Source: Gammaproteobacteria bacterium
Lineage (GTDB): Bacteria; Pseudomonadota; Gammaproteobacteria; SZUA-229
Length of the DNA stretch: 64,000 bases
Direction of reading: 5' to 3'
Assembly: GCA_029882395.1 (NCBI GenBank)
Contig: JAOUKT010000005.1
Span: forward strand, 1-64,000
Shown: positions 1-64,000 of the stretch, one piece after another
Position numbering within the stretch: position 1 is the stretch's first letter
Layout: each line of letters opens with the position of its first letter
Translations under genes and position numbers: made by a program
The notes under the pieces: generated by a model
What the model was told of the DNA's origin: nothing
Seen by the model: the letters and a program-made list of their open reading frames with translations, nothing else
The model's database searches: none

Positions 1-387
1 TGACTTATGTATCGACTATGGTATCAGTCGAAAAACGGGATACAAATGGATACAGCGCTTTGAATCTACCGGTATCGACGGTTTAAATGAACAGAGTCGC
101 CGGCCTAAAAGTTATCCTGTACAAACCCCGTATCGACTACATCAAGCGATCATCGAACTGCGCCAGCAATATCAAACGATGCCTGGCGCAAAAAAATACA
201 AGTCATGCTGGCGCAACGTTACCCCAATGAAATCATTCCATCGAAAAGCACACTCTACAATATCCTGAACAGAGCTGGCCTGGTACAATCGCGCCGTCGA
301 AAGCGACGCGTCTCACCTTACCCTCAGCCGTTCTCGCCGGTGAGTGATGTCAACGAACTAACTAATCAAGACACCCATCTTAAGTAA
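1..387 (+). pseudogene. IS481-type transposase fragment, frameshifted and truncated
   Basis: The reading frame open from base 2 encodes the N-terminal helix-turn-helix of an IS481-like transposase (GISRKTGYKWIQRF, then GLNEQSRRPKSY). At a run of seven A (190-196) the family-like sequence moves to the -1 frame and continues as IQVMLAQRYPNEI, then STLYNILNRAGLV and a basic stretch RRRKRR. The phase at the run is A_AAA_AAA, which would suit programmed -1 slippage, but a one-base deletion explains it equally well. Family resemblance stops near base 357 (SDVNEL), where the DDE catalytic domain should begin; ten unrelated residues and a stop follow. The element is therefore dead as it stands. Its 5' end lies outside the window, and no terminal inverted repeat was found. 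Confidence 0.8.
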
Positions 388-505
388 AAATATAGTCAAA
401 AAAATTAATTCAAATACTTTTCGTTATCTTTTCGTCTGTTTTATTTAAAAAAGCTATGTGATGTGGATTTAGAGGCAAGTTAGTGGGTGACAGGCGAGTG
501 TATTT

Positions 506-523
506 AGCAGATTTTAATCTGCT
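506..523. repeat. 18-nt perfect palindrome downstream of the RAYT gene
   Basis: AGCAGATT and AATCTGCT flank TT, an 8-bp stem. It lies 27 bases past the stop codon of the minus-strand RAYT gene. There is no adjoining T-run on the minus strand, so a rho-independent terminator is doubtful. It could be a transcript-end stabiliser or a relic of an element end. Confidence 0.4.
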
Positions 524-549
524 GTATGAACTAGCGGTCTGTATTGGTT

Positions 550-1545
550 TTAAGGGAAGTATTGCTGGCAGGTTTTTATGCCCGGCGTTCGGCTGTAGCC
601 TAATTGTCGGCAGGTTTGTTTGAGTTTGTAGGCTGAGCCGACGAGTGTTTTAAATTGACTTTCAAAGTGCCGGGTCATGTAGTGCCAGTGTTTTGGCTCA
701 ATGTTAAGTCGTTCGAGTATCGGTGGTAATGAATGTTTGATGTGTCCGCGTTTATCATCGCGCATGATGCGTCCTGTCCAGTCGACCAGATCGATGTAGT
801 CTGTTAGCCGAAACGGCAGTCCCTGTGGCATATTTTTTCTGGGGTTGCCTGCAAAAGCCATCAGGGCTTTGCTTTGTTGCTGAGGGTGATTGGGCGTTGT
901 CACGGTTTTGGCTTTTTGTATGCGTTTTTTAATTGACGTGTGCGCTGATTGCTCGGGCGTGTTTTCAATCGCCGCGCGAATCGGATTTAAATCCACATAT
1001 GCCATGCAGGCTGCGAGTGCAGCTTCATCTAACAATGCCTGGCATTTATAGCGGCCTTCCCAGAATCGACCTGTGCAGTTATCTTCCTGATTTGACTGTC
1101 TGGCTATGGCTTCGTTCATGCAGCGCATATACCAGCTGATATCCATCAGCCGATAACGCCAGTGTTCAACTTGTTTGTCTAAAGCTGCGAGCTCGGCGTT
1201 CGTGAGTTGTTCATTTCGTTGAAAACGTTGTGACAACAACGAGCCTTTAAATAGCTGATGCCATTTTTCAATGACTTGTTGCGTTGTTAATGATAAGCCC
1301 TGTGTTTGGTTAATATGCAGTACCGCGTGGTAATGATTGGACATCACCGCGTAAGCACACAGCTCAATACAAAAGATTTGCGCAAGGTCAATCAGTTTGT
1401 CTTCAATCCACTGGCGACGGTGTTCAAAGCTGTTGCCTGTGGCGGCATCAAGCCCGCATAAAAAAGACCGCCGCACGCAGCGGCAAACACAGTGATAATA
1501 GGGTGTGGCAGCTAATGAGATTTGTGCATAACGAGGCAGCGGCAT
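550..1545 (-). CDS. REP-associated tyrosine transposase (RAYT, Y1/HUH family)
   Basis: A single-strand DNA transposase-like enzyme of the TnpA_REP family. These are usually single-copy chromosomal genes tied to the spread of REP palindromes. The HUH motif is visible as NHYHAVLH near residue 75, and the catalytic tyrosine is probably in MAYVDLNPIRA near residue 185. The family motif TGRFWEGRYK precedes it. The reading frame could begin at 1551, but the purine-rich ribosome-binding site GGGAGA runs right up to that ATG. The ATG at 1545 has a proper 6-nt gap, so I prefer it (331 aa). A basic C-terminal tail of about 110 residues follows the core. A truncated second copy lies at 5567-5843. No clear REP array was found in the flanks. 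Confidence 0.88.
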   Translation of the reverse strand: MPLPRYAQISLAATPYYHCVCRCVRRSFLCGLDAATGNSFEHRRQWIEDKLIDLAQIFCIELCAYAVMSNHYHAVLHINQTQGLSLTTQQVIEKWHQLFKGSLLSQRFQRNEQLTNAELAALDKQVEHWRYRLMDISWYMRCMNEAIARQSNQEDNCTGRFWEGRYKCQALLDEAALAACMAYVDLNPIRAAIENTPEQSAHTSIKKRIQKAKTVTTPNHPQQQSKALMAFAGNPRKNMPQGLPFRLTDYIDLVDWTGRIMRDDKRGHIKHSLPPILERLNIEPKHWHYMTRHFESQFKTLVGSAYKLKQTCRQLGYSRTPGIKTCQQYFP

Positions 1546-1562
1546 GATCATCTCCCTGATCA
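1545..1562 (-). promoter_or_regulatory. Hairpin presenting the RAYT ribosome-binding site in its loop
   Basis: On the minus strand, two copies of the self-complementary hexamer TGATCA flank GGGAGA, the likely Shine-Dalgarno sequence. The two hexamers can pair, leaving the ribosome-binding site as a 6-nt loop and the start codon just at the stem base. The same arrangement is found intact upstream of the dead copy at 5826-5843. Control of translation is an inference. Confidence 0.4.
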
Positions 1563-2129
1563 GTTAAATCCATTTTAAATAGAGTAATAGGGGTGTTCAG
1601 TCTTGTCAATTATTGTCTTGGGTGTCTATATCGGGATTTTTTTATGAGGATTACAAAACAAGTGCAGAAGCGAGGCAAAGTATTTTCGAATACATTGAAG
1701 TGTTTTATAACCGTCAAAGACGACTGCTTTTTCAAATTACATGACGCCTGTAGAATACGAAAAGAAATATGCAGGTAATTAAATCGTCCGTATTATTGGA
1801 GGAAGCTCAGAACACAGTTTTTTCTAATATAGATCATTAACGCATCACATACCATGCAAACTAATCATGACACTCATATAATCAATTGAGTCTGACTCTA
1901 TTGATTGTTTTACTAGTGGTGAGTCAGAGAATTCGCTCATAGACAAACCCAATATCGCTCCATTATTTTTTAGAAATAACTGCTTATAAAAACATGCCAA
2001 TAACCTAATATAGTCATATCTTGATATTCACTTTTTGTTGGTATTTCTCTACAAATAACTCTATAAGTAAGTACTGGCTGAAATAATTTAGCAAGCTATA
2101 TGACGTTTGCTAAAAAAGGGAAAAATGAT
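1563..2129. other. Gene-poor stretch between the RAYT and the PhnD-like gene
   Basis: No convincing gene is present. The first 70-80 bases resemble the region upstream of the RAYT fragment (5844-5915), so the duplicated unit includes the RAYT leader. A 61-codon open frame at 1593-1778 has no recognisable product and no good ribosome-binding site. A hairpin with 13-nt arms and one mismatch lies at 1880-1906, followed by GTTTT. It could end a short transcript, but none was identified. Confidence 0.5.
1880..1906 (+). terminator. Possible terminator-like hairpin in non-coding DNA
   Basis: AATCAATTGAGTC pairs with GACTCTATTGATT (12 of 13 positions) around a single T, followed by GTTTT. The stem is AT-rich and the tail short. 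No gene ends just upstream, so if it works it would end an unrecognised small RNA. Confidence 0.25.
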
Positions 2130-3002
2130 ATGTCTTTAAACAGGCTTGTTGAACATCGTGGTGGCGTTGCTATATTCTTATTTTTTTTATATTCTTATTT
2201 TAACTCCGTCTATGCTTCACAGGTACCAGATAGAAAAACACTTATTATGGGCGTTTTTCCTATAGTGAGTAGTGGTGCGCTTTTCAAACGCTTTGCACCG
2301 TTAAAAGACTATTTAGAACAGGAGCTGGATAGAAAACTGGTTTTGGAGACAGCAAAAGATTTTCCTGAATTTGTGCGTAGAACGGCTAAGCGTCAATATG
2401 ACATAGTGATCACTGCTCCACATTTTTCACTGCTTGCAACAGATAGCGGCGATTATAAAATAATATCAAGGCCTAAAAGAGATTTGGTTTCTCTTTTAGT
2501 TGTACCCAAAGATAGTAAAATTATCAAGCTTTCACAATTGTCGGGTAAATTGATTGCTACTCCTCCCGCTCCCGCACTATCAACCCGATCTGGTAAAGAT
2601 TATTTCAAATCAAAAGATTTGGTAGCAGAAAAAGCACCTAAGTTTAAAGCTTATAAGAGTCATAATGCAGCTTATCAGGCTGCACTGGCTAATGATGCTG
2701 TAGCGGCTCTTGTATCAATCAATTCGGTCAATAAAGCTCTGGACAGGGGGATACCCTTGAGAATTGTAGATCGATTACCCGCTATGCCTGCTATGCCTAC
2801 TTTAGTGGCAACAGACCTGGGTGATAAACTGGCAGGAGAAATTGAAAGAGTAATGGTGGGTATGGAAGCTACTAAGCATGGTAAGCTAGTGCTTAAAAAA
2901 GTGGGTTTCCCAGGCTATCTTTCGGCAAGAGAAAAAGATTATGAATCAGTTCGACCTTATAAACCAGGTTCGTCAATGATTGGGTCCTCATCAAAAAAAT
3001 AA
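2130..3002 (+). CDS. PhnD/SsuA-like periplasmic substrate-binding protein
   Basis: A 290-residue protein of the phosphate/phosphite/phosphonate ABC-transporter binding-protein family. It has an N-terminal hydrophobic export signal (AIFLFFLYSYF) ending near VYAS, then the family's opening beta strand (TLIMGVFPIVS). It also has the typical motifs PLKDYLEQEL, YDIVITAPHFSLLA and the AAYQAAL segment. I chose the ATG at 2130 because AAAAAAGGG lies 9 bases ahead; an in-frame ATG at 2100 would add ten residues. No permease or ATPase gene is nearby. The next gene, 120 bases on, is a membrane histidine kinase. Its likely job is therefore ligand sensing for that kinase rather than transport, which is an inference. 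The ligand is unknown. Confidence 0.82.
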   Translation: MSLNRLVEHRGGVAIFLFFLYSYFNSVYASQVPDRKTLIMGVFPIVSSGALFKRFAPLKDYLEQELDRKLVLETAKDFPEFVRRTAKRQYDIVITAPHFSLLATDSGDYKIISRPKRDLVSLLVVPKDSKIIKLSQLSGKLIATPPAPALSTRSGKDYFKSKDLVAEKAPKFKAYKSHNAAYQAALANDAVAALVSINSVNKALDRGIPLRIVDRLPAMPAMPTLVATDLGDKLAGEIERVMVGMEATKHGKLVLKKVGFPGYLSAREKDYESVRPYKPGSSMIGSSSKK

Positions 3003-3124
3003 AAAACAGAGGTTTGATGTAAAGTGGTAGTCATTTATTGCAGTAGATTTCCCCTATATTTTGTCAATAACAACAGCAGTAGTATTAGTCAGTGCGATGT
3101 AATATTCATCAATAAAGAGCCTGG

Positions 3125-5536
3125 GTGATGTTGCATCGTCTTTCAACTCGTTTGATATTAAGTGTTGTGTTTATTGAAGTAGTCATGCTCAGCATTCTTG
3201 TATGGAACAGTGTGCGCTTAATCGGCTCCAGTCATGCCGAGCTACTGGAGAATTCGATCAAAGATGAAAGTGTATTGATCGTCAATCTTTTTGCCCCTGG
3301 TCTGATGGCTAATGATCATGCTTTGATTAAAGATTCTCTGTCATTATTAAAAGAGAATCGTGATCTGGTATATATGGATGTAATTGATCACACCGGTGAG
3401 GTTGTTGCATCATTTGGCACTAAAACGCACTTGCTTAAGCAAAAGAGTGGTTCGACTTCAGTACATGATCACACTCATACTCACACTCCCGAAATTCTAA
3501 ATGGTAAAGTAATATCACTTGAGCATGATAGTAGTTATGAGGAGGCGCTTGTTGATGGTGTATTTGATTACGGTAAAAAGATAGAGTTATATGGGCAGTA
3601 TCTGGGAGAAATACATGCTGGCTACTCTATAGAATATGTTCGTCTGTTAAGTGAAAGTACGCGTCTGCAAAATGCCATTATTGCGTTTATAGAATTGTTG
3701 TTGACTATTATAGTGACAGTATTAATAGGTTATTTTCTTACTCGTAATTTACGCAAGCTGGAAGAAAGTGCTCATACCATAGGCCAGGGTCAGTTACAGC
3801 ATCGCATAAACATTAATAGTAATGATGAAATTGGAGATGTTGCCCGCTCGTTTAATTTAATGGCAAAAAATTTAGAAATAAGCCAGCTTGCTCTGAAACA
3901 ACGTAATAAAGAGTTACAGGAGCGGGAGCAGAATCTTGCGGTAACACTTAATAGTATCGGTGATGCCGTTATCGCTACCGATGCAAAAGGCTGCATCACA
4001 CGTATGAACCCTGTTGCTGAGCAGCTGACAGGCTGGTCGTTAAAAGAGGCTGAAGGAATGCTTTTAAAAGAAGTTTTTCCTATAGTCAATGCTGCTACAG
4101 GTGCCGCGGTTGAAAACCCGGTAGAAAAGGTTATAAGTACAGGTGAGACTGTTTATCTCAATAGTCATACTAAACTCATTTCTAAAGATGGTAAGGAGTA
4201 TCAAATAGCAGACTCAGCTGCGCCGATCCGGGATCATGATAAGATTCTGGGCATGGTGCTCGTTTTTAATGATGTAACAGAACAATATCAACTGCGTAAA
4301 GAAGCCGAAAAGAGAAAAGAATATTTACAACGATCAAAAGAGGAGCTTGAGGAGCAAGTAAAACTGCGCACAGCGGATTTTCTGCAGGCAAAAGAAGATG
4401 CTGAGCATGCTAACCAGGCTAAATCTGATTTTTTATCTTCTATGAGTCATGAATTACGCACGCCTATGAATGCTATCTTAGGCTTCTCGCAGTTGCTGGC
4501 TTTAGAAGCACAAGACGAGGATACTAAAGAAAGTATCGAAGAAATATATTCTGCTGGTCAACATCTTCTTACGCTGATTGATGATGTGTTAGATCTTTCA
4601 AAGATTGAAGCTGGAAAATTCGATATATCTTTTGAAAATGTTAATCTTAACCAATTAGTAGATGAAAGTTTAGTGCTCGTTAAATCTTCAGCACTGCAAA
4701 GGCATATTGAAGTTATTAACCAGTTGCCGACTGAGAAATATCATACCGTTTTTGCTGACCATACACGCTTAAAGCAAATCATACTAAATCTTTTATCCAA
4801 TGCTATTAAGTACAATAAACAGGGTGGCAGCATTACCATAAGCAGTAAAGAGGTTGCTGCTAATCGATTAAGACTGTCTGTTACTGATACCGGCAATGGT
4901 TTAAGTCAGGAACAACAAAAACATCTATTTAAACCGTTTGAGCGTATTGGCGCAGAAGCCACCGAAATAGAAGGCACGGGTATTGGCCTGGTTCTTACCA
5001 AGCGCCTGATTGAAATGATGCATGGTGTAATCGGCTTTGAAAGCCAGACGGGCTGTGGCTCAACTTTCTGGATTGAACTTAATCTGCTCGAGCATAATAC
5101 TCAGACAAGTGATACCGCTATTAAAATTCATCAGCTGGATAGTGAAGCCGACATCGGGCTTTTGAAAAAAACAATATTGTATATTGAGGATAATGCCGCA
5201 AATTTACGTATGGTAGCTCGTTTGATTGATAAAAAAACGCCTTATCAATTAGTTTCATGCCCTGATGCGCTTCAGGGTATAAACCTCGCCTTAAGTTTAA
5301 AGCCAGATCTTATTCTGATGGATATTAATTTACCTGAAATAGATGGGTATGAAGCTTTAAGACGATTAACCGCTGAAAAATGTACTCGCAACATTCCTGT
5401 CATAGCACTCAGTGCTCTGGCAATGAAACACGATATGGACCGGGGTAAAGCCGCGGGTTTCAAAGGCTACCTGACTAAGCCAGTTGATATTGAAGCTCTG
5501 CTTAAAGTGATGAATGAAATGTTAGCGGATGATTAG
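3125..5536 (+). CDS. Hybrid sensor histidine kinase (HAMP-PAS-HisKA-HATPase-REC)
   Basis: An 803-residue inner-membrane kinase. Order: TM1 (about 10-32), a periplasmic domain (33-182), TM2 (184-206), HAMP (207-260), PAS (268-388), a coiled coil, HisKA with SHELRTP and phospho-acceptor His442, and HATPase with Asn559, DTGNG (588-592) and GTGIGL. A receiver follows with acidic pair Glu688/Asp689, phospho-acceptor Asp733 and Lys785. All catalytic residues look intact. The periplasmic part has an alternating run HDHTHTHT (114-121) that could bind a transition metal. Translation may begin at GTG 3125 or the adjoining ATG 3128. The PhnD-like protein just upstream is the likely partner. No separate response regulator or Hpt gene lies next to it. 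Confidence 0.92.
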   Translation: MMLHRLSTRLILSVVFIEVVMLSILVWNSVRLIGSSHAELLENSIKDESVLIVNLFAPGLMANDHALIKDSLSLLKENRDLVYMDVIDHTGEVVASFGTKTHLLKQKSGSTSVHDHTHTHTPEILNGKVISLEHDSSYEEALVDGVFDYGKKIELYGQYLGEIHAGYSIEYVRLLSESTRLQNAIIAFIELLLTIIVTVLIGYFLTRNLRKLEESAHTIGQGQLQHRININSNDEIGDVARSFNLMAKNLEISQLALKQRNKELQEREQNLAVTLNSIGDAVIATDAKGCITRMNPVAEQLTGWSLKEAEGMLLKEVFPIVNAATGAAVENPVEKVISTGETVYLNSHTKLISKDGKEYQIADSAAPIRDHDKILGMVLVFNDVTEQYQLRKEAEKRKEYLQRSKEELEEQVKLRTADFLQAKEDAEHANQAKSDFLSSMSHELRTPMNAILGFSQLLALEAQDEDTKESIEEIYSAGQHLLTLIDDVLDLSKIEAGKFDISFENVNLNQLVDESLVLVKSSALQRHIEVINQLPTEKYHTVFADHTRLKQIILNLLSNAIKYNKQGGSITISSKEVAANRLRLSVTDTGNGLSQEQQKHLFKPFERIGAEATEIEGTGIGLVLTKRLIEMMHGVIGFESQTGCGSTFWIELNLLEHNTQTSDTAIKIHQLDSEADIGLLKKTILYIEDNAANLRMVARLIDKKTPYQLVSCPDALQGINLALSLKPDLILMDINLPEIDGYEALRRLTAEKCTRNIPVIALSALAMKHDMDRGKAAGFKGYLTKPVDIEALLKVMNEMLADD

Positions 5537-5566
5537 CTAATCAAGTCACCCATCGTATGAAAAATT

Positions 5567-5843
5567 GTTAACGATAAGCCCTGTGCTTGGTTGATATGCA
5601 GCATCGCATGGTAATGATTGGATATCACCGCCTAAGCATACAGATCAATACAAAAGATTTGCGCAAGGTCGAACAGTTTGTCTTCAATCCACTGGCGACG
5701 GTGTTCAAAGCTGTTGCCTGTGGCGGCATCAAGCCCGCATAAAAAAGCCCGCTGCACGCAGCGGCAAACACAGTGATAACAGCGCGTGGCAGCTAACGAG
5801 ATTTGTGCATAACGAGGCAGCGGCATGATCATCTCCCTGATCA
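5567..5843 (-). pseudogene. RAYT fragment (5' end only)
   Basis: This 277-base stretch aligns without gaps to 1286-1562, the 5' end and leader of the intact RAYT gene. It covers about the first 90 codons. The frame is broken at codon 67, where TAG replaces the TAC codon of CAYAVMSNHYH. The HUH motif NHYHAMLH lies after this stop and is no longer translated. Nothing of the remaining two thirds of the gene follows. Resemblance continues upstream to about 5915. The hairpin with the ribosome-binding site (5826-5843) is preserved exactly. Confidence 0.85.
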
Positions 5844-5915
5844 GTAACGTCCATTTTCAATTGAGCAATAGGGGTGTTCAGGTTTGTGAATGATTGTCTT
5901 GGTTTCTTTATCGGA

Positions 5916-6163
5916 TGTTATGTTTAGCTTAGGCGTCAATTATATTATTAAGCACGTGGCTAGCGTTCGATTGAGCTACTCTTAAGCGCTTGTTTTAGCG
6001 GTCTATATTAGCGGCTTGTCGTCCGTTAATTATTTTAAATAATTAACAAATAAAATGATGGAATAAATGATTATAGGTGTGATGGCTGTGATAACGTTGA
6101 TTGATCATTATCTGGCCATGTTGAGGCGATGCTGTAAACAAACTAGCCTGGCTTTACACCTGT
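5916..6163. other. Gene-free DNA with an AT-rich palindrome at 6025-6047
   Basis: No coding signal was seen. GTTAATTATT and AATAATTAAC flank TTA, a perfect 10-bp stem at 6025-6047. It lies beyond the 3' end of the minus-strand c-di-GMP gene. There is no T-tail on that strand, so it may be a protein-binding site, a weak terminator or chance in AT-rich DNA. Confidence 0.35.
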
Positions 6164-8599
6164 TTATGAAGCCGCTGAAATGCCCCGACGTAAGATCTCT
6201 GTGATCTCATTAGCAGGCAATGGTTTGCTGAAAAAGAAACCCTGCATCTCGCCACATTTTTTTTCTTTTAGAAATAGTATTTGTTCTCTGGTTTCAACGC
6301 CTTCGGCAACCACATTGAGTTTGAGACTGTGTGCCATGTCGATTATCAGTTGTACGATAGCGGCGTCGTCAGAGTCAGTGGTGATATCACGGACGAATGA
6401 GCGGTCTATTTTTAATGTGTGGATCGGGAATTTTTTCAGGTAGCTCAGTGATGAGTAGCCGGTTCCAAAGTCATCTATTGCAAGCTGTATATTGAGTGTG
6501 TGTAATTCATGAATGATATTCATGGTGTGATTGTCTTGATGCATTAAAATATTTTCAGTAATTTCAAGTTCAAGGTATTCAGGCTCTAGTCCTGTTGCCT
6601 GAAGCATGTCAGAAATCTTTTTTGGCAGATTCTTATCAGCAAATTGCCGGGCAGAAAGGTTAACTGCAATGTGTATCGGGGGAATGTTTTGTTTTTGCCA
6701 GCTGATGGCTTGTTCGCAGGCTGTACGAATGATCCAGTCACCGACGGGTATAATTAAGCCTGTTTCTTCCAGTAAAGGAATAAAATCTATGGGCGGGATG
6801 ACGCCATGTTTTGGGTGGTTCCAGCGCAGTAATGCTTCAACACCAGAATAAATTGAATTTTCAATATCAACCTGGGGCTGGTAATAGAGCTCGAATTCGT
6901 TTCTTTCTAAAGCGTGTCTGAGGTCGCTTTCGAGCTGTAAAAGGTTATTGTTTTTTAGCTTCATGTCTTTTGAATAAAAACAATACTGGTTTCCGCCTTC
7001 TGACTTGGCACGATACATGGCGATATCTGCATGCCTCATCATGCCAGAGGCTGTTTTGCCATCGTCCGGGAAGGTGCTAATGCCGATACTGGCGCTGGTA
7101 AAAAGTTCATGGCCTGCATATGTATAAGGTAATGACAGGATTGTGATAATTTTTTGTGCGATGGGGGTGACATCTTCTAGAACCGACAGGTTGTCTAGCA
7201 AAACAGTAAACTCGTCGCCGGAAATGCGGGCAATAATGTCGCTGCCGCGAATGCAGGTTTTTAGTCTTGTCGCAATTTCCTGTAAGAGTCGGTCACCCAC
7301 GTCGTGACCTAACGTATCGTTAATGACCTTAAAACGATCTAAATCAAGGTACAAGACTGCAAATAATCGCTGGTACTGTTTAGCCTGGCCGAGGGCGTGT
7401 TCGACGTGTTCTAAAAAAGAATGTCGGTTGGGTAAGGTGGTTAAAATATCATGATGCGCCAGGTAGTGAAGTTGTTTTTGTGCTTCGATACGTTCACTGA
7501 TGTCGCGGATGGTGCCGATAAAGGTCTGCTGGTTTTCAATGCTTGTTTCACTGATGGAAAAATTAACGGGAAATATATTGCCGTTTTTATGTTTTGCCTT
7601 TAATTCTCGTTGTGTCAGGCCGCTCACCGTAATACTGCTGGTATCAAAATAATTCTGGATAAAATTATCTTCTATCTGCGGGCCTGGTTCCGGTATTAAC
7701 AGGTTAAGGTTTTTGCCAATGACCTCATGAGGCTGATAGCCAAATATCTTTTTGACCGATGCATTGGTGAACTCGATAATGCCCTGGCTATTAATGGTCA
7801 TAATAATATCAGCCAGGTTTTCTGTAATGACTCTTATTTTTTTCTCATTCTGATGAACCAGGTTGGCTTCAGATACCAGACGGGAAGACCACAAAGCAAA
7901 AGATAATAAAAGTAATATCGCCAGTGTCAGCACAACGCCGATGATACCGGGGTCAAGATCAAAGCCAGTAAATGCAAAATCCGCATTGTTAATAGAATGG
8001 AAGCTCATTGCGGCCATGCCGATATAGTGCATGCCGGAAATAGCGAAGCCCATAATAACGGCGCTGCTGGCTTTTATCGTAAAGCGGCCAGAAATATCGC
8101 CGCGGCCGACGGAGAATGTAATCCATAAAGCGACGTTTGCCGCAATCACGCCTACGATGACAGACAATATGATTAAAAAAGTATTGTGATGCATGCTCGC
8201 GTGCAGCTGCATCGCGGCCATGCCAATATAATGCATTGAAGAAATGCCGATGCCCAGCAGCAGGCCTCCGCTAACTAGCCAGACCAGGCCTTTATCAGCA
8301 TTGGCGATGGCCAGACCGGCAATGGTCGCGACAATGGCGACTACCAGTGACAATAATGTCAGGCTGCCACCGTAGTGAATCTCAACGGGCAGTGAGAAGG
8401 CCAGCATGCCGACAAAATGCATCGACCAGATACCAAGGCCCAGTACCAGGCCGCTACTGCCGATATGGTGGTGAGCGATATGCCGGGTGTTGTTTCTTTT
8501 CAGTTGGGAAATGAGGTTAAGGGCGGTATAAGATGAAAAAATGGCTATAAGTACTGATAAAAGCACGAGTTTATAGTCATAACTGCCTTCTAATAGCAT
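6164..8599 (-). CDS. MHYT-PAS-GGDEF-EAL cyclic-di-GMP signalling protein
   Basis: An 811-residue membrane protein that probably makes and/or breaks down c-di-GMP. Residues 1-240 form an MHYT sensor of about seven helices with three repeats: MHFVGM (60-65), MHYIGM (122-127) and MHYIGM (190-195). The family is proposed to bind copper for sensing O2, CO or NO. A PAS domain (255-372) follows. The diguanylate cyclase domain (380-540) carries SGDEF at 460-464, a variant found in active enzymes. The EAL domain (555-805) has EAL at 588-590, the ELEITEN motif, DDFGTG and the loop before MQGFFF, so the phosphodiesterase site looks intact. Which activity dominates cannot be read from sequence. It stands alone, with no obvious operon partner. 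Confidence 0.93.
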   Translation of the reverse strand: MLLEGSYDYKLVLLSVLIAIFSSYTALNLISQLKRNNTRHIAHHHIGSSGLVLGLGIWSMHFVGMLAFSLPVEIHYGGSLTLLSLVVAIVATIAGLAIANADKGLVWLVSGGLLLGIGISSMHYIGMAAMQLHASMHHNTFLIILSVIVGVIAANVALWITFSVGRGDISGRFTIKASSAVIMGFAISGMHYIGMAAMSFHSINNADFAFTGFDLDPGIIGVVLTLAILLLLSFALWSSRLVSEANLVHQNEKKIRVITENLADIIMTINSQGIIEFTNASVKKIFGYQPHEVIGKNLNLLIPEPGPQIEDNFIQNYFDTSSITVSGLTQRELKAKHKNGNIFPVNFSISETSIENQQTFIGTIRDISERIEAQKQLHYLAHHDILTTLPNRHSFLEHVEHALGQAKQYQRLFAVLYLDLDRFKVINDTLGHDVGDRLLQEIATRLKTCIRGSDIIARISGDEFTVLLDNLSVLEDVTPIAQKIITILSLPYTYAGHELFTSASIGISTFPDDGKTASGMMRHADIAMYRAKSEGGNQYCFYSKDMKLKNNNLLQLESDLRHALERNEFELYYQPQVDIENSIYSGVEALLRWNHPKHGVIPPIDFIPLLEETGLIIPVGDWIIRTACEQAISWQKQNIPPIHIAVNLSARQFADKNLPKKISDMLQATGLEPEYLELEITENILMHQDNHTMNIIHELHTLNIQLAIDDFGTGYSSLSYLKKFPIHTLKIDRSFVRDITTDSDDAAIVQLIIDMAHSLKLNVVAEGVETREQILFLKEKKCGEMQGFFFSKPLPANEITEILRRGISAAS

Positions 8600-8862
8600 T
8601 TAATACATACCTGTTATTGTTTCCAGAAGAATAGCCGGATGATTGTTTTTATAGTGTTATATAACCTTACATATTAGTAGATAATTACCTGCAATGTAAA
8701 TTAATTCGACGTTTTCGATGGAAGTATCAGCTTTATGTCGGTCTGTCAGGATTTGCGATGCCGGGCCGGGATAGCCTGCTCAGGTTTTTAATAAGGCGCT
8801 TTGCCATAGCTGCCGCATCTGGCTTTAGAAAAAGGCTTTAGTCACGCTCTTGAAGCCGGTTT

Positions 8863-9528
8863 TTAATGTGATTGTTCATAGGCTAAACCCGCCAGCTTCC
8901 ATTCTGGAAAACCGTCTTCCAGTCGACGGGCTTTGAGTCCTTCTTTTCTCAGCCGGGCTACGGCATCAAAGGCGAGTATGCAATGCGGGCCGCGGCAATA
9001 GGCGACGACTTCATGCTGGCTGTCGAGCTGTTGTAAATATGATTCGAGCTGACTCAGGGGCACGTTGACCGCGCCGGGCACATGACCGGCGGCGTATTCT
9101 TCGGCCGGGCGAACATCGAGAACGGTGACCAGGCCTTGTTTGACGCGTTGCAGCAGTTCTTCGCGCGGAATGGGTTCCAGTTCGTCTTTTACGGTGAGGT
9201 AAGTGTTAATCAGTTTATCAACTTCGGCAATGTGGCGCTCGGCGACACCGCGTACCATGTCTAACAGCTTGATCACATCATCACCACTGAGTTGATAAAA
9301 CACTTTCAGGCCTTGTTTGCGGCAGGTAACGAGGCCGGCCTGCCTCAAATGTTGCAGGTGCTGTGAAGTGTTGGCAACCGTTAGCCCCGAAACTTTTGAT
9401 AATTCATCGACACTGCGTTCAGCCTGAGCTATGAATTCCAGTAATTCCAGGCGGTTGGCGTGGCTCAGGGCTTTGCCGATACGGGCGAACTGGCTGAACA
9501 AGTCTTGTTTGAAGTTTGAACTTGACAT
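8863..9528 (-). CDS. ArsR-family regulator fused to a rhodanese domain
   Basis: A 221-residue protein with an ArsR winged helix (about 12-100, recognition helix near VANTSQHLQHLRQAG) and a C-terminal rhodanese domain (about 120-218). The rhodanese loop CRGPHCILAFD has the catalytic-position Cys178 plus Cys183. The DNA-binding half has a single cysteine, Cys69, so it does not match the two-cysteine pattern of SqrR/BigR persulfide sensors. ArsR-rhodanese fusions are associated with reactive-sulfur responses. It is transcribed away from the desaturase-like gene, with a palindrome between the two starts, as expected for an autoregulated repressor. The inducing signal is inferred to be a sulfane-sulfur species. 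Confidence 0.9.
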   Translation of the reverse strand: MSSSNFKQDLFSQFARIGKALSHANRLELLEFIAQAERSVDELSKVSGLTVANTSQHLQHLRQAGLVTCRKQGLKVFYQLSGDDVIKLLDMVRGVAERHIAEVDKLINTYLTVKDELEPIPREELLQRVKQGLVTVLDVRPAEEYAAGHVPGAVNVPLSQLESYLQQLDSQHEVVAYCRGPHCILAFDAVARLRKEGLKARRLEDGFPEWKLAGLAYEQSH

Positions 9529-9551
9529 ACATTAAATTTCCACTATTCTAC

Positions 9552-9573
9552 TATTCAAGTAATTAATTGAATA
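9552..9573. promoter_or_regulatory. Palindromic operator between the ArsR-rhodanese and desaturase-like genes
   Basis: TATTCAA and TTGAATA are perfect inverted arms separated by GTAATTAA. The site is 24 bases upstream of the ArsR-type start and 68 upstream of the divergent start. Size and AT-rich symmetry fit an ArsR-family dimer site. A shorter inverted repeat, ACAAG/CTTGT, adjoins at 9573-9588. Binding by the neighbouring regulator is an inference. Confidence 0.55.
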
Positions 9574-9640
9574 CAAGACAACTCTTGTTCGATTATAACC
9601 CTGATAAACACGTTGACAAGTAAAACCTAAGGTATAACCG

Positions 9641-10510
9641 ATGTCTATTGATGAACTTGTAATGAATTATGAGAAAGAAATCCGCATGAGTTTCTTTTTC
9701 GGTATGCTGGCGGTCATAGCGATTTGGGAACTGATTGCGCCCAGGCGCGCGCTCACGGTGTCTAAAACGGTGCGCTGGCTGAATAACCTTGGTCTGGTGT
9801 TTTTTAATAGTTTTATTCTCCGTTTGGTGTTTCCAGTTGCTGCCATTGGTGTCGCCGCAAGTGCTCAGCAGAACGGCTGGGGCCTGCTCAATAATATTGA
9901 GATGCCGATCTGGTTAGCGGCTGTGCTGGCGATAGTTATCATGGACCTGGTTATTTATATACAGCATGTGATGGTCCATGCCATTCCGCTGTTATGGCGT
10001 TTGCACCGGGTACACCATGCAGACCCTGATTATGATGTAACGACCGGCGCGCGTTTCCATACGTTTGAGATTATGCTGTCAATGGGCATTAAGTTTTGCA
10101 CGATAGTATTGCTGGGCCCGGCGGTGTTTGCCGTGGTGATATTTGAAGTGATATTGAATGCCACGGCCATGTTTAATCACGGCAATATTCGCCTGCCAAA
10201 AAACATCGACAAGGTATTGCGTTTGTTTCTTGTCACGCCCGATATGCATCGGGTGCATCACTCAATAGAAGATGATGAAACCAATAGCAACTTCGGTTTC
10301 AGTCTGCCGTGGTGGGATCGTTTATTTGGAACGTACCGTGATCAACCAAGAGCAGGCCATGAGGCGATGACGATCGGTATCCGCTCATACCGTTCGGCCA
10401 AAGACGTTTGCTGGATTAGCGGTATGTTAACGCTGCCTTTCAAGGGCAAGATCAGCGATTACGCCATTAACCGTCGCAGCTGGAATGATAGCCAAAACAG
10501 CGACAAATAA
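9641..10510 (+). CDS. Sterol desaturase / fatty acid hydroxylase family membrane protein
   Basis: A 289-residue integral membrane di-iron oxygenase-like protein. The histidine clusters are present: HVMVH near residue 109, HRVHH near 126, and HRVHHS near 206, followed by the family signature NSNFGFSLPWWDRLFGTY. Four or so membrane segments lie in the first 200 residues. The substrate is unknown; relatives act on sterols, fatty acids or carotenoids. It is the first gene of a likely two-gene operon with the TVP38-rhodanese gene 94 bases downstream. It is divergent from the ArsR-rhodanese gene, so it is probably controlled by it. Confidence 0.87.
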   Translation: MSIDELVMNYEKEIRMSFFFGMLAVIAIWELIAPRRALTVSKTVRWLNNLGLVFFNSFILRLVFPVAAIGVAASAQQNGWGLLNNIEMPIWLAAVLAIVIMDLVIYIQHVMVHAIPLLWRLHRVHHADPDYDVTTGARFHTFEIMLSMGIKFCTIVLLGPAVFAVVIFEVILNATAMFNHGNIRLPKNIDKVLRLFLVTPDMHRVHHSIEDDETNSNFGFSLPWWDRLFGTYRDQPRAGHEAMTIGIRSYRSAKDVCWISGMLTLPFKGKISDYAINRRSWNDSQNSDK

Positions 10511-10604
10511 AGAATCACTCGCGCAAAAGTGGTACGCCTTTTCCTGTGGTGGGAAAAGGCATTTTACTTTTTTCAGATAAGCCATGGCTTGTTAAAACAC
10601 CAAG

Positions 10605-11585
10605 ATGAAGACTAAAACAATGAACAAGACAGTTATACGGCTTTTTATTTTTCTGCTGATTGTCACGGGCATGGCACTGGCCATCACTTACCGTCAATCA
10701 ATCGACATTGCTGTGCTTGAAAGCTGGGTTAATAATGCCGGCATGGCGGGGCCTTTGGTTTTTATGCTGCTGTATATTGTCGGCACGGTTTTCTTTTTCC
10801 CGGGCTCGGTGTTGACGCTGGCAGGTGGTGCCTTGTTTGGTCCGCTATTGGGCACATTTATTAATCTCACCGCCGCCACGATCGGTGCCATTATTTCGTT
10901 TATTGCCGCACGTTATCTGGCGCATGACTGGGTAGAGAAAAAAACCGGCGGCCGCCTTAAATCATTAAAACAGGGCGTCGAAGATGAAGGCTGGAAATTT
11001 GTGGCCTTTGTGCGCCTGGTGCCGTTATTCCCGTTTAATCTTTTGAACTATGCGCTGGGTTTAACAAAAATAAAACTGAGCCATTATTCTATCGCTACCT
11101 ATATTTGCATGTTGCCGGGTGCAATAGCGTATAGCTATATCGGTTACCTGGGGCGCGAAGCACTGGCCGGAGATGAAGCGCTGATTCAAAAAATAATGAT
11201 CGGTATTGCTTTGCTCGCCATGGTTGCTTTTTTACCAAGTCTGATAGCAAGGCTTCGTGCCAAGCCGATGCTCAGTGTTGAGCAGCTAAAACAAAAACTG
11301 GATGCAAAAGAAAAACTATTGTTACTGGATGTTCGTCCTGCTGAAGACTTTATCGGCGAGCAGGGGCATATTGAACAAGCAAAACTGATGCCGCTGGAAC
11401 AGCTTGCAAAAAACATTGACGAAATAGACGCCTACAGGCAGCTGCCGGTGCTGATCATTTGCAGAACTGACAGGCGTTCTGCAAAAGCGGCAAAGATTTT
11501 AGTGAAGAAAGGCTTTACCAACGTGCAGGTTGTGCAACAGGGCATGACGGACTGGAATGCAAAAGCTTTTCCAGTGAGCCGATAA
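10605..11585 (+). CDS. TVP38/TMEM64 (VTT) membrane protein with C-terminal rhodanese domain
   Basis: A 326-residue fusion. Residues 1-215 are a TVP38/DedA-like membrane domain with the family motifs FFFPGSVLTLAGGALFG (63-79) and RLVPLFPFNLLNYALG (137-152). Residues 223-325 are a rhodanese domain with the active-site loop CRTDRRS, Cys286, and LDVRPAEDF at its start. Rhodaneses move sulfane sulfur, and VTT proteins are thought to act in lipid or solute movement. The fusion suggests membrane handling of a sulfur compound, which is inference. A second ATG at 10620 is an alternative start. Two rhodanese domains in one divergent locus point to a sulfur theme. Confidence 0.88.
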   Translation: MKTKTMNKTVIRLFIFLLIVTGMALAITYRQSIDIAVLESWVNNAGMAGPLVFMLLYIVGTVFFFPGSVLTLAGGALFGPLLGTFINLTAATIGAIISFIAARYLAHDWVEKKTGGRLKSLKQGVEDEGWKFVAFVRLVPLFPFNLLNYALGLTKIKLSHYSIATYICMLPGAIAYSYIGYLGREALAGDEALIQKIMIGIALLAMVAFLPSLIARLRAKPMLSVEQLKQKLDAKEKLLLLDVRPAEDFIGEQGHIEQAKLMPLEQLAKNIDEIDAYRQLPVLIICRTDRRSAKAAKILVKKGFTNVQVVQQGMTDWNAKAFPVSR

Positions 11586-12131
11586 TTTAATCTTAAATAA
11601 CGCTTATTGTTTTCGTTATATTTTTTATGCTGCGTTCAAAAACACAGCCCGTGAATATGAGATAGTAAACGTAAAGCTAAAAAACACGCTGATGATAGCA
11701 ATAGCGGCTATTGCAGCATCACTTTACGCAGGTTTCATGAAGCCTGGATAATAATACACGCACTGCAACTGAAACCATCTGCAATGCATTTCGGCCAGAC
11801 GTATTTTCTATATATAAGAATGATAGCTTAAGGTATTTTTACTGGCTAAAGGCATTGAATCTGAACAGCTGCAGGCGAGCCGTTTAAAGTGGCAGATCAA
11901 ATGGCACATTTTGTAAAAATGGCGGCGATAGGCTTGCCTGTCACCGTGTTTTGCAAGCAGGTCGTCTCAGGGTGCTGATGTGTGCCCTTTATCGAGCATG
12001 GACGGGCTTTATAAGATTGTCAATAAGTCAGATAAACGGCTGAGTTTTTAACGCGCATTTTCGTTTTATGGCTTGAAATCATCAAACCATGACGCCATAT
12101 TCACAGCGTGTCTAATTTGAGAAATTAACTC
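11586..12131. other. Gene-free stretch with a nested inverted repeat (11670-11728)
   Basis: No gene is recognisable in these 546 bases. A layered fold is possible at 11670-11728. The outer arms are CGTAAAG/CTTTACG, the middle arms GATG/CATC (11691-11694 with 11717-11720), and the inner arms GCAATAG/CTATTGC around CGG (11698-11714). No T-run follows. It could be an RNA structure in the htpX leader or a small RNA, but I see no promoter. Confidence 0.3.
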
Positions 12132-13016
12132 ATGAAAAGAATGTTTTACTTTTTGCTAACCAATATCGCGATCATGCTGGTTTTAGGCGTGGTGTTACAG
12201 TTATTGGGCGTTGAATCTGTGCTCAAGAATAACGGTGCAGACCTTGATCTACAGGCTTTGCTGGTCTTTTCGGCGGTGTTTGGCATGGGCGGCTCTTTGA
12301 TTTCCCTGATGATGTCGAAATGGATGGCAAAACGTATGAGCGGGGCTGTGGTGATCCAGCAACCGCGAAACGGTACTGAAAAATGGCTGCTCAATACCGT
12401 GCAGCGATTATCTCAGAAAGCTGGCATCGGCATGCCGGAAGTTGCAGTCTTTGAAACGGCAGAAATTAATGCGTTTGCGACCGGTATGAGCCGCAATAAT
12501 GCACTGGTTGCGGTCAGCAGCGGTTTGCTGAGCAATATGAGTGAGTCGGAAGCGGAAGCCGTTATCGGCCACGAAATCGCCCACGTCGCGAATGGTGACA
12601 TGGTCACGCTGACGTTAATCCAGGGTGTTGTGAATACCTTTGTTATTTTCTTTTCACGTATTGTCGGTTTCCTGGTTGACCGGATATTGTTGAAAAATGA
12701 GCGCGGTCATGGCATGGGTTATTATATCGCCTCGTTTGTCGCGCAGATTGTGTTTGGTATATTGGCCAGTGGTATTGTGATGTATTTTTCTCGCTGGCGC
12801 GAATACAGGGCGGACCAGGGCGGTGCTGAACTGGCCGGAAGGCATAACATGATCGCAGCACTTGAAAAACTCAGGCGTAATTCGGGAGCCAGTGAGCTAC
12901 CGGAGCAAATGGTAGCATTTGGTATTTCTGCTGGTGTAAAGAGCAACTGGCAGAAATTTTTTATGAGCCATCCGCCACTTGAAGACAGGATCAGGGCGCT
13001 GAAGTCACAGCGCTAG
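12132..13016 (+). CDS. htpX: Membrane zinc metalloprotease HtpX
   Basis: A 294-residue M48B protease of the inner membrane that degrades misfolded membrane proteins. Two N-terminal membrane helices (4-27 and 41-61) are followed by the zinc motif HEIAH (147-151). Two further hydrophobic segments come next, then the third-ligand region EYRADQGGAELAG. The C-terminal SHPPLEDRI motif is typical. Length matches the enterobacterial protein (about 293). It is a single-gene unit ended by a strong hairpin terminator 24 bases on. In other bacteria it is induced by heat or envelope stress; no such promoter was identified here. Confidence 0.97.
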   Translation: MKRMFYFLLTNIAIMLVLGVVLQLLGVESVLKNNGADLDLQALLVFSAVFGMGGSLISLMMSKWMAKRMSGAVVIQQPRNGTEKWLLNTVQRLSQKAGIGMPEVAVFETAEINAFATGMSRNNALVAVSSGLLSNMSESEAEAVIGHEIAHVANGDMVTLTLIQGVVNTFVIFFSRIVGFLVDRILLKNERGHGMGYYIASFVAQIVFGILASGIVMYFSRWREYRADQGGAELAGRHNMIAALEKLRRNSGASELPEQMVAFGISAGVKSNWQKFFMSHPPLEDRIRALKSQR

Positions 13017-13033
13017 GCTATTAGCCCTTAAAC

Positions 13034-13067
13034 AAAAAAACGCCATTCAATGAATGGCGTTTTTTTT
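13034..13067. terminator. Bidirectional rho-independent terminator
   Basis: ACGCCATTCA and TGAATGGCGT form a perfect inverted repeat (13040-13060), with an A-run to the left and a run of eight T to the right. It serves htpX on the plus strand and, through the A-run, the DUF302 gene on the minus strand. Confidence 0.92.
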
Positions 13068-13086
13068 GCAGCAATTATTGTGGTGT

Positions 13087-13551
13087 TTAGTTGTTACCGG
13101 TAGCGACATTGCTGAGTTTGTTTAAAGCGCCGCTCATTTTCTTTAGGATCTGCGCGCGGTCATTGATATGGTGACGCTTTGCGACATAGGCAGGGTCGTT
13201 ATAACTGAGAAAAACATCACCGTTTTCATCTTGCCATGCCAGTGCTTTCAATGGCAGGTCGATTCCAGCCGTCTGGTTGGAGGTAAACATGTGGCTGCCA
13301 ATTTTCGGGTTGCCGAAAATCAGTAATTCAGTTGGTCTGAGGTCAACATTCACGCCTTTTGCCTTGGCATCGTGTTTCCAGCGCAAAGCAACCGTAATGC
13401 CTTTCTTTTTTAAAACATTTTCAAGCCGGTCCAGTGTCTTGGAGACAGAGTATTGACTTTTTTTAGTGATCAGTCCGTCGTCATGGCCTGCCTGTGCAGC
13501 TATTGGGGAAAAAGAGATAAGTAAAGAGGCGGCTATTATGATTTTGTTCAT
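13087..13551 (-). CDS. Secreted DUF302 domain protein
   Basis: A 154-residue protein with a signal peptide (MNKIIIAASLLIS, cleavage near AAQA-GHDD) and a DUF302 fold. Typical features are YSVSKTLDRLENVLKKKGI, DLRPTELLIFGNPKIGS and DLPLKALAWQDENGDVFLSYNDP. It should be periplasmic. The family's molecular function is unknown; members often sit in sulfur-oxidising or redox contexts. It shares a terminator with convergent htpX and is followed on the same strand by nothing obviously related. Confidence 0.88.
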   Translation of the reverse strand: MNKIIIAASLLISFSPIAAQAGHDDGLITKKSQYSVSKTLDRLENVLKKKGITVALRWKHDAKAKGVNVDLRPTELLIFGNPKIGSHMFTSNQTAGIDLPLKALAWQDENGDVFLSYNDPAYVAKRHHINDRAQILKKMSGALNKLSNVATGNN

Positions 13552-13634
13552 TTGCGTTCCTTGTGTTGTGAATTAAGTCCTTTGTATGACAAAGGCATGC
13601 GCAGAAAGTTTACATGGCTTTTCTTAAGGGAGCA

Positions 13635-15722
13635 TTAACCTGTCATTTCGGTGAAGTCGTAATCCAGTTCTTGTACCGGCTCCTGCAAGAAATTGCCCTG
13701 AATGAAATTGACACCCATGCCCCATAAAACAGAAAGGCTGCTGGCATCATGAATGCACTGGGCAATGGTTAGCTTATTCATTTTAGTCGCTGTTTCGGTG
13801 ATGTTTTTAACCGTTTCCTGATTTTGCGTATTAGTGGAGAGGTTTTCCATGAAAGAGCTTTCAATTTTCAGGTAATCGACAGGGATGTGTTTTAATAACT
13901 GGAAGGGGTTGAGGCCGGTGCCAAAATCATCCAGTGCAAAGCTGCAGTCCAGCGCTGCCAGACCTTCAGCCAGTATTTTGGTCTGTTTCAGGTTGGTGAC
14001 GGCGGTTGACTCTTTGATTTCAAAAATAATGGAATGTTTGTTGATATTGGCGGCTTGCAGTTTTTCCTCGAGCCAGGGTAAAAAAGCCTCATCACGCAGC
14101 GAAGTTTCACTCAGCTTAATAAAAAATTTTGTATGTTTATTGGCTTTTTTCTGAACAAGCAGCGCACTTAAAGCATGTTCAATAACCCAGCGGTCAATAG
14201 CGGTCATTAAACCGCTGCGTTCAGCCGCAGGCATAAACTCATCGGGCATGATCAGCTCGCCAGTTTTATCTTTCATGCGCACATAGACTTCATAGCGTTC
14301 TTCGGTGTCACCGTGCAGGCTGATAACCGGCTGGTAATACAATACAAACATGTTGTTTTTCAGTGCTGTCATTAACGAGCCTGATACTTTCGAGTCAATT
14401 TCTTTCTGCGTCAGTTCACCTTCTTTTGGCACGTACACGGAAATAGTATTAGGGCCTTGTTTTTGAGATTGTTCGGCAGCTTTTTCAGCACGCAACAGAA
14501 TTTCACTGGACTCAGGTGGCTCTTGTTCAATCAGGCTGATACCGATTGTGCAGGTTGTTTTTGTGGCGATGCCGTTAATTGTGGTGCTAAATTGTTGTAT
14601 CTCGTTTTGCAGCCTGGCGGCATAGCTTTCAGACTCTTCAGCGCTGGAGTCTGTATGAATAATCGTGAAGTCATGACCATGGAAGCGGGATAAAATATCG
14701 TTATCGTCACAGACTTTTTGCAGGCGCTCGGCTACGTCTATCAATAACTGGTCGCTGCCGATAACACCCAGTTTGTCTTTTAATTCGTGAAAACCGTCGA
14801 GGCTGAGATAGAGTAAGGCCGACTCTGTTTTATCTTTTTTAGATTTGGCAATCGTTTTTTCCAGCGAGTCGATAAAAAACTGGCGGTTATAAAGGCCGGT
14901 TACCTGGTCTCTCTGGCTGAGCATGTTAATCTGCTTTTCCAGTTCTTTCTGATCAACTTCATTACGAATAATGATCTGGATACAGGGCTCACCGTCGATT
15001 GAGGCCGGTGAAAATTCTATTTTACCCTTGAATTCTGTACTGTCGGCATTCTTGAGATTGCATTCCAGATTGGCGATACCGCTGCTGTTGCTGTAACCAC
15101 GCAGAAACTTTTTGAAACGATCCTGATCATCGCGGCCCACCATGTCGAGTATCGGTGTGCCTTCAAGGTCTTCCGTTTCTTCAAAGCCGAACAGCTCAAG
15201 GTAGGACTGGTTAGAATAAATGTGCATGCCTTCATGGATATAGGCGATGGCATCCCGAGAGCTGTCTAGCAGGGAATCACAGCGCTTTTCACTCTCTATA
15301 TAAGCACTTTCAAGCTGAAACAGCCTTCTGTTGTTCGCCAGCTGTTTTAATTCGCGGCTGAGTACATTTTTGAGGTGAGCGTCATTTTTCATGTCGATCA
15401 GGTCATTTGCACCCTGTGACATGACGAGGTTTATGTCATTAGTCTGGCCGTCACGAGACGCTGCCAGCACGGCGGTGCGGTTTGTCAGCTCATGCCCGGT
15501 GAGTATTTTCATCACACCGGGAAGATCAATCAGTTCCATGCCGAGGTTATAGATGACTAAATCAGGCGTGGTTTTTTTCAGCGCTTCCTCAAGGTCTTCG
15601 TCGTCTTCTACGCGCACAGAGCGGGCAGCCGAACCCAGTCCACGTATGATGCTGACCAGTTTTTCTTCATTGTTGAAAGAATCGTCAATTACTATGAGGT
15701 TGACCGATTTTTCTTTACTCAC
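13635..15722 (-). CDS. FimX-like degenerate REC-PAS-GGDEF-EAL protein
   Basis: A 695-residue cytoplasmic protein with the layout and length of Pseudomonas FimX (691 aa), a c-di-GMP effector for type IV pilus assembly. The receiver (7-125) has Asn59 at the phospho-acceptor position. PAS spans about 148-255. The cyclase domain (265-430) has HGHDF (348-352) instead of GGDEF, so it is probably inactive. The EAL domain (445-690) has EVY (478-480) instead of EAL, while FEIKES and DDFGTG remain. FimX likewise binds but does not turn over c-di-GMP. The gene follows the PilZ gene by 76 bases on the same strand, a likely operon. No pil genes are in the window. Confidence 0.85.
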   Translation of the reverse strand: MSKEKSVNLIVIDDSFNNEEKLVSIIRGLGSAARSVRVEDDEDLEEALKKTTPDLVIYNLGMELIDLPGVMKILTGHELTNRTAVLAASRDGQTNDINLVMSQGANDLIDMKNDAHLKNVLSRELKQLANNRRLFQLESAYIESEKRCDSLLDSSRDAIAYIHEGMHIYSNQSYLELFGFEETEDLEGTPILDMVGRDDQDRFKKFLRGYSNSSGIANLECNLKNADSTEFKGKIEFSPASIDGEPCIQIIIRNEVDQKELEKQINMLSQRDQVTGLYNRQFFIDSLEKTIAKSKKDKTESALLYLSLDGFHELKDKLGVIGSDQLLIDVAERLQKVCDDNDILSRFHGHDFTIIHTDSSAEESESYAARLQNEIQQFSTTINGIATKTTCTIGISLIEQEPPESSEILLRAEKAAEQSQKQGPNTISVYVPKEGELTQKEIDSKVSGSLMTALKNNMFVLYYQPVISLHGDTEERYEVYVRMKDKTGELIMPDEFMPAAERSGLMTAIDRWVIEHALSALLVQKKANKHTKFFIKLSETSLRDEAFLPWLEEKLQAANINKHSIIFEIKESTAVTNLKQTKILAEGLAALDCSFALDDFGTGLNPFQLLKHIPVDYLKIESSFMENLSTNTQNQETVKNITETATKMNKLTIAQCIHDASSLSVLWGMGVNFIQGNFLQEPVQELDYDFTEMTG

Positions 15723-15798
15723 ACACTACTCCATCGTCCTTATATTGCAGGTTTATTCTAATATGGAAACGTCATTAGCGGTAGATTTTTAAAATGAC

Positions 15799-17658
15799 TT
15801 ATAAAGAGGACCAGATAGAGTCGAAATCATTATCGTCATCAGTATTGACAGGTGGCATGCCAGGGTCAGTTCGCTTAAATGAATCAGACAGCTGTTTTTT
15901 AGCATGATTTTTTTCTTTTTCGGCGATCTGGCTAAACTGGAACTGGGTGAATGAGCCGGTATGCTCGGCGACAGTAGTCAGTTTAATATCGATTGTGCGG
16001 TCATAAACATAGGCTTTCAGACATGAACCTATTTTGAAGGCATGTGCCGGTAATAATAATGTCGTTGGCTGTTTAATGGGCTTAATGCCGGGTAGCATCA
16101 GGCATTCAAAAGGGTTTTCGTATTCTTTACCGATGCGGTGGATGGTAGCTGTAATAACCTTAGGGGATAACACCTGAACACCAATATCGAGACCGTTTCC
16201 CTGGGTATATTGCATCCAGCGAATAATACCAGCGCGCCACTGGTAGCTGTTGTCTGGCTCGCGTTCGCGGATACCAATGAGTTCCCCCACCTGGGCTTTT
16301 GATGTGGTATCGGAATTCCAGTGTAAAGAATAACCGCCAGCTGAAACATTGATCACTTCCCAATATAAATCATCGGCTTCTTTATGCAGGCTGTAGCTTT
16401 GTTTTTCGCGGGCTTTGAGTTCACCGATGAAGGTATCGGTTAACACATTACCGGAAGCGACCATGTCCCAGGCATCAGGCAGGCTTCTCATGGTCGCATT
16501 GAGATTAGGGTGGGTGATCAGTGACGGGTCATAATTATCGGCCCTGTCATAATCAAAATCTGACTCGATGGACTCCAGAGTAAATGCGCTCTCAGCCGGT
16601 ATTTCTTCTATTTCTGTGGGGTGCAGTTCTTCATAGATTGATGTGTAGATCGAATGAAGACCAATAGAGGCTGCGATATTGCCCTGTTTTTGACTGCGTG
16701 AAAAGCGCCGTTTGGCACAGATGCTCCAGGAGTTAACCAGTGTGCGCAGTGTTTCCTGGGTTAAACCGTCATTGGTGGAAACGGTGTCATAACCCTTGCT
16801 TTTATCCGCTGAGAGTTCGCTGACTTTTTTTACCAGTTGAGCGGTATCAATGGCAATAACATTGGGCTTGTTCTGGTGCTCAATGCTGTTGATGCAGGCC
16901 GGAGGCATATCGACCTTGATCTGGATAGAGAAGCAGCGGTCCTGTTCGTTGGGAACAGGGACAGAAATAAAATGCACCAGCGGGTTCCATTCATCCAGCT
17001 GCTTGAAGACACGTTCTGTTTCGCTGTGCCTGAGGGCATGAGGGCGTGACAGAGAAAATAAAACCAGTTGTTTATAGGCTTGCTCAATAGAGATTTTTTT
17101 GTTGTCGAGATCATCGGCTTTGACGATTTTTTTCTGCCAGTCTTTGCTGCAGATAAACTGATATATGTGATTGACATCCCACCAGCTGCCACGTGCTACA
17201 TCGGCGTAAATCTGGCTGGCTCTTAATACCAGCTCAGAGGTGATGGTGATGCAACGGTAAGCGGCGAGAATAATGCTCTTGTCATCCAGTTTGGCGATGC
17301 CGTTAGCGACTTCAAAAATCACGATCTTGTAACCATGGCTGAATTCACGTAATAGCGCCTGATTAAGATTGATTATTTTCAGGCTTTTTTCCGGCAGCGG
17401 TAAACTGCGATTGATGAAGTGTTTGTGCAAATGCTCAAGAATAAGCTGAATAGGCTGATGAAACAGCTCCATGTTGGCAATACGGTACTTGGGCGGCATA
17501 TCCTGACGATTCAGATCGACCAGTGCATTATATATTTGCCGCGTCATATCGCCCATGCTGGCTCTGGGAAGTTGAGCCAACCATTTTTTGACCTTGCGTG
17601 GGTGATTGGGAAAGGCCCCTTTCACTGGTGCTGTCTGATTGGGAATATGAAGTTTCAT
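15799..17658 (-). CDS. Large PilZ-domain protein, probable partner of the FimX-like protein
   Basis: A 619-residue protein. The first 400 residues are mostly alpha-helical with no domain I recognise. Residues around 425-530 look like a PilZ domain: a basic N-terminal stretch, then NVSAGGYSLHW (matching the D/NxSxxG motif) and a GIIRWMQY strand. The tail is acidic (NTDDDNDFDSIWSSL). PilZ domains bind c-di-GMP or, as in Xanthomonas, link FimX to the pilus ATPase PilB. Adjacency and shared strand with the FimX-like gene suggest one signalling unit. No membrane segment or signal peptide is seen. Partnership is an inference. Confidence 0.72.
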   Translation of the reverse strand: MKLHIPNQTAPVKGAFPNHPRKVKKWLAQLPRASMGDMTRQIYNALVDLNRQDMPPKYRIANMELFHQPIQLILEHLHKHFINRSLPLPEKSLKIINLNQALLREFSHGYKIVIFEVANGIAKLDDKSIILAAYRCITITSELVLRASQIYADVARGSWWDVNHIYQFICSKDWQKKIVKADDLDNKKISIEQAYKQLVLFSLSRPHALRHSETERVFKQLDEWNPLVHFISVPVPNEQDRCFSIQIKVDMPPACINSIEHQNKPNVIAIDTAQLVKKVSELSADKSKGYDTVSTNDGLTQETLRTLVNSWSICAKRRFSRSQKQGNIAASIGLHSIYTSIYEELHPTEIEEIPAESAFTLESIESDFDYDRADNYDPSLITHPNLNATMRSLPDAWDMVASGNVLTDTFIGELKAREKQSYSLHKEADDLYWEVINVSAGGYSLHWNSDTTSKAQVGELIGIREREPDNSYQWRAGIIRWMQYTQGNGLDIGVQVLSPKVITATIHRIGKEYENPFECLMLPGIKPIKQPTTLLLPAHAFKIGSCLKAYVYDRTIDIKLTTVAEHTGSFTQFQFSQIAEKEKNHAKKQLSDSFKRTDPGMPPVNTDDDNDFDSIWSSL

Positions 17659-17811
17659 GTCGCCGGAGTATCCATCTTATCCATTCATTACTTTGCCGAT
17701 TATGCTTCAATCGGGAAAAGCATCCATCATTAATTAAATAATGATTCTTGTTAAATATTATAGCAAAAACAACAGTTTGCGGTTTTTTGTTAGATTTAAT
17801 TCACATTGTTT

Positions 17812-18789
17812 TTACAAAACGCGTGTTTTAGCCTGTTCGCCCGCAATTTCTTTGACCAGTTTAGGCACAAGGTAGCCGGGTAAATGGCCACTAATCGTAT
17901 TTACTAACGCAATTGCGTCAGATTCTTTTACAGAAAAATGCGCCGCGCCCTGCACAGGATCTAATAAATGTAAATAATACGGTAAAATACCAAACTCATA
18001 CAGCTTTTCGCTCAACTCGATAAGCGTTTCGCTTTTATTATTGATATTAAACAAAAGAACGGACTGATTTAATAACTGGATATCGGTATTTTTTAAACGG
18101 CTGAAAACCGTTTTGTTGTTTTGATTTAATTCATCGGGGTGATTGATATGCGTCACCAGTGAGACTAGAAACCGGCTGGCCTGTAATAAAGAAATTAACT
18201 TTTCATTAATGCGTGATGGCAGCACACTGGGAATGCGGCTGTGTATTCGAAGCCGTTTGATATGTGGTATTTTCATCAGCTGATTGAGTAAATATTCCAG
18301 CTTGTCATCAGAAATCATTAACGGGTCACCGCCACTGAGTATGATTTCAGATATGTCTTCATGCGCATGTAAGTAGTTAAAAGCCGGTTGCCAGTTATCT
18401 TTGTTGATTTGCGCATCGGCATACGGAAAGTGACGCCGGAAGCAGTAACGGCAATGAATCGCACAGGCACCGGTGACGATAAATAATGCCCGGCTGCGGT
18501 ATTTATGGATCAGACCGGGGCTTGCCATGGCTTGCAGGTCGCCGACCGGGTCAGCCCGGTAACCGTCACGGGCGAGCATTTCGTTGGCATGGGGTAATAC
18601 CTGGGCCAGTAGCGGATCAGCATCGATGTCTTCCAGACCGGGAAGAAAGTCTGCCGGTATTTTGATTTTAAATTGCTGATTGGCGGTACTGCAAAACGAG
18701 TTTCTGAGGTTTTCGTTAGCCGTTTGGCTGATAAGTTCGTCAAGCGAAGTGATGTTATTCGCCAGTTGATGTTGCCACAGGGTGCTCAT
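17812..18789 (-). CDS. epmB: EF-P lysine 2,3-aminomutase EpmB (YjeK)
   Basis: A 325-residue radical-SAM/PLP enzyme that converts lysine to (R)-beta-lysine for EF-P modification. The iron-sulfur motif is CAIHCRYC (Cys109, Cys113, Cys116). It also has LSGGDPLMISD, IHSRIPSVLPSRI and HLLDPVQGAAHF. The probable PLP lysine lies in VPKLVKEIAGEQ near the C-terminus. The gene is divergent from efp with 108 bases between the start codons, and epmA lies just past efp. The whole modification route except the hydroxylase EpmC is therefore together here. Confidence 0.96.
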   Translation of the reverse strand: MSTLWQHQLANNITSLDELISQTANENLRNSFCSTANQQFKIKIPADFLPGLEDIDADPLLAQVLPHANEMLARDGYRADPVGDLQAMASPGLIHKYRSRALFIVTGACAIHCRYCFRRHFPYADAQINKDNWQPAFNYLHAHEDISEIILSGGDPLMISDDKLEYLLNQLMKIPHIKRLRIHSRIPSVLPSRINEKLISLLQASRFLVSLVTHINHPDELNQNNKTVFSRLKNTDIQLLNQSVLLFNINNKSETLIELSEKLYEFGILPYYLHLLDPVQGAAHFSVKESDAIALVNTISGHLPGYLVPKLVKEIAGEQAKTRVL

Positions 18790-18897
18790 AGAAATCCGCT
18801 GATGCCGCTAAAAAAGCACATATTATAAGGCCTTGTGAGTGTATTAATGCGGGCTTTTTCGGTATTATTGCGCCTTGGTTTATTCAAGGTGAGATTT

Positions 18898-19467
18898 ATG
18901 GCGAGTTACAGTACAAACGAATTCAAAAATGGCTTGAAATTGATATTGAACGGTGACCCGTGTTCAATTACTGAAAATATTCTGGTTAAGCCGGGCAAAG
19001 GCCAGGCTTTTAACCGCGTTAAAATGAAGAACCTGAAAACAGGTCGTACCATTGAAAAAACCTACAAATCTGGTGAGTCGGTTGAAGCGGCTGATGTGAT
19101 CGATATTGATGTTGAGTTTTTATACAGTGACGGTGAGTTGTGGCACTTTATGGATCCGGCAACATTTGAGCAATACGGCGCTACTGAAACAGCGATGGCA
19201 GATTGTGCAAACTGGGTTAAAGGCCAGGAGCCTTGCACCATGACATTATGGAACGGCGAGCCGCTGCTGGTAACACCGCCTAATTTTGTTGAGCTGACCA
19301 TTACTGAAACAGATCCCGGACTGAAAGGTGATACGGCACAAGGCGGCAATAAGCCGGCCACCTTAGAAACGGGCGCAGTGGTTAAAGTCCCTTTATTCAT
19401 TGAAATCGGCGAAGTCTTGAAAATTGATACACGAACGGGTGAATACGTCTCGCGCGTTAAAGATTAA
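18898..19467 (+). CDS. efp: Translation elongation factor P
   Basis: A 189-residue protein that relieves ribosome stalling at polyproline. It has the KOW-like N-terminal domain and two OB domains ([44 protein letters not shown]). The tip loop is KPGKGQ with Lys34, the residue that receives beta-lysine from EpmA. The start at ATG 18898 gives the conserved [13 protein letters not shown]-terminus and has AAGGTGAG a few bases ahead. A longer in-frame opening from 18835 is not conserved. It lies 15 bases before epmA, a likely operon. Confidence 0.97.
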
Positions 19468-19482
19468 TTTGTAGTTATTAAA

Positions 19483-20451
19483 ATGAGTGTTCATCACTGG
19501 CAGGCAATCGCTGATATTGATGTTATGCAACACCGGGCCCGCATGCTGCAAAGTATCCGGGCTTTTTTTGCAGCATCTGATGTGCTGGAAGTGGATACGC
19601 CTTCTTTGTCGGCGGCGGCAGTGACGGATTTGCACATTGAAAGCTTTGCAACCCGGATGCGCCAGCAAACCTGTTATCTGCAGACATCGCCGGAATACCC
19701 AATGAAACGCTTACTGGCATCGGGATTTCCTTCTATCTATCAAATTTGTAAAGTCTACCGGCGTGAAGAAGCGGGTGTTTTTCATAACCCTGAATTTAAC
19801 CTGCTTGAATGGTATCGCCTGGCTTTTGATTACCGCCAACTGATGACCGAGGTCGGCGTTTTATTGCAGCAACTATCAGCCGATGCAGGCCAAAAGATCG
19901 ACTGCATAGAGTTGAGTTATCAGCAGGCATTTATGCAGGCGGTACAGCTCGACCCGCTCAATACCACGGTTGAAGACTGTCGTCAGTGCTGCCTGCAGCG
20001 GCAAATAGAAATACCACAGGGCATCTCTGAGCATGATCTTGATGAATGGCTGGACTGGATTCTGACGCAAGCGGTGGCTGTTAATTTTTCCACTCAGGCG
20101 TATACCCTGTTATACGATTACCCCGCATCGCAATGTGCGCTGGCAAAAATCAGCGATGACGGTCTGCGGGCGGAACGCTTTGAAGTTTTTTATGGTGAGC
20201 TGGAGTTAGCGAATGGCTTTACTGAGCTGACGGATGCCACAGAGCAGCGCCAACGTTTTGCTGCCGATAACCAGAAACGCAAGAAGGCGGGCTTATTGCC
20301 AATGCCGGTTGATGAGCATTTTCTGGCAGCGCTTGAGGCCGGCCTGCCCGAGTGTGCCGGGGTAGCGATAGGTCTGGAGCGTTTGTTGATGGTATTAACA
20401 GCCAAAACCCGGCTCAGCGAAGTGATGGCGTTTCCCTTTAGCCGGGCTTAG
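19483..20451 (+). CDS. epmA: EF-P-(R)-beta-lysine ligase EpmA (PoxA/GenX)
   Basis: A 322-residue class II lysyl-tRNA synthetase-like enzyme without the tRNA anticodon-binding domain; it attaches beta-lysine to EF-P Lys34. Motif 2 is seen as YRREEAGVFHNPEFNLLEWY and motif 3 as GVAIGLERLLMVL. Also typical are FFAASDVLEVDTPSLS and QTSPEYPMKRLLASG. Length agrees with the E. coli enzyme (325). It begins 15 bases after efp and ends convergent with psd. Confidence 0.96.
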   Translation: MSVHHWQAIADIDVMQHRARMLQSIRAFFAASDVLEVDTPSLSAAAVTDLHIESFATRMRQQTCYLQTSPEYPMKRLLASGFPSIYQICKVYRREEAGVFHNPEFNLLEWYRLAFDYRQLMTEVGVLLQQLSADAGQKIDCIELSYQQAFMQAVQLDPLNTTVEDCRQCCLQRQIEIPQGISEHDLDEWLDWILTQAVAVNFSTQAYTLLYDYPASQCALAKISDDGLRAERFEVFYGELELANGFTELTDATEQRQRFAADNQKRKKAGLLPMPVDEHFLAALEAGLPECAGVAIGLERLLMVLTAKTRLSEVMAFPFSRA

Positions 20452-20469
20452 CCGATTAGCGGCGCCTGT

Positions 20470-21318
20470 TTATTTGAAAGTAGCCAGTGCCTGACCCATT
20501 TGTGTGACTTCTCCGGGTTTGATGCTGTCTTCAAACGTGACGTTATCGGCCATCAGCAGAATCACCGTAGAACCGAGGTTAAAGCGGCCCATTTCAGCGC
20601 CTTTTTTGAGGCTGATTTTGACGTCATTATAAGTGCGGTGTTTGACTGACCAGCCACTGGGCGGTGTTTCACAGCCGCCCCAAACAGTATCGATAGCTGA
20701 TACATTGATGGCACCGACCAGGATCATGATCATCGGTCCGGCGGCGGTATCAAATTTGCACACAACGCGTTCATTGCGGGCAAACAGGCGCGGCACATTT
20801 TCCACCGTCCAGGGTGCGACACTGAACAGACGGCCCGGTACATAAACAGTATCGGTTAACTCGCCGGCCAGAGGCATATGAATACGGTGGTAATCAGTCG
20901 GTGACAGGTAAATTGTACTGAACATGCCATTTTCAAAAGGTGCTGCTAGTTCTTTAATGCCACCGACCAGCTCTAATAAAGAATAATCCTGACCTTTGGC
21001 CTGAAAGATGCGCCCGTTTTCGATCGCCTGAGCCTGGCTGACTTTGCCATCTACCGGGCACAGCAGGGTGTTTTTGCCGCGCGCATGAGGCCGCGCCGAC
21101 GGCTCAAGGGCGCGGGTAAAAAAGTCATTGAGTGAGGTGTATTCATGCGCATCTTTAATAATGGCCAGATCAAGGTCGACCGGGTGCAGGTGGCGATAGA
21201 GATCAATAAAGCGGTTTTTAAGCGGTGGCCAGGTAATATGTGCCAGAAAATAAGACACCCAGGAAATAAAATGGTGTGGTAATAAATAAAAAAGCAGTGT
21301 TTTTGTTTTGACATTCAT
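20470..21318 (-). CDS. psd: Phosphatidylserine decarboxylase proenzyme
   Basis: A 282-residue inner-membrane-associated proenzyme making phosphatidylethanolamine. The self-cleavage site LGST is at 248-251, so Ser250 becomes the pyruvoyl group of the small alpha chain. Other family motifs are PVDGKVSQ, YLSPTDYHRIHMP (catalytic His) and VGAINVSAIDT. Length is typical for bacterial type I enzymes. The PCu(A)C gene ends 27 bases upstream on the same strand, so the two may share a transcript. The 3' end is only 18 bases from the end of epmA. Confidence 0.96.
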   Translation of the reverse strand: MNVKTKTLLFYLLPHHFISWVSYFLAHITWPPLKNRFIDLYRHLHPVDLDLAIIKDAHEYTSLNDFFTRALEPSARPHARGKNTLLCPVDGKVSQAQAIENGRIFQAKGQDYSLLELVGGIKELAAPFENGMFSTIYLSPTDYHRIHMPLAGELTDTVYVPGRLFSVAPWTVENVPRLFARNERVVCKFDTAAGPMIMILVGAINVSAIDTVWGGCETPPSGWSVKHRTYNDVKISLKKGAEMGRFNLGSTVILLMADNVTFEDSIKPGEVTQMGQALATFK

Positions 21319-21345
21319 AATTTAAAGTATTTTAAAAGATTGTGA

Positions 21346-21807
21346 TTAATGATGGTGGTGATGGCTTTCGTTTTGCATGGTGCTCTTCACCGTCGCGCTA
21401 AAGCTCTGCTGCTTGCCATTGGACAGCTGCACACTCAAGCTGATGTTATCACCGCTTTTGAGTTTTCTGACGGGTTTGAACATCATCAGATGGTAACTGC
21501 CGTGTTGCAGCGTTAACATTTTATTTGCCTGCACAATTAAAGACTTCTGCGGTATCATGCGCGCCATGCCGTCAACTTCTTTGCTTAAATGCATTTCGAT
21601 GCGGGCATAGTCCGGGCTGCTGAAGGCGATGATTTCAAGATCCTCGTTGCTGGCATTATGAAAGCTGGCAAAACCGGCATGAACACGACTTACCGGCGGC
21701 ATTTCGGGCACCCACGCATTGTGAATCATCAGTGAGTCGGCGGCATAGGTATTGATGCTACTGACGTTTGCTAACACTATTAGCAGCCAGGTAATGCTTA
21801 AACGCAT
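21346..21807 (-). CDS. Periplasmic PCu(A)C copper chaperone
   Basis: A 153-residue protein with a signal peptide (MRLSITWLLIVLANVSS, cleavage near YAA). The copper-binding pattern is visible: IEMHLSKEVDGMARM, then LQHGSYHLMMF, the H(M)X10MX21HXM arrangement of the family. Such proteins deliver Cu(I), often to the CuA site of cytochrome c oxidase. The protein ends in five histidines (ESHHHHH), an extra likely metal-binding tail. No Sco or oxidase gene is adjacent. It lies just upstream of psd on the same strand. Confidence 0.92.
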   Translation of the reverse strand: MRLSITWLLIVLANVSSINTYAADSLMIHNAWVPEMPPVSRVHAGFASFHNASNEDLEIIAFSSPDYARIEMHLSKEVDGMARMIPQKSLIVQANKMLTLQHGSYHLMMFKPVRKLKSGDNISLSVQLSNGKQQSFSATVKSTMQNESHHHHH

Positions 21808-21906
21808 GGGTGAGCCTTCTTTATACCAAAATTGGCGGCTATTATAGGTGGCTGAGGCAGTGAGTGAAAGCGTAAATTTTGATAAGACTATTTTGGAGCA
21901 AGCTGA

Positions 21907-22857
21907 GTGTCTGATGTAAAAGCAATAATTTCTTTCGATGTATCGGCTGTGGCGGCAGAGTTAATCACGATCCGTGACCTCGTTCGCTGGGGCGTCAGCC
22001 GCTTCAATCAAGCTGAAATCTATTATGGCCATGGCATGGCGAATGCGCTGGATGAGGCGGTGTTTATGGCCTTATCGACGCTGAACTTGCCGCTGAATAT
22101 CAGTGAAAATTATTTTGATTCACGTTTAACCCTGGCCGAGCGTGAGCAGATATTAAACCTGTATCGGCGGCGTATTAGTGAGCGCACACCGGCGGCTTAT
22201 TTAACCAATGAAGCCTGGTTTGCAGGGCTTAAGTTTTATGTCAATGAAAATGTGCTGGTGCCACGCTCGCCGATAGCCGAACTCATTGAAAATCAGTTTC
22301 AGCCCTGGATTGATGTCGACCAGGTCGAAAGGGTGCTGGATTTGTGCAGCGGTAGTGGTTGCATTGGCATTGCCTGTGCTTACGCATTCGAATGGGCAGA
22401 GGTTGATCTTGCGGATATTTCACCCCAGGCGATCGAAGTAGCAGAAAAAAATATTAAACATCATCAGCTTCAGGATCAGGTCTCGGTCTATCAGTCGGAT
22501 CTGTTTTCAGCGTTAGAAGGTAAGAAATACAATATCATTGTCTCCAACCCGCCTTACGTCGATGCTGAAGATATGGCGTCATTGCCGGATGAATTCAGAC
22601 GTGAGCCTGAGGTGGGGCTGGCGGCAGGAGAGGATGGGCTTGATCTGGTTAAAGTTATCCTGAAGCAGGCCGCTAACTATCTGAGTCCTGGGGGGATTTT
22701 GGTTGTTGAGGTAGGTAATTCGCAAGTCGCGCTTGAGCAATTGTTGCCAGAGGTGGGTTTTTACTGGCTTGAGTTTGAGCGTGGTGGCGAGGGTGTTTTT
22801 TTACTGACGTATGATCAGCTAGTGGAATACCAGGACTATTTTCAGCAGTGGAATTAA
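21907..22857 (+). CDS. prmB: Ribosomal protein L3 N5-glutamine methyltransferase PrmB
   Basis: A 316-residue SAM-dependent methyltransferase. The SAM motif is VLDLCSGSGCIGIACAYA and the glutamine-binding motif is NPPY (214-217). The N-terminal part has the PrmB-type segment RTPAAYLTNEAWFAGLKFYV, which separates it from PrmC. Translation starts at GTG 21907 with GGAG about 9 bases ahead. It is a single gene, divergent from the copper chaperone gene, and is followed by a short hairpin (22896-22913). Confidence 0.95.
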   Translation: MSDVKAIISFDVSAVAAELITIRDLVRWGVSRFNQAEIYYGHGMANALDEAVFMALSTLNLPLNISENYFDSRLTLAEREQILNLYRRRISERTPAAYLTNEAWFAGLKFYVNENVLVPRSPIAELIENQFQPWIDVDQVERVLDLCSGSGCIGIACAYAFEWAEVDLADISPQAIEVAEKNIKHHQLQDQVSVYQSDLFSALEGKKYNIIVSNPPYVDAEDMASLPDEFRREPEVGLAAGEDGLDLVKVILKQAANYLSPGGILVVEVGNSQVALEQLLPEVGFYWLEFERGGEGVFLLTYDQLVEYQDYFQQWN

Positions 22858-23028
22858 TTAATTATAAAAATACAGTTAGAAACTGAGAGCTATCTTGTAG
22901 GATTTTTCCTACATAAAAAATCGCTTTTTCCCTGTTTTTAATCGCTTTTAAAAATAATGCTGCTATATATCAATACTATAGCGACATTATATTACGATTA
23001 TCGCTAAATAAATTTGACCGGAGAAACA

Positions 23029-25089
23029 ATGCGTTCGATTATTGAAATTTGTCATCTGAATAAAATCGCAATTATCGACAACTCATCGATCAGTAATCGT
23101 ATCTGGTTTGGCTTTGGTTTGATTTTAGCGATTTTGTTATTTGTTTCCCTGAGCACACTGGGCCGTTTTGTTCATCTGAGTAATGGCATCAGTGAGGTAG
23201 CTGAAGAAATTCAGCCGGTGGTACTGTCAGCACAGAATCTGGAAACAGAATTGAAAGCGGCGAGCAATGCCTTAGGTTTTTATCTGTTAACCAAAGAAGA
23301 AGCCTATAAAGCCGGTTATATTTTGCATCTGGGCACAGCAAGTCATCGCATTAATGAATTAATAACCATGCAATACGTCGCTGATAATGAAAAATACAGT
23401 TCGGTAGTGGCAACTGTTCAGAATGACCTGTCAAAGCTGGCCAGTTATAAAGACAAAATGATCGCACTGGCAAATGATGATATGGCCAATATACCGGCGC
23501 AAAGACTGGCGGCTGAAAGGCTAAACCCCAGAGCGCAGCAATTACAGTCGATGATCAGCCAGATGATTGAGTCTGATTATGAAGAAGACAACCCCCGGTC
23601 TAAACGTGATGAATTTCGCCAGACGATATACGATTTGCGTTATTACAATGTGCAGCTGGCGAGTGAGTTAAGAACGTTTCTGGCTTTCAGGGCCGATGTT
23701 AATATTCAAAATATGAAAGCGATTGAAGAGGTCGTGCAGTCAAAATTAAAAATCCTGCAATCTAAAGAGTCTTTATATACATTCGAACAATCGGATTTAA
23801 TGGAAAACTTTATCAAGGTTAATAAAGAATATTCCGCGGCATTAACTGAAGCCATCAATATCCACTCTACCGATAAATACAGGACAGATATCTACCTGGT
23901 TAAGACTGAAATCGGTATCTTGCTCGCAAAAATAGAGACCGATCTGGGTTCTATGGTTGATGAGTTGAAGTCAAAAATTACTGAAACCAGTAATCAGTTG
24001 CAGGAAGAGGCTGCCGGTGCCAGTACAGAAGTCATTATCTGGTTAACGATCGGTATTGTTATGGGTGTGTTGGTGGCGTACTTTATGGCTCGCATGATTA
24101 CCTTCCCGATTAATGCTGCCGTGCATGCGATGGAAGACCTGGCTGAAGGTGAAGGTGACTTAACCCGCCGCCTGAATGAAAAAGGCAAATCTGAAATCGC
24201 CTTGATGGCCAGCGGCTTTAACCGTTTTGCCACTAAAGTGCAGGCAATGGTGTCTCAGGTCGCCAGCGGTGTAGAGAATTTATCGAATGTGGTCAGTGAT
24301 GTCTCAAACATTGTTGACCAGACACAAATCGGATCACAACAGCAGCGTCAGCAGACTGAGCAGGTTGCGACGGCGATTACTGAAATGACGGCAACGGTAC
24401 AGGAAGTGGCTTCAAATGCTAATATGGCTGCTGATTCAGCCCAACAAGCTGATGAAGATGCAAAATCAGGGCAGCAGATAGTCAGTGATACGGTTGCATC
24501 GATTAACTCACTGGCCTCTGAAATTGAAACCGGTGCAACGGTTATCAATAAATTATCTGAAGATGCCGTTTCCATTGGCTCTGTTCTGGATGTCATTAAA
24601 GGCGTTGCCGAACAAACCAACTTGCTGGCATTAAATGCGGCGATAGAAGCGGCACGAGCCGGTGAGCAGGGCCGTGGTTTTGCAGTGGTGGCCGATGAGG
24701 TGCGCACATTAGCCAGCCGTACTCAGGAATCGGCGACAGAAATTGAAACCATGATCGACAGCCTTCAGGTACAGGCCAAGGCGGCCGTTGCAGCCATTTC
24801 TCAAGGCCAGGAAAAGGCGCGCTCCAGCGTCGAGCAGGCATCGACTGCCGGCCAGGCGCTGAATGAAATTACCAATTCGGTGGCAACCATCAGCAGCATG
24901 AATATCCAGATTGCAACAGCATCGGAAGAACAAAGCGCCGTGGCTGAAGAAATAAACCAGAATGTGGTGAGCATCAGCCATGTTGCTGAAAGCAATGCCC
25001 AGGCCTCGGATCAGCTTGCTGTTTCCAGCCAAGATCTGGCAGAGCTGGCGGCTGAACTGCAGGAACTGGTTTCACAGTTTAAGTATTAA
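23029..25089 (+). CDS. Methyl-accepting chemotaxis protein
   Basis: A 686-residue transmembrane chemoreceptor. TM1 lies around residues 25-45 ([18 protein letters not shown]). A long helical periplasmic sensor of about 290 residues follows, then TM2 around 335-357 ([17 protein letters not shown]). After it come HAMP ([20 protein letters not shown]) and the cytoplasmic signalling rod with the conserved hairpin tip [20 protein letters not shown]. No C-terminal CheR/CheB-tethering pentapeptide is present. I chose ATG 23029, preceded by GGAGA at a good distance, over the TTG at 23014. No che genes are in the window. The ligand is unknown. Confidence 0.95.
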
Positions 25090-25097
25090 TGCCCAGA

Positions 25098-25125
25098 GCG
25101 CCTGGCTTCAATCTTGCTCAGGCGC
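25098..25125 (+). terminator. Weak hairpin after the chemoreceptor gene
   Basis: GCGCCTG and CAGGCGC form a 7-bp stem around a 14-nt loop, 9 bases past the stop codon. There is no T-run, so a rho-independent role is doubtful. Confidence 0.3.
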
Positions 25126-25194
25126 CATATCAAATAGTTTCCTTTAGTTTCTTCATGTTAGAATAATGCTCACAATTATTGAGTGAGACTGTGC

Positions 25195-26292
25195 ATGTCA
25201 GGAAATACCATCGGCAAATTATTTACTGTAACCACCAGCGGTGAAAGCCATGGCCCGGCTTTGCTGGGCATTGTTGATGGTTGTCCTCCGGGTTTAGAGC
25301 TAACAGAATCGGATTTACAGGCTGATCTGGATCGCCGCAAACCGGGCACCAGTCGGCATACCACACAGCGGCGCGAACCGGATCAGGTAAAAATTCTGTC
25401 CGGTGTTTTTGAAGGCAAAACGACCGGTACACCGATCGGTTTAATGATTGAAAATGTCGATCAGCGATCAAAAGACTACGGCAATATCGCAGCTACCTTT
25501 CGCCCGGGTCACGCCGATTATACCTATACGCAAAAATACGGCTTCCGCGATTACCGCGGCGGCGGTCGCTCATCTGCACGTGAAACGGCGATGCGCGTAG
25601 CCGCCGGTGGTATCGCAAAAAAATACCTGCAGCATCGTTACGGTATAAAAATCCGCGGTTATCTTTCTCAGCTCGGCCCAATTAAAGCAGAAACGTTTGA
25701 CTGGGATGAAATTCACAATAACGCGTTCTTCTGCCCGGATAAAAACAAAGTGGCCGAGCTGGAAGAGTATATGGATGCACTGCGCAAAGAAGGCAATTCA
25801 GTCGGCGCCAAAATTTCGGTGGTGGCAGAAGGGGTGCCGCCGGGTCTGGGGGAGCCAGTATTTGACCGGCTTGATGCAGAAATTGCGTATGCGATGATGA
25901 CCATCAATGCGGTAAAAGGGGTTGAGATAGGTGATGGTTTTGAATGCGTGACCGCCAAAGGCACCGAGTTCCGTGATGAAATCACCCCGCAGGGCTTTCT
26001 TACTAACCATGCAGGCGGCATTCTGGGTGGTATCTCTTCGGGCCAGAATATCGTTGCGCATATGGCATTGAAAGCCACCTCAAGTATTCGTCTGCCAGGT
26101 GCCAGTGTTGATATCAATGGCGAGGCGATGGAGGTGGTGACACACGGTCGCCATGATCCCTGTGTCGGTATCCGTGCAACACCGATTGCTGAGGCCATGC
26201 TGGCACTGGTGATTATGGATCACATGATGCGCTTTAATGCCCAATGCGGTGATGTTAAGTGCCAAACCCCCGTTATTCCTGCCAGTGTTTAA
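25195..26292 (+). CDS. aroC: Chorismate synthase
   Basis: A 365-residue FMN-dependent enzyme making chorismate from EPSP, the last shared step of aromatic synthesis. Signatures are [55 protein letters not shown] and [17 protein letters not shown]. The start ATG 25195 gives [20 protein letters not shown], matching the E. coli N-terminus; the frame opens twelve bases earlier at a GTG. It is likely cotranscribed with the MFS gene 32 bases downstream. Product feeds the trp genes found later in the window. Confidence 0.98.
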
Positions 26293-26324
26293 TGACGAAG
26301 GTAATGCATTGCTAACGGCTTCAG

Positions 26325-27470
26325 ATGGAGAAAGTTGAGCCGGTACCCTACTGGCGCCTGTCCGCTTTTTATCTGGTCTATTTCAGCGCATTAGGCGTGC
26401 TGGTTCCGTACTGGGGCTTATACCTTCAGTCACTGGGCTTCGATGCCCGTCAAATTGGTGAACTCATTGCCATTATCATGGCGACAAAAATTGTAGCGCC
26501 CTATATCTGGGGCTGGATCGGCGATCACACTGGCAAGGGTATGTGGATTGTGCGCCTTGCCAGTGTCTTATCCTTTGTTATATTTGCATTGATATTTGTT
26601 GAGCAATCATACGGCTGGCTGGCCTTTGTAATGGTGAGTTTCAGCTTTTTCTGGAATGCCGCGTTGCCGCAGTTTGAAGCAACGACGATGAATTTTCTGG
26701 GTGCCGATGAGCATAATTACAGCAAAATACGCGTCTGGGGCTCCCTCGGTTTTGTGGCCGCTGTCGCCATAATGGGCTTGATGCTGGAGCATCACGCTAT
26801 CAGCATGGTGCCGGTTGTGTTGCTGGTTTTGTACGCGGCATTAATGCTGAGCAGTTTTTTAGTGCCGGTCGATACTCAGCCGCTTCATAAACATCAGCAG
26901 GGCAGCATTCTCCTGGTCTTAAAACAGCCGCAAGTGATCGCCTTGCTGGTGATCTGTTTTCTGGTGCAGTTTAGCCACGGCCCGTATTACACTTTCTATA
27001 GCATTTACCTGCAAGAACATGATTATCAGAGCAGCATGATTGGTGCTTTATGGGCGCTGGGTGTGATTGCTGAAGTCGTCGTCTTTTTATATATTCATCG
27101 CTGGTTACCAAAATATGGTCATCGTGATTTATTAATTGTGGCTTTATTGTTAACAACAGCCAGATGGCTGCTGATTGCCTATATGGTGCAATACCCGTCC
27201 GTAATGGTGTTCGCGCAGTTATTGCATGCGGCCAGTTTTGGCGTTTTTCATGCGGTGGCCATTTCATTATTTCATCAGACCTTTGTCGGCAAACACCAGG
27301 GCCGGGGCCAGGCACTTTATGCCAGTGTGAGTTTTGGTGCAGGCGGCGCAGCGGGAAGTTTGTTAAGCGGTCTAAGCTGGCAAGGGCTGGGCTCAACCCA
27401 GACATTTTTGATAGCTGCTGCTATAGTCTTTATGGCGGCATTGCTTACACGGCGTTATATAAAAAGCTGA
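26325..27470 (+). CDS. MFS transporter, HcaT/nucleoside-symporter-like
   Basis: A 381-residue permease with about twelve membrane helices. The opening WRLSAFYLVYFSALGVLVPYW and the loop WGWIGDHTGKG are typical of the 3-phenylpropionate transporter-like (MFS_1-like) group. The segment NAALPQFEATTMNFLG and the KIRVWGSLGF motif fit the same group. The substrate is not known. It follows aroC by 32 bases and precedes a small gene of unknown function, so a three-gene operon is possible. Confidence 0.88.
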   Translation: MEKVEPVPYWRLSAFYLVYFSALGVLVPYWGLYLQSLGFDARQIGELIAIIMATKIVAPYIWGWIGDHTGKGMWIVRLASVLSFVIFALIFVEQSYGWLAFVMVSFSFFWNAALPQFEATTMNFLGADEHNYSKIRVWGSLGFVAAVAIMGLMLEHHAISMVPVVLLVLYAALMLSSFLVPVDTQPLHKHQQGSILLVLKQPQVIALLVICFLVQFSHGPYYTFYSIYLQEHDYQSSMIGALWALGVIAEVVVFLYIHRWLPKYGHRDLLIVALLLTTARWLLIAYMVQYPSVMVFAQLLHAASFGVFHAVAISLFHQTFVGKHQGRGQALYASVSFGAGGAAGSLLSGLSWQGLGSTQTFLIAAAIVFMAALLTRRYIKS

Positions 27471-27529
27471 AAGCACCACAATCTACCGCTCCATCATCAC
27501 CTGATAAACAAAAAAAGATAAGGATGAGA

Positions 27530-27886
27530 ATGATTAAAAAGCTGATTTTTGTTTATAACGCCGACAGTGGTTTGTTTAACACGGTGTCGGATATTGCGCA
27601 TAAAATATTCTCACCCTCAACATATGCCTGCCAGTTGTGTGCGGTTACGCATTCGGCGTTTTCAATGCGAGAAGAATGGAAAACGTTTCTTCAAAGCATT
27701 GATATCGAACTTGAATTTTTGCACCGCGATGAATGGAAACGACAGTACCCGGATCTGGATTATGAATTGCCTGCTGTATTTTATAGCAATGACTCGGTTG
27801 ATTTATTGATTAACAGCGAAGCGATTAATCAATGTCAGTCGATGCAGGATTTAAAAACACTGATTAAAAATAATCTGTCAAACTGA
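27530..27886 (+). CDS. Small conserved-looking protein of unknown function
   Basis: A 118-residue soluble protein that I do not recognise. It opens with KKLIFVYNADSGLFNTVSDIAHKIFSP, then has a Cys pair ACQLC and a C-terminal helix. This looks like an alpha/beta, possibly thioredoxin-like or nucleotide-binding fold, but that is a guess. ATAAGG lies 6 bases before ATG 27530; another ATG at 27524 is possible. The frame stays open far upstream into the MFS gene, but those codons are out of frame with the transporter and not a real extension. Confidence 0.7.
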   Translation: MIKKLIFVYNADSGLFNTVSDIAHKIFSPSTYACQLCAVTHSAFSMREEWKTFLQSIDIELEFLHRDEWKRQYPDLDYELPAVFYSNDSVDLLINSEAINQCQSMQDLKTLIKNNLSN

Positions 27887-27951
27887 TACAGGCATGCTTT
27901 TTTTCGGCTGGATAAAATGAGCACATGACGTAAGTAAAAAAGGACAGGCCA

Positions 27952-28728
27952 ATGAAAATTTCCAGACTATTATCCACACTGCCTTTAGTGCTTAACGCCT
28001 GCGCTGATGAAAGCCCGACCGATGTGAGTCAAAACAGTGCTGGCGAAGGAATCTGGTACGGTGCTTTTAGCGCCGGTGCAATTTCCAGCTCAACCTCTGC
28101 TTCCGGGGCGGTATCAACATTCGAAGCAACCGAAAGTAGCGGTGTCGGTCTTTATACCAGTGATGCCCGTGTTTTCTTTTATAATGAAAATGAAAAACTG
28201 CTTTTTAGCAACGATACGCCGGGTATTATCGATGCCAATCTTTATTATTACCCGGACTATTACGATGCCAGCAATAATAATGCAGGCAGTCTTTCTTTTG
28301 CCGGTAATGCATATACTTATACCAGTATTGCAGGTGCGTACAGCGGCGCGGTGAATGGCAACTATGTTATGTTGTTTGACGACAGCTATTTTCGGGGCGC
28401 TGATTTAAACCGTCTGCAGGGGCTCTGGCAGTATTCTCATGCTATCGGTGACTGGCAGTTTTCGATACTCGCTGATGGCCATTTTACGGCAACACTTAGC
28501 ACCATGTTCTCGTGCCAGATCAGCGGTGAGTTTGCGACGATTGACAGCACTAAAAACGAGTACGCAATCGATAATGTAACGCTGTTAAACTGTGGCGGCT
28601 TTGATGGTCATTATACAGGCCTGGCTGCAACCCTGGATTCGACGCAAACCGTTATCTCAAATGATACATTATTGATGGCTATTTATAACCAGAGCCATGG
28701 ATTTTTTCTCAAACCGGTGAGGCAGTGA
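27952..28728 (+). CDS. Putative lipoprotein of unknown function
   Basis: A 258-residue secreted protein. The N-terminus MKISRLLSTLPLVLNAC looks like a lipoprotein signal (lipobox LNAC, not ideal at the -2 position). The mature part is rich in Ser, Thr, Gly, Asn and Tyr with repeated short beta strands, such as GIWYGAFSAG, LQGLWQYSHAIGDWQFSIL and DGHFTATLS. This pattern is seen in small beta-barrel lipoproteins. Two cysteines (FSCQI and LLNCGG) may pair. AAAAAGGACAGG precedes the start. No assignable function. Confidence 0.75.
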   Translation: MKISRLLSTLPLVLNACADESPTDVSQNSAGEGIWYGAFSAGAISSSTSASGAVSTFEATESSGVGLYTSDARVFFYNENEKLLFSNDTPGIIDANLYYYPDYYDASNNNAGSLSFAGNAYTYTSIAGAYSGAVNGNYVMLFDDSYFRGADLNRLQGLWQYSHAIGDWQFSILADGHFTATLSTMFSCQISGEFATIDSTKNEYAIDNVTLLNCGGFDGHYTGLAATLDSTQTVISNDTLLMAIYNQSHGFFLKPVRQ

Positions 28729-28788
28729 GTAATTATAATTTTCACATCAGGCTTGGGTGCAATATTTTCATAAATCTAATTCTTCAGT

Positions 28789-29418
28789 TTAACCATTTAC
28801 ATCATTAAACAAGAGGCCCCAGTTCCAGCTTTTAATGATGGCTTTATGCTCTAACGCGTAGCGGCTAATTGTCATATCGGGCAAGCTAAGCACCATGCAG
28901 CTGTGGTTGTATAAAGTGCTGCCGGGATTGATGACCAGGGTATTGCCGATATATTCGGCAAATACCTGGTGTGTGTGGCCTACGATCAACACATCATGAG
29001 CGTTATCGCGCAGTTTCTGTTGCCATATTTGCAGCTGTTCATGAATCAGGTTTCCGTATTTGTCGAGCAATTTAATGCCGCCATGTTGCTGCCGGGGAGG
29101 GCTGGCATGCACGATATAAATTCGTTTGCCTTCAATAGTCAGTTCTATAAAGTCGGGTAATGAATCAAAAAAATGTTTTATCTCGTCTGCGTGTTTGATC
29201 TCCGGCTCTGTTAATACATCGTGATTGCCTGAGACGATAAGGCAATCACTGTGCTGCAGTAACCTGATGGTCTGAATCAGTTCATCTTCACCATAACCGG
29301 CTACATCGCCGGCACAAATAATGCTGTCAACGTTTTCTGTTTTAAATATTTCCAGCGCCTCAGCAAGCGGGGCGGTAGAAGAGTGTGTGTCACTGATTAT
29401 GCCAATACGTGTTGTCAT
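28789..29418 (-). CDS. Calcineurin-like metallophosphoesterase (YfcE/MJ0936 type)
   Basis: A 209-residue phosphodiesterase-like enzyme with all metal-binding motifs: IGIISDTH, CAGDVAGYG, VSGNHD, YIVHASPP and VGHTHQ. The family removes phosphate from various small diesters; the true substrate is unknown. The start MTTRIGIISDTH at 29418 matches family N-termini better than the ATG four codons upstream at 29430. It stands alone on the minus strand. Confidence 0.9.
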   Translation of the reverse strand: MTTRIGIISDTHSSTAPLAEALEIFKTENVDSIICAGDVAGYGEDELIQTIRLLQHSDCLIVSGNHDVLTEPEIKHADEIKHFFDSLPDFIELTIEGKRIYIVHASPPRQQHGGIKLLDKYGNLIHEQLQIWQQKLRDNAHDVLIVGHTHQVFAEYIGNTLVINPGSTLYNHSCMVLSLPDMTISRYALEHKAIIKSWNWGLLFNDVNG

Positions 29419-29706
29419 AAGCTTTCGCATTAAAATGTCAGGGCTAAATGATAAGTCAGGTCATTGCTGTTTATTGTCACGACTTATATATTGGCAGCTA
29501 TTGCAAGCACTGGCAATAAGCCCGTTATCTTCACCTGTCTCGGCGCGATATTCTGTTGTTTGTGGTCGCTGGCTGAGGCGTTTTTATGCGATCAGTACTT
29601 GCCTGTATTGCAGATAGGACTTATATTGATGTGGTGGCTGTTTTTTCATCTGCCGCGGCTAACAAGGTCTGTATCTGGCTTTATTATTTATATTCAGGAC
29701 GGTTTT

Positions 29707-30294
29707 ATGATTAATATATGCACCCGCAGTATGCTCACTCTCTTAACACTGGTTTATGCATTTAATGCCAGCGCGATTAATTGTGAAGAGCAATCGCCTA
29801 CTTTAATAGCAGAGGGGGATGCGTATTATAATTTTGAAGAGAATAATGCGCTGACAAGACAGCAAAAGCAGACCGTCGATACGCTGTTTGCTAAGACTAA
29901 AAAAAGGCTTGAAGGCCAGGCTGTTGAGATTTACTGCGTAAAAAATAATGATGTTTTTGAAGAGGTTTCAAAAACACAGCAGTTAAAGGCAAGCCTGGAT
30001 ATAGCGTCGGATGGAAAAGTGATCATGGACCTGGCTGTCTATGTTCCGGAGCAGAAAACAGGTTTTAATGAAATCATAGAATACCTTAATATGAACTCGA
30101 CCTTTGCGATAAAGCAATTGTCGGCAAATAAAATGCGGGTTTCAACAAAATATAGAAGAGTGCAGGGTACAAATACCTCATCCTTACATGAAACGATTGC
30201 TGATTTTAGTGTTAATAACGGTGTGATCACGCTGCGAACAACATTGTATATCAATGGTTATTTTGCCTTGGCGCGCAATATGCAGCTTCAGTAA
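29707..30294 (+). CDS. Secreted protein of unknown function
   Basis: A 195-residue protein with a good signal peptide (MINICTRSMLTLLTLVYAFNASA, cut before INCEEQ). The mature part is mixed alpha/beta with two cysteines (INCEE and IYCVKN), possibly a disulfide. I do not recognise the family. AGGA lies about 8 bases before ATG 29707. The frame is open back to 29464 and would add two membrane helices; I regard that extension as less likely. Confidence 0.62.
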   Translation: MINICTRSMLTLLTLVYAFNASAINCEEQSPTLIAEGDAYYNFEENNALTRQQKQTVDTLFAKTKKRLEGQAVEIYCVKNNDVFEEVSKTQQLKASLDIASDGKVIMDLAVYVPEQKTGFNEIIEYLNMNSTFAIKQLSANKMRVSTKYRRVQGTNTSSLHETIADFSVNNGVITLRTTLYINGYFALARNMQLQ

Positions 30295-30447
30295 ACAGGC
30301 CGCTGATTTCAAATGCAGCGGTGGCTTAGGCTAACAGCTTGAACCTGCCTTGTTGCAAAACCATCAGCCCAGAGACTGATCTGTAAAAAGCGTTACATCA
30401 TTTCTATCGATACGTTATCTGCTGTCATTAGTAGCCAGAATATAATA

Positions 30448-31116
30448 ATGAATACACTATCTATTCCGGGTTTTACAGATCCTTTTAGCTCACTAAGTCA
30501 TTTGCTGGGCGCTGTTTTTTTTCTTGTTCATGGTGTAAAGCTGGTAAAACTCTCAAGAGGCGATATCAGCAGCTTTATTACCACCATACTGTTTGTATGT
30601 TCGGTTGTGTTTTTATTATCGATGAGCAGTGCCTACCACCTGCTTGAGCACCAGAGCACGGCACGCTCGGTATTGCAGCGTCTGGATCATGCCGGTATCT
30701 TTGCGCTGATTGCCGGCACCTTTACGCCTGTTCATGGCATTTTGTTTAAAGGCTTTTGGCGCTGGGGTGTGGTGATTATTATTTGGCTGCTGGCGATAAC
30801 GGGTATCACTCTAAAGTCAATTTTTTTCAACGATATGGCAGAGTGGCTGGGTTTGCTGCTTTACCTCGGGCTTGGCTGGATTGGAATCTTATCGGCTTAT
30901 CTTACGCACCGTTTGCATGGCTTTGATATTATTAAACCGCTTATATATGGCGCTTTAGCTTATACGGCAGGTGCCAGCCTGGAATTTTTACAGTTACCGG
31001 TAGTTATAGCCGGTGTGCTGGGACCACATGAGTTATTCCATATCGCTGTTTTACTGGGCATCGCCTGGCACTGGCAGTTCATCAGGCGTTTGTTACTGCT
31101 CAAAGCCGCTGAATAA
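30448..31116 (+). CDS. Hemolysin III / PAQR-family membrane protein
   Basis: A 222-residue protein with seven predicted helices. Family motifs are visible: SSLSHLLGAVFF at the start, MSSAYHLLEH, QRLDHAGIFALIAGTFTPV and, near the end, ELFHIAVLLGIAWHW. The Ser/His/Asp/His set matches the zinc site of PAQR receptors, whose bacterial members may be ceramidase-like hydrolases. Haemolysis should not be assumed from the name. It is single and precedes mtgA by 74 bases. Confidence 0.93.
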   Translation: MNTLSIPGFTDPFSSLSHLLGAVFFLVHGVKLVKLSRGDISSFITTILFVCSVVFLLSMSSAYHLLEHQSTARSVLQRLDHAGIFALIAGTFTPVHGILFKGFWRWGVVIIIWLLAITGITLKSIFFNDMAEWLGLLLYLGLGWIGILSAYLTHRLHGFDIIKPLIYGALAYTAGASLEFLQLPVVIAGVLGPHELFHIAVLLGIAWHWQFIRRLLLLKAAE

Positions 31117-31190
31117 ATCAACGGCTGTTCCGGCGCAGGCGCTGTAAAAATAGACTATAAACAGTTTATTAAATATCAAAAATAAAATGT

Positions 31191-31922
31191 ATGTCATCAA
31201 TCTCATTACAAGCTCGCTTTAAAAAATATTTAAAAAAACAAAAACTCATTCGTTTCGTGCGCTGGGGTGTAAGGCTGCTTGTACTGGTCTTTATTATGGA
31301 TACGGGTTATCTGATCGGCATATGGCCGGACTGGGAATTATATAAAGCAGGCCCGATACAGCGTTCGAATTTTATCCGGCATTATATTTTTGAGCAATAC
31401 AGGCATCAAAGCTGGCCTGATTTGCAGTGGCAGCAGCGACCCATTCATAAAATATCCCGGCATATGATCAGAGCGCTGATCGTTGCCGAGGATGCCAGCT
31501 TTTATTCGCATTCGGGTATTGATATGGAAGCCTTGCAAGCGGCTATGGAATATAACCTTTCTGAACAAAGGTTTGTTTATGGTGGCAGTACCATTTCACA
31601 GCAAACGGTAAAAAATATTTTTCTTAGTGCCTCTAAAAACCCTTTGCGAAAATGGCATGAGCTGGTGCTGACCATCGGCATGGAAAGAAAGCTGTCGAAG
31701 AGGAGAATTCTGGAGCTGTATTTGAATGTGGCGGAATTTGGCAGGGGTATTTTTGGTGTCGAAGCCGCTGCCAGGCATTACTGGGGAATATCCGCGTCAA
31801 GGTTGTCGGTTGCGCAGGCGATACAGCTGGCTGCAACATTACCGGCTCCGGTGAATCATAACCCAGTCAGCAGAACAGCTTTTTTTAACAAGCGGGTTAA
31901 AAAAATCAGTCGTTATTTTTAA
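31191..31922 (+). CDS. mtgA: Monofunctional peptidoglycan glycosyltransferase
   Basis: A 243-residue inner-membrane GT51 enzyme polymerising lipid II into glycan strands. One N-terminal membrane helix (about 24-45) is followed by the catalytic motifs IVAEDASFYSHSGID (Glu100 catalytic) and YGGSTISQQTVKN. KRRILELYLNVAEFGRGIFGVEAAARHY completes the set. There is no transpeptidase domain. It is followed after about 50 bases by a cell-wall hydrolase lipoprotein, so wall synthesis and cleavage may be co-expressed. Confidence 0.95.
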   Translation: MSSISLQARFKKYLKKQKLIRFVRWGVRLLVLVFIMDTGYLIGIWPDWELYKAGPIQRSNFIRHYIFEQYRHQSWPDLQWQQRPIHKISRHMIRALIVAEDASFYSHSGIDMEALQAAMEYNLSEQRFVYGGSTISQQTVKNIFLSASKNPLRKWHELVLTIGMERKLSKRRILELYLNVAEFGRGIFGVEAAARHYWGISASRLSVAQAIQLAATLPAPVNHNPVSRTAFFNKRVKKISRYF

Positions 31923-31975
31923 AGTTGATTAAGCTTGGCCCGATTAAAAAAACATTAGAAACAGGCGGTCTTTTT

Positions 31976-32482
31976 ATGAGAATTGTTAAATTGAGAAAGC
32001 ACTATGTTGTGCTCATGTTGACGTTATTGTTTTCCCAGCTAGCGGGCTGTGCAACGCCGGTGCGGGTTGCTGCCAGTGACTTTCCTGTGGACAGTCCCTA
32101 TTCGGATCAGAAGCTATTAAGGCTGTTCGACCGCCAGTTGCTGGTCTGGAAAAATGTGCCCTATCGGCTTGGCGGTATCACCAGAAAGGGCGTGGATTGC
32201 TCGGGCTTTGTTTATAATACCTATAAAGACCAGATCAATATACTGATACCGAGAACGACTAAAGGCCTGGCAAAAATTGGCAAGCATGTGGCCCGCAATG
32301 AGCTTGATATCGGAGACCTGGTTTTTTTTAAAACAGGCAAGGAAAAAACCCGTCATGTAGGCATTTACCTGGGTAAAGATGAATTTATGCATGCATCAAC
32401 CTCTAAAGGTGTGATGAAGTCCAGTTTAAACAATCGTTACTGGCGCAGAGCATACTGGAAAGCCAAACGCATTATTGATTGA
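31976..32482 (+). CDS. NlpC/P60 family lipoprotein, probable peptidoglycan endopeptidase
   Basis: A 168-residue lipoprotein. The lipobox LAGC places the lipidated residue at Cys25. The catalytic set of an NlpC/P60 cysteine peptidase is present: Cys75 in KGVDCSGFVY, His127 in RHVGIYLG, and His139 in EFMHAS as the third polar residue. Relatives (Spr/MepS, NlpC) cut peptide cross-links in the wall. ATG 31976 has AGGCGG upstream; the frame extends back to a TTG at 31925, which would break the signal sequence. Confidence 0.93.
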   Translation: MRIVKLRKHYVVLMLTLLFSQLAGCATPVRVAASDFPVDSPYSDQKLLRLFDRQLLVWKNVPYRLGGITRKGVDCSGFVYNTYKDQINILIPRTTKGLAKIGKHVARNELDIGDLVFFKTGKEKTRHVGIYLGKDEFMHASTSKGVMKSSLNNRYWRRAYWKAKRIID

Positions 32483-32490
32483 ACGCCTGA

Positions 32491-33795
32491 TCAGTCATGT
32501 TCGAGTGTCATGTTTTTACAGCCTGTCTCTTTTATTGCTAAGGCACTGATAAAAGCTATCACGGCAAAGGCCAGCATTAATAACATCGCCTGCTGATAAT
32601 TTTGCCAGCTGTAGAGATTTAAACTGTTGACAACTTTGCCGTCCCAGCCTAAATCAAGTACCCAGCCAAACAAGGGTTGCATGATCGCCGCGCCCAGAAA
32701 CAGTCCGGTATTGACCAGGCTGATTGCCATGCCCGAAAGTGCCGGTTGAGTCACTTCCTTGGCACAAGGGTAGGTGACGACAAAGCCGCCGCCGCTAATG
32801 CCGATCAGCATGAACAAGGTCATCGCAAACAATCCCGGCTGCCATGGCAGGAAGATGATGGCGAGCCAGGCCAGAGCGTAGATAGCCGCACTGAACACGA
32901 TTACCGGCTTGCGCAAACCCAGGCGGTCAGAAATCCAGCCCGCCGCAAGCGTACCTATCGCCAGGCTGATTAAAGTAATGGTCGTATACAGCGAGGCTTC
33001 ATCACGGCCCATGCCAAAACTATCCCGCAGTAACGGTATTGCCCATAAGCCGGCAAATGCAAACAGTCCGCCGGCCATGCCAAAGTTTATCCAGAAGCCA
33101 GGCCATACAGCGATATTGCTGACTACTTTAAAAAGGTCTTTGGTCCAGTGCTGGTGCCGCTCTGCATGAGATGGCATGCCGTCCATTTCGCGTACAGATG
33201 GGAAGCCGGCGTCTTCGGGGCGGTTGCGAACAAATAACGCGGTTAATGCCGCAAGTGATAAGGAGACCAGGCCCATGGCAATAAAAATATCGCGCCATGA
33301 CCAGAAGTTCAGTAAAACCGAGAGCGGTTTTGCGGCCAATACTGAACCCAGATTGCCCATCAAAATGGTAAAACCTGAGACCAGGCCATAGACCCTGTCT
33401 CTGAACCAGACCGCATTGTTTTTCATTAAGCCGACAAAAATAACAGAAACACCGAGCCCGACCATGAAGCGACCAAAGGAGGCGATTTCAATGGTTTCTG
33501 CAGTGGCAAACACGATCGAGCCAATACCTGCTATCAGGTTTCCGGCCGTAATGGACTGGCGGTTACCGAGGGTGTCAGCCAGCACACCCGAAGGAATTTG
33601 CATCAATGCATAAATATAATAATACATGGCCGCCAGTGAACCCAGCGAGGTGGCTGATGTACGGAAGCTGGACATCAGTTCCGCGGAGACCACAGCAGGT
33701 GCCATGCGATGAAAAAAAACAGATATATAAGCGAATATCAAAATGCTGTATATAGACGCGCGAATCCAGAGAAAGCGTTGTTGTTTGAAGTGCAT
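32491..33795 (-). CDS. MFS transporter
   Basis: A 434-residue permease with about twelve helices. Features are FFHRMAPAVVSAELM in helix 1, the loop GVLADTLGNRQSI after helix 2, GLGVSVIFVGLMKNNAVWF, and a second-half loop GWISDRLGLRKPVI. The first part resembles the glycerol-3-phosphate/hexuronate-type antiporter branch and sugar phosphate permeases. The substrate cannot be assigned. It is convergent with the NlpC/P60 gene (8 bases apart). Confidence 0.85.
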   Translation of the reverse strand: MHFKQQRFLWIRASIYSILIFAYISVFFHRMAPAVVSAELMSSFRTSATSLGSLAAMYYYIYALMQIPSGVLADTLGNRQSITAGNLIAGIGSIVFATAETIEIASFGRFMVGLGVSVIFVGLMKNNAVWFRDRVYGLVSGFTILMGNLGSVLAAKPLSVLLNFWSWRDIFIAMGLVSLSLAALTALFVRNRPEDAGFPSVREMDGMPSHAERHQHWTKDLFKVVSNIAVWPGFWINFGMAGGLFAFAGLWAIPLLRDSFGMGRDEASLYTTITLISLAIGTLAAGWISDRLGLRKPVIVFSAAIYALAWLAIIFLPWQPGLFAMTLFMLIGISGGGFVVTYPCAKEVTQPALSGMAISLVNTGLFLGAAIMQPLFGWVLDLGWDGKVVNSLNLYSWQNYQQAMLLMLAFAVIAFISALAIKETGCKNMTLEHD

Positions 33796-33912
33796 AAACT
33801 AACCGTTATTTAAAGCAGGTCGCTATCGTAGCTTAAAGCGGCGGTTTATAACATGACTAAATAGATGATAATGCAGCGTCAGTGCCGTTTGTGCCGGCTA
33901 ACGGCGGTTGTA

Positions 33913-36060
33913 TTATGCATCCGTTTTAAGCCAGCGGGCAACAGTGCTTTGCAGCTGATCAAGTGTATAGGGTTTTGATAAGTAATCGTCCATGCCGCTG
34001 GCAAGACAGTCTTCTTTATCGCCCTCAAGTGCGTTGGCTGTAATCGCAATAATAGGTGTGCGGGCTTTTGATAAGCGTTGTTCAATCTCGCGTATGGCAG
34101 AGCTGGCTTCGAAACCATTCATAACCGGCATCTGGCAGTCCATTAATATCAGCTCGTAGGTGTTTTCTAAAAACAAATCGATGGCTTCCTGGCCGTTATT
34201 GGCAATCTGAGTAACGAAACCCATTTCTGATAGCAGGGCATCGGCAACCGTCTGGTTAACAATATTGTCTTCCACCAGCAAAGCTGTTTTACCGATGACG
34301 CTCAGGCTTTTATCTATTACTTTAGATGACATGGGTTTAGCGGAGGGTGGCAGGGTATTAACAATGGCATTGTAGAGTGCTGATTTTCTCACTGGCCGGG
34401 TTAGTACTTCTGGATAACGGCTTTGGTTATCAGTCTCATCATTATGGCAGCCAGAGCCAAGTAAAATAACAGGAATATTTTTGTACTGACTGTCAGACAG
34501 ACTTTTTCTGACATCAGTCTCAGAGTGTATTGCGGTTAGGCTGTCTAGCAAAATCAGATCAAAGGCTGAGGCCGATGGCTGGTAATCGCTTAAGGTGTCG
34601 AGTGCTATTGCTGCATCAGCAATTATTTTATGCGGCATTGACCAGCTGTTCAGGTAGGCGCTTAAAATTTGTTGATCTGTTTTATTTTCATCGATGATAA
34701 GCACATGTGCTGGTTTGATTTGCGATATTTGTTTGTCAGCAGGCGAAACAATATCAAACGGGATGGTTACCGAGAATAATGAACCTGTGTTTTTTTGACT
34801 TTTTAATTCAAGCCGGCCATTCATTTTTCTGACCAGCTGTTTAGTAATGGTGAGCCCTAAGCCAGTGCCGCCGTATTTTCTTGTCATGCTGCCATCAGCC
34901 TGAGTAAAAGAATCAAATATTTTATCCAGCTTTGATGCCTCGAGACCGATCCCGGTATCTTTAACTTCAAACAGTAGCTCTGTTGAATCGCCATTTTCAG
35001 CTTCGGGCTTAACAGAAACGTATATTTCCCCACGCTCTGTAAACTTGATAGCATTACTGATCAGGTTTGTGAGTATTTGTCTTAATCGTGTCGGGTCTGC
35101 TTTATATGTTTGTGCAATATCAGGGGAGACATAACAGAACAGTTCAATGCCTTTTTTTTGTGACTGTGAAACAAACAGGCTGGTTGTTTCTTCTACTAAC
35201 TCTCCGATATTGACATCTATTTTTTCAAGCCTGAGTTTCCCTGCCTCAATTTTTGAAAAATCGAGTATGTCATTGAGTATGTGTAAAAGTGTGTTCGCCG
35301 AACGGCTGGCTATCTCTGAATACTCTTTTTGTTTCTGGTTTAACGGCGTCATCTTGAGCAGATCCAGTATGCCAATAATGCCGTTCATTGGTGTGCGTAT
35401 TTCATGGCTCATATTTGCCAGAAACATTGATTTTGTAGCGGAGGCTGTTTCGGCATTGTTTTTTGCAACCGATAATTCCGCTGAACTGTTGATCAGCTGG
35501 CTTAAGTCCTTATTGCGGATGGCTGCGGATAACAAAACAACTGCACCGATAAGCAGTTGCTGCAAAAAAGGGATGATGAGTAAATCGAATGCCAGCTGAT
35601 CGGCCAGCAATGGCAGGCTGATAAAAAAAAGTAAATTGATAAGCCAGAATGTTAAAACGACCGGCAGGGGTAACCACAAACTGCCTAGTAAGACCGGCAG
35701 CGACATCCAGGAAGACTGGTACATGACGGCATAAATTGAATACTCGGAAAGCTGGAAAAGTTCAATGTAAGGAGGAATATAAAGCGCAAATATCGCAAGA
35801 ATGCCGCCGAATATAAAATAGCTTGAACGGCTAAGAATGTAGGCCGCTACCATCACAAGAAATAACAGCTGTACCGAGAGCTGTTCAGTTGCGGTTGCTA
35901 CAGGTGCGAAAAAACCGCCTACAGCCGTAATCACTATTAAGGGTATGCACAACGCTGCCAGTAACACGGCGCGGCGCCGGTCTTCTGTGGACCGGAGCGT
36001 CTTGTGTGGTGCTGTGGCAAGTTTCCATAAAGCCTGTAGATAAGCTGTAAAAAAGGGCAT
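33913..36060 (-). CDS. Hybrid sensor histidine kinase with two receivers
   Basis: A 715-residue membrane kinase of BarA/TorS-like layout. Residues 35-182 form about six membrane helices with little periplasmic sequence, so sensing is probably within or near the membrane. HisKA has [10 protein letters not shown] with His219. HATPase has Asn336, DTGIGL and GGTGLGL. The first receiver (450-570) has Asp506 but Arg555 where the conserved Lys is expected (LTRPV), so it is likely degenerate. The second (593-712) is complete: Glu597/Asp598, Asp641 in MDCQMP, and Lys696 in LSKPY. There is no Hpt domain, so a separate phosphotransfer protein is expected. No partner gene is adjacent. Confidence 0.93.
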
Positions 36061-36193
36061 ATATTCTCTGGTTTATAACGCAAATAGGTAGAGCTTTTCT
36101 ATTTTAAAGCGTCAGATCATTATACCTATAGCAATGAGCCGTCTGCTTAACATCCGTGCCGAGACGCGGATTGTTATGGCAAGTATAGCCTGT

Positions 36194-36571
36194 TTATTTC
36201 GTTTCTTTCAGCCGTTGTTGCCATTTATACAAATCAGTGCTGGTGTTCACTCTGTCCTTGAGTTGCAGGCTGGCTCTGTACTCTGACGAGTTTTTTTCTT
36301 TACTGCATTTTTTCACATCAGCGGTGACAAAGAACTGTTCATTAGACTGCGTATCCGTGATACAAAGATCGAGCACGCTGTTGAGAATAATGCTTTCCCG
36401 GCTGCTAATGGATATTGTGTTTTTTGAAGTATCAGAAGCTGAAAATAAAAACCGTTTCCCCAGCTTGGCTGGCTCGTCGGACGAGAATAATATTTTCAGA
36501 GCAAATCCGTTATCAGTTAAGATCCCTGCATTGTGTATGTCCTGATCAGCTTTAGAGCTTGTTGTTTGCAT
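36194..36571 (-). CDS. Small PilZ-like protein
   Basis: A 125-residue soluble protein, mostly beta. The pattern ESIILNSVLDLCI ... EQFFVTADVKKCSKE ... YRASLQLKDRV resembles the last strands of a PilZ barrel. However, the c-di-GMP-binding RxxxR and D/NxSxxG motifs are not evident. If it is PilZ, it is a non-canonical one that may act by protein contact. It sits downstream of nothing obvious and 133 bases from the hybrid kinase start, both on the minus strand. The kinase link is speculative. Confidence 0.45.
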   Translation of the reverse strand: MQTTSSKADQDIHNAGILTDNGFALKILFSSDEPAKLGKRFLFSASDTSKNTISISSRESIILNSVLDLCITDTQSNEQFFVTADVKKCSKEKNSSEYRASLQLKDRVNTSTDLYKWQQRLKETK

Positions 36572-36815
36572 TTGGCACCGTTCGTTTCAGATCTAGTAGT
36601 GGTTAAGATTATAGGTCTTATTTGCGTGCTGAATTCGGCGCCAAGGCATTTTTAACAAAACAGTAACTTTAAAAAAACTGACTTAATGTTTGTCCTTAAG
36701 TGTTGTAACAAATTGATAACCTGAATAATGCATGCTGATGATGCATGAGCCGATTTGTCAGGTTTCTAGCGGTTTTTACCGCTGCCAGATATACCGGCAA
36801 AGCGCAGCCAGTGCA

Positions 36816-37709
36816 TTAACGGTTTTCTGCCAGCTCGGTAAGTAGCTTGATGGTTTTGTTGGTTTTATCGATGAAGTAAGTTTGTTGGGGTTTTGTCATC
36901 AGTTGGCACAGTGTAACGGTCAACTGCGAGATGATATCGGTGTTATTGCTGTTCGCCTTTTCTAAAGCGGCTGACTTCGCATTTTTAAACTGTCTGAAGA
37001 ATTTTTTCAAATGATTTTTTTTTGTTTCCGTGTTTTTATCTGCCAGCAATATTTTTTTTATGCCGCTCTGCCACTGCAGTCTGCGTTTAAGTCTCAGCTC
37101 TGCTGAGCCGGTTAAGCGGGCTGCGGCATCTTGTATAATCAGTGTTTGGGATTCGCTTAGAGTGTAAAGCCAGTTTTCATAGTTTTCTAAAAGTTGTTGT
37201 TGATAGTGCTCGAGCCGTTGCTGATTATCGATTTCAATATAGTCTTCACGAAACTCTTGATTAGAATCTTCTATGTTCTCAAATAATTCAGCCAGTTGTT
37301 GTCTGTTAAGTCGAGGTAACAGCTCTGCCATTTCGTCGTTAAGTTTGTCTGAGACGGCAGTTATGAATTGTTCAAGTTCGCTGATTCTCAGTTTAACTTT
37401 TTCTTTTGAGGGCTTGTCAACAAGCTCTTTTTGTACCAGAAGCAGCCAGTTAGCATATTGTGTTAGCTGAGTTTTTCGGTGCCAGTCAAGTAGAGTCAGG
37501 ACGCGTCTGTCGAGTTCCTTTTCGAGTAGTTGATCGAGCGATACATAATGCTCAACATACTCAGGCAGTACATAATCCAGGTGGTTGTAAATAATCTTAG
37601 AGGAACATGCGGTGATGATGAACAGGCATAAGCCAAAATAAACGTGTTGTGCGCGCACGGCCGAAACCAGATTTAAAGCAGTTAAGCATGCGTGCTTATT
37701 CATTTTCAT
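36816..37709 (-). CDS. DUF6279-like lipoprotein
   Basis: A 297-residue lipoprotein. The signal ends in IITACSSK, a lipobox with TAC. The mature part opens with IIYNHLDYVLPEYVEHYVSLD and LDRRVLTLLDWHRKTQLTQYA, the hallmark of the DUF6279 family of unknown function. The rest is helical and rich in Gln, Glu and Lys with KRRLQWQSGIKKIL. The start codon (ATG 37709, or 37703) overlaps the end of the CPXCG gene, so translation is probably coupled. Envelope location is inferred from the signal. Confidence 0.8.
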   Translation of the reverse strand: MKMNKHACLTALNLVSAVRAQHVYFGLCLFIITACSSKIIYNHLDYVLPEYVEHYVSLDQLLEKELDRRVLTLLDWHRKTQLTQYANWLLLVQKELVDKPSKEKVKLRISELEQFITAVSDKLNDEMAELLPRLNRQQLAELFENIEDSNQEFREDYIEIDNQQRLEHYQQQLLENYENWLYTLSESQTLIIQDAAARLTGSAELRLKRRLQWQSGIKKILLADKNTETKKNHLKKFFRQFKNAKSAALEKANSNNTDIISQLTVTLCQLMTKPQQTYFIDKTNKTIKLLTELAENR

Positions 37710-37887
37710 GCCTGACAACTATACAGGTTTGACGGTCATCAGTGATTGTAATATCGAGGTGAATGGGGCAGCAACACACCTGGCAGTCTTCGATGTATGA
37801 TTGTTGAGGCACGGAGCCATCAATTAAAAGCTCTATGACTTCACCACAATAGGGGCACTGAATAGCCATTTCCTGCAGATATTGCAT
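37696..37887 (-). CDS. CPXCG motif-containing small zinc-ribbon protein
   Basis: A 63-residue protein with Cys pairs QCPYCGE and EDCQVCCCPI, spaced as in the CPXCG cysteine-rich family, probably one zinc ribbon. It ends in VRHENE. Function is unknown; the family is common next to lipoprotein or repair genes in gammaproteobacteria. The ATG at 37887 is preferred over the TTG two codons earlier. It overlaps the next gene by 14 bases. Confidence 0.85.
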   Translation of the reverse strand: MQYLQEMAIQCPYCGEVIELLIDGSVPQQSYIEDCQVCCCPIHLDITITDDRQTCIVVRHENE

Positions 37888-38042
37888 CGTCAATCAGGCT
37901 CCCTATAAGCTAATGCCTAAATATAGTGAATAAATCGGATAGAAAGCAATCAATGATTAGCAATCAGCCGCACTAACAACTCATAAATCCACTATAATTG
38001 CGCTCCAATTTTGACTGTAGTGAGATCCACAAAGGAATTATC

Positions 38043-39290
38043 ATGATATTTTCATCTTTAGATCTGGCACCTGAGATTCAGCAGGCTCTGGATGCCTGTG
38101 GCTACAGCCAAATGACGCCGATTCAGCAACAGGCTATTATTCCGGCACGACGCGGCAAAGACCTGCTGGCAAATGCACAGACAGGCACCGGCAAGACAGC
38201 CGCCTTTGCCGTGCCTGTTTTACAACAAATGCATGACCGTCCTTCGAGCACATCAGCCGGTAGCCCGCGGGCACTGATCCTGACACCAACCCGTGAGCTT
38301 GCCGAGCAGCTGTCTGAGACCATTAGCCGTTATGCCCGCTACCTGCCTTTCAGCGTCACTGCTTTTTATGGCGGAGTAAAAATCAGCGCGCAGCAGAAAA
38401 AGATTAAAGCCGGCATCGATATACTGGTCTCTACTCCCGGGCGACTGCTGGAGCATTTAGTACAGTGTAATATCAACCTTGCCAGTGTTGAATTTGTGGT
38501 GCTGGATGAGGCAGATCGCATGCTGGACATGGGTTTCATTGCCGATGTTCAGGCACTGCTGCAAATGACACCGGCAAAACGTCAAACCTTGTTGTTTTCT
38601 GCCACCATGTCGCAGGCCGTTAAAGAGCTGGCCAACAAGTTGCTGAAAAACCACGATGTGATTAGTGTGGCAAAACAAAACGCAATTGCCGATACGATTG
38701 AGCATGTGCTTTATCCGGTTGAAGAACGCCGCAAAGCAGAATTGTTTGTTGACCTGATTGACGAGCAAAACTGGTTCAAAGTACTGGTTTTTACCAGTAC
38801 CAAAGCGCAGGCCGATACGCTGATGCTTAATCTGAAAAAAGCGCAGATTAAAACAGCATTGTGCCACAGTGATAAAAGCCAGGGTACACGTCGCCGCGCC
38901 ATTGCCGATTTTAAAGCCGATAAAGTACAGGTCTTGATCGCAACAGAAGTGGCTGCGCGGGGGCTGGATATTCAGGGTCTGGAATATGTAGTGAACTACA
39001 ATTTACCATATCTGGCTGAAGATTATGTGCACCGGGTAGGGCGTGCTGGCCGTGCCGGCAGCAAAGGTCATGCTATTTCTTTAGTTAGCCGTGAAGAGGA
39101 GCGTTCGCTGGCCAGCATTGAGCGCCTGATTGGCACGCGAATTAAGCGTGTGAAAATGCCGGGCTATGAAGTCGGTGACCGGGATGCTATTTTTAAAAAT
39201 ATCGAAAAACACGCACGCCCTGCCCGTAAAAACAAGGCGAGCCAAACGCAGATTATCAAGAACAGTACAACGGCCGGTAAGAACAAATAA
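38043..39290 (+). CDS. DEAD-box RNA helicase, RhlE-like
   Basis: A 415-residue ATP-dependent RNA helicase. Motifs in order: Q motif (SQMTPIQQQAI), Walker A ANAQTGTGKTAA, PTRELAEQ, STPGRLLE, DEAD in VLDEADRMLDMGF, SATM, ATEVAARGLDIQGL and HRVGRAGRAG. A short basic C-terminal tail (ARKNKASQTQIIK) favours the RhlE group, which acts in ribosome maturation and RNA decay. ATG 38043 has AAAGGA upstream; the frame runs 15 codons further but without conservation. A large GC-rich palindrome follows. Confidence 0.94.
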   Translation: MIFSSLDLAPEIQQALDACGYSQMTPIQQQAIIPARRGKDLLANAQTGTGKTAAFAVPVLQQMHDRPSSTSAGSPRALILTPTRELAEQLSETISRYARYLPFSVTAFYGGVKISAQQKKIKAGIDILVSTPGRLLEHLVQCNINLASVEFVVLDEADRMLDMGFIADVQALLQMTPAKRQTLLFSATMSQAVKELANKLLKNHDVISVAKQNAIADTIEHVLYPVEERRKAELFVDLIDEQNWFKVLVFTSTKAQADTLMLNLKKAQIKTALCHSDKSQGTRRRAIADFKADKVQVLIATEVAARGLDIQGLEYVVNYNLPYLAEDYVHRVGRAGRAGSKGHAISLVSREEERSLASIERLIGTRIKRVKMPGYEVGDRDAIFKNIEKHARPARKNKASQTQIIKNSTTAGKNK

Positions 39291-39325
39291 AGCCAGGCGG
39301 CAGAGAACGGCATTAATCAAACGCC

Positions 39326-39357
39326 TTAATGCCGCCAGCCCGGGCTGGCGGCATTAA
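39326..39357. terminator. 32-nt perfect GC-rich palindrome between convergent genes
   Basis: TTAATGCCGCCAGCCC (39326-39341) is followed directly by its exact inverse complement (39342-39357). It overlaps the stop codon of the minus-strand SnoaL-like gene and lies 36 bases after the helicase stop. T-runs on either side are weak (ATTGTTTTAG on the plus strand). A third copy of part of the arm, CGGCATTAA at 39308-39316, could pair with the left arm and compete with the main hairpin. It is probably a bidirectional terminator. Confidence 0.7.
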
Positions 39358-39806
39358 ATTGTTTTAGAGCGGATATTTAAAGGTATCTGAGGCCGCACAG
39401 TGGTGCCAATCTGTCTTTCCAGGCCAGACATATCGATTAATGTATCAAGACTGATAATTTTACCGTCGTCTATCTCCCAGATTGAAACCGCCGGAAAAGT
39501 AATGATTTTATTGCTCGCGGGTATGCCGTAGAAGGCCTTGACAACCGCGCCTAAAAAGCTGACCTGGGTCATCACATGCTGCTTATCAGCCATGATAAGC
39601 TCAAGTTCAACGGATAAATCGGGAATCGCTTCTCGCAGTACATTGATGAAATCAATGTACTGTTTAGTATCGAGTATTTCATCGGTGAAGGTGGTTTTGT
39701 AAAAGAATCGTTTCGATAAAAAGTCTTTGATTTTACCAAAGTCACCCTTGTTCCACGATAAGTCAAGGTGCTCTAAAACCAGCGCTTTGTTGTCTGTGCT
39801 CGGCAT
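39354..39806 (-). CDS. SnoaL-like / NTF2-fold protein
   Basis: A 150-residue protein of the SnoaL ester-cyclase-like group: LEHLDLSWNKGDFGKIKDFLS at the start, a middle DFINVLREAIPDLSVELE, and FPAVSIWEIDDGKIISLDTLID near the end. Such proteins range from polyketide cyclases to small-molecule isomerases and binding proteins. No polyketide genes are present, so the role is unknown. It is convergent with the helicase gene. Confidence 0.82.
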   Translation of the reverse strand: MPSTDNKALVLEHLDLSWNKGDFGKIKDFLSKRFFYKTTFTDEILDTKQYIDFINVLREAIPDLSVELELIMADKQHVMTQVSFLGAVVKAFYGIPASNKIITFPAVSIWEIDDGKIISLDTLIDMSGLERQIGTTVRPQIPLNIRSKTI

Positions 39807-39909
39807 TAAATGGTCTCTCTACTCGATTTTTTATGCCTATTTTGATACAGCTTGTCTGCTTTGTCACGTCGCCGTTATGCGTTTTTTAGCAGCCGCTGGC
39901 TTGCCGGGC

Positions 39910-40773
39910 TTATATCTTTTCAAGCACATCGATCATCGCCAGGCTGGCTGAAGATAAGCTGCGGTTGCGGTGGTAAACCGCGCCCAGTTCACGGGACATG
40001 TTCACACCCTTAATTTCAAATTCAATCAGCTCGCCATGTATCATGCTTTTGGGTAAAACACCCCAGCCAAGTCCTATCGACACCATCATTTTAATGGTTT
40101 CTAAATAATTGGTTTCAAGCGCAATCGGCGGCATTTTGCTGAGTGAGAGTTGTTGTTCTATCATCGAGCGGGTAAAGGTTTCATGCGAGGGCAAAATAGC
40201 AGGGCGGTCGATTAGATCATCGGTACTGATATTCTTCATGCTGGCCAAAGCATGCGTTTTACCAACCACCACCACCAGTGGGTCGTGCCAGATTACCTGG
40301 GTGACCAGGTTTTTCGAAGCTTTACGCGGCAGGGTAACAATGGCCAGCTCAAGCTGGCCGTTTTCTATCATCTCACAAGCCTGTTCGGAATCCATAAAAT
40401 GCAGATCAAGTTCGACATTTTCATGCGCACTGCTGAAGGCTCTGAGCACCGGCGGCAGCCGGTGCAGGCCAATATGATGGCTGGTGGCGAGTTTAAGTTC
40501 GCCGCGTAAATGCCCGCTGAGCCCCTGTATGCTCTGATGGCTGCGTTTGATTTCTTCAATAATGTGGCGCGCGCTGGGCAATAGAATCTTACCGGCCTGT
40601 GTCAAAATAATATGCTTGCCTATACGGTCAAACAGACTGGTGCCGTAATCCTGCTCGAGCGCTGCAATGCGTTTGCTGACAGCCGGTTGAGTCAGGTTTA
40701 AAATCGCCGAGGCTTTAGAGAAAGACTGCTGCTCAAACACCGCAATGAAAGCCTGAAGGTTCTGAATGTCCAT
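39910..40773 (-). CDS. LysR-family transcriptional regulator
   Basis: A 287-residue regulator. The N-terminal winged helix is MDIQNLQAFIAVFEQQSFSK with LTQPAVSKRIAALEQDYG. The effector domain spans 90-285 (HLRGELKLATSHHIGLHRLP onwards). It is divergent from leuC with 136 bases between the starts, and a LysR-type palindrome lies in the gap, 20 bases upstream of this gene. Control of leuCDB is the obvious guess. It might also act on its own promoter. The effector is unknown. Confidence 0.92.
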   Translation of the reverse strand: MDIQNLQAFIAVFEQQSFSKASAILNLTQPAVSKRIAALEQDYGTSLFDRIGKHIILTQAGKILLPSARHIIEEIKRSHQSIQGLSGHLRGELKLATSHHIGLHRLPPVLRAFSSAHENVELDLHFMDSEQACEMIENGQLELAIVTLPRKASKNLVTQVIWHDPLVVVVGKTHALASMKNISTDDLIDRPAILPSHETFTRSMIEQQLSLSKMPPIALETNYLETIKMMVSIGLGWGVLPKSMIHGELIEFEIKGVNMSRELGAVYHRNRSLSSASLAMIDVLEKI

Positions 40774-40793
40774 TAAAAATTAGCCGCAAGTGT

Positions 40794-40810
40794 TATTCCT
40801 GTTAGGAATA
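40794..40810. promoter_or_regulatory. LysR-type operator upstream of leuC
   Basis: TATTCC and GGAATA flank TGTTA, a perfect inverted repeat that contains the T-N11-A pattern of LysR binding sites. It lies 20 bases upstream of the lysR-type start and 100 bases upstream of the leuC start. Confidence 0.6.
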
Positions 40811-40909
40811 GTTTATATGAAAAATATGAATTTGAGTAATTTATTGGTCGAGAGTAGAATCCAAGACCTGTTAGTTTGGCCTGCAAAAGGGCTGTAAGTG
40901 GAGACAAAA

Positions 40910-42313
40910 ATGGCTGCAAGAACGCTTTATGACAAATTATGGGACGCCCATGTGGTACGTACTGAAGACGACGGTACCGCACTGATTTACATAGACAGGC
41001 ATTTAATTCACGAAGTGACCTCACCTCAGGCGTTTGAAGGCCTGCGTATGGCAAACCGAAGCCCCTGGCGCGCGGATTCATTACTGGCTGTGCCCGATCA
41101 TAATGTGCCGACCACGGCCCGCGCTGAGGGCATTACTGATCCGGTGGCTAAGCTGCAGGTGCAGACTTTGGAGCAAAACTGTAAAGAGTTTGCCATCACA
41201 GAATTTAAAATGGACGATATTCGTCAGGGTATCGTGCATGTGATCGGCCCGGAACAAGGCGCGACATTGCCGGGAATGACGGTAGTCTGCGGTGATTCAC
41301 ATACCTCCACACACGGTGCCTTTGGCGCGCTGGCACACGGTATCGGTACTTCTGAAGTCGAGCATGTGATGGCAACGCAGTGCCTGATCCAGAAAAAAAT
41401 GAAAAACATGCTGATTGCTGTCGATGGAAAAACGCCTGCCGGTGTCACCGCCAAAGATATTGTGCTGGCCATCATCGGTAAAATCGGTACCGCCGGAGGC
41501 ACCGGCTACGCGATCGAGTTTGCTGGAGAGGCAATAGCGAATCTTTCAATGGAAGGCCGGATGACGGTTTGCAATATGGCGATTGAAGGCGGCGCGCGCG
41601 CGGGCATGGTCGCGGTTGATCAAACCACGATTGATTATGTCAAAGGCCGTCCCTATGCACCCAGCGGTGAAACATGGCATAAAGCCGAGGCCGCATGGCG
41701 TGATCTGGTGTCTGATCAGGGGGCTCATTTCGACAGCGTGGTGCGCCTCGATGCTGCCGATATTAAACCGCAGGTGACCTGGGGAACATCGCCAGAAATG
41801 GAAGTGGCCGTCGATGCCAATGTGCCCAATCCGGATACCGAGAGCGATGAAGTCAAAGCCAATGGCATGCGTAAGGCGCTGGCCTATATGGGTTTACAGG
41901 CCGGCATGCCGATTACCGAGATTCAGCTCGACAAGGTCTTTATCGGTTCATGCACCAATTCCCGGATCGAGGATATGCGGGCAGCCGCTGAGGTGGCAAA
42001 AGGCCGTAAAGTGGCAGCCAATATTAAGCTGGCGATGGTAGTGCCAGGTTCTGGTCTGGTGAAACAACAGGCCGAAGCAGAAGGTCTGGATGTGATCTTT
42101 AAAGCGGCTGGCTTTGAATGGCGTGAACCGGGATGTTCAATGTGTCTGGCGATGAACGCCGACCGCCTGCAAGCCGGAGAACGCTGTGCTTCGACTTCGA
42201 ACCGAAATTTCGAAGGCCGGCAAGGTCAGGGTGGGCGGACTCATCTGGTGAGCCCGGCGATGGCAGCAGCGGCCGCGATAGCCGGTCATTTTGTCGATGT
42301 TAATGAATTATAA
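40910..42313 (+). CDS. leuC: 3-isopropylmalate dehydratase large subunit
   Basis: A 467-residue aconitase-family subunit that isomerises 2-isopropylmalate in leucine synthesis, together with LeuD. The 4Fe-4S cluster cysteines are seen in [12 protein letters not shown] and [11 protein letters not shown]. Also typical are [23 protein letters not shown] and [13 protein letters not shown]. Start at ATG 40910, with GGAG six bases ahead; length equals the E. coli protein (466). First gene of leuC-leuD-leuB. Confidence 0.98.
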
Positions 42314-42325
42314 GGTAACAGGCTG

Positions 42326-42961
42326 ATGCAAAAATTTACTGAAATAAGCGGCATTGTCGCACCGATGGATCGACCCAATGTTGATACCGATGCCATTATT
42401 CCCAAGCAATATTTAAAATCCATTCAGCGCAGTGGCTTTGGGCCGACGGCATTTGATGACTGGCGTTATCTTGAGCCCGGTGAGCCGGGCATGGATCATA
42501 GCCTGCGCAAACTGAACCCTGATTTCATATTGAATCAAGCACCTTATAACCAGGCCAGTATTTTGCTGGCCAGGGAAAACTTTGGTTGTGGTTCATCGCG
42601 TGAGCACGCCGTCTGGGCGCTGGATGATTTTGGTTTTCGTGCAGTGATTGCGCCCAGTTTCGCCGATATCTTTTTTAATAACAGTTTTAAAAGCGGCATG
42701 TTACCCATTGTGCTGGATGCCGCTATAGTTGATCAGTTATTCAAAGAGGTTGCTGCTGACACCGGTTATCAACTGACGATTAACCTCGAGGCACAAAAAA
42801 TTACCAAACCCAGCGGTGAGGTGATTGAATTTGATGTTGATGCGTTTCGTAAATACTGCTTGTTAAATGGGCTCGATGATATCGGTTTAACATTGAAACA
42901 TGCCGATGATATTCGTGCCTATGAAAAGACAAGAAAACAACAGGCTCCGTGGTTGTTCTGA
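42326..42961 (+). CDS. leuD: 3-isopropylmalate dehydratase small subunit
   Basis: A 211-residue partner of LeuC. Signatures: [24 protein letters not shown] near the N-terminus, and [23 protein letters not shown], the substrate-contact loop. [17 protein letters not shown] completes the fold. It starts 12 bases after leuC and is 54 bases before leuB, a compact operon. Confidence 0.98.
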
Positions 42962-43015
42962 TTTATATAGATAATAATGCTGATAAAAGATATCAGTTTT
43001 AATAAGGTTAAAAAC

Positions 43016-44086
43016 ATGACACATAACATTGCAATTTTACCGGGTGACGGCATCGGCCCTGAAATCATCGCAGAAGCGGTTAAAGTCATTGAGTTTCTGC
43101 GCCAACACGCAGGCTTTGATGCCACAATGACGACAGCCCCGGTTGGTGGCGCCGGTTACGATGCGGCTGGCAAGCCGTTACCGGATGATACCTTGTCTTT
43201 AGTGAAAGCCTGCGATGCCATTTTATTAGGCGCTGTTGGCGGGCCTCAGTATGAAGCCTTGCCGCGTGAAATGCGTCCCGAGCGGGGTTTATTAGGCCTG
43301 CGTTCAGAGCTGGCATTGTTTTCAAATTTGCGACCTGCGATTTTATACCCGCAGCTGGCCGACGCCTCATCTTTAAAACCTGAAATCGTCGCGGGTCTGG
43401 ATATCATGATCGTGCGTGAATTAACCGGCGGCATCTATTTCGGCCAGCCGCGTGAAATCACCGAAAAAGACGGTGAGCGTTACGCCTATAACACGGCCGG
43501 TTATAAAGAAAGTGAAATAGAGCGCATTGGCCGTTCGGCTTTTGATATTGCCATGAAACGCGACAAACGTGTTTGCTCGGTGGATAAAGCCAATGTGCTG
43601 GAAGTATCAGAGTTATGGCGTGAAGTGATGGAAAACGTGGCGAAGGATTACCCTGAAGTTGAGTTAAGCCATATGTATGTCGATAACGCTGCAATGCAGC
43701 TGGTTAAATGGCCAAAGCAGTTTGATGTGATGGTGACCAGTAACCTGTTTGGTGATGTATTGTCCGATTGTGCGGCGATGTTAACCGGTTCAATTGGCAT
43801 GCTGCCGTCGGCTTCTCTGGATGCCAATGGCAAAGGCATGTACGAGCCGATACATGGCTCGGCACCGGATATTGCCGGCATGGGGGTGGCAAACCCATTG
43901 GCAACCATTTTATCAGTGGCGATGATGCTGCGTTATTCATTGAATGAAGAGGCGCTGGCACAGCGCATCGAAGCGGCTGTCGGTAAGGTGCTGGATCAGG
44001 GCTTACGCACAGCAGACATCATGTCAGATGGCTGCACCGAAGTGAATACAATGGCCATGGGTGATGCGGTGGTCGCGGCACTTTAA
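43016..44086 (+). CDS. leuB: 3-isopropylmalate dehydrogenase
   Basis: A 356-residue NAD-dependent oxidative decarboxylase of leucine synthesis. Features: [11 protein letters not shown], the substrate arginines in [13 protein letters not shown] and [11 protein letters not shown], and the metal site [28 protein letters not shown] is the NAD-binding loop. ATG 43016 gives [12 protein letters not shown] and has AAGG ahead; an ATG 13 codons earlier is less likely. Third gene of the leu operon; leuA is not in the window. Confidence 0.98.
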
Positions 44087-44157
44087 TACAATCATCACAG
44101 AGAATTAGTCGTTATTTTTAGCTGGGTAACAGCAATACATTTAAAAAGGGTTAGATC

Positions 44158-45180
44158 ATGAGTAAAACAGTTGATGTTGCGGTTGTAGGGGCTACTGGGG
44201 CAGTGGGCGAAACCATGCTGGCAATTTTGGCGCAACGCAAATTCCCGATAGGTAAAATTTATGCACTGGCGAGTGCGCGTTCAAAAGGCAAACGGGTTGA
44301 ATTTGGCGACAAGTTGATTGTGGTCGAGGATCTGGCTGAATTTGATTTTTCGAAAGTTCAGATTGGTTTATTTTCAGCAGGGGCGGCGATTTCAAGAGAG
44401 TTCGCACCAAAAGCGGCCGCTGCGGGCTGTGTTGTGATTGATAATACATCAGAGTTTCGTTATGACGATGACAAGCCGCTGGTTGTACCGGAAGTGAACC
44501 CGCATGCTATCGCCGATTACAAAAAAACCGGTATAATCGCAAACCCTAATTGTTCAACGATTCAAATGCTGGTGGCACTGAAGCCTATTTATGATGCGGT
44601 CGGCATCAAGCGGATCAATGTTGCGACCTATCAGGCGGTTTCAGGTACCGGCAAAGAGGCGATTGAAGAGCTGGCAGGCCAGACCGCGGCTATCTTAAAT
44701 GCCAAGGAGATCAAAACTGAAGTCTATCCAAAACAAATTGCCTTTAATGTCTTGCCCCAAATCGATGTATTCATGGACAACGGTTATACCAAGGAAGAGA
44801 TGAAAATGGTCTGGGAAACCAAGAAAATTATGGGCGATGATAGCATCGAGGTGAACCCGACAGCGGTACGTGTGCCGGTGTTCTATGGCCATTCAGAAGC
44901 GCTGCATATCGAAACCGATGAAAAAATTACCGCGGCAGAAGCCCGTGCCGTGCTCTCAAAGGCTGCTGGAGTGCAGGTTATAGACGAACATAAAGATGGC
45001 GGATACCCTACTGCTGTGACCGAGGGCGCGAATAATGATGCTACTTATGTCGGCCGAATTCGCGAAGACATCTCCCATGAAAAAGGCCTGAATTTATGGG
45101 TAGTGGCCGATAATGTGCGCAAAGGAGCGGCTTTAAACAGTGTGCAAATAGCAGAAATTTTGCTTAAAGAGCATTTATAA
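44158..45180 (+). CDS. asd: Aspartate-semialdehyde dehydrogenase
   Basis: A 340-residue NADP-dependent enzyme that makes aspartate semialdehyde for lysine, diaminopimelate, threonine and methionine. The NADP loop is GATGAVGETM; the catalytic Cys132 is in NPNCSTIQ. The segment AVSGTGKEAIEEL also fits. It lies 71 bases after leuB, as in many gammaproteobacteria. Product also feeds MetZ, encoded later, via homoserine. Confidence 0.97.
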   Translation: MSKTVDVAVVGATGAVGETMLAILAQRKFPIGKIYALASARSKGKRVEFGDKLIVVEDLAEFDFSKVQIGLFSAGAAISREFAPKAAAAGCVVIDNTSEFRYDDDKPLVVPEVNPHAIADYKKTGIIANPNCSTIQMLVALKPIYDAVGIKRINVATYQAVSGTGKEAIEELAGQTAAILNAKEIKTEVYPKQIAFNVLPQIDVFMDNGYTKEEMKMVWETKKIMGDDSIEVNPTAVRVPVFYGHSEALHIETDEKITAAEARAVLSKAAGVQVIDEHKDGGYPTAVTEGANNDATYVGRIREDISHEKGLNLWVVADNVRKGAALNSVQIAEILLKEHL

Positions 45181-45203
45181 TCTATATTAGCACACATACT
45201 TAA

Positions 45204-45225
45204 AGCACATTCTTAAGAATGTGCT
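45204..45225. terminator. 22-nt perfect palindrome between asd and fimV
   Basis: AGCACATTCTT is followed directly by AAGAATGTGCT, 23 bases after the asd stop. No T-run follows, so it may be a rho-dependent or processing signal rather than a standard terminator, or a binding site ahead of fimV. Confidence 0.45.
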
Positions 45226-45299
45226 GAATATTGATGTTTCAAATGTTTAATTTGCAATAAATATTTGAAATAATATGGATTAAATTGAGGGGACTGCTG

Positions 45300-48269
45300 G
45301 TGCGCAAGTTAGTCATTGCCCTGTTTTGTATTGCTTTGTTGGTACCGTCACGCGGTAATACATTAGGACTGGGTGAAATAGAACTGCATTCATCGCTGAA
45401 TGAAGAGTTGAATGCGGAAATTGCTTTATTATCGATCGGCCAGGAATCAGCGGAAACCATTATCGTCAAGCTCGCCTCGAAAGCCGAGTTCAATCGGGCG
45501 GGCATAGACAGGCCGTTTATTCTCAACGACCTTAAATTTACTGTTAAAGTAAAAAATGACAAGCCCTATATTGAGGTTACGAGCAAAAAAAGTATCAGGG
45601 AGCCGTTTCTCAGTTTCTTATTAGATATCGACTGGCCGCGCGGGCATATTCTTCGTGAATTCACCTTGTTGCTCGACCCCCCCGTTTTCATGCAAGCCTC
45701 AGCCGAAGGCGCGCCCACGAAAACGGTCGTATCCCCACTGATTAGCACTAAAATTGAAAGCAGTGAGCAGACCTTAAATCGGCCGGCCTATGAGGCAGCC
45801 AGTGGCAGCAATAGCCTGGCCGGCGCACCGGCTACGGCCGCCCCTGGCCCGCCCCGGCAAGCAGCAGAGCCCGTCCAGGCACGTGCAGTTGCCCCATACC
45901 GTGCAAGCGCCGATGGTTATCGTGTGCAGCGAGCGGATACGGCCTGGAAAATTGCCGAGCGTTTGGTAGCAGGCAAAGATATCTCAATTGAACAAATGAT
46001 GATGGCGCTGTTGCGACGCAATCCCGAAGCCTTTATTCAAGACAACATCAATGGCATAAAACGGGGTTATATTCTGCGTGTACCTGATCAGCAAGATATT
46101 CTCGCTCTGGATAATAAGACGGCATTAATACAGGTAAAAGAACAATATGCATTATGGCGAGAATACCGCCAGAGTGTGGTGGCTAAACGCAATGCCAATA
46201 AAATTGAGCGCAGTGCTAAAACAGCGTCAAAAGCGGCATCAGGGCCAAAAGGCCATTTGAAAATTACCTCAGCAGCTGAAGGCGAATCGAGTGAGGGTGC
46301 AACCTCCGGTCGCCAAAACCCTAATGCTGAATTAAAACAGTTGCGTCAGGATCTTGCGGCCGCCTCAGAAGAGCTGGAAAGCGGTAAACTCGAGAACGAG
46401 GATCTGAAAGAACGTGTCGCGTCTTTGCAGGCGCGGATGAAAAAAATGCAAAGGCTGCTAAATCTAAAAGACGGTGACCTGGCTAATTTGCAAAGCGATT
46501 TAAGCACAGACGCGGCAAATGAAATAGCCGCCGAAGAAAAAGCCGCTGAAGTCTCGCCACCTGTACTCGGTCTGGCGGCCGAGGATAGCAAGACGGCAGA
46601 GGCTGAGGCGACAATAACGGCTGATTCGGCTAAAGATCAGCAGGCTCCGGCCGAGACGGCCACAGTCGATGCCATCTCTTCTACCCAGCCGGCCGAAGAG
46701 GCTGTGTTCATGGATGAGATGACGGCGCCCGCGCAACAACCGCTAGAGCCTGTGCCATCGGCAGCCGTGCCACCGGCGGTAACAGCCATTATCGATGATA
46801 TAAAAACGGGTGACTGGTTTGAGAAACTACTAAAAGACCCGAATGCCTTACCGGTTATTGTTGGCGTGCCGGCTCTGGCTTTGCTGCTGGTTTTGTATAT
46901 GACCATACGCAACAAACGTAAAAAATCACAACAGGCAGAACACGAGGTAACGTCATTACTTGAAACCGGTGATTTTAATTTCGCCGATGTCGCCGATATG
47001 GTTGATGCAGATAGCGGTTTTGCGAATGAGCAGGCTGACGATCTCGGCGATCAGCTTGAGGCTTTTGCTGAAGAAGCTGAGATCAATCTTAATGATGATA
47101 ATGACGTTATTAGCCTGGAAGAGGACTTACCGGCTGAAGAGGTGCAGAAAGATGATGTTTTAGCCGAAGCGGATGTTTATCTGGCATACGGTATTTACCA
47201 GCAGGCAGAAGAGCTGCTGAAAACAGCCGTTGCTGAAAACCCGGAGCGCGCAGATTATAAAATCAAACTGCTTGAAACATTCTTTGCCTCAAAAGATAAG
47301 AGCCATTACGCATCGCTGGTAGCTGATTTACAGCCGCAGATTGATACACAGGCTCCTGAGTGGCAGCGTATTGTTGCGATGGGGCGAGAGCTGGACCCTG
47401 GTAATGCTTTGTTCAGTGGTGGCGATACGATGGAGCGTTTTGATGTCGATGATTTATTGCCTGAAAAACCAGAAACTGATTTTGATTTAGGCGAGGCGGC
47501 TGCCGATTTTGATCTGGGTGACTCGATCGATGACAGCAGTGAGTTTGACCTGGATTTAGAAGAAAATGAAATTGATGTCAGCGCGGCTTTGACGGCAGAA
47601 GATGTGGCGGCATTCGATAGCGCGGCCATGGGGGATGGAACCGATAATTTTGCATTAAATGATGACGGACTTGATGAGCTTGATCAGGAACTGGCGGCAG
47701 CTGATGATATGGACTTTGATCTGAGCGAAGAAAGTGAGCCTGTTGAAGAGCTGGATGATGCCTTTAGCCTTGATTTTGATATGGCGGATCTTGGCATGGA
47801 TGAAGCGTCGGCAGAAATATCAGCAGAAGAAACGGAAGTGGTTGCTTCGTCAATGGTAGCCGAAACAGAAGATTTTGGGCTGGGCCGGTCTGATAACGCG
47901 GTCTCCCTGGACAATACCGAAGCCTTTGAAATGGATCTGGGGGAGTTATCCCGGCCAGTGCAAGCTGATGATATATCAATGGACGATGTTAGCCTGGATA
48001 TGGGTGATATTGATCTTGGAGAGATTGATTTATCCATCGATGAACAGACAGCCGCGGCTGTTAATTTGTCGCAGGATGACGATGAGACAATTGATATTAG
48101 TCGTTTGCCGGAGGACCTGGATGAGGTCAATACCAAACTTGATCTGGCCCGCGCTTATATCGATATGGGTGACAGTGACGGTGCCTCCAGTATTCTTCGT
48201 GAAGTCATCGAAGAAGCTGCCGGTGAACAGAAACAGACAGCCGAATCGATGCTCAAAGACATCGCCTGA
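45300..48269 (+). CDS. fimV: FimV/HubP-family polar hub protein
   Basis: A 989-residue inner-membrane, wall-binding scaffold. It has a signal peptide (LVIALFCIALLVPSRG) and the FimV N-domain opening LGLGEIELHSSLNEELNAEI. A LysM-like segment follows (about 205-275, YRVQRADTAWKIAERLV), then a coiled coil near 350-410 and a membrane helix near 523-541 (PVIVGVPALALLLVLYM). The long cytoplasmic part is very acidic, with repeated DFDL/DLG elements (about 720-930). It ends in a FimV C-terminal helical domain (TKLDLARAYIDMGDSDGA). FimV proteins organise type IV pili and polar signalling, which fits the FimX-like protein elsewhere here. GTG 45300 is preferred, with GAGGGG upstream; TTG 45285 is the other option. 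Confidence 0.93.
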   Translation: MRKLVIALFCIALLVPSRGNTLGLGEIELHSSLNEELNAEIALLSIGQESAETIIVKLASKAEFNRAGIDRPFILNDLKFTVKVKNDKPYIEVTSKKSIREPFLSFLLDIDWPRGHILREFTLLLDPPVFMQASAEGAPTKTVVSPLISTKIESSEQTLNRPAYEAASGSNSLAGAPATAAPGPPRQAAEPVQARAVAPYRASADGYRVQRADTAWKIAERLVAGKDISIEQMMMALLRRNPEAFIQDNINGIKRGYILRVPDQQDILALDNKTALIQVKEQYALWREYRQSVVAKRNANKIERSAKTASKAASGPKGHLKITSAAEGESSEGATSGRQNPNAELKQLRQDLAAASEELESGKLENEDLKERVASLQARMKKMQRLLNLKDGDLANLQSDLSTDAANEIAAEEKAAEVSPPVLGLAAEDSKTAEAEATITADSAKDQQAPAETATVDAISSTQPAEEAVFMDEMTAPAQQPLEPVPSAAVPPAVTAIIDDIKTGDWFEKLLKDPNALPVIVGVPALALLLVLYMTIRNKRKKSQQAEHEVTSLLETGDFNFADVADMVDADSGFANEQADDLGDQLEAFAEEAEINLNDDNDVISLEEDLPAEEVQKDDVLAEADVYLAYGIYQQAEELLKTAVAENPERADYKIKLLETFFASKDKSHYASLVADLQPQIDTQAPEWQRIVAMGRELDPGNALFSGGDTMERFDVDDLLPEKPETDFDLGEAAADFDLGDSIDDSSEFDLDLEENEIDVSAALTAEDVAAFDSAAMGDGTDNFALNDDGLDELDQELAAADDMDFDLSEESEPVEELDDAFSLDFDMADLGMDEASAEISAEETEVVASSMVAETEDFGLGRSDNAVSLDNTEAFEMDLGELSRPVQADDISMDDVSLDMGDIDLGEIDLSIDEQTAAAVNLSQDDDETIDISRLPEDLDEVNTKLDLARAYIDMGDSDGASSILREVIEEAAGEQKQTAESMLKDIA

Positions 48270-48293
48270 TCGGTTTGAAATTAATAAAACCTG

Positions 48294-48322
48294 CGGCATT
48301 GAGTCTTCTCAATGCCGTTTTT
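48294..48322 (+). terminator. Rho-independent terminator after fimV
   Basis: CGGCATTGAG and CTCAATGCCG pair around TCTT, followed directly by five T. It lies 24 bases past the fimV stop and ahead of truA, so truA needs its own promoter or read-through. Confidence 0.93.
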
Positions 48323-48355
48323 GTTTGTCATCTACAGTTTGAGTGCTGAGTTAAA

Positions 48356-49138
48356 ATGCGTATAGCTCTGGGTATTGAATACGACGGCAGTCAGTTTTCG
48401 GGCTGGCAACAACAGAAGGGCGATGTGCGTACGGTACAAGGCTGCCTTGAAGAGGCCCTGTCTAAAATTGCCGACCAGCGTATTCAGGTCGTCTGTGCCG
48501 GACGAACCGATACCGGCGTGCATGCGTTGAACCAGGTGGTGAATTTTGATTTTAATCAGCACCGAGACCCTAAAGCCTGGGTGCTGGGTTTAAATACCTA
48601 TTTGCCGGATGATATCAGTGCGCTCTGGATGCGGCCTGTGGCCGATGATTTCAGTGCGCGTTTTAGCGCTTTTGAACGCAGCTATCGTTACGTGATACAG
48701 CACCGGATTGGCAGACCGGCTTTGCTAAATAAAAGAGTGGCCTGGCGTTATGGTGATCTTGATGTTGGTAAAATGCATGAGGCGGCTCAAGCACTGGTGG
48801 GTGAGCATGACTTTTCATCATTTCGTTCATCGCAGTGCCAGGCAAAAACGGCCACCCGTGAAATGCGCTCAGTCAGCGTTACCAAAGAAGGTGATTATAT
48901 TTATATTGATGTGTGTGCCAATGCGTTTTTACATCATCAGGTTCGAAATATCGTCGGCAGTTTGATAGAGGTCGGTAAAACCGTGAAACCGGTTGAATGG
49001 ATGGCCGAACTGGTGACAGTTAAAGACCGTAAACAAGCCGGCCCGACAGCACCGGCAGATGGTCTCTATCTGGTGAATGTTAAATACCCGGCCGTGTTCG
49101 GCATTCCCGAATGTCATGCGCCGCCAGTATTCACCTAG
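48356..49138 (+). CDS. truA: tRNA pseudouridine(38-40) synthase
   Basis: A 260-residue enzyme modifying the anticodon arm of many tRNAs. The catalytic Asp52 is in AGRTDTGVHALNQV. Other features are ALGIEYDGSQFSGWQ, RSFERSYRYV-like FERSYRYVIQ, HDFSSFRSSQCQAK and FLHHQVRNIVGSLIEVG. Length is close to E. coli TruA (270). It sits between fimV and trpF, a standard position in this lineage. Confidence 0.97.
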   Translation: MRIALGIEYDGSQFSGWQQQKGDVRTVQGCLEEALSKIADQRIQVVCAGRTDTGVHALNQVVNFDFNQHRDPKAWVLGLNTYLPDDISALWMRPVADDFSARFSAFERSYRYVIQHRIGRPALLNKRVAWRYGDLDVGKMHEAAQALVGEHDFSSFRSSQCQAKTATREMRSVSVTKEGDYIYIDVCANAFLHHQVRNIVGSLIEVGKTVKPVEWMAELVTVKDRKQAGPTAPADGLYLVNVKYPAVFGIPECHAPPVFT

Positions 49139-49176
49139 GGTGGCGCGACTGGACGCTGCAAGTTTGCTATGATGGT

Positions 49177-49191
49177 CAGCTTTGAAAGCTG
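49177..49191. promoter_or_regulatory. 15-nt palindrome upstream of trpF
   Basis: CAGCTTT and AAAGCTG flank a single G, 25 bases before the trpF start. A TATGAT-like hexamer at 49168-49173 adjoins. It may be an operator or an early hairpin in the leader. No Trp-rich leader peptide was seen. Confidence 0.3.
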
Positions 49192-49215
49192 GCAGAGAGT
49201 ACAGATAAAAGCCTC

Positions 49216-49854
49216 ATGAGTTTCCGGACACGCGTTAAAATTTGCGGTATTACTCGAGTAGAAGATGCACTGGCAGTGAGTCAGTCGGGTGTGGACGCCA
49301 TCGGTCTGGTATTTTATGACAAAAGCCCGAGAAACATCGGTATGGCTCAGGCGCAGGCGATTTGTGAGGCTTTACCCGCATTCGTTACCGTAGTGGCCTT
49401 GTTTAAAGACCCTGAGGATGTTTTTGTGCGTTCTGTTATCGAGCAGGTGCCGATTGATCTGTTGCAATTTCATGGGCGTGAAACAGCAGCGTTTTGTCAG
49501 AGTTTTAAAAAGCCCTATATTAAAGCCGTCGGCATGGAAGGGCAGCATGATGTTTCTGGCTTTTCAGCTCAGTATCGTTCAGCCAGAGGTTTGTTGCTGG
49601 ATAGTCATGCGATTGGTGAAGACGGTGGCTCCGGCCATGTCTTTGACTGGGGAAGTATACCCACAGAGATAAGAAGCCAGATTACCTTAGCCGGCGGATT
49701 AAACGCTGATAATATTGCCTCAGCGATTAAACAGGTCAGACCGTTTGCTGTTGATATTAGCAGTGGTGTTGAGTCATCCGGCGGAATTAAAGACGAGGCT
49801 TTGATAAAAGCCTTGATGAATGAAGTGAAACGAGTAGATTGCGAACATGACTGA
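49216..49854 (+). CDS. trpF: Phosphoribosylanthranilate isomerase
   Basis: A 212-residue TIM-barrel enzyme of tryptophan synthesis. Features: [15 protein letters not shown] with the catalytic Cys, and [32 protein letters not shown] (the catalytic Asp near GEDGGSG) and [10 protein letters not shown] with [13 protein letters not shown] at the phosphate-binding end also fit. It is a separate enzyme rather than fused to TrpC as in enterobacteria. It overlaps trpB by 8 bases, so translation is coupled. Confidence 0.97.
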
Positions 49855-51067
49855 TGTGGATAAAACGATAGATTTTAGCCAGATGCCTGATGAAAAAGGC
49901 CATTTTGGTATTTACGGTGGTGTATTTGCTGCTGAGACATTAATGCAGCCGATTAATGAATTGCGTGATGCCTACGAAAAAATAAAAAATGACCCTGACT
50001 TTCAGGCCGAGTTTGATCGCGACCTGGCGCATTATGTTGGCCGCCCAAGCCCTTTATACCATGCGCAGCGTTTGTCAGAGATAACCGGCGGTGCACAAAT
50101 CTACCTGAAACGTGAAGATTTAAATCACACCGGTGCACATAAAATTAACAATACCATCGGCCAGGCGTTACTCGCCCGCAAGATGGGGAAAAAACGCATT
50201 ATCGCTGAAACGGGAGCCGGTCAGCACGGTGTGGCGTCGGCCACCGTCGCGGCGCGCTTTGGCATGGAATGTGTGGTTTATATGGGGGCCGAAGACGTCA
50301 TTCGTCAGGCACCAAATGTTTACCGCATGAAACTGCTGGGCGCGACGGTGATTCCCGTCGAGTCGGGCTCAAAAACACTTAAAGATGCACTCAATGAGGC
50401 GATGCGTGACTGGGTCACCAATGTCGATGATACGTTTTATATTATTGGAACGGTGGCAGGTCCGCACCCTTATCCTGAGATGGTGCGTGATTTTCAGACT
50501 ATTATCGGCCGCGAAGCCAGGCTTCAAATTCAGCAGCAGGCCGGTCGATTGCCGGATGCACTGGTGGCCTGTGTCGGCGGTGGTTCCAATGCGATTGGGC
50601 TGTTTCATCCCTTTTTAGAAGATAAAGAGGTTGCCATTTATGGGGTTGAAGGCGGCGGCGATGGCATTGATACGGCTCGTCATGCAGCCCCTTTATGTGC
50701 CGGAAAACCGGGTGTGTTACACGGTAACCGCACCTACCTGATGGAAGATAAAGATGGTCAGATTATCGAAACACATTGTGTTTCAGCCGGTCTGGATTAT
50801 CCCGGTGTCGGGCCTGAGCATGCCTGGTTAAAAGACATCGGTCGCGTCAAATACGATGCGATCACCGACAGCGAAGCGTTAGAAGCCTTCCATACCTTAA
50901 CCAGGATCGAAGGCATTATTCCGGCGTTAGAATCCAGCCATGCCGTGGCTTATGGCCTCAAGCTGGCTAAAACCATGGAAAAAGATCAGATCATCATCGT
51001 TAATTTATCAGGCCGTGGTGATAAGGATATTAATACCATCGCCAAGATCGAGGGGATTAAGTTGTGA
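49847..51067 (+). CDS. trpB: Tryptophan synthase beta chain
   Basis: A 406-residue PLP enzyme joining indole and serine. The PLP lysine is Lys99 in [10 protein letters not shown]. Other hallmarks: [14 protein letters not shown], the substrate loop [14 protein letters not shown], and the phosphate-binding [20 protein letters not shown] also fits. It overlaps trpF upstream and trpA downstream (by 4 bases), the usual trpFBA arrangement of pseudomonad-like bacteria. Confidence 0.98.
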
Positions 51068-51867
51068 GCCGTTTAAACGCTACCTTTGAACACCTTAAAG
51101 CGCAGAATAAAACGGCTCTGGTACCGTATATCATGTGCGGTGATCCTGATTTTGATACCACGGTCAGATTGATGCACGCGCTGGTTAATTCAGGCTGTAA
51201 TATTATCGAGCTGGGGGTGCCATTCTCAGACCCGATGGCTGATGGCCCGGTGATTCAGGCGGCTGCCGAGCGTGTGCTGCTAAATCATGTCAGCCTCAGT
51301 GATGTGATTGACGTGGTCGCCAGGTTCCGTGAAACGGATACAGAAACAGCGGTGATTCTGATGGGTTATCTGAACCCGATCGAAGTCATGGGCTATCAGG
51401 TTTTTGCCGAAAAAGCCTCGGCTGCCGGCGTTGATGGTGCATTAACCGTGGATATTCCGCCGGAAGAGGCTGCTGAGTATACTCAGCTATTAAAAGCCAA
51501 AGGCATTGATCCCATTTATCTGCTGGCCCCGACCAGTGATGATGCCCGCATCGCCAGCATTGCTAATGTTGCCGCTGGTTTTGTTTATTATGTGTCTTTA
51601 AAAGGCGTAACCGGCGCGGCATCCTTAGATATTGACAGCGTCGTTGAAAAACTGCAGCAAATACGCCGACAGATTAGTCTGCCGGTTGGTGTGGGTTTTG
51701 GTATCAGTGATGCTGAGACCGCGGCAAAATTATCAAAAGTCGCTGATGCGATAGTGGTGGGTAGTGCCATCGTTAAACGCATGGCAGAATATGGCCATCA
51801 ACCTGATCAACTGATACAGTCGGTGACAGAGCTGACGGCATCAATGCGTAAGGCGATGGATCAATAG
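51064..51867 (+). CDS. trpA: Tryptophan synthase alpha chain
   Basis: A 267-residue TIM barrel that cleaves indole-3-glycerol phosphate. Both catalytic residues are present: Glu49 in [11 protein letters not shown] and Asp60 in [10 protein letters not shown]. The phosphate site [12 protein letters not shown] also fits. Translation begins at GTG 51064, overlapping the trpB stop by 4 bases. The product indole passes to TrpB in the complex. Confidence 0.98.
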
Positions 51868-51956
51868 CCATCGATTAAAGAGACATTACTAATGCGGGAT
51901 TTAACGATTGTGTTAAACTCGGTACCTATAACAAGATTAGCATTACGGTAATAAAA

Positions 51957-52817
51957 ATGAGCTGGTTTGAAAAATTAATGCCTTCACGAATTCGTACAGA
52001 AGGTGCTGCAAAAGGCAATGTGCCCGAAGGTCTGTGGACCAAATGCGATAAATGTAGTTCTGTGCTTTATCGAGCCGAGCTGGAACGCAACCAGATGGTC
52101 TGTCCAAAATGTGATCATCACATGCGTTTAGGCGCCAGAGCCCGTATCCGCTCCTTTCTTGATGATGGCCAGCTCGAAGAAATCGCCGCCAATGTTGAAC
52201 CGGTCGATGCATTAAAATTCCGCGACAGTAAAAAATACAAAGAGCGTCTTGCCCAGGCGCAAAAAAATACCGATGAAAAAGATGCACTGATTGCCATGCG
52301 CGGCACGGTTAAAGGTTTGCCGGTTGTGGTAGCGGCTTTTGAGTTCAGGTTTATGGGTGGCTCGATGGGCTCCGTGGTTGGTGAAAAGTTTGTGCAGGCC
52401 GCCAATATGGCGCTGGAGCAAAATATTCCACTGATTTGTTTTTCAGCCTCTGGCGGTGCGCGGATGCAGGAAGCCTTGTTGTCATTAATGCAAATGGCTA
52501 AAACCAGTGCCGTGCTGAAGAAAATGTCCAAGCGTGGAGTGCCTTTTGTATCGGTATTAACCGACCCGACGATGGGTGGTGTGTCAGCGAGTCTGGCCAT
52601 GCTGGGTGATGTTAATGTTGCCGAGCCGAACGCATTAATCGGCTTTGCCGGACCCCGTGTTATCGAACAGACGGTGCGTGAAGTCTTACCAGAAGGTTTT
52701 CAGCGCAGTGAGTTTTTACTCGAACACGGCACGGTTGATATGATTTTAGATCGCCGTGATTTACCTGAAAAACTAGCTTCTTTGCTACTGATGTTGACCA
52801 ACAAACCCGCCAACTAA
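51957..52817 (+). CDS. accD: Acetyl-CoA carboxylase carboxyltransferase subunit beta
   Basis: A 286-residue subunit that, with AccA, transfers the carboxyl group to acetyl-CoA for fatty acid synthesis. The zinc ribbon is complete: Cys30, Cys33, Cys49 and Cys52. The carboxyltransferase domain has [36 protein letters not shown] and [14 protein letters not shown]. The folC start codon follows 2 bases after its stop. Confidence 0.98.
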
Positions 52818-52818
52818 A

Positions 52819-54132
52819 GTGCGTTTTGCTGACCTGCAGAGCTGGTTGGACTGGCAGGAAACACTACACAGTGCAGAGATTGAGCTGGGTCTTGAGCGGA
52901 TCCGCCAAGTGGCGCGAAATTTAGCGATACCGGCGGCATGGCCGGTGCCGGTTATCACGGTAGCCGGCACCAATGGCAAAGGCTCATCGGTTGCAATGCT
53001 TGAAGCCATTTATCAGCACGCTGGATATCGCGTCGGCAGCTATACCTCGCCACATCTTCTTCATTATAACGAACGCATTAAAATCAATCGTCAGGCCGTC
53101 TCTGATGAGCTGATCTGTCAAGCCTTTGATAAGATTGATCACGCCAGGCAAATGCCCGCTGGCGATGACATATCGCTGACCTATTTTGAATTTGGAACCT
53201 TGGCAGCGTTATATATTCTAAGTCAGGCAGAGCTGGATATTGTGATACTGGAAGTGGGTCTCGGTGGCCGCCTGGATGCGGTTAATATTATTGATGCCGA
53301 GGTGGCTTTGATCACACCGATTGCGATTGATCATCAGAGCTGGCTGGGTGATGACCGAAACACAATCGGCGCTGAAAAAGCCGGCATTATCAAAGCCGGT
53401 TGCCATACGGTCTATAATGATCCGGAACCTGTGGCAGCGATACTGCAAAAAGCGCAAGAGTTGAACTCAGAGATCTATTGTTTGAACAAGCATTTTCAGG
53501 CGCATTCTGAGCCTGAAACAGCTGGCTGGCACTATCGCTCTGACTCGCTGCAATTGCGTGACCTGCCAAGGCCTGCTTTGCCGGGGCTGCATCAGTTAGA
53601 CAATGCTGCGGGCGCGATACAAGTATCACAGATATTGTCAGAGACGTTGCCAGTATCAGCTGCCAGTATTGCCCGCGCAATGACAGATAGCCAGCTACCC
53701 GGGCGTTTTCAATGCTTGTCTCATCAGCCGGATATCATTGTGGATGTTGCCCATAATGAACATGCGCTCAGCACACTGGCAAGCAATCTGCAGCAACTGC
53801 CGTCTCCGGGGCGTACTCTGGCAGTACTGGCGATGCTGGAGGACAAGGCGCTAGGCGAAGCGCTCGGGCAAATAGATGCGGAGATAGATCGCTATTATCT
53901 GGCAGGCTTGCAAGGCAACCGGGCTTTATCCGCTGAAAGCCTTACACAGCGCATCCAGGAAGGTGTCAGTAGTGATAAACTATGTACTCATGACACAGTG
54001 CAAGCGGCATTAGAGCATGCTCTTTCAGAAGCGATGAGTGATGACAGGATTATCATATTTGGCTCATTTTTAACGGTTTCGGCCGCAATGAAATATTTGA
54101 CAGAATCAGCGTCAAAGGATTTGGGAAATTAA
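52819..54132 (+). CDS. folC: Dihydrofolate synthase / folylpolyglutamate synthase
   Basis: A 437-residue Mur-ligase-type enzyme adding glutamate to dihydropteroate and folates. The ATP loop is VAGTNGKGSSVAMLEAI; ITPIAIDHQSWLGDDRNTI and LPGRFQCLSHQPDIIVDVAHN are the other conserved blocks. Translation begins at GTG 52819, one base past the accD stop codon, so coupling is likely. The SPOR gene follows with a 1-base gap. Confidence 0.96.
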   Translation: MRFADLQSWLDWQETLHSAEIELGLERIRQVARNLAIPAAWPVPVITVAGTNGKGSSVAMLEAIYQHAGYRVGSYTSPHLLHYNERIKINRQAVSDELICQAFDKIDHARQMPAGDDISLTYFEFGTLAALYILSQAELDIVILEVGLGGRLDAVNIIDAEVALITPIAIDHQSWLGDDRNTIGAEKAGIIKAGCHTVYNDPEPVAAILQKAQELNSEIYCLNKHFQAHSEPETAGWHYRSDSLQLRDLPRPALPGLHQLDNAAGAIQVSQILSETLPVSAASIARAMTDSQLPGRFQCLSHQPDIIVDVAHNEHALSTLASNLQQLPSPGRTLAVLAMLEDKALGEALGQIDAEIDRYYLAGLQGNRALSAESLTQRIQEGVSSDKLCTHDTVQAALEHALSEAMSDDRIIIFGSFLTVSAAMKYLTESASKDLGN

Positions 54133-54133
54133 G

Positions 54134-54640
54134 GTGGAAAAAGCATTAAAACAACGCTTAATTGGCGCCATAGTACTTGTTGTTTCCGGTGTTATCTTTA
54201 TACCGTTATTGCTCGATGGTGCCGGGCATAATGCCCGTTTTTCCAGGGATATTGAGATCCCCGCTGAGCCTGATATTAACATCAAATCCTGGCATGAATT
54301 AAAAGAAGTGCCAGTCAATCGGCCTCCGCAAAAAGTCGTATCAAAAGACAATGCTGTGGTTAAAAAGCCAGCGAAGGCAAAGCCGCGTGATGCCCGGCCA
54401 GAAATCAAAGCCTGGGCTTTGCAGTTAGGTAGTTTCAGCCAGCAAACGAATGCGCTGGTATTGCAGGACCGCTTGCGTGCCAAAGGTTATCGCGCATTTA
54501 TCGTCAAATCTAAAAACATAGGAAAAACGCGATATAAAGTCAGAATAGGTCCTGATCTGGATCGTGATAAAGCTGAAAAAATCGCCAAGCAACTTAAAAA
54601 GAATGAGAATATTGACAGTATCGTGGTGACACACCCCTAA
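54134..54640 (+). CDS. SPOR-domain membrane protein (DedD-like)
   Basis: A 168-residue bitopic protein: one membrane helix (about 9-30, RLIGAIVLVVSGVIFIPLLL), a short proline/lysine-rich linker, and a C-terminal SPOR domain (about 92-168, AWALQLGSFSQQTNALVLQD). SPOR domains bind glycan strands lacking stem peptides at the division site. Position after folC and before cvpA matches dedD of other gammaproteobacteria. The start is GTG 54134 with AAGG shortly before. Role in late cell division is inferred. Confidence 0.92.
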   Translation: MEKALKQRLIGAIVLVVSGVIFIPLLLDGAGHNARFSRDIEIPAEPDINIKSWHELKEVPVNRPPQKVVSKDNAVVKKPAKAKPRDARPEIKAWALQLGSFSQQTNALVLQDRLRAKGYRAFIVKSKNIGKTRYKVRIGPDLDRDKAEKIAKQLKKNENIDSIVVTHP

Positions 54641-54861
54641 AACAACGGCGTTGAGTGCTTAACATAATGGCCGTCATTTAAGCGCCGATAATGGCCGCTG
54701 ACGGCAGCTTGAATTTTAATATAATGCCAATGTATTCAATGCCTTAGGGTAATATCAGCTATCTAAATAATGTTTTAATGATAAAAACTGTGATACTTAC
54801 GATTCGACTGCTAAAATATGACTAGATTTTCACTATACCCTCTGGGAAAAAGCTAAACATT

Positions 54862-55350
54862 ATGACCGGTATTGATTATGCGTTTATCGCAGTCATTGTT
54901 ATTTCAACTCTGTTCAGTTTATTACGTGGTTTTGTTAAAGAGGCAATTTCTCTGGGTTCCTGGATAATTGCGATGTGGGTGTCCAGCACCTTCGCTTCAA
55001 ATCTGTCCAATTTTATGCCGCAAAGCATTGAAAACCCCGCTTTTAAAATGGGGCTGGCTTTTATCATTCTGTTTGTAGCGACCTTGGTGCTGGGAGTGAT
55101 GGTTAATATTTTATTGAACCAGATTATCAATAAAACAGGCCTGAGCAGTGTCGATAGAGCGCTGGGCACAGCTTTTGGGCTTGCCAGAGGCATACTGATA
55201 GTCACCGTGTTTGTGATGCTGGCCAGTTTAACCAGTATTCAGGAGCAGGATATATGGAAGGACTCTGATCTGGTTGACCGATTTCAGGCTTTAGCCAGCT
55301 GGTTACAGGTCTATCTGCCAGATAATATTTCAAAAAATCTTCCTGGTTAA
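54862..55350 (+). CDS. cvpA: CvpA-family membrane protein
   Basis: A 162-residue protein with four membrane helices. Motifs: DYAFIAVIVISTLFSLLRGFVKEAISL at the start and GLSSVDRALGTAFGLARGILIV in the third-to-fourth helix region, both diagnostic. CvpA is linked to envelope stress and colicin V production in E. coli; its molecular action is unclear. The gene is just upstream of purF (51 bases), the standard arrangement. Confidence 0.95.
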   Translation: MTGIDYAFIAVIVISTLFSLLRGFVKEAISLGSWIIAMWVSSTFASNLSNFMPQSIENPAFKMGLAFIILFVATLVLGVMVNILLNQIINKTGLSSVDRALGTAFGLARGILIVTVFVMLASLTSIQEQDIWKDSDLVDRFQALASWLQVYLPDNISKNLPG

Positions 55351-55401
55351 TATCAGGCTTATCAATAAGTTATCTATCAAGTGTTATCGAGGAATATTTA
55401 A

Positions 55402-56910
55402 ATGTGCGGTATATTAGGTGTTGTCGGCTTTAGTGCAGTGAATCAAATGCTCTATGATGGCCTGATCCTGTTACAACATCGAGGTCAGGATGCTGCCGGC
55501 ATCGTGACCTGTGAAGATCGAAAATTCTTTTTGCGCAAAGCCAATGGCCTGGTTCGTGATGTCTTTGAGGCAGAGCATATGATGCAATTACCCGGTAATA
55601 TGGGCATTGGTCATGTTCGTTATCCTACAGCGGGTTGTTCTTCATCGGCTGAGGCGCAACCTTTTTATGTGAACTCACCTTACGGCATTGCGCTTGCTCA
55701 TAATGGCAATTTAACCAATGCTGATGAGCTAAAAAAAGAACTGTACCGAACTGACCTGCGTCATATAAACACCAATTCTGACTCAGAGATTTTATTAAAT
55801 ATTCTGGCGCATGAATTACAGATCCAGGGCGGGCTTAAAGCCACGCAAGAACATGTTTTTAAAGCCGTTGAAGCCGTGCATAAACGCTGTAAAGGCGGCT
55901 ATGCTGTAGTTGCCACCATCGTCAAGAATGGCATTATTGCTTTCCGCGACCCCTACGGTATTCGCCCTGTCTGTTATGGAAAACGAGAAACAGAAAAAGG
56001 TACCGAATATATGGTCGCCTCAGAAAGTGTTGCCATGCAAGCACTGGGTTTTGAACTGGTGCGCGACCTGGCGCCAGGTGAAGCGATCTTTATCACCAAA
56101 GACGGTGAGTTTTATAATAAACAATGTGCTCAAAATCCAAAATTGTCGCCGTGTATTTTTGAATACGTTTATTTTGCCCGTCCAGATTCCATCATTGATG
56201 ATATTTCAGTTTATAAAGCCCGCCTAAGAATGGGTGAAGGGCTGGTCAATAAAATTAAACGGATTCGCCCCGATCATGATATCGACGTGGTTATCCCGAT
56301 TCCTGATACCAGTCGGACTTCAGCGCTGGAAGTCGCTTTTCACCTGGGGGTTAAATACCGTGAAGGTTTTATTAAAAACCGTTACATCGGTCGTACTTTT
56401 ATTATGCCCGGGCAACAGGAACGGAAAAAATCAGTACGCCAGAAATTGAATGCCGTTGAACTGGAGTTCAAGGGCAAAAATGTCATGCTGGTCGATGATT
56501 CGATTGTGCGAGGCACTACCTCAAAACAGATTATTCAGATGGCACGTGACGCCGGCGCGAATAAAGTCTATATGGCTTCAGCGGCACCGCCGGTACGCTT
56601 TCCGAATGTCTACGGTATTGACATGCCATCGGCGCAGGAGTTTGTTGCGCACGACCGGACTGAAGATGAAATTTGCAAAGAAATCGGTGCCGACTGGCTG
56701 GTCTATCAGGATCTTGAAGAGCTGGAACTGGCGGTAAGAAAAGGCAATAAAAACATTAAGATGTTTGATACATCCTGCTTTAACGCAGAATATGTTACTG
56801 GCGATGTTTCCCAAGAATACCTTGAGCACATTGATAGCATACGCAACGACAGAGCAAAAGAGTCGCGTGTGATGAATCCTGCCGTTATCGATTTGCACAA
56901 TAGTAATTAA
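55402..56910 (+). CDS. purF: Amidophosphoribosyltransferase
   Basis: A 502-residue first enzyme of purine synthesis. Cys2 after the initiator Met is the glutaminase nucleophile (MCGILGVVG, no propeptide). Further features are [21 protein letters not shown], the PRPP site [17 protein letters not shown] and [15 protein letters not shown]. Length matches E. coli PurF (505). Ends 2 bases before the next gene, which belongs to the envelope group, so the operon may extend. Confidence 0.98.
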
Positions 56911-56912
56911 TC

Positions 56913-57746
56913 ATGACAGTTTCCCGGATTATCACTTATTGTTTGTTATGTTTTTTCGGCCTCGGGCTGACAACCGTTGCGGCCGATGAAAAGCCTGAGC
57001 ATCAACAGCTTAAGCTGGGGCTTGAGCTTATCGAGCAGAAAAAATATCAGCAGGCAGAGAAATATTTTGTGCAGCTAAAGCAGCAGCATCCACAGCAAAT
57101 AGCCTATTTAAATAATCTGGCCGTGGCGCAAATGGCGCAGGGCAAAATGCAACAGGCGCTGGAAAATTTAAAGGCTGCATTAACAGCGGATAAATATATC
57201 GCCGTCTCACAAAATAATATGTCCAGTATTTATGCTTACATGGCATCGCAGGCCTATTCGAAAGCCCTGGACAAAGCCAGTACAAACACGCTGCCTCAAT
57301 TGGCGTCGATTACTGAGATAAAACCTGCGCTGACGGCTCAGCCGGCCACGGAAAAAGCAAAACCGCTGCCAGCCCTGCAAACGCAAGATGAGCTGAAGCG
57401 TCTCTTTGAAAAGAAAATGAATGTCTGGATTAAAGCCTGGAGTAAAGGCGATACACAGCTTTATCTTGCAAACTATTCAAAAAACTTCATGCCCGCAGCT
57501 AAGCTCAGTTATAAAGACTGGCTGGCATTGCGACGTTACCGTTTACGGCATTCAAAACAGGTAGAAGTCAGCTATAATCAGTTCGATATGTTTTTAAATG
57601 CAGCTAAAACCACCGCCATTGTTGAATTTGTTCAGCATTACAGAGCCGGAAAGTACAGGGATAAAGTAAGAAAGCAGCTGTACTGGCGTTTGGAAGGTGA
57701 TCGCTGGCTGATTACCCGTGAGCAAGTAACCGAAAAACTGAAATGA
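56913..57746 (+). CDS. Secreted TPR protein with a C-terminal NTF2-like domain
   Basis: A 277-residue exported protein. The signal peptide ends near TTVAA. A TPR region follows (about 29-115: LGLELIEQKKYQQAEKYFVQL, YLNNLAVAQMAQGK, ALENLKAALTADK). The last 120 residues (KKMNVWIKAWSKGDTQLYLA, SYKDWLALRRYRL, TTAIVEFVQHY, LYWRLEGDRWLITRE) match the C-terminal domain type of the next gene. It begins 2 bases after purF and overlaps the L,D-transpeptidase gene by 4 bases. I infer that it is a partner or regulator of that enzyme in the periplasm. Confidence 0.82.
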   Translation: MTVSRIITYCLLCFFGLGLTTVAADEKPEHQQLKLGLELIEQKKYQQAEKYFVQLKQQHPQQIAYLNNLAVAQMAQGKMQQALENLKAALTADKYIAVSQNNMSSIYAYMASQAYSKALDKASTNTLPQLASITEIKPALTAQPATEKAKPLPALQTQDELKRLFEKKMNVWIKAWSKGDTQLYLANYSKNFMPAAKLSYKDWLALRRYRLRHSKQVEVSYNQFDMFLNAAKTTAIVEFVQHYRAGKYRDKVRKQLYWRLEGDRWLITREQVTEKLK

Positions 57747-58948
57747 TACGATTTTTTCAAAAACAGTCTGTATTTTTATTGTTGCTGATCATCAGTGCGG
57801 GCACGTCCGCGCAATCAATTAAACAATCGCCAGAAGAGCAGCTGATTCTGGCGTTAACCTCGATAAAAGCCCAGAAACTAGATCAGGCCATGCATCAACT
57901 AGAGGCACTGGTGAACAATAAGCCTGATTTTAAACTGGCTCAGTTAGTCTATGCCGATGTCATGATGGCCAAAGCTCATGGCATAAATAAAGTCGGCGAA
58001 TCGTTAAAGCAGAATAAAATATTAGAAGGTTTTCTGGCAGAGGCAAGCAAGCGCTGGCATAGCGCGCAAAACCCGGTGAACGCCAAACTTTTACCGGCCG
58101 CCTTGTTAAGCCTGGATCAGGAATACCAGTATGCTGTTGTTGTTGAACTGAATAATTCCCGGCTGCACCTGTTTGAAAATGAAAACGGCATCCCTAAGGA
58201 AATTGATAATTATTATGTATCAATGGGTAAAAGCGGGCCCTACAAACAGTATGAAGGCGATAACCGAACGCCACTCGGTGTTTATTTTATTGAAAACTTT
58301 CTATCACCCAAGACCTTGCCTGATAAATACGGTGAAGGTGCCTTCCCCCTCAATTACCCGAATGTATGGGATGATCGTCTGGGTAAAACGGGCTATGGTA
58401 TCTGGCTGCATGGCACACCTCTGGATACTTTCAGCCGGCCGCCCAGAGACAGTGAAGGTTGTGTTGTATTGTCTAACGCGGATTTACAGACGGTGGGTGG
58501 TTATCTGCAGTTAAGGCGTACGCCGTTTGTTATCGCCGACAATATCAACTGGTTAGAAAAAGACAAATGGCAGTCACAGAAACAATATTTTACTCAGCTT
58601 ATTTCAAGCTGGCTGAAAGACTGGCAAAGTCTGGACACTAATCGTTATATCCAGCATTACTCAAAAACATTTCAAGCCGGGCCATCGAATTTTTTGAAAT
58701 GGTATTCGCATAAAAAACGCGTTAATAAAAATAAAAAATTCATTCAGGTTAAGACCGATGATTTAAGCATATTAAAACACCCTAAAGACGATATTCTGGT
58801 GGTGACTTTCAGGCAGCACTATAAAAGCGATAATTATTCATCGGTCAGCTATAAACGACAGTACTGGAAACAGGAAAAAGACGGTCAGTGGCGTATCATA
58901 TTTGAAGGCCGGGTGAGAGAGCCTGATCAGCTGCTTACCCAGTTATAA
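57743..58948 (+). CDS. L,D-transpeptidase (YkuD) with a C-terminal NTF2-like domain
   Basis: A 401-residue periplasmic enzyme. The signal peptide ends near TSA-QS. A helical region (about 28-125) precedes the YkuD domain (128-265). Its active site has His223 in WLHGTPLD and Cys240 in DSEGCVVLS, a variant of the usual SHGC motif. The tail (about 275-401) is an NTF2-like domain sharing SSWLKDWQSLDTNRYIQHYSK and VVTFRQHYKS with the preceding protein. The reaction is cross-linking of peptidoglycan stem peptides or attaching proteins to the wall. Start ATG 57743 overlaps the previous stop. Substrate is inferred, not shown. Confidence 0.9.
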   Translation: MIRFFQKQSVFLLLLIISAGTSAQSIKQSPEEQLILALTSIKAQKLDQAMHQLEALVNNKPDFKLAQLVYADVMMAKAHGINKVGESLKQNKILEGFLAEASKRWHSAQNPVNAKLLPAALLSLDQEYQYAVVVELNNSRLHLFENENGIPKEIDNYYVSMGKSGPYKQYEGDNRTPLGVYFIENFLSPKTLPDKYGEGAFPLNYPNVWDDRLGKTGYGIWLHGTPLDTFSRPPRDSEGCVVLSNADLQTVGGYLQLRRTPFVIADNINWLEKDKWQSQKQYFTQLISSWLKDWQSLDTNRYIQHYSKTFQAGPSNFLKWYSHKKRVNKNKKFIQVKTDDLSILKHPKDDILVVTFRQHYKSDNYSSVSYKRQYWKQEKDGQWRIIFEGRVREPDQLLTQL

Positions 58949-59008
58949 TCAGCTAGCAAAAGCCATTTCTGTGTTGGCTTCAGGATTGACGGTACTGTTG
59001 CCAGTGCA

Positions 59009-59911
59009 CTAATCAATATTAGACAGCTTTCTGCTGTCTGTATCAGCCTGTAATAAAGCCTTATTTTGCTTTGTGTGCTGCGCATTGTTTTTTAACCAGC
59101 GAACCAAATCTACCCAGATACTTGATATCTGCTGAGCGCTGGGCATTATGCCGGCATGGGGCAGCTCAATAGTAATCACCGGTTTTCCAAGTTGCAGGCC
59201 GGCATAGTTGCCCAGAGAGCCGGGATAGGTGCCGAGTAATTTTAAATGCAGAGAGCCCAGGTGTTTCGGTGCTTTATGTGGGCCGTCAAAGTCAAGAATA
59301 CCAAATGGTGCATGCACTGCAATGATCACATCGGGTTCAAATTCGGTGATGATATGGTCCAGCCATTGCGTTTCGGGTTCACTTAAAGGTGCCGGTCCGG
59401 GGTAACGGCGTTTATCTTTCCAGGTTCTTTTTGCCCAGTAATCAAGGCTGGCCTGTTTGTTTGCTCCGGGTGAAAAGTTGCGGTTCAGGTCAACGCCGTT
59501 ACCATTGGTTCGGCGAGAATGTTTTCTTAAAAGACCGTCCGGGTTTAACAGCGGAATAACTTTCCAGTGAAACAGGCCGCTGTGATATTTGTCGAGTGTG
59601 TTAAGCCATTTGAATAGAATGCTTACAGATGAATACTCATCACCATGTATGCCACCAATTAAAAGTACCTTTGCCTGGGGCTTGCGACGGGCCAGTGGTG
59701 GGTACTCTTTAATCAGCAGCGGTTTGTTCTGGTTGCTACGGTAACCCGAATCGATTAGCTGATTTGATAGGCATTGTTTGTTATAGACGCTGCTCAGCTT
59801 CTGGCTGATATGCTTGCAGGCTGTTTCAACCAGCGCCAGCGGCTCAGCCTGAGTGGCAGAACAATACAAAGAAAAGAGCAGAAAAGACAGAGTAAGTTTG
59901 AATGCAGGCAT
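59009..59911 (-). CDS. M14-family zinc carboxypeptidase, MpaA-like
   Basis: A 300-residue exported protein (signal peptide to about AEP). Zinc ligands are His89 and Glu92 in GGIHGDE and His200 in IAVHAPFG; the catalytic Glu249 is in TIELPHAG. LLNPDGLLRK and NGVDLNRNF are typical of the MpaA group, which splits the gamma-Glu-DAP bond of murein peptides. E. coli MpaA is cytoplasmic, so a signal peptide here suggests periplasmic action. It is on the opposite strand to the two L,D-transpeptidase genes beside it. Confidence 0.9.
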   Translation of the reverse strand: MPAFKLTLSFLLFSLYCSATQAEPLALVETACKHISQKLSSVYNKQCLSNQLIDSGYRSNQNKPLLIKEYPPLARRKPQAKVLLIGGIHGDEYSSVSILFKWLNTLDKYHSGLFHWKVIPLLNPDGLLRKHSRRTNGNGVDLNRNFSPGANKQASLDYWAKRTWKDKRRYPGPAPLSEPETQWLDHIITEFEPDVIIAVHAPFGILDFDGPHKAPKHLGSLHLKLLGTYPGSLGNYAGLQLGKPVITIELPHAGIMPSAQQISSIWVDLVRWLKNNAQHTKQNKALLQADTDSRKLSNID

Positions 59912-59985
59912 GGTATACAGGTATAGTGAGTTTACAGAGAATGAATATATTATAGACAGATTATAGACAAATTATAGACCGATAT

Positions 59986-60468
59986 ATGTGCTCAATTAAA
60001 GTGAATATCTCAAAACAGCAATTAAGGCTTTATGACCGGCATAATCAGCTGATAGCAGAGTATCCTGTTTCTACCTCAAAATATGGCATAGGCAATCAGC
60101 AGGGTAGTTTTAAGACACCATTGGGGCACCATCAGATATGTGAAAAAATCGGTGACGATGAAGCCATGGATGAGGTATTTATCGGCCGCAAACCTCAGGG
60201 CAGGTTATCTGTCTTAAAACAACAATCCATCGATTTGCCAGAAGATATCATCACAGCAAGAATCCTGAGATTACGCGGCCAGCAGCCAGGGCTAAACCAG
60301 GGAGAGGGTATCGATTCCTTTGAGCGATATATCTACATTCACGGTACTGCCGATGAAATCAATATTTCTAAACCGGTTTCACACGGCTGTATTCGAATGC
60401 GTAATGAGGATATTGTTAAGCTCTATGCAAAAGTTGAAGTCAATACCGATGTATGGATTGAAGACTGA
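59986..60468 (+). CDS. Small L,D-transpeptidase-family protein (YkuD)
   Basis: A 160-residue YkuD domain protein with active-site residues His119 (YIHGT), His133 and Cys135 in SHGCIRM. It has no visible signal peptide: the sequence opens at once with MCSIKVNISKQQLRLYD, the first strand of the domain. It may be cytoplasmic or exported by another route. Cytoplasmic YkuD relatives can act as L,D-carboxypeptidase-like or amino-acid-transfer enzymes. It lies 75 bases after the divergent carboxypeptidase gene and 52 bases before metZ. Confidence 0.9.
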   Translation: MCSIKVNISKQQLRLYDRHNQLIAEYPVSTSKYGIGNQQGSFKTPLGHHQICEKIGDDEAMDEVFIGRKPQGRLSVLKQQSIDLPEDIITARILRLRGQQPGLNQGEGIDSFERYIYIHGTADEINISKPVSHGCIRMRNEDIVKLYAKVEVNTDVWIED

Positions 60469-60520
60469 AATATTAGTGCTAAGATTAACTGCATATTAAA
60501 AATAAAATAACGGGAATTAA

Positions 60521-61708
60521 ATGAGTTACGAGTTTGACGATGAAACCGGTTTTGAAACACTGGCAATAAGAGCAGGTCACGAGCGAACCAACGAAGGCGA
60601 GCATGCAGAGGCGATATTTCCAACCTCGAGTTATGTCTTTGCCTCAGCCGCGGAAGCTGCTGCACGGTTTTCAGGTGCTGAGCCAGGTAATATTTACTCG
60701 CGCTTTACTAATCCGACTGTCAGGACCTTTGAAAAACGCCTGGCTGCGCTTGAAGGCGCCGAGAGATGTCTGGCAACGTCATCAGGCATGGCTGCTATTA
60801 CCGCCACCTTTCTGGGTATTTTGAAATCGGGAGATCATATTATCTCGTCCAGCAGTATTTTTGGCGTCACCAATGTACTGATGGAAAATTTCTTAAAAAA
60901 ACTCAACATAGAAGTGACCTATGTTGACCTGGTAGATAATGCTTCATGGGAAAATGCAATTCAGGAAAACACACGCATACTGTTTCTTGAAACACCCTCC
61001 AATCCACTGGGTGATATTGCCGATATTCGTGCACTGGCTGATCTGGCGCATGACAATGATGCCTTACTGGTTGTTGATAACGCCTTATGTACCCCGGCAT
61101 TACAGCAGCCGATTAAATTCGGGGCTGATATTGTTATTCACTCAGCAACAAAATTTATTGATGGCCAGGGGCGCTGTGTGGGGGGAGCCGTACTCGGCAC
61201 CGAAGCAATAGTGGGCACCGATGTTTTTGCATTTTTAAGAACAGCCGGTCCTACTATGAGTCCGTTTAATGCGTGGGTGTTTTTGAAGGGACTGGAAACA
61301 CTCAAATTAAGAATGGATGCTCACGGTGTCAATGCCCTTAAAATTGCTAAATGGTTACAGCAACAGCCTAATGTCGTAAAAGTACATTACTGTGGTCTGG
61401 AATCGCATATGCAATACCGTCTTGCACAAAAGCAGCAGTCAGGTTTTGGCGGCATTGTATCGTTTGAAATGAAAGATAAAGAAGCCGCATGGAAAGTCAT
61501 TGACGCAACAAAGATGCTCTCCATAACCGGTAATTTAGGTGATACCAGAACCACGATCACACACCCTGCGACAACAACACACGGTCGATTAACACCCGAG
61601 TTGCAGGTTGCAGCAGGCATCAAAGAAGGCCTGATTCGATTATCGATTGGACTCGAGGATATCGAAGATATTAAAGCTGACTTGTCGCTCGGTTTTGAGT
61701 CAGTCTGA
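60521..61708 (+). CDS. metZ: O-succinylhomoserine sulfhydrylase
   Basis: A 395-residue PLP enzyme of the Cys/Met metabolism family that makes homocysteine directly from O-succinylhomoserine and sulfide. The PLP lysine is Lys211 in SATKFIDGQGR. The MetZ-type N-terminus FETLAIRAGHERTNEGEHAEAI, SRFTNPTVRTFEKRLA, and LSIGLEDIEDIKADL at the end support MetZ over cystathionine gamma-synthase. It follows purF at a short distance in pseudomonads; here envelope genes lie between. Confidence 0.95.
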   Translation: MSYEFDDETGFETLAIRAGHERTNEGEHAEAIFPTSSYVFASAAEAAARFSGAEPGNIYSRFTNPTVRTFEKRLAALEGAERCLATSSGMAAITATFLGILKSGDHIISSSSIFGVTNVLMENFLKKLNIEVTYVDLVDNASWENAIQENTRILFLETPSNPLGDIADIRALADLAHDNDALLVVDNALCTPALQQPIKFGADIVIHSATKFIDGQGRCVGGAVLGTEAIVGTDVFAFLRTAGPTMSPFNAWVFLKGLETLKLRMDAHGVNALKIAKWLQQQPNVVKVHYCGLESHMQYRLAQKQQSGFGGIVSFEMKDKEAAWKVIDATKMLSITGNLGDTRTTITHPATTTHGRLTPELQVAAGIKEGLIRLSIGLEDIEDIKADLSLGFESV

Positions 61709-61714
61709 CCGACG

Positions 61715-61753
61715 AGAACAAAAGGCCTGTACCGTGTACAGGCCTTTTGTTCT
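61715..61753. terminator. Strong hairpin terminator after metZ
   Basis: Two exact 18-nt arms, AGAACAAAAGGCCTGTAC and its inverse complement, flank CGT, 6 bases after the metZ stop. The T-run TTTT lies inside the right arm and the A-run in the left, so it can act in both directions. Confidence 0.88.
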
Positions 61754-62525
61754 AAAAACAGGGTTTGCCAATCAATCACCGCCTTTAATGGGCTGAAAAA
61801 AAGCTGGCTTCCCGGCGGCGGCCAGGCTGTTAATGTTATTCGGATATTACAGAAGACGGCATCAATACAATAGAGCCAAATAGCGAACTGTTATCTGGCA
61901 GCAGCACGCCAGCATCAATCTGCTGGGGTTGACTACGGCATTGAATGATAACAGAGGCTTGCTGACCGAGGCTGTGATCAACAATATGTTTAAAAATCGC
62001 ATTCTCTGAACTGTGCTGGCGATTGGCAGGGCTTAATCGTGTGACTATTTAGCCTGTAATGTACGCTTATTTTTAAAACAATACTGAATGCTGTTGAAAC
62101 GATAGCTCAGCTATATCATTCTCATTTACAGTAAGACCGGTAATACGGCAATAATATAGCCAGTAATCATGTTAAATCATCATTATGCTTAATCAGGCTA
62201 AAGCCCACTATCAATGGCTAGATTGTTATAACAATAAGCTAAAAATGACAGCAAGACAGCGATTTTAGGAGCAGGCAGGCGTTTAAATAGACGCTAGCAG
62301 CCTTTTAACCAGCATTACTGCCGATCGCGACAGATAAACGGTAATAATTAATGGCATATAAAGCAGACTAATTATGCGCACAGAATACTAGCAGCTATAG
62401 TTAGACTGTGAGATATCTATAAACTGATTTGTATCAATGTGATTATTGAGTAAATTAGGTATAAAGATAATCAGGTCGTAAGCAAATAGTCAGATGTTAG
62501 TATAATCCGGCTAAAGGAGTGATAT
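61754..62525. other. Gene-poor stretch of about 770 bases
   Basis: No intact gene is present. The minus-strand remnant at 61836-62048 is the only protein-like sequence. The rest, including 62050-62500, has stops in all frames and no clear repeats, tRNA or other RNA gene. A TATAAT at 62501-62506 lies next to the HPF ribosome-binding site. Confidence 0.5.
61836..62048 (-). pseudogene. Possible gene remnant, 70 codons without a start
   Basis: An open minus-strand frame ends in TAA (61836-61838) and reads like coding sequence: RLSPANRQHSSENAIFKHIV, then GQQASVIIQCRSQPQQIDAG and LFGSIVLMPSSVISE. It has no ATG near its 5' end. Beyond two upstream stops the same frame contains a further protein-like piece, ITGLTVNENDIAELSFQ, ending near 62070. 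This looks like a decayed gene. I do not recognise the family, and chance openness cannot be excluded. Confidence 0.35.
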
Positions 62526-63101
62526 ATGAAGCAACCTGTTCAGATTACTTTCCGTGATATTCCCTATTCAGAATTTGTCGAAGCCAGAATCCAAGAAAAA
62601 ACCCAAAAGCTAGATCAGTATTATGATCAGATAATGACTGTAAAAGTCGTTGTAGAAGCACCTCATAGCCACCAGCACAAAGGTAACTTATACCATGTCA
62701 GCATCGATGTAACGGTGCCGGATGGTGAGCTAGTGGTTAATCGTTCGCCAAAAGACCACCATGCCCACGAGGATGTTTATGTTGCTATTCGAGACGCGTT
62801 CGAAGCGATTAAACGACAGCTAAAAGAATATGCCAGAAAACGACGCGGCAAAGTCAAAAGCCATCAGCCAGTTTTACACGGCATGGTATCCGAAATTATT
62901 TCCGGCGAAGACTATGGCCGCATTGTCACGCCGGATGGAAGAGATATATATTTTCACCGCAACAGTCTGATTGAAAACAATTATGATGAACTTGAAATAG
63001 GAGACGAGGTGCGTTTTTCAGAAGAAGCCGGCAACGATGGTCCGCAAGCATCTACCGTGCATATGATTGGCAAACACCATATTGTCACCAGAGTGCATTA
63101 A
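62526..63101 (+). CDS. HPF/RaiA-type ribosome-associated protein with C-terminal cold-shock domain
   Basis: A 191-residue fusion. Residues 1-105 are an HPF/RaiA domain (VQITFRDIPYSEFVEARIQE, VEAPHSHQHKGNLYHVSI, HEDVYVAIRDAFEAIKRQL). Residues 116-185 look like a cold-shock/OB domain (HGMVSEIISGEDYGRIVTPD, DIYFHRNSLI, IGDEVRFSEEAG). HPF domains bind the 30S decoding region and help store ribosomes; the OB domain could add RNA binding. AAAGGAG lies 7 bases before the ATG. It is a single gene with its own terminator. Confidence 0.92.
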   Translation: MKQPVQITFRDIPYSEFVEARIQEKTQKLDQYYDQIMTVKVVVEAPHSHQHKGNLYHVSIDVTVPDGELVVNRSPKDHHAHEDVYVAIRDAFEAIKRQLKEYARKRRGKVKSHQPVLHGMVSEIISGEDYGRIVTPDGRDIYFHRNSLIENNYDELEIGDEVRFSEEAGNDGPQASTVHMIGKHHIVTRVH

Positions 63102-63125
63102 CGTCCGGCTCAATGACCCAGAAAC

Positions 63126-63160
63126 AAAGGCTCATGTAAAGCATGGGCCTTTTCATTTTT
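63126..63160 (+). terminator. Rho-independent terminator after the HPF fusion gene
   Basis: AAAGGCTCATG and CATGGGCCTTT pair with one G-U wobble around TAAAG, followed by TTTCATTTTT. It lies 24 bases past the stop codon. Confidence 0.88.
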
Positions 63161-63261
63161 AAAACGGAAATGTGTCAGCGTTATAACGGTGTCTGTAAAC
63201 GATAAACTTGCCGAAACAGCTTCACCAGTGCAATATGCACAGACCAGTAATCACCGACTCA

Positions 63262-64000
63262 ATGACAATGACCAATACAGCCAGCGCCGAACAACTGAAT
63301 AAAGACTTTGCATTTAACACCGGCAACAACAGCCTCAGCATCATCAGCGGGCCAGCTGGCATAAGTCAGATCGAAATCCAGAACCGCCAGGCCACAGCCC
63401 GCATCAGCCTGCAAGGTGCACATATACTCAGCTGGAAACCAAAAAACCAGACAGACGTTATCTGGCTGTCCCAAGAAGCAAACTTTGCAGCCGGTAAATC
63501 AGTACGCGGCGGCATTCCCATTTGCTGGCCATGGTTTGGTGCTCACCAAACTAATCAGGCTTACCCGGCGCACGGTTTTGCACGCACCGTATTATGGCAA
63601 CTGACAAAAACCAGCGCCGTATCGGATGATGAAACAGAAATCAGCCTGAAACTGGTAACCAGTCAACTCGATGCAAGCTATCAGGCGATGTGGCCTCAGG
63701 CCACGACTGCCGAGTACATTATCAGTATCGGTAAAAAACTCGGCTTGAGACTGATCACACATAATCACAGTGATCAGGCAATCAGTATCGGCCAGGCTCT
63801 TCACAGCTACTTTAATGTTGACGATATCAGCAACACCGCAGTGCTGGGTTTAGAAAACAAAGACTATCTTGATAAAACGCTTGATTTCAAACGCAACACG
63901 CAGCACGGCCCGGTTCTTATTGAGGCGGAAGTCGACAGAATCTATTTACAAACAACGGAAGCGCTGGTCATAGATAATAAAAAAAGAAAACTCAGCATCA
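63262..64000 (+). CDS. D-hexose-6-phosphate mutarotase (aldose 1-epimerase family), 3' end outside window
   Basis: The first 246 codons of a YeaD-type enzyme that interconverts alpha and beta anomers of hexose 6-phosphates. Family features: ARISLQGAHILSWKPK, DVIWLSQEANFAAGKSVRGGIPICWPWFG and AHGFARTVLWQL. The catalytic His lies in QALHSYFNV; the catalytic Glu region would lie beyond the end. The opening ATG may be 63262 or 63268. The gene is cut by the window edge, not broken. Confidence 0.92.
   Translation, partial: MTMTNTASAEQLNKDFAFNTGNNSLSIISGPAGISQIEIQNRQATARISLQGAHILSWKPKNQTDVIWLSQEANFAAGKSVRGGIPICWPWFGAHQTNQAYPAHGFARTVLWQLTKTSAVSDDETEISLKLVTSQLDASYQAMWPQATTAEYIISIGKKLGLRLITHNHSDQAISIGQALHSYFNVDDISNTAVLGLENKDYLDKTLDFKRNTQHGPVLIEAEVDRIYLQTTEALVIDNKKRKLSI

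Follow-up and report, generated by a model that had tools for sequence, protein, structure and literature searches.

The window, a 64,000-nucleotide stretch of DNA from a gammaproteobacterium, carries an old and conserved gene pair. P0001 (56913..57746, plus strand, 277 aa) is an exported TPR protein with a C-terminal Cds6_C NTF2-like domain, and P0002 (57743..58948, plus strand, 401 aa) is an exported Csd6/Pgp2/Bd1075-type YkuD protein. P0002, judged by its sequence relatives, is probably an L,D-carboxypeptidase rather than a transpeptidase. Since the two genes stand side by side in relatives of many families, this probable cell-wall trimmer probably works with a partner. We consider it reasonably likely that the two proteins make up a peptidoglycan-trimming system with two subunits and two pockets, related to the Csd6/Csd4 shape machinery but more elaborate.

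Layout of the locus

The pair lies between purF (55402..56910, plus strand) on the left and metZ (60521..61708, plus strand) on the right. Only 2 bases separate the purF stop from the P0001 start, so that the pair forms the tail end of an accD-folC-dedD-cvpA-purF run. The reading frames of P0001 and P0002 share 4 bases, as the earlier note had stated, and its ORF positions were also correct. That note placed an exported MpaA-like M14 peptidase after the pair. Such a gene, P0003 (59009..59911), is indeed there, with a signal peptide by inspection, but it is read from the minus strand, towards the pair. P0001 to P0004 are thus not a single operon.

P0004 (59986..60468, plus strand) is a short, signal-less YkuD protein of 160 aa. 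Its best family match is ElsL, a cell wall-recycling L,D-carboxypeptidase (NF040925, 6.4e-41), at a score below the curated cut-off (139.8 vs 270 bits). The purF-elsL-metZ order is kept in 8 of 10 relatives' loci that lack the other three genes, so P0004 is a resident gene and not part of the insertion. The proposed four-gene peptidoglycan group between purF and metZ therefore shrinks to an inserted trio, the pair plus the M14 gene, and gene order places the insertion between purF and the resident elsL-like gene. A single conserved four-gene cluster is ruled out, as elsL is present without the trio.

P0002 and its solved relatives

The YkuD catalytic domain of P0002 (residues 130–264; 58130..58534, plus strand) matches PF03734 at 5.6e-17, and its catalytic residues are His223 and Cys240. 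The HG and GC motifs align with H157/G158 and C174 of Pgp2 and are invariant in alignments of 23 and 47 rows. A C-terminal Csd6-type NTF2 domain (residues 285–388; 58595..58906, plus strand), with a Lys-type pocket, is packed on the catalytic domain, as indicated by PF24125 and by structural alignment. Among solved structures, the sequence matches are Bd1075 (7o21, 4.8e-46), Pgp2 (8.8e-24), and Csd6 (2.6e-23), and one structural alignment covers both the catalytic and the NTF2 domain (Z 31.5 / 27.7 / 26.3). P0002 is 33% identical to Bd1075, and its model superposes with Z 31.5 and an rmsd of 1.9 over 263 residues.

The residue at Cys+2 is informative. It is Arg in most L,D-transpeptidases, Ala in Csd6 and Pgp2, and Val in Bd1075 (PMC8938487). 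In P0002 it is Val242, and no Arg occupies this position in an alignment of 23 relatives. The Glu, Tyr, and Trp that contact D-Ala in Csd6 and Pgp2 are also present. Because P0002 is of the Csd6/Pgp2/Bd1075 type, carboxypeptidase activity is the more likely one. The label "L,D-transpeptidase" given to P0002 in the earlier note thus probably names the wrong activity, the nearest relatives being L,D-carboxypeptidases and Cys+2 being Val.

Upstream of the catalytic domain is an N-terminal helical region (about residues 30–109; 57830..58069, plus strand), a candidate docking part. Helices are predicted at mature residues 6–85, and the sequence and structure alignments with solved relatives begin beyond them. 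TPR-like hairpins in this region have weak Pfam scores.

Bd1075 of Bdellovibrio bacteriovorus is the closest solved relative and, like P0002, combines a YkuD domain with a C-terminal NTF2 domain and Val at Cys+2. Its NTF2 domain directs Bd1075 to the convex side of the cell (PMC8938487). The bd1075 gene is monocistronic and its product has no N-terminal helical domain (PMC8938487), whereas P0002 has a predicted helical region there and a TPR-NTF2 partner encoded next to it. Csd6 of Helicobacter pylori and Pgp2 of Campylobacter jejuni have a three-part plan of N-terminal helices, carboxypeptidase, and NTF2 pocket, which P0002 probably follows, and they act ahead of an M14/M99 peptidase (Csd4/Pgp1). 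These enzymes form homodimers through the N-terminal helices, as demonstrated for Csd6 and expected for Pgp2, and the available portions of the reports on them mention no separate NTF2 partner (PMC4599014, PMC8038945). P0002, in contrast, has P0001 next to it.

The TPR partner and the two NTF2 domains

The AlphaFold2 model of P0001 has a mean pLDDT of 90.5 and a pTM of 0.65. Its NTF2-like domain, placed by the Pfam match and pocket residues, spans residues 167–271 (57411..57725, plus strand). Among the TPR-NTF2 partners collected, PF24125 is found in 48 of 48 members and TPR_16 in 45 of 48. No named family for proteins joining TPR to a Cds6_C NTF2 domain was found, and a literature search returned no published study of the TPR partner.

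The earlier note had proposed that both proteins carry the same type of C-terminal domain, and this is borne out. The quoted patterns are literally present in P0001 and P0002 (WIKAWSKGDTQLYLANYSK / WLKDWQSLDTNRYIQHYSK; IVEFVQHY / VVTFRQHY). The tails are homologous by BLASTP (E 5e-12), a whole-genome search with P0002 recovers the P0001 tail at 1.1e-9, and both match PF24125 Cds6_C (P0001, 7.1e-16; P0002, 5.2e-24). Fold similarity, which the note had named as a check, is likewise evident from the common family and from Foldseek, where Bd1075 and Csd6 head the matches to the P0001 model, via their NTF2 domains.

Pocket residues Y233, F242, K257, K307, and E324 of Pgp2 correspond to Y, F, K, K, and E in P0002 and to Y, F, R, K, and E in P0001. 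At the K257 position, 130 of 138 YkuD-type domains have Lys, whereas 129 of 131 TPR-type domains have Arg; by alignment, then, the Lys-to-Arg switch is fixed in the TPR-type pocket. The homologous Pgp2 pocket binds peptidoglycan (PMC8038945), and both tails retain the residues that line it. For this reason, of the roles offered for the common domain in the earlier note (anchoring, dimerisation, or ligand binding), ligand binding or anchoring is the favoured one.

In an NTF2 tree the YkuD-type and TPR-type domains form separate, deeply split branches, with an SH-aLRT of only 85 on the YkuD side and a short alignment. Mean identity within a locus (24%) is hardly above that between loci (23%). 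The second domain is thus not a recent local copy, and we reject recent local duplication. The distance matrices of the two types correlate as expected for neighbouring genes (Spearman 0.30 over 40 loci), and this correlation is given no weight in favour of contact. In three other loci a single YkuD protein carries two tandem NTF2 domains and there is no TPR partner, suggesting that a two-pocket arrangement was reached another way. One of these loci (L124) adjoins a Csd4-type M99 peptidase gene.

Conservation of the pair

Conservation in relatives, the other check named in the earlier note, is extensive. The TPR partner is directly upstream of the YkuD gene in 79 of 80 named loci, the remaining one being cut by a contig end; these are the best-scoring 80 of 584 relatives, so the sample favours close kin. 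A class sample comprised 63 genomes with PF24125, of which 58 have a YkuD locus, 2 do not (L129, L138), and 3 were left out (G070, G225, G280). The partner is directly upstream in 50 of the 58, 45 times with an NTF2 domain and 5 times as a TPR protein without a recognised one. Eight YkuD loci have no partner, and four enzymes have no recognised NTF2 domain (L118, L122, L123, L128). The two pockets are therefore not kept everywhere. Among 20 loci from a phylum search, picked by hand and not at random, all 14 with YkuD have the partner.

A link between the N-terminal helices of the enzyme and the presence of the partner is suggestive only (49/1/3/5 over 58 loci, Fisher p 7e-5), because related rows are counted and a single tandem-NTF2 group accounts for three of the five cases with neither helices nor partner. 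L073, one of three cases scored as helix-bearing, matches the helix profile weakly. Four loci with a partner have an enzyme missed by that profile (L228, L229, L237, L247); by eye, L228, L237, and L247 are helical but divergent.

The M14 gene and the trio

P0003 matches the Pfam families M14, AstE_AspA, and DUF2817, and no other M14 peptidase was found in this genome. Its closest solved relatives are of the murein tripeptide amidase MpaA (5hxd, 1.2e-15; 4axv, 4.7e-10), with a score below the curated cut-off of the MpaA equivalog NF007897 (77.7 vs 157 bits). MpaA is cytoplasmic, unlike P0003 with its signal peptide. P0003 is presumed to share the tripeptide-to-dipeptide step with Csd4/Pgp1 (Peptidase_M99), but it is not a Csd4 orthologue: the M99 catalytic domain PF17033 has no match in it, and Csd4 is not among its solved-structure matches, which are MpaA-like.

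A convergent M14 gene stands beside the pair in 27 of 58 class-sample genomes and in 21 of the 80 named loci (best 80 of 584 relatives), where most betaproteobacterial loci are without it. Within the family of the source genome, the trio is present or absent together: of 28 genomes, 11 have both the pair and the M14 gene, and the other 17 have neither. A single gain or loss may lie behind this pattern.

Proposed mechanism and alternatives

We propose that the YkuD domain of P0002, by homology, removes the last D-Ala of tetrapeptide stems (tetra to tri), while its NTF2 pocket would hold the enzyme on peptidoglycan. P0001 would be a dedicated non-catalytic partner in which a TPR module is joined to an anciently diverged NTF2 domain with the same pocket, Lys being replaced by Arg. 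The two proteins probably act as a single unit that has two pockets for wall binding. The TPR module may contact either another envelope protein or P0002, perhaps at the N-terminal helices of the enzyme, and P0001 would so place or gate trimming on the sacculus. P0003, given its MpaA-like homology and signal peptide, would then take meso-DAP off the tripeptide (tri to di), as Csd4/Pgp1 do after Csd6/Pgp2. The predicted outcome is a local loss of cross-linkable stems and hence control of wall mechanics, possibly of cell curvature. Named hosts among the best 80 of 584 relatives include Azoarcus, Dechloromonas, and Zoogloea, which are rods; a helical or strongly curved shape is thus not the general outcome.

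The TPR-NTF2 protein might instead act alone, tying another TPR client or envelope machine to peptidoglycan, with adjacency reflecting shared regulation only. Cds6_C domains are fused in other loci to SurA, TolC-like OEP, SPOR, and Sel1 proteins and so can be a general wall anchor without a carboxypeptidase. Moreover, a covariation test on the residues of P0001 and P0002 (151 pairs, with an effective number of 72) gave no usable interface signal, the top pairs falling mostly in the P0002 signal peptide. Yet order and orientation are nearly fixed, in 79 of the 80 best-scoring loci and in class-sample genomes from more than 20 family codes, at different chromosomal places, and the pair is gained or lost together, which makes independent action unlikely.

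It is more doubtful still that the two NTF2 domains chiefly bind one another, in a heterodimer or larger hub like those of NTF2 and CaMKII, for assembly and not wall binding. NTF2 folds often dimerise, and CaMKII hub structures are among the structural matches of the P0001 model. Csd6 is also dimeric, though through its N-terminal helices (PMC4599014). Against such pairing, the constant residues are those of the peptidoglycan pocket, and in Pgp2 and Bd1075 the NTF2 domain serves for binding or targeting (PMC8038945, PMC8938487). We give very little credence to a reading of P0002 as a genuine L,D-transpeptidase, or as an enzyme that, like DpaA, releases lipoprotein from the wall, with its partner tuning it. 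The Pfam label is YkuD, the structural matches include DpaA (Z 14.5), and no YkuD proteins besides P0002 and P0004 were found in this genome; but proven L,D-carboxypeptidases are by far the closest relatives, and the 23-relative alignment has no Arg at Cys+2.

The two-subunit trimming system can be taken further, tentatively and with less confidence than we place in the system itself. In many Proteobacteria, Csd6-type L,D-carboxypeptidases may have the TPR-NTF2 protein as an obligate subunit, making up a widespread undescribed machine. The second, Arg-type pocket that this subunit supplies would let the complex read two stems or strands a fixed distance apart before it cuts, and thereby decide where the wall softens.

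Significance

Gamma- and betaproteobacteria commonly have the Csd6-type enzyme plan, and the enzyme is usually accompanied by a partner that bears a second copy of the binding domain. The shape-setting enzymes of spiral and curved bacteria are wall trimmers of the kind that P0002 probably is. Should placing or gating the enzyme prove to be the partner's role, the TPR gene, for which the literature search found no study, would gain a function, and the targeting question would become testable in culturable named hosts, e.g., Aromatoleum and Dechloromonas. The obligate-subunit reading, if true, would offer a molecular way into the lateral targeting of Csd6-type enzymes, which is so far unexplained.

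Gene Layout between purF and metZ

The purF-metZ interval holds four ORFs. P0001 (56913-57746, plus strand), a TPR protein with a C-terminal NTF2-like domain, starts 2 bases past the purF stop and shares a 4-base overlap with P0002 (57743-58948, plus strand), a YkuD enzyme. The gene for the M14 peptidase P0003 (59009-59911, minus strand) converges on this pair and is followed by that for the short, elsL-like YkuD protein P0004 (59986-60468, plus strand). The peptidoglycan gene group that the earlier note placed here is present, overlap included, except that the M14 gene, convergent and on the minus strand, lies outside the pair's operon. Searches of the window's genome, which is 94.6% complete, turned up two YkuD genes, P0002 and P0004, and a single M14 gene, P0003.

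The Enzyme, Its Partner and Their Common Domain

The same note had proposed, from two residue patterns, that P0001 and P0002 share an NTF2-like domain. Both patterns occur in both proteins, and the domain is borne out by BLASTP between the tails (5e-12), by a whole-genome search (1.1e-9) and by a common Pfam family, PF24125 'Cds6_C', evidently the C-terminal NTF2-like domain of Helicobacter pylori Csd6.

The best solved relatives of P0002 are Bd1075 of Bdellovibrio bacteriovorus (4.8e-46), Pgp2 of Campylobacter jejuni (8.8e-24) and Csd6 (2.6e-23). Its AlphaFold2 model (mean pLDDT 92.3, pTM 0.90) superposes on Bd1075 across both domains (263 residues aligned, rmsd 1.9, Z 31.5, 33% identity). 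All three relatives are described as L,D-carboxypeptidases that trim tetrapeptides to tripeptides (PMC8938487, PMC4599014, PMC8038945). The residue two past the catalytic Cys is reported to be Arg in most L,D-transpeptidases and Val in Bd1075 (PMC8938487); P0002 has Val. The D-Ala contacts in the Csd6 site are reported to correspond to Pgp2 E107, Y130 and W155 (PMC8038945), and alignment finds matching residues for all three in P0002. Given its closest relatives, this Val and the matched contacts, P0002 is most likely a carboxypeptidase.

In the AlphaFold2 model of P0001 (mean pLDDT 90.5, pTM 0.65), five TPR-type helices are joined by a low-confidence linker to the NTF2 domain; Foldseek with this model ranked Bd1075 best and Csd6 second. 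Throughout the P0001-family alignment (n=48), Cds6_C was matched in 48/48 members and TPR_16 in 45/48. No mention of a TPR-NTF2 partner was found in the open-licence PMC literature, which did yield papers on Csd6, Pgp2 and Bd1075; because the search was limited to such papers, this is weak evidence of novelty.

Conservation of the Pair

Named genomes were scanned with the P0002-family alignment, and the best 80 of 584 relatives were kept. These are gammaproteobacteria and betaproteobacteria (e.g., Azoarcus, Aromatoleum, Dechloromonas, Zoogloea and Methyloversatilis), and 79 of these best 80 loci have an NTF2 protein without YkuD immediately upstream in the same orientation. The one remaining locus, L174, is truncated by the contig start. 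PF24125 was present in 63 of 370 genomes drawn evenly from the window's class, 58 of which supplied a YkuD locus. The partner carries NTF2 at 45 of these loci, is TPR-only or has a degraded tail, as judged by eye, at five (L100, L101, L121, L130 and L137), and is absent from eight. Among loci hand-picked from a phylum-wide search, the pair was present at 14/14 YkuD loci. Closeness to metZ-purF recurs beyond the window's family, as betaproteobacterial loci (L157, L162, L179, L181, L183 and others) have the order pair, metZ, purF, cvpA, with metZ separating the pair from purF.

Two NTF2 Lines and Their Variants

A tree of 132 domains contains a branch (SH-aLRT 85) with all 58 YkuD-type rows to one side of it. 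The TPR-type rows, 52 in number, cluster with 12 other non-YkuD carriers (SH-aLRT 99). Changes to Pgp2 pocket residues are reported to straighten C. jejuni cells wholly or partly (PMC8038945). Counted over related rows, which are not independent events, the K307 position is Lys in 134/138 YkuD-type and 131/131 TPR-type rows, E324 is Glu in 138/138 and 131/131, and Y233 is Tyr in 120/138 and 130/131, whereas K257 separates the lines (Lys in 130/138 YkuD-type, Arg in 129/131 TPR-type). Both lines are old and both retain the Pgp2 pocket; our reading is of two specialised wall-binding pockets, not of decay.

At L120, L124 and L125, the YkuD protein has two tandem NTF2 domains and lacks both the N-terminal helices and a TPR partner. 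NTF2 is recognised in the partner but not the enzyme at L118, L122, L123 and L128, and in the enzyme but not the partner at L100, L101, L130 and L137. Helix-less enzymes tend to be partner-less (49/1/3/5, p 7e-5, kinship ignored). These variants hint at a single enzyme served by both NTF2 domains, with its N-terminal helices as a docking part, but fall short of proof. A Csd4-type M99 peptidase adjoins the L124 enzyme (4wck, 3.7e-30; PF17033, 1.4e-37), and the gene adjoining that of L125 looks similar by eye. The gene upstream at L120 and L125 appears recN-like by eye. The YkuD proteins at L100:6553-8034 (+) and L130:5638-7062 (+) bear a lipobox-like signal, again by eye, behind a TPR-only partner.

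Cds6_C looks portable and perhaps ties other envelope proteins to the wall. It ends SurA-like PPIases (L230:6108-7832 (-), L231:5649-7640 (-)) and a TolC-like outer membrane efflux protein (OEP; L240:6151-8196 (-)). Further carriers are a Sel1+SPOR+NTF2 protein (L132:5904-7205 (+)), a TPR protein with two NTF2 domains (L131:6789-8291 (-)) and a DctM-type frame (L233:3829-6567 (+)).

The M14 Peptidase and the Trio

A convergent M14 gene lies just past the pair at 27/58 class-sample loci and 21 of the best 80 named loci (of 584 relatives); such loci span several families, and most of them are not in the purF-metZ context. P0003 resembles MpaA (5hxd, 1.2e-15) and has a signal peptide by inspection. 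NTF2 proteins stand right after an M14 gene on the same strand at L226:931-2169 (+), where the protein also has a SPOR domain, and at L227:1171-2421 (-), which connects this type of peptidase to the domain in a second way.

Among 28 family genomes at least 85% complete, 11 have Cds6_C domains, always two per genome, and these 11 also have P0003 and a YkuD protein of about 400 aa at the corresponding place; neither the domains nor P0003 occur in the other 17. The inserted unit is the pair plus P0003, and the elsL-like gene was already present, since eight of ten loci fetched from trio-less genomes read purF-elsL-metZ (the remaining two are L262, where just elsL-metZ is seen, and L257, which lacks synteny). 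The trio's presence or absence in the family may reflect a single event. Of the trio-less genomes, 6/17 (G014, G015, G020, G022, G023 and G031) encode long YkuD proteins, with frames of 524-564 aa, vs. 0/11 of those with the trio.

Proposed Working

Csd4/Pgp1 (M14/M99), reported to cleave meso-DAP from the tripeptide, works with the known relatives of P0002 (PMC8038945), which makes it natural to infer a periplasmic tetra-tri-di trimming line here as well. The analysis shows homology, gene order, co-inheritance and pocket conservation; the working that follows is inferred. P0002 would trim tetra- to tripeptides and P0003 tri- to dipeptides; the NTF2 domains of P0001 and P0002 would bind the wall, with P0001 as a partner subunit that may place or gate P0002. 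A final effect, on local wall mechanics and perhaps on cell shape, is the weakest of these steps, because the named hosts of the pair include ordinary rods.
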